Assembly: GCA_003557545.1 (NCBI GenBank)
Contig: PWOD01000050.1
Location: forward strand, 1 to 9,015
Source: a bacterium
GTDB taxonomy: Bacteria > T1Sed10-126
Length of the DNA: 9,015 nucleotides
Direction: 5' to 3'
The position numbers and the translations under genes were made by a program. The notes beneath the pieces were generated by a model, which saw nothing but the letters and a program-made list of their open reading frames with translations, searched no databases and had not been told where the DNA came from. This document shows, piece after piece, positions 1 through 9,015 of this stretch (position 1 is its first letter; every line of letters starts with the position of its first letter).

Positions 1-977
1 AAGCCATGGTTGGTGGCCACCGCTGGCACCGGGGCAACCAGCTTAATCGAGCAATTCAGAGTGATCGGCAACCCGGATCAGTGTTTAAACCAATTCTTTT
101 TACTGCAGCACTTGATCAGGGCTACACACAGACGGAAATTTTACACGATATGCCAATGAGTTTTAATACCCCCCAGGGTCGCTGGCAACCTCGTAACTAC
201 AGCGGTTATTTCAACGGCGAAGTCACGCTGAGAAGAGCTCTCTCTGACAGTCTGAATCTTGCAACCATAGATCTGATAAGAAAAATCAGTCCCCAAACAA
301 CAATCGACTATGCAGAAAAACTGGGGGTTCGTTCGAGACTTGAACCAAATCTGGCCCTGGCGCTCGGGGGGCTCGGACAGGGTGTTTCACTGCTGGAAAT
401 GGTCAACGTATACAGCAGCTTTGCCAACCAGGGAATTCGGACCAACGAAATATTTATTCGTGAAGTAAAGGATAGAGAAGGAAACACACTTGAACGAAAT
501 TTCACCAGAAAACGTGAAGCAATCTCCCCGCAGGTCGCCTTTCTGATCACCAACATGCTGGAGGAAGCGGTCGATGCAGGGACCGGATCCAGCCGGGTGG
601 GCCGCCACTTCAACCGGCCGATCGCCGGTAAAACAGGGACAACCAACAACTTTCGCGATGCCTGGTTTGTTGGCTATACACCCCAACTGGTAATCGGGAC
701 CTGGTTTGGTTACGACAGGAACAACCAATCTCTAGGACCAAACATGACCGGCGGAGTAGTCGCCGGAGAGTTCTGGCGACGCTATGCAGAAAAAATCCTC
801 GACAATTATAACCCACAGCATTTTTCAGTTCCAAACGGCATAAGTTTTGTTAATGTTAATACCCGAACAGGATATCGGGCAACCCCACAATGTGAAGAGA
901 CAGCCCGGATTCCCTTTCTTACCGGAACCGTTCCACGAATCCAAAACCCTCCTATCGCGCGAAGTTTTATCCACTAA
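1..977 (+). CDS. Class A penicillin-binding protein (PBP1A-like), C-terminal transpeptidase part, 5' truncated by window
   Basis: This is the transpeptidase half of a bifunctional peptidoglycan synthase, which cross-links stem peptides on the outer face of the cytoplasmic membrane. The frame is open to the window edge, so the glycosyltransferase domain and membrane anchor lie upstream; the ATG at base 6 is an internal Met (AMVGG is a usual PBP1A stretch). Counting from that Met, the three penicillin-binding motifs are present: RQPGSVFKP with nucleophile Ser25 and Lys28 (SxxK), SLN at 82-84 (SxN), and KTGTT at 209-213. The last is followed by RDAWFVGYTP, typical of PBP1A/2A. The protein ends about 110 residues after KTGTT, so it lacks a PASTA or fibronectin-type tail. 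It stops at TAA 975-977, and no convincing terminator follows. The family assignment is secure; which paralogue it is cannot be decided from this part. Confidence 0.95.
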   Translation, partial: AMVGGHRWHRGNQLNRAIQSDRQPGSVFKPILFTAALDQGYTQTEILHDMPMSFNTPQGRWQPRNYSGYFNGEVTLRRALSDSLNLATIDLIRKISPQTTIDYAEKLGVRSRLEPNLALALGGLGQGVSLLEMVNVYSSFANQGIRTNEIFIREVKDREGNTLERNFTRKREAISPQVAFLITNMLEEAVDAGTGSSRVGRHFNRPIAGKTGTTNNFRDAWFVGYTPQLVIGTWFGYDRNNQSLGPNMTGGVVAGEFWRRYAEKILDNYNPQHFSVPNGISFVNVNTRTGYRATPQCEETARIPFLTGTVPRIQNPPIARSFIH

Positions 978-1031
978 TCCAGGATTTTTCTCATTTAACC
1001 CCCCACACTCAAGGGAAAATTTAGCAATTAA

Positions 1032-1060
1032 CTAAATCAGCCGCTGCCAACTGCCGAAAA
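1032..1060 (+). promoter_or_regulatory. Candidate sigma-28/SigD flagellar promoter
   Basis: CTAAA at 1032-1036 and GCCGAAAA at 1053-1060 resemble the flagellar sigma factor consensus (TAAA, about 15 bases, GCCGATAA/T). The spacing from TAAA to GCCG is 16, one base longer than the usual 15. The site lies upstream of the flagellin gene, the classic SigD/FliA target. The inferred transcript start is near 1066-1068, giving a leader of about 85 bases. This is assigned by eye from consensus and position. Confidence 0.6.
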
Positions 1061-1064
1061 TCAG

Positions 1065-1100
1065 ACTGATGGTGGTCAGATCTATTGCCCCCCCATCAGT
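1065..1100 (+). promoter_or_regulatory. Hairpin at the predicted 5' end of the flagellin mRNA
   Basis: ACTGATGG at 1065-1072 is exactly complementary to CCATCAGT at 1093-1100. Two more G-C pairs are possible inside after a one-base bulge. The left arm starts almost exactly at the transcript start inferred from the SigD-like promoter, so the mRNA could begin with a stem-loop. 5'-terminal stem-loops are known to protect mRNAs from decay. No U-tract follows, so it is not an obvious terminator of the upstream PBP gene. The loop ends in a run of seven C (1088-1094). Confidence 0.45.
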
Positions 1101-1141
1101 ACTATCTGTCTTAACAATAGAGTCAATTTGCAGATTTTTCT

Positions 1142-1146
1142 GGAGG
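1142..1146 (+). promoter_or_regulatory. Ribosome binding site that sets the flagellin start
   Basis: GGAGG lies five bases before the ATG at 1152. This supports ATG 1152, not the in-frame TTG at 1128, which lies upstream of this site and would add eight residues before the conserved flagellin N-terminus. Confidence 0.85.
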
Positions 1147-1151
1147 AAATA

Positions 1152-2744
1152 ATGCAATCGCTTTTTCGTATAAACAGCAATGTAACCGGAACCGCTGCTC
1201 TCCAGGCCTATAAACAGGCGGCCAGTTCAATGAACCGGGCCGAACAGCAACTGGCCTCAGGCAGCCGGCTTAACAAGGCGGGAGATAATCCAACCGGTAT
1301 GGCAATAACTGAACGATTCCGTTCGGCAGTAGAAGGATTAACCCGAGGACAGAAAAATGCCCAGGACGGGATTTCCATGATACAGACGGCTGAAGGAGCC
1401 CTGAGTGAAATTCAGGAAAAACTATTGGAACTTCGAACCCTGACCGTCAAGGCGGCGTCTGATGCCTTAACCGATTTTGATCGCCAGCAGCTGCATCACC
1501 GGTCACGCTCAATAATCCAGGAGATTAACCGAATCCGTGATATGACTGAATATAATGAAATGAAGCTGCTGATGGGCGGAGTTCAGGAACTGGCAGATAT
1601 CAATGGCGACCGCTGGGAAGATCTCCAGGATGGATTATGGGGGGAGATTCAAGAAGCCATCGAAAGAGCAGCCCAGAGCGGGCAAACCCAGGTTATCAAT
1701 GTTTCTGCCAGTATTATGGCCGAAGGGACAGAAACGCATGAAAGTACCGCTATGGCCTTTGATGTTTTACGCCAGCTAAGCCCCCATTTAACTGATCCCC
1801 GGCAGGATTTAGAAAAGGCCTTTCAATGGTGGTCAGATCGGTTTGAGATCGCCACAGGTGTCAGATTCAACGTAGACTGGGAAGATGAGACGGGTGATGC
1901 ACCTCCCGCCACCACCGCTTCCAACGGAACTCCGCTGGTTTCAGGGACGCAGAACAACTACACCGAAGAGGGCTACGCCGGACAGTTCCGGTTTGGAGTT
2001 GACCCGGGAGTACCAAGCCGCTCAGTCACAATGACAGCCGGTCCACCTCCCCCGAGCGGACTGAACGATTCAATGATTACCATAGGCAACACAGTTTTCA
2101 CTCCTGAAAATCCCCACGCACCCTGGGGTGATGATGGCGACCCGGATACCGAAAGTTTCCGGTTTGTTGCCAAACACACCGTAGGTCTAGCCCTGGGCTG
2201 GCCCCAGGTTGCAGCTATTCCAGAGGAAAACACAGTGATGGATCTCGATTTTGGATCCCACAGACATGCTCACGAACTAACCGGTGAAGTTGAAGAGGCT
2301 GTCCTGCAGCAGTTATTTAACACGCGTGAAACACAACTTGTAGGGGACGGTACAGGACGTGCAACCTTCCACGTAGGAGCCAACCGGGACGACGTCATTA
2401 CTGTCGAATTTGAGCGGGTTGATGCGCGCACATTAGGAGTCTGGTGTACAGATCTAACCACCCGGGACCGGGCTAACCGATCGCTGGAACAGATCGACCA
2501 GGCGATCGAAGAACTGCTTACACAACGAGGGCGGCTGGGGGCTTCCGAAAACCGCTTAAAAAAAGCGCTTGATTTTAGCGGTAATTTGGGAGCTAACACC
2601 AAGATGGCCCGCAGCAAAATAACCGACACCAATATGGCCCAGCAGATAAGCGAGCATACCAGATCTTCAATCCTGGCGGGCCAGGGGGCAAATGTCCTGC
2701 GAACCAGTCAATTAAATATAGAGATGGCCCTGCAGTTAATTTAA
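1152..2744 (+). CDS. Flagellin with an inserted matrixin-like, apparently inactive metallopeptidase domain
   Basis: This is the 530-residue filament subunit, exported by the flagellar type III apparatus. Residues 1-145 form the N-terminal D0/D1 helices: LASGSRLNKAGDNPTGMAI matches the family signature at 34-52 and EINRI is at 124-128. Residues 405-530 form the C-terminal D1/D0 part (VGANRDDVI, LGASENRL, then ALQLI at the end). The C-terminal part shows the usual heptad pattern. Between them, in place of the usual variable D2/D3, lie about 245 residues. Here I recognise matrixin (M10) landmarks in order: AFQWWSDRFEIATGVRF at 223-239, FRFGVDPG at 279-286, FRFVAKHTVGLALGW at 336-350, a Met-turn-like TVMDLDF at 361-367, and ELTGEVEEAVLQQLF at 375-389. 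HExGHxLGLxH is reduced to H342-T-V-G-L-A-L-G-W-P-Q352, so catalytic Glu and two zinc His are absent. Flagellin identity is certain; the insert fold is an inference by eye, and an unrelated variable domain is the alternative. The usual symbol would be fliC or hag. Confidence 0.93.
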   Translation: MQSLFRINSNVTGTAALQAYKQAASSMNRAEQQLASGSRLNKAGDNPTGMAITERFRSAVEGLTRGQKNAQDGISMIQTAEGALSEIQEKLLELRTLTVKAASDALTDFDRQQLHHRSRSIIQEINRIRDMTEYNEMKLLMGGVQELADINGDRWEDLQDGLWGEIQEAIERAAQSGQTQVINVSASIMAEGTETHESTAMAFDVLRQLSPHLTDPRQDLEKAFQWWSDRFEIATGVRFNVDWEDETGDAPPATTASNGTPLVSGTQNNYTEEGYAGQFRFGVDPGVPSRSVTMTAGPPPPSGLNDSMITIGNTVFTPENPHAPWGDDGDPDTESFRFVAKHTVGLALGWPQVAAIPEENTVMDLDFGSHRHAHELTGEVEEAVLQQLFNTRETQLVGDGTGRATFHVGANRDDVITVEFERVDARTLGVWCTDLTTRDRANRSLEQIDQAIEELLTQRGRLGASENRLKKALDFSGNLGANTKMARSKITDTNMAQQISEHTRSSILAGQGANVLRTSQLNIEMALQLI

Positions 2745-2766
2745 CCCCCTGAAAACAGCGGTTACC

Positions 2767-2802
2767 AGGATCTACTGTCTAATAGGCAGTAAGATCTTCT
2801 TT
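2767..2802 (+). terminator. Probable intrinsic terminator of the flagellin gene
   Basis: GATCTACTGTC (2769-2779) pairs with GGCAGT plus AGATC (2785-2796) around a five-base loop TAATA, with A2791 bulged and one G-T wobble. Two outer pairs (2767/2798 and 2768/2797, one a wobble) may extend the stem to 13 pairs. TTCTTT follows at 2797-2802. It lies 25 bases after the flagellin stop and covers the stop codon and last codons of the convergent ppdK gene, so the same DNA is both coding and terminator. The U-tract is interrupted, so termination may be partial. Confidence 0.55.
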
Positions 2803-5610
2803 GACATCAATCGCGGCCTGAGCAGCAGCCAGCCGGGCAATAGGCACCCTGTATGGACTACAACTCACGTAATCAAGGCCGTTGGCATGACAGAACTTAA
2901 CCGAAGATGGTTCGCCGCCATGCTCACCACAGATACCAACCTTCAGAGCTTTACGAGTCTGACGACCACGGGTAACACCCATCTTAATCAACTCACCCAC
3001 TCCACTGCGGTCGATTACGGCAAATGGGTCCTCCGGTAAAATTCCCTCATACTGGTAGTATTCAAGGAACTTAGTAGCATCATCCCGACTGATACCAAAG
3101 GTTGTCTGGGTAAGATCATTTGTACCGAAGGAGAAAAACTCTGCATGTTGAGCTATTTCAGCAGCTAAGACGGCAGCCCGGGGAAGCTCAATCATTGTCC
3201 CAATCTTATAATCGATTGTCCGTTCAGCCTCGCGCAGAACTTCCTGACAGATCTCATCGACATTTTCCCGCAAGATCTCTAATTCACGGGGTACACCGAC
3301 GAGAGGAATCATAATCTCCGGTTGAACATCAACCCCATCCTGGGCGACATTAACAGCAGCCTCCATTATTGCCCGGGTCTGCATCTCATAAACTTCGGGA
3401 TAAGAAATTCCCATCCGGCAGCCACGGTGACCAAGCATTGGATTAAACTCCTCAAGATTAGCAACAAGCTGTTTGATCCTTTTAAGGGATGTTCCCAGGT
3501 TATCAGCAACCCGCTGCTGTTCAGCCTCTTCCTGCGGCAAAAATTCGTGAAGAGGTGGATCGAGCAGTCGGACAGTAACTGGCAACCCATCCATTGCTCT
3601 AAAGATTCCTTCAAAATCCTTTCGCTGTTCCGGAAGCAGAGCATCCAGAGCCGTGCGATATTCAGGCAGGGTTTCTTCCAGCTGTTTCCTGACCTTTTCA
3701 AGAGCTGCCTCCAGCTCTTCAACTTTATTACTCTGGGCTGTTTCTATCTCGTTAACCAGTTTTTCCTCCTGAATCCGCAACTCCTGAACATCAGGTGCGG
3801 CAAGAATCATCTGGCGAACATAATCGATTCTGTTATCTTCGAAGAACATATGCTCAGTCCGAGTCAGTCCAATCCCCTCAGCACCGAACTCCCGGGCCAG
3901 TCTGGCATCATCCGGGGTATCAGCATTAGTTCGTACGCCAAGCTCACGGTACTGATCGGCCCAGCTCATCAGCTCTTCAAACTCACCGGTAAGCTCAGCC
4001 TCTGTCATCTCCATCTTACCGATAAAAACCTCGCCGGTACCACCGTCGATGGTAAACCATTCACCGGCCTCATAAGTTTCACCGGCGACCTCGACAGTTT
4101 TAGCTGCATAATCAATATTCAAAGCTCCACAGCCGGCCACACAGGGTTTACCCATACCACGGGCCACAACCGCAGCGTGAGAGGTACCGCCACCACGGGA
4201 GGTCAAAATACCCTCAGCGATATTCATACCACCAATATCTTCCGGTGAGGTTTCATGCCGGACCAGCAGAACTTTTTCTCCCTGCTCAGCAAGCTTTTCC
4301 GCTTCGTCAGATTCAAGAACTATCTTACCACTGGCGGCACCCGGACTGGCACCCAGTCCAACTGCAACCGCCTTATTCTCTTGCTTAGCCTCAGGATCGA
4401 TCATCGGATGGAGCATCTGATCCAAACGTGACGCCTCCACTCTATCCAGAGCTTTCTCCCTGCTAATAATTCCTTCTTCAGAAAGATCATGAGCGATCTT
4501 AACCATTGCCGGAGCTGTCCGCTTACCGGTTCTTGTTTGAAGTATATAGAGAACGCCACTCTGAACGGTAAACTCAATATCCTGCATCTCCTGGTAATGG
4601 GTCTCCAGTCGATCAAAAACATCAGCCAGCTCCTGGTAAATTTCCGGCATTTCCTCTTCCAGGGTAGCGAACTCTGTCTTGCCCGATTTTTCACGCTCAT
4701 AGCTGTTTAGAGGGCGGGGTGTTCTGGCACCCGATACAACATCTTCGCCCTGGGCATTCGGCAGATATTCACCGGTATGTTTCTTTACTCCATTGGCCGG
4801 ATCACGAGTAAATGCTACTCCTGTTGCACAGTTTTCACCCATATTACCAAAAACCATCGTCTGAACGTTAACAGCAGTTCCAACATCATGGGGAAGATTA
4901 TTAATCTCTCGCCATTTAACAGCACGATCATTATTCCACGATTCAAAGACAGCAGTAATTCCGCCCCAGAGCTGTTCAGCAGGATCATCCGGGAACTCCT
5001 CACCGGTCTCCTCGCGGTAACATTTTTTGAACTGATCAACCAGATCTTTCCAGTCATCAGCCGTAAGTTCGGTATCATCCTGCACATCAAGAGCCGCCTT
5101 TTTTTCAGCAATCATCTCTTCAAAAACATCACCGTCTATCCCCTTAACAACATTCCCGTACATCTGAACAAACCGGCGATAACTATCGTAGGCAAATCGG
5201 GGATCATCAGACTGTTTTATCAGCCCTTTAACCGAAACATCATTAAGACCCAGGTTAAGCACGGTATCCATCATCCCGGGCATACTTACGGGAGCACCGG
5301 ACCGCACACTGAACAACAGTGGATCATCCGGATCACCGAACTTCTTCCCCATTAATTTTTCTATACGTGCTATGTACTCCTTCACAATACCATCCAGTTC
5401 TTCTGGATACTGACGGTTATTCTTATAATATTCCCGGCAGACCTCAGTAGAGATGGTAAAGCCCGGGGGAACCGGAACTCCTATACTACTCATCTCTGCC
5501 AGATTAGAACCTTTTCCGCCAAGCAGGTGAGCAAGGTCAGCCCCACCTTCAGTTTCTTCTCCACCAAATAAAAAAACCAGCTGATTATTTCCCACTGTTT
5601 CACCAGTCAT
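2779..5610 (-). CDS. ppdK: Pyruvate, phosphate dikinase
   Basis: Cytoplasmic enzyme interconverting ATP, phosphate and pyruvate with AMP, pyrophosphate and phosphoenolpyruvate; in anaerobes it commonly works in PPi-linked glycolysis or gluconeogenesis. The ORF encodes 943 residues. The N-terminal nucleotide-binding domain shows GGKGSNLAEM (31-40), SVRSGAPVSMPGMMDT (101-116) and DIEFTVQSGVLYILQTR (344-360). The swivelling phosphohistidine domain has TSHAAVVARGMGKPC with carrier His478 and the preceding Thr476 that regulatory proteins modify in this family. The C-terminal PEP/pyruvate barrel has LTRTEHMFF (582-590), RLLDPPLHEF, IGTMIELPRA, FGTNDLTQ (828-835) and CGEHGGEPSS with catalytic Cys894. 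It exceeds the roughly 874-residue family length largely through a coiled-coil-like insert near 605-650. GGGTSH replaces the usual GGMTSH. The start is ATG 5608-5610 because AGGAGG sits eight bases before it; the ATG at 5643 lacks such a site. Confidence 0.98.
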   Translation of the reverse strand: MTGETVGNNQLVFLFGGEETEGGADLAHLLGGKGSNLAEMSSIGVPVPPGFTISTEVCREYYKNNRQYPEELDGIVKEYIARIEKLMGKKFGDPDDPLLFSVRSGAPVSMPGMMDTVLNLGLNDVSVKGLIKQSDDPRFAYDSYRRFVQMYGNVVKGIDGDVFEEMIAEKKAALDVQDDTELTADDWKDLVDQFKKCYREETGEEFPDDPAEQLWGGITAVFESWNNDRAVKWREINNLPHDVGTAVNVQTMVFGNMGENCATGVAFTRDPANGVKKHTGEYLPNAQGEDVVSGARTPRPLNSYEREKSGKTEFATLEEEMPEIYQELADVFDRLETHYQEMQDIEFTVQSGVLYILQTRTGKRTAPAMVKIAHDLSEEGIISREKALDRVEASRLDQMLHPMIDPEAKQENKAVAVGLGASPGAASGKIVLESDEAEKLAEQGEKVLLVRHETSPEDIGGMNIAEGILTSRGGGTSHAAVVARGMGKPCVAGCGALNIDYAAKTVEVAGETYEAGEWFTIDGGTGEVFIGKMEMTEAELTGEFEELMSWADQYRELGVRTNADTPDDARLAREFGAEGIGLTRTEHMFFEDNRIDYVRQMILAAPDVQELRIQEEKLVNEIETAQSNKVEELEAALEKVRKQLEETLPEYRTALDALLPEQRKDFEGIFRAMDGLPVTVRLLDPPLHEFLPQEEAEQQRVADNLGTSLKRIKQLVANLEEFNPMLGHRGCRMGISYPEVYEMQTRAIMEAAVNVAQDGVDVQPEIMIPLVGVPRELEILRENVDEICQEVLREAERTIDYKIGTMIELPRAAVLAAEIAQHAEFFSFGTNDLTQTTFGISRDDATKFLEYYQYEGILPEDPFAVIDRSGVGELIKMGVTRGRQTRKALKVGICGEHGGEPSSVKFCHANGLDYVSCSPYRVPIARLAAAQAAIDVKEDLTAY

Positions 5611-5618
5611 GCTAACTA

Positions 5619-5624
5619 CCTCCT
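5619..5624 (-). promoter_or_regulatory. Ribosome binding site that sets the ppdK start
   Basis: A perfect AGGAGG on the minus strand, eight bases before the ATG at 5610. It lies between this ATG and the upstream in-frame ATG at 5643 and so selects the shorter protein starting MTGETV. Confidence 0.85.
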
Positions 5625-5693
5625 GAAAAATTAAACTAAACATCTAATTTCAAAAAAATTACCGTATCTCTGATTAAAAAATTACCAGAGGAA

Positions 5694-5722
5694 ATTTTAG
5701 CCTATTGAAGCGATTAAGTTAA
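5694..5722 (-). promoter_or_regulatory. Candidate sigma-A promoter of ppdK
   Basis: On the minus strand TTAACT (5717-5722) and TAAAAT (5694-5699) are separated by exactly 17 bases, matching four and five of six positions of the -35 and -10 consensus. The predicted start near 5687 leaves a leader of roughly 75-80 bases before the ATG. The -35 box overlaps an imperfect dyad at 5719-5738, which could be an operator. The region is AT-rich, so chance matches are a concern. Confidence 0.45.
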
Positions 5723-5880
5723 CCCTCATCAGGGGTAAAACTAAAGTTTTTTCAAAATATTCTGCTAATTTCTACTTTTCAACCGGATCTTCCGGTTAAG
5801 AGATCAAAAAATCAGTACAAACCACCATAAAATCGTTCGTGAAAAATAGATTTTTCCCTCTATTAAGAAATCCAACCAGG

Positions 5881-5919
5881 AAGGTGACTCTACAAACTAA
5901 GGAGTCAGAAAGTTACCTT
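5881..5919 (-). terminator. Inverted repeat after the beta-barrel gene, possible weak terminator
   Basis: AAGGTGACT (5881-5889) and AGTTACCTT (5911-5919) are inverted copies with one transition difference, and an inner GACTC/GAGTC pair competes with the outer stem. The element begins at the stop codon of the beta-barrel gene. On the minus strand the following TTTCTT comes only about ten bases after the stem, so it is a poor match to an intrinsic terminator; another kind of repeat is possible. Confidence 0.25.
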
Positions 5920-6659
5920 CAGAGACCGACGTTAAATCTTAAATTATAACGGTTTACTTCAGCGAACTCAGCCTCCGCCACAATCCCCCACAGTCCCATG
6001 GAAAACTGGGTCCCGAGGAAAAATTTACTTTCAGTAGAGCTGTAATCATCCAGATCGATCGTATCCATATCCGGATCAGCCTCAATTCTCGTAAGTCCAA
6101 CACCGGCATAAGGAGTCAACAGAACAAATCCTTTACTAACCGACAAATCAACCCCGTAACTGGTCATATCAAGCTCAGACACACCAGTGAGACGACTACC
6201 GCTGAGCCGCAGAGAAACAGCTGGAGTCACCGGTCCTCCCTGGACAACCGCATATTTAACAGCTCCACCGAGCAGTTTAGCATTACCCCCGGGGACCATC
6301 GAATATGAAGCGGTCAGATCAACACCGTAGGGTAAACCCTTGGCCGCATAAATTCGTGGAAGGAATAAAAAACTGGGCGCGTTACCACCAAACCCCTCAT
6401 CCATATAGGTGGCACTTTTAAAGTTGGTCATCGACAGATCAACTCCCAGATCAAACCCAACTAAACCACGAGTGGCCGCCGGATCAAGCGGCGCATGACT
6501 GAGGGCCAGCCCCAGATCACGAGCAAAATCATCAAACAGATCCTGATCGGTGAATTCCAACTCAATATCTCTGGCCTGCAATGGACTCAAACTGACCAAA
6601 AACAGCCCGACCAGCAGCAACAGCGTCAATCGTTGGAGAAACTTAGCAGATATTTCCAT
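5919..6659 (-). CDS. Secreted beta-barrel-like outer-membrane protein, function unknown
   Basis: A 246-residue protein with a clear signal peptide: Lys6 and Arg10, a hydrophobic core LTLLLLVGLFLVSLSPL at 11-27 and a likely cut after LQA (27-29). The mature part is rich in Gly, Ser and Thr and shows alternating short beta segments, for example VGFDLGVDLSMTNF (67-80), YGVDLTASYSMVPGG (111-125), VTPAVSLRLSGS (144-155), SYGVDLSVSKGFVLLTPYAGVGL (with repeats of YGVDL) and LRFNVGL at the C-terminus. This is the look of a small outer-membrane beta-barrel of about 10-12 strands, and would place the organism among diderms. An acidic loop at 195-206 could bind cations. It has its own promoter, and I cannot name a substrate. 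The start at ATG 6657-6659 is chosen because GAGGAAG sits eight bases upstream; a TTG at 6710 would add 17 residues with no good site. Confidence 0.75.
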   Translation of the reverse strand: MEISAKFLQRLTLLLLVGLFLVSLSPLQARDIELEFTDQDLFDDFARDLGLALSHAPLDPAATRGLVGFDLGVDLSMTNFKSATYMDEGFGGNAPSFLFLPRIYAAKGLPYGVDLTASYSMVPGGNAKLLGGAVKYAVVQGGPVTPAVSLRLSGSRLTGVSELDMTSYGVDLSVSKGFVLLTPYAGVGLTRIEADPDMDTIDLDDYSSTESKFFLGTQFSMGLWGIVAEAEFAEVNRYNLRFNVGL

Positions 6660-6667
6660 TAATAACA

Positions 6668-6674
6668 CTTCCTC
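6668..6674 (-). promoter_or_regulatory. Ribosome binding site of the beta-barrel gene
   Basis: GAGGAAG on the minus strand, eight bases before the ATG at 6659. It decides the start in favour of a protein that begins directly with its signal peptide. Confidence 0.75.
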
Positions 6675-6758
6675 AGAAAAATTTTCCCAGCCTGTCAATC
6701 GTAGAATCAACGGTAAATAACCCTAAAAAATAATTTTCAATTAGGAACCAGTAGTTTA

Positions 6759-6787
6759 ATTTTACCGCATGGATCGCCAGGAGTCAA
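6759..6787 (-). promoter_or_regulatory. Strong candidate sigma-A promoter of the beta-barrel gene
   Basis: TTGACT (6782-6787) and TAAAAT (6759-6764) on the minus strand each match five of six consensus bases and are exactly 17 apart. It sits between the mgtE-like stop and the beta-barrel start, with a predicted start near 6752 and a leader of about 90 bases, so the beta-barrel gene can be expressed apart from the glyS-mgtE side. Confidence 0.6.
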
Positions 6788-6821
6788 AGCAGCATTACAA
6801 AACAGTTGGCGGCCGAACCAG

Positions 6822-8216
6822 TCAGACAAACAAGGATACTATCCATAAAAAAACCGATAACCCCGACAGCGCAGCCAGCAGATCCAACAGCGGACCACTG
6901 GCCCGGTCAGGATCAATCGCAATTTTTTCAATTAAAAAGGGCACTATGGAACCAACAAAAGTTGCCATAAAAATCGTCGAAAGGAGCGCCAGCCCTACTC
7001 CGACTGAACCGATCAGACTTGCTCCGGTGGTACTCCAGCCAAGCCGATAAACCTTCCAGCACCAGAGCGAAGCCCCGGTTAAAAACCCCAGGAAAACTCC
7101 CGGGCCCAGAGCTGTATAGAGAGGATGAACAACTAACTTCCGTATGATGGTTTCACGGGAGGAGTCAACCAATCGACTCATCTGATCTGTGCAGGCAGTT
7201 GTCTGCCGAGCAGTCAGTCCAGACAGGGCCAGGATTAGAGGTATGAAATAAATAAAATAGTTTTCAACCGGCTCCGGCCGGTAAAAATAATAAAAAATCG
7301 CAGCCATCAAAAATCCGCCAAGGGCAACAATTACCAGCCATGGTAACCGCAGTGCGAGATTATTCCAGAAAGAGGTGGTTTCACGAACGGGACAAAAATC
7401 ATAATCAAGCAAACTTATTCCCTGCAACCGCAGATGGGAACAGATATGCCGGTGCTCCAGCAGCTCCCGATAAATCCGGGGTGTAATCACCCCGGCCAGC
7501 CGTCCCTGATAATCGATCACCGGAAGTTCAAATAGATTATATTTTTCCATCTTTTCCACCACGGCCGGGATCGGGCTATCAACTCTCACCCGAAAGGGCT
7601 CAGGATCAATAAAATCACGTAATCGTTTGAAAGGTGCAGCCCCCAGGAGAGATTTTAAAGGAATAGCGCCGGTCAGACACGCATCTTCGTCCACTGTATA
7701 AAGATAGTTAGACCTGCCAGTCATATATTCGGCATTTTTAAGGATTTCCAGACTGTCATCGACGGTACTATTCTCATCTAGCCCCAGATAATCGGCCGTC
7801 ATCACCGCACCTGCCGAGTTCGTCGGATATGCTCCAAGATCAATTAAATCCAGCCGCAGCCGGGGATCAGTTAGATCGGCCAGGAGTCTTTCCTGCTCTT
7901 CACGACCAAGGATAAGAAAAGCATCAACCGCTTTATCAAGCGGCAATTGAGGAAGATAATCACTAACCCCCATATGAGGAATTTCTTGCACCAGCCGAAC
8001 AAATAATCCAGCCGGCAAAAGAGCTATTACAGCGGTTTTTGATGGCTCGGGGATAGCCTTGAAGAGCTGGCATCTCCTCTTAAGTGGTAGGTTTTTCAGC
8101 AGCCGTGCGATATCACCAGGATGGGCTCTATTTAATAGATCGGCGAGGTTATCACTATCTTCGCAGTTCAGAGATTTTTCCAGCTGTTTCCATAAATCGG
8201 TTATCGTCTTATCCAT
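6822..8216 (-). CDS. Divergent MgtE-family magnesium transporter/channel
   Basis: A 464-residue inner-membrane protein with the MgtE domain order. Residues about 20-130 are the helical N domain (repeats such as LADLLNRAHPGDIARLLKNLP). Residues 134-255 are a CBS pair (SAGAVMTADYLGLDENSTVDD; FELPVIDYQGRLAGVITP). Five predicted membrane helices follow from about 288 (RLPWLVIVALGGFLMAAIF) to the C-terminus. In MgtE the N and CBS domains sense cytoplasmic Mg2+ and gate the pore. The family anchor in the last helix is kept (IDPDRASGP at 434-442), but the pore aspartate of the usual SGPFVTTLVDVTGL pattern is Ala449, with Asp445 one turn earlier. The usual GGNxGxQ-type motif reads SGLTARQ (332-338). 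Transport activity or ion preference may therefore differ. Start ATG 8214-8216 has GAGGAGG nine bases upstream. It lies 83 bases after glyS and is probably cotranscribed with it. A family assignment is secure, a Mg2+ role less so. Confidence 0.88.
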   Translation of the reverse strand: MDKTITDLWKQLEKSLNCEDSDNLADLLNRAHPGDIARLLKNLPLKRRCQLFKAIPEPSKTAVIALLPAGLFVRLVQEIPHMGVSDYLPQLPLDKAVDAFLILGREEQERLLADLTDPRLRLDLIDLGAYPTNSAGAVMTADYLGLDENSTVDDSLEILKNAEYMTGRSNYLYTVDEDACLTGAIPLKSLLGAAPFKRLRDFIDPEPFRVRVDSPIPAVVEKMEKYNLFELPVIDYQGRLAGVITPRIYRELLEHRHICSHLRLQGISLLDYDFCPVRETTSFWNNLALRLPWLVIVALGGFLMAAIFYYFYRPEPVENYFIYFIPLILALSGLTARQTTACTDQMSRLVDSSRETIIRKLVVHPLYTALGPGVFLGFLTGASLWCWKVYRLGWSTTGASLIGSVGVGLALLSTIFMATFVGSIVPFLIEKIAIDPDRASGPLLDLLAALSGLSVFLWIVSLFV

Positions 8217-8225
8217 CCCGAATAC

Positions 8226-8232
8226 CCTCCTC
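8226..8232 (-). promoter_or_regulatory. Ribosome binding site of the mgtE-like gene
   Basis: GAGGAGG on the minus strand, nine bases before the ATG at 8216, supporting that start and strong translation. Confidence 0.8.
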
Positions 8233-8299
8233 GCCGTACTGGACGTCGATAAATCTCAACCGGGCAATCCCTGGCACCCGACGGCTGATCGTCATAAAC

Positions 8300-9015
8300 T
8301 CACAACTCAGAAAAATCAGCTATCCAATTAAATAGTTCTTCGACAGCCGACAGCGTCGCCTTCCGATTGTTCTGTAAATCCAGCTCCTGGCAGTTAACCA
8401 TGACCGAGTCAAAATAATTATTAATCGGTCCAACCAGTTCTTTGATCACTGCCAACACCGTCCGGGGCGAGTCTTCTTCCAGAGCTTCTAACAGTCTCGG
8501 ACGAAGATTATTAAGAGTTTTCCACAGTTCAACTTCAGCCGGATCAGCAAACAGCTCAGGCTCAGGAGAAGAGCTAATAGAGTCTTCTGCAAGAATATTG
8601 ATAATCCGTTGAGCAGCGGTTACAACTGAATCCAAGCCGGCCCTGTCCTGCCAGTCGGCCAACCAGTTCAAACGCTGCAAAGCGGTCAGGGGGTCGGCAC
8701 CATGAAAATTCAAGACAGCCTTTACATGACTATCGGGAAAATTCTGTTCAGAACGCAACAGCTGGTAAAACCTTTCATTAATAAATTCCAGAAGTTGTGA
8801 GCTGGTTGAAGGTTCAACAACGGTTCCCTGTTTTTCATACTGGCCAGCCACTCGACTAATGGCTAATTCCAGATTGCAGGGGATCTCACCATCGATAATA
8901 ATTTTCAAAATAGCACGGGCATCACGCCGTAGACCATAAGGATCAGAAGAACCGGTAGGTCGCTCACCCAGAGCAAAAAGACCGACCAGTGTGTCAAGAC
9001 GATCAAACAGGGCCA
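8300..9015 (-). CDS. glyS: Glycyl-tRNA synthetase beta subunit, C-terminal part, 5' truncated by window
   Basis: This is the beta chain of the heterotetrameric (alpha2beta2) bacterial glycyl-tRNA synthetase, which charges tRNA-Gly and in which beta supplies tRNA and anticodon recognition. The window shows the last 237 residues and the natural C-terminus. Reading in from the edge: LFDRLDTLVGLFALGERPTG, then SSDPYGLRRDARAIL, the classic beta-subunit stretch, then the DALR-like helical anticodon-binding part (FHGADPLTALQRLNWLADW, AQRIINIL, LFADPAEVELW, NYFDSVMVN) ending ADFSEL. The frame is open through 9013 and continues past the edge; the TTG near 8908 is an internal Leu. The catalytic alpha gene glyQ would normally lie just upstream, outside the window. 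No defect is seen. Confidence 0.97.
   Translation of the reverse strand, partial: ALFDRLDTLVGLFALGERPTGSSDPYGLRRDARAILKIIIDGEIPCNLELAISRVAGQYEKQGTVVEPSTSSQLLEFINERFYQLLRSEQNFPDSHVKAVLNFHGADPLTALQRLNWLADWQDRAGLDSVVTAAQRIINILAEDSISSSPEPELFADPAEVELWKTLNNLRPRLLEALEEDSPRTVLAVIKELVGPINNYFDSVMVNCQELDLQNNRKATLSAVEELFNWIADFSEL

Follow-up and report, generated by a model that had tools for sequence, protein, structure and literature searches.

A structural flagellin is encoded in the window (the whole 9,015-nucleotide stretch of DNA that was analysed), and its outer, variable (D2-like) region is most likely a catalytically dead matrixin/M10-type metzincin domain with a non-catalytic job. The gene, called from the open reading frame list and Pfam, occupies 1152..2744 on the forward strand, where all features given below also lie, and specifies 530 aa between an ATG start and a stop codon at 2742-2744. 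Both defining halves of bacterial flagellins are present above the curated cut-offs—Flagellin_N (PF00669) at residues 7-142 (E 1.1e-29) and Flagellin_C (PF00700) at residues 445-529 (E 1.2e-9)—and correspond to an N-terminal D0/D1 half at residues 1-142 (1152..1577) and a C-terminal D1/D0 half at residues 406-530 (2367..2741), the latter opening with FHVGANRDDVI. Between them, in the outward-facing variable region, alignments, profiles and a structure model place the matrixin-like insert at residues 162-405 (1635..2366). The initial annotation had described an insert of about 245 residues between the D1 halves with matrixin landmarks in order, and the open reading frame, residue numbering (LLMGG at 139-143, VGANRDDVI at 408-416) and motifs bear this out.

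Read from the sequence, these landmarks run from AFQWW....TGVRF (residues 223-239), in which the A and W of AF..W are more than 90% conserved in alignment A5, through PPPP (about 300-303), FVAKHTVGLALG (338-349) and the VM of a Met-turn (362-363) to LTGEVEEAVLQQLF (376-389). A regular expression combining AF..W, xxH..G.xxG and M, written post hoc, occurred in 2 of 200,000 composition-preserving shuffles and is present in both this protein and a paralogue described below. Structure models add a predicted first strand at residues 180-188 (1689..1715; both models), a predicted helix A and second strand, about RQDLEKAFQWWSDRFEIATGVRFNVDWE, at residues 216-245 (1797..1886; both models), an FRFGV strand at residues 279-283 (1986..2000; FRFG is 279-282) and a predicted C-terminal helix at residues 379-391 (2286..2324; both models), and an NTVF strand at residues 313-316 (2088..2099) takes the place of matrixin gDIxFN according to hhalign and AF2. 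Alignments and models agree on a pseudo-zinc helix at residues 336-347 (2157..2192), where H342 T343 V344 G345 L346 replaces HExxH. The full degenerate motif, HTVGLALGWPQ (342-352; 2175..2207; alignments A4/A5), stands in for HExxHxxGxxH, with the H342 codon at 2175-2177, and the Met-turn methionine M363 (2238..2240) is retained in the alignments. Directly before the pseudo-zinc helix lies an acid-rich loop, WGDDGDPDT (residues 325-333; 2124-2150), which is nearly invariant between the paralogues (WGEDDDPDT in the other copy) and could be a candidate calcium site.

The assembly to which the window belongs comprises 2.15 Mb in 239 contigs; when searched, it yielded a second flagellin, on contig C82, carrying the same insert at 53% identity. 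Relatives beyond this genome were not found that could firm up a profile: an insert HMM run against 386 genomes returned only the two own copies, insert peptides gave 28 pattern matches but no relative among GTDB contigs, phage records yielded no match, and a search of one other genome of the same phylum did not turn it up. One weak match, in genome G079, runs through 11 stops and was set aside as noise. The other genome of the phylum does encode a 492-aa flagellin (L018:1483-2961), whose insert, about 220 aa long, is a different domain with no relation to the matrixin-like one.

The initial annotation had proposed a direct Pfam M10 match, which was not obtained because the domain is too diverged: searches of Pfam, NCBIfam and PDB sequences gave no direct match to the insert, a two-paralogue profile matched nothing in the PDB, and the window's whole protein, its insert and the paralogue's insert all lack an M10 match above the gathering cut-off of PF00413. 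A profile was built from M10 domains of bacteria in distant genomes (23 sequences, Candidatus Hydrogenedentota bacterium J006, see below, being excluded). It scored the paralogue's insert at 13.7 bits (E 1.9e-6 for one sequence), higher than any of 1000 shuffles, the best of which reached 7.9 bits. Among unrelated flagellin inserts the next best score was 8.4 bits, against 13.6 for the paralogue in that comparison, so that the paralogue's is good, not overwhelming. The window's own insert attained 1.7 bits, which places it 53rd among 1000 shuffles, at noise level. When the two paralogues were combined into one profile and compared with the M10 profile by hhalign, the score was 25.2 (P 0.0039), a value reached by none of 299 column shuffles (best 21.8), and the aligned stretch comprised the strand before the zinc helix and the helix itself, in catalytic register. 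This register was found by hhalign, hmmsearch and MAFFT alike; in three MAFFT modes, H342 was aligned with the first zinc His of every M10 row. The expectation that residue 342 would occupy the position of the first catalytic His thus held, and the top M10 Pfam match expected along with it did not appear. Judged by profile, homology of the insert to M10 is supported through the paralogue and is weak for the window copy alone; significance rests on the paralogue, the paired profile and an M10 flagellin in J006.

This J006 flagellin, noticed because one of the M10 hits lay inside it, was the first match after both paralogues when the two-paralogue profile was run against 219 open reading frames (E 0.025). 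Encoded on RFFU01000088.1 (L025:649-2244), it joins Flagellin_N (4.8e-30), Peptidase_M10 (1e-22) and Flagellin_C (3.3e-20) in one 531-aa open reading frame by Pfam, and its matrixin domain is intact, with HEIGHALGLGH and a Met-turn, unlike that of the window. The insertion site is the same, just before FHVGAN—the J006 domain ends before RRFHVGANQDETI, that of the window before ATFHVGANRDDVI—and a full-length colinear alignment runs along the two inserts, which are 18% identical. Among 386 genomes searched for further M10 flagellins, J006 alone had one. The DNA pattern HExGHxxG ... M ... FHVGAN in its CAC-codon version matched J006 and one contig of UBA2214 among GTDB contigs, the latter by chance and outside any flagellin, and nothing among viral contigs; the CAT-codon version was absent from the 386 genomes. 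No M10 gene was found in the window's own genome.

Structure prediction points the same way, within limits. An AlphaFold model of the full-length protein from two sequences reached pLDDT 42 and was used for secondary structure only; built with no M10 rows, it has a helix at 216-235, a strand at 238-244 and helices at 333-347 and 378-388. A model of the insert, from an alignment of the insert, the paralogue, J006 and 21 M10 rows, attained pLDDT 66.7 and pTM 0.72, with pLDDT below 50 at insert positions 87-114 and 134-149. For this model, with M10 rows in its alignment, the PDB matches listed by Foldseek were metzincins, matrixins included (best E 1.4e-3), and the comparison with matrixins that had been suggested as a check gave, by VIA-align, Z 13.2 to MMP-11 over 149 residues at 3.4 A, a partly circular result since M10 rows contributed to the model; the match to matrixins extends across insert residues 1-229. 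The circularity is eased because the two-sequence model, with no M10 rows, placed much the same elements. The models suggest a metzincin fold.

A reading on which the insert is an unrelated flagellin outer domain of D2/D3 type, resembling a matrixin by chance, would account for the silence of curated profiles and for the shuffle-like score of the window insert alone. Like ordinary D2/D3 domains (Flagellin_D3, Flagellin_IN), the insert sits between the D1 halves and would form a non-catalytic outer filament layer; unlike them, it has no Pfam match and its fold appears metzincin. Indeed, the match to an unrelated D2/D3 family that would have spoken against the matrixin-like reading is absent from Pfam. 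The significance of the paralogue against the M10 profile, the catalytic register recovered by separate programs, the intact M10 flagellin with the same insertion site and the partly circular model matching matrixins all support the reading of the initial annotation, and we consider chance resemblance unlikely.

The two copies also allow the state of the gene to be judged. Identity between the paralogues is 53.5% in the insert, 52.1% in the N part and 51.2% in the C part, and the insert has a pN of 0.325 against a saturated pS of 0.811; being as conserved as the core, with pN far below pS, it looks maintained, not decaying. Upstream of the ATG at 1152, a ribosome-binding site, TGGAGG, can be read at 1141..1146, and a candidate flagellar sigma-28-type promoter, TAAA-N16-GCCGAAAA, was matched by sequence at 1033..1060, with a close counterpart, TAAA-N16-TCCGAAAA, upstream of the paralogue. 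The gene stands alone: its neighbours, named by eye, have no flagellar relation, with a penicillin-binding protein fragment upstream and, encoded on the opposite strand, pyruvate phosphate dikinase, a barrel-like protein and further products. Elsewhere in the assembly are flagellin fragments and a short, 297-aa flagellin on contig C195, close to genes that by eye look like FlgK, FlgL and FliW. The initial annotation envisaged thousands of displayed copies of the fold; with short ordinary flagellins also in the genome, this flagellin may instead make up a small part of the filament. The loss of catalytic residues and the short 297-aa flagellin could be taken to mean that an M10 flagellin has decayed here to a remnant, losing its domain and without present function. 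Open frames in both paralogues, conservation of the insert on a par with the core and the plausible ribosome-binding and sigma-28-type sites make such decay quite improbable, and a frameshift artefact was likewise considered and rejected.

Relative to HExxHxxGxxH, the window motif keeps H342 and replaces the Glu with Thr343, the second His with Leu346 and the third with Gln352. The paralogue's HSVGVALGFPQ has the same losses, so that each copy has exchanged the general base and two zinc ligands out of three for similar residues (Thr/Ser, Leu/Val, Gln/Gln); what both keep is the first His, the two glycines and the Met-turn, and the M363 column, more than 90% conserved in alignment A5, retains the Met-turn of M10 peptidases. 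Matrixins (Peptidase M10, PF00413; MMPs, karilysin) share with the insert the order of strands and helices, the H-x-x-G-x-x-x-G helix, the Met-turn and the C-terminal helix, and differ in having the Glu and the second and third His and in not being embedded in a flagellin. Metzincins require three zinc ligands plus Glu. Because the general base and two ligands are replaced, normal zinc binding and peptide hydrolysis are not expected of the domain, and an intact protease was considered and rejected. An active metallopeptidase with a non-canonical metal site, formed by H342 and other residues, would fit the invariance between paralogues of H342, of the loop W325 G326 D328 D330-T333 and of M363-D366; it is nevertheless highly improbable given the established needs of metzincins, the Thr/Ser and Leu/Val at the general base and second ligand of both copies, and the lack of any other insert His conserved between them. 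With its zinc motif altered and no Pfam match above the cut-off, the insert does not qualify as an active M10 peptidase, and degenerate matrixin-like domain is the most fitting name for it.

Protease-type flagellins of another kind are well described. Flagellinolysins, such as FliA(H) of Clostridium haemolyticum and Hylemonella gracilis FlaMP, are thermolysin/collagenase-like gluzincins of MEROPS M101 with intact HExxH (PMC5595980, PMC7643111), and the survey of these proteins supports the earlier statement that known proteolytic flagellins keep that motif (PMC5595980). They resemble the window protein in displaying a metallopeptidase-type domain, set in the flagellin variable region, on filaments, and differ in being active gluzincins that combine HExxH with a distant Glu ligand, whereas the window insert is metzincin-like and degenerate, has HTVGL in place of that motif and lies in a protein with no HExxH anywhere. 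Despite the shared architecture, a degenerate flagellinolysin is scarcely credible, as NCBIfam NF033876 reached 49.5 bits against a cut-off of 205, with its best stretch at residues 382-462 on the C-terminal flagellin side, and profile, Foldseek and VIA-align signals favour M10 metzincins. Because flagellinolysins are gluzincins, the label of dead flagellinolysin does not suit the insert, which is a domain of another, metzincin type, and such an insert, degenerate here and intact elsewhere, is new relative to M101 flagellinolysins.

For the preferred reading, a degenerate metzincin domain in a structural flagellin, selection on the insert as strong as that on the core leads us to propose a non-catalytic job. 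Flagellins are exported unfolded via the flagellar secretion channel and polymerise by their D0/D1 helices. By analogy, this flagellin would be exported unfolded through the channel, its D0/D1 helices would polymerise and the insert would fold outward on the filament surface, its fold kept and Thr/Ser, Leu/Val and Gln closing off its active site. The flagellum would then probably display an inactive protease fold, for binding or structure and not for cutting, the most likely role being that of a non-catalytic filament-surface domain. Such a repeated module may bind protein or peptide ligands via the former substrate cleft, which is speculative, or may simply shape the outer layer of the filament.

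In a tree of D0/D1 regions, the two paralogues were joined with 100% support and grouped with flagellins of their own phylum (82/87), and the J006 M10 flagellin likewise grouped with those of its own phylum (95/88). As each flagellin lies within its own phylum, separate capture or domain exchange is favoured over inheritance of a whole M10 flagellin; it is more likely that M10-type inserts were captured or exchanged as domains, with moderate tree support, and the inserts of J006 and the window may or may not share an origin. The J006 protein apparently belongs to a class of proteolytic flagellins separate from the M101 flagellinolysins, which would make metzincins a second, unrelated class of protease-type domain on flagellar filaments. 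We found no report of matrixin or metzincin flagellins in the open-access literature and, to our knowledge, none has been reported so far. We tentatively suggest, as a possibility somewhat short of even, that matrixin-type domains were captured by flagellins in at least two small phyla, independently of the gluzincin flagellinolysins, and that here one became a conserved pseudoprotease, turning a would-be cutting flagellum into a repeated binding array. J006 and the window form an apparent active/inactive pair, which allows a direct test of whether catalysis or binding is the reason that filaments keep enzyme folds. The motif loss seen here is the opposite of the conservation of catalytic motifs stressed in the flagellinolysin survey (PMC5595980).

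Two further loci deserve mention. In the J006 genome, a frame of more than 900 codons (L072, contig C13) begins with Flagellin_N and continues with long non-flagellin stretches, and is possibly a giant multi-domain flagellin. Directly upstream of the paralogous flagellin, on the same strand, a GLUG-like repeat protein was read by eye (L057:8382-9923, minus strand), the C-terminus of which looks, also by eye, like a T9SS-type C-terminal sorting domain.
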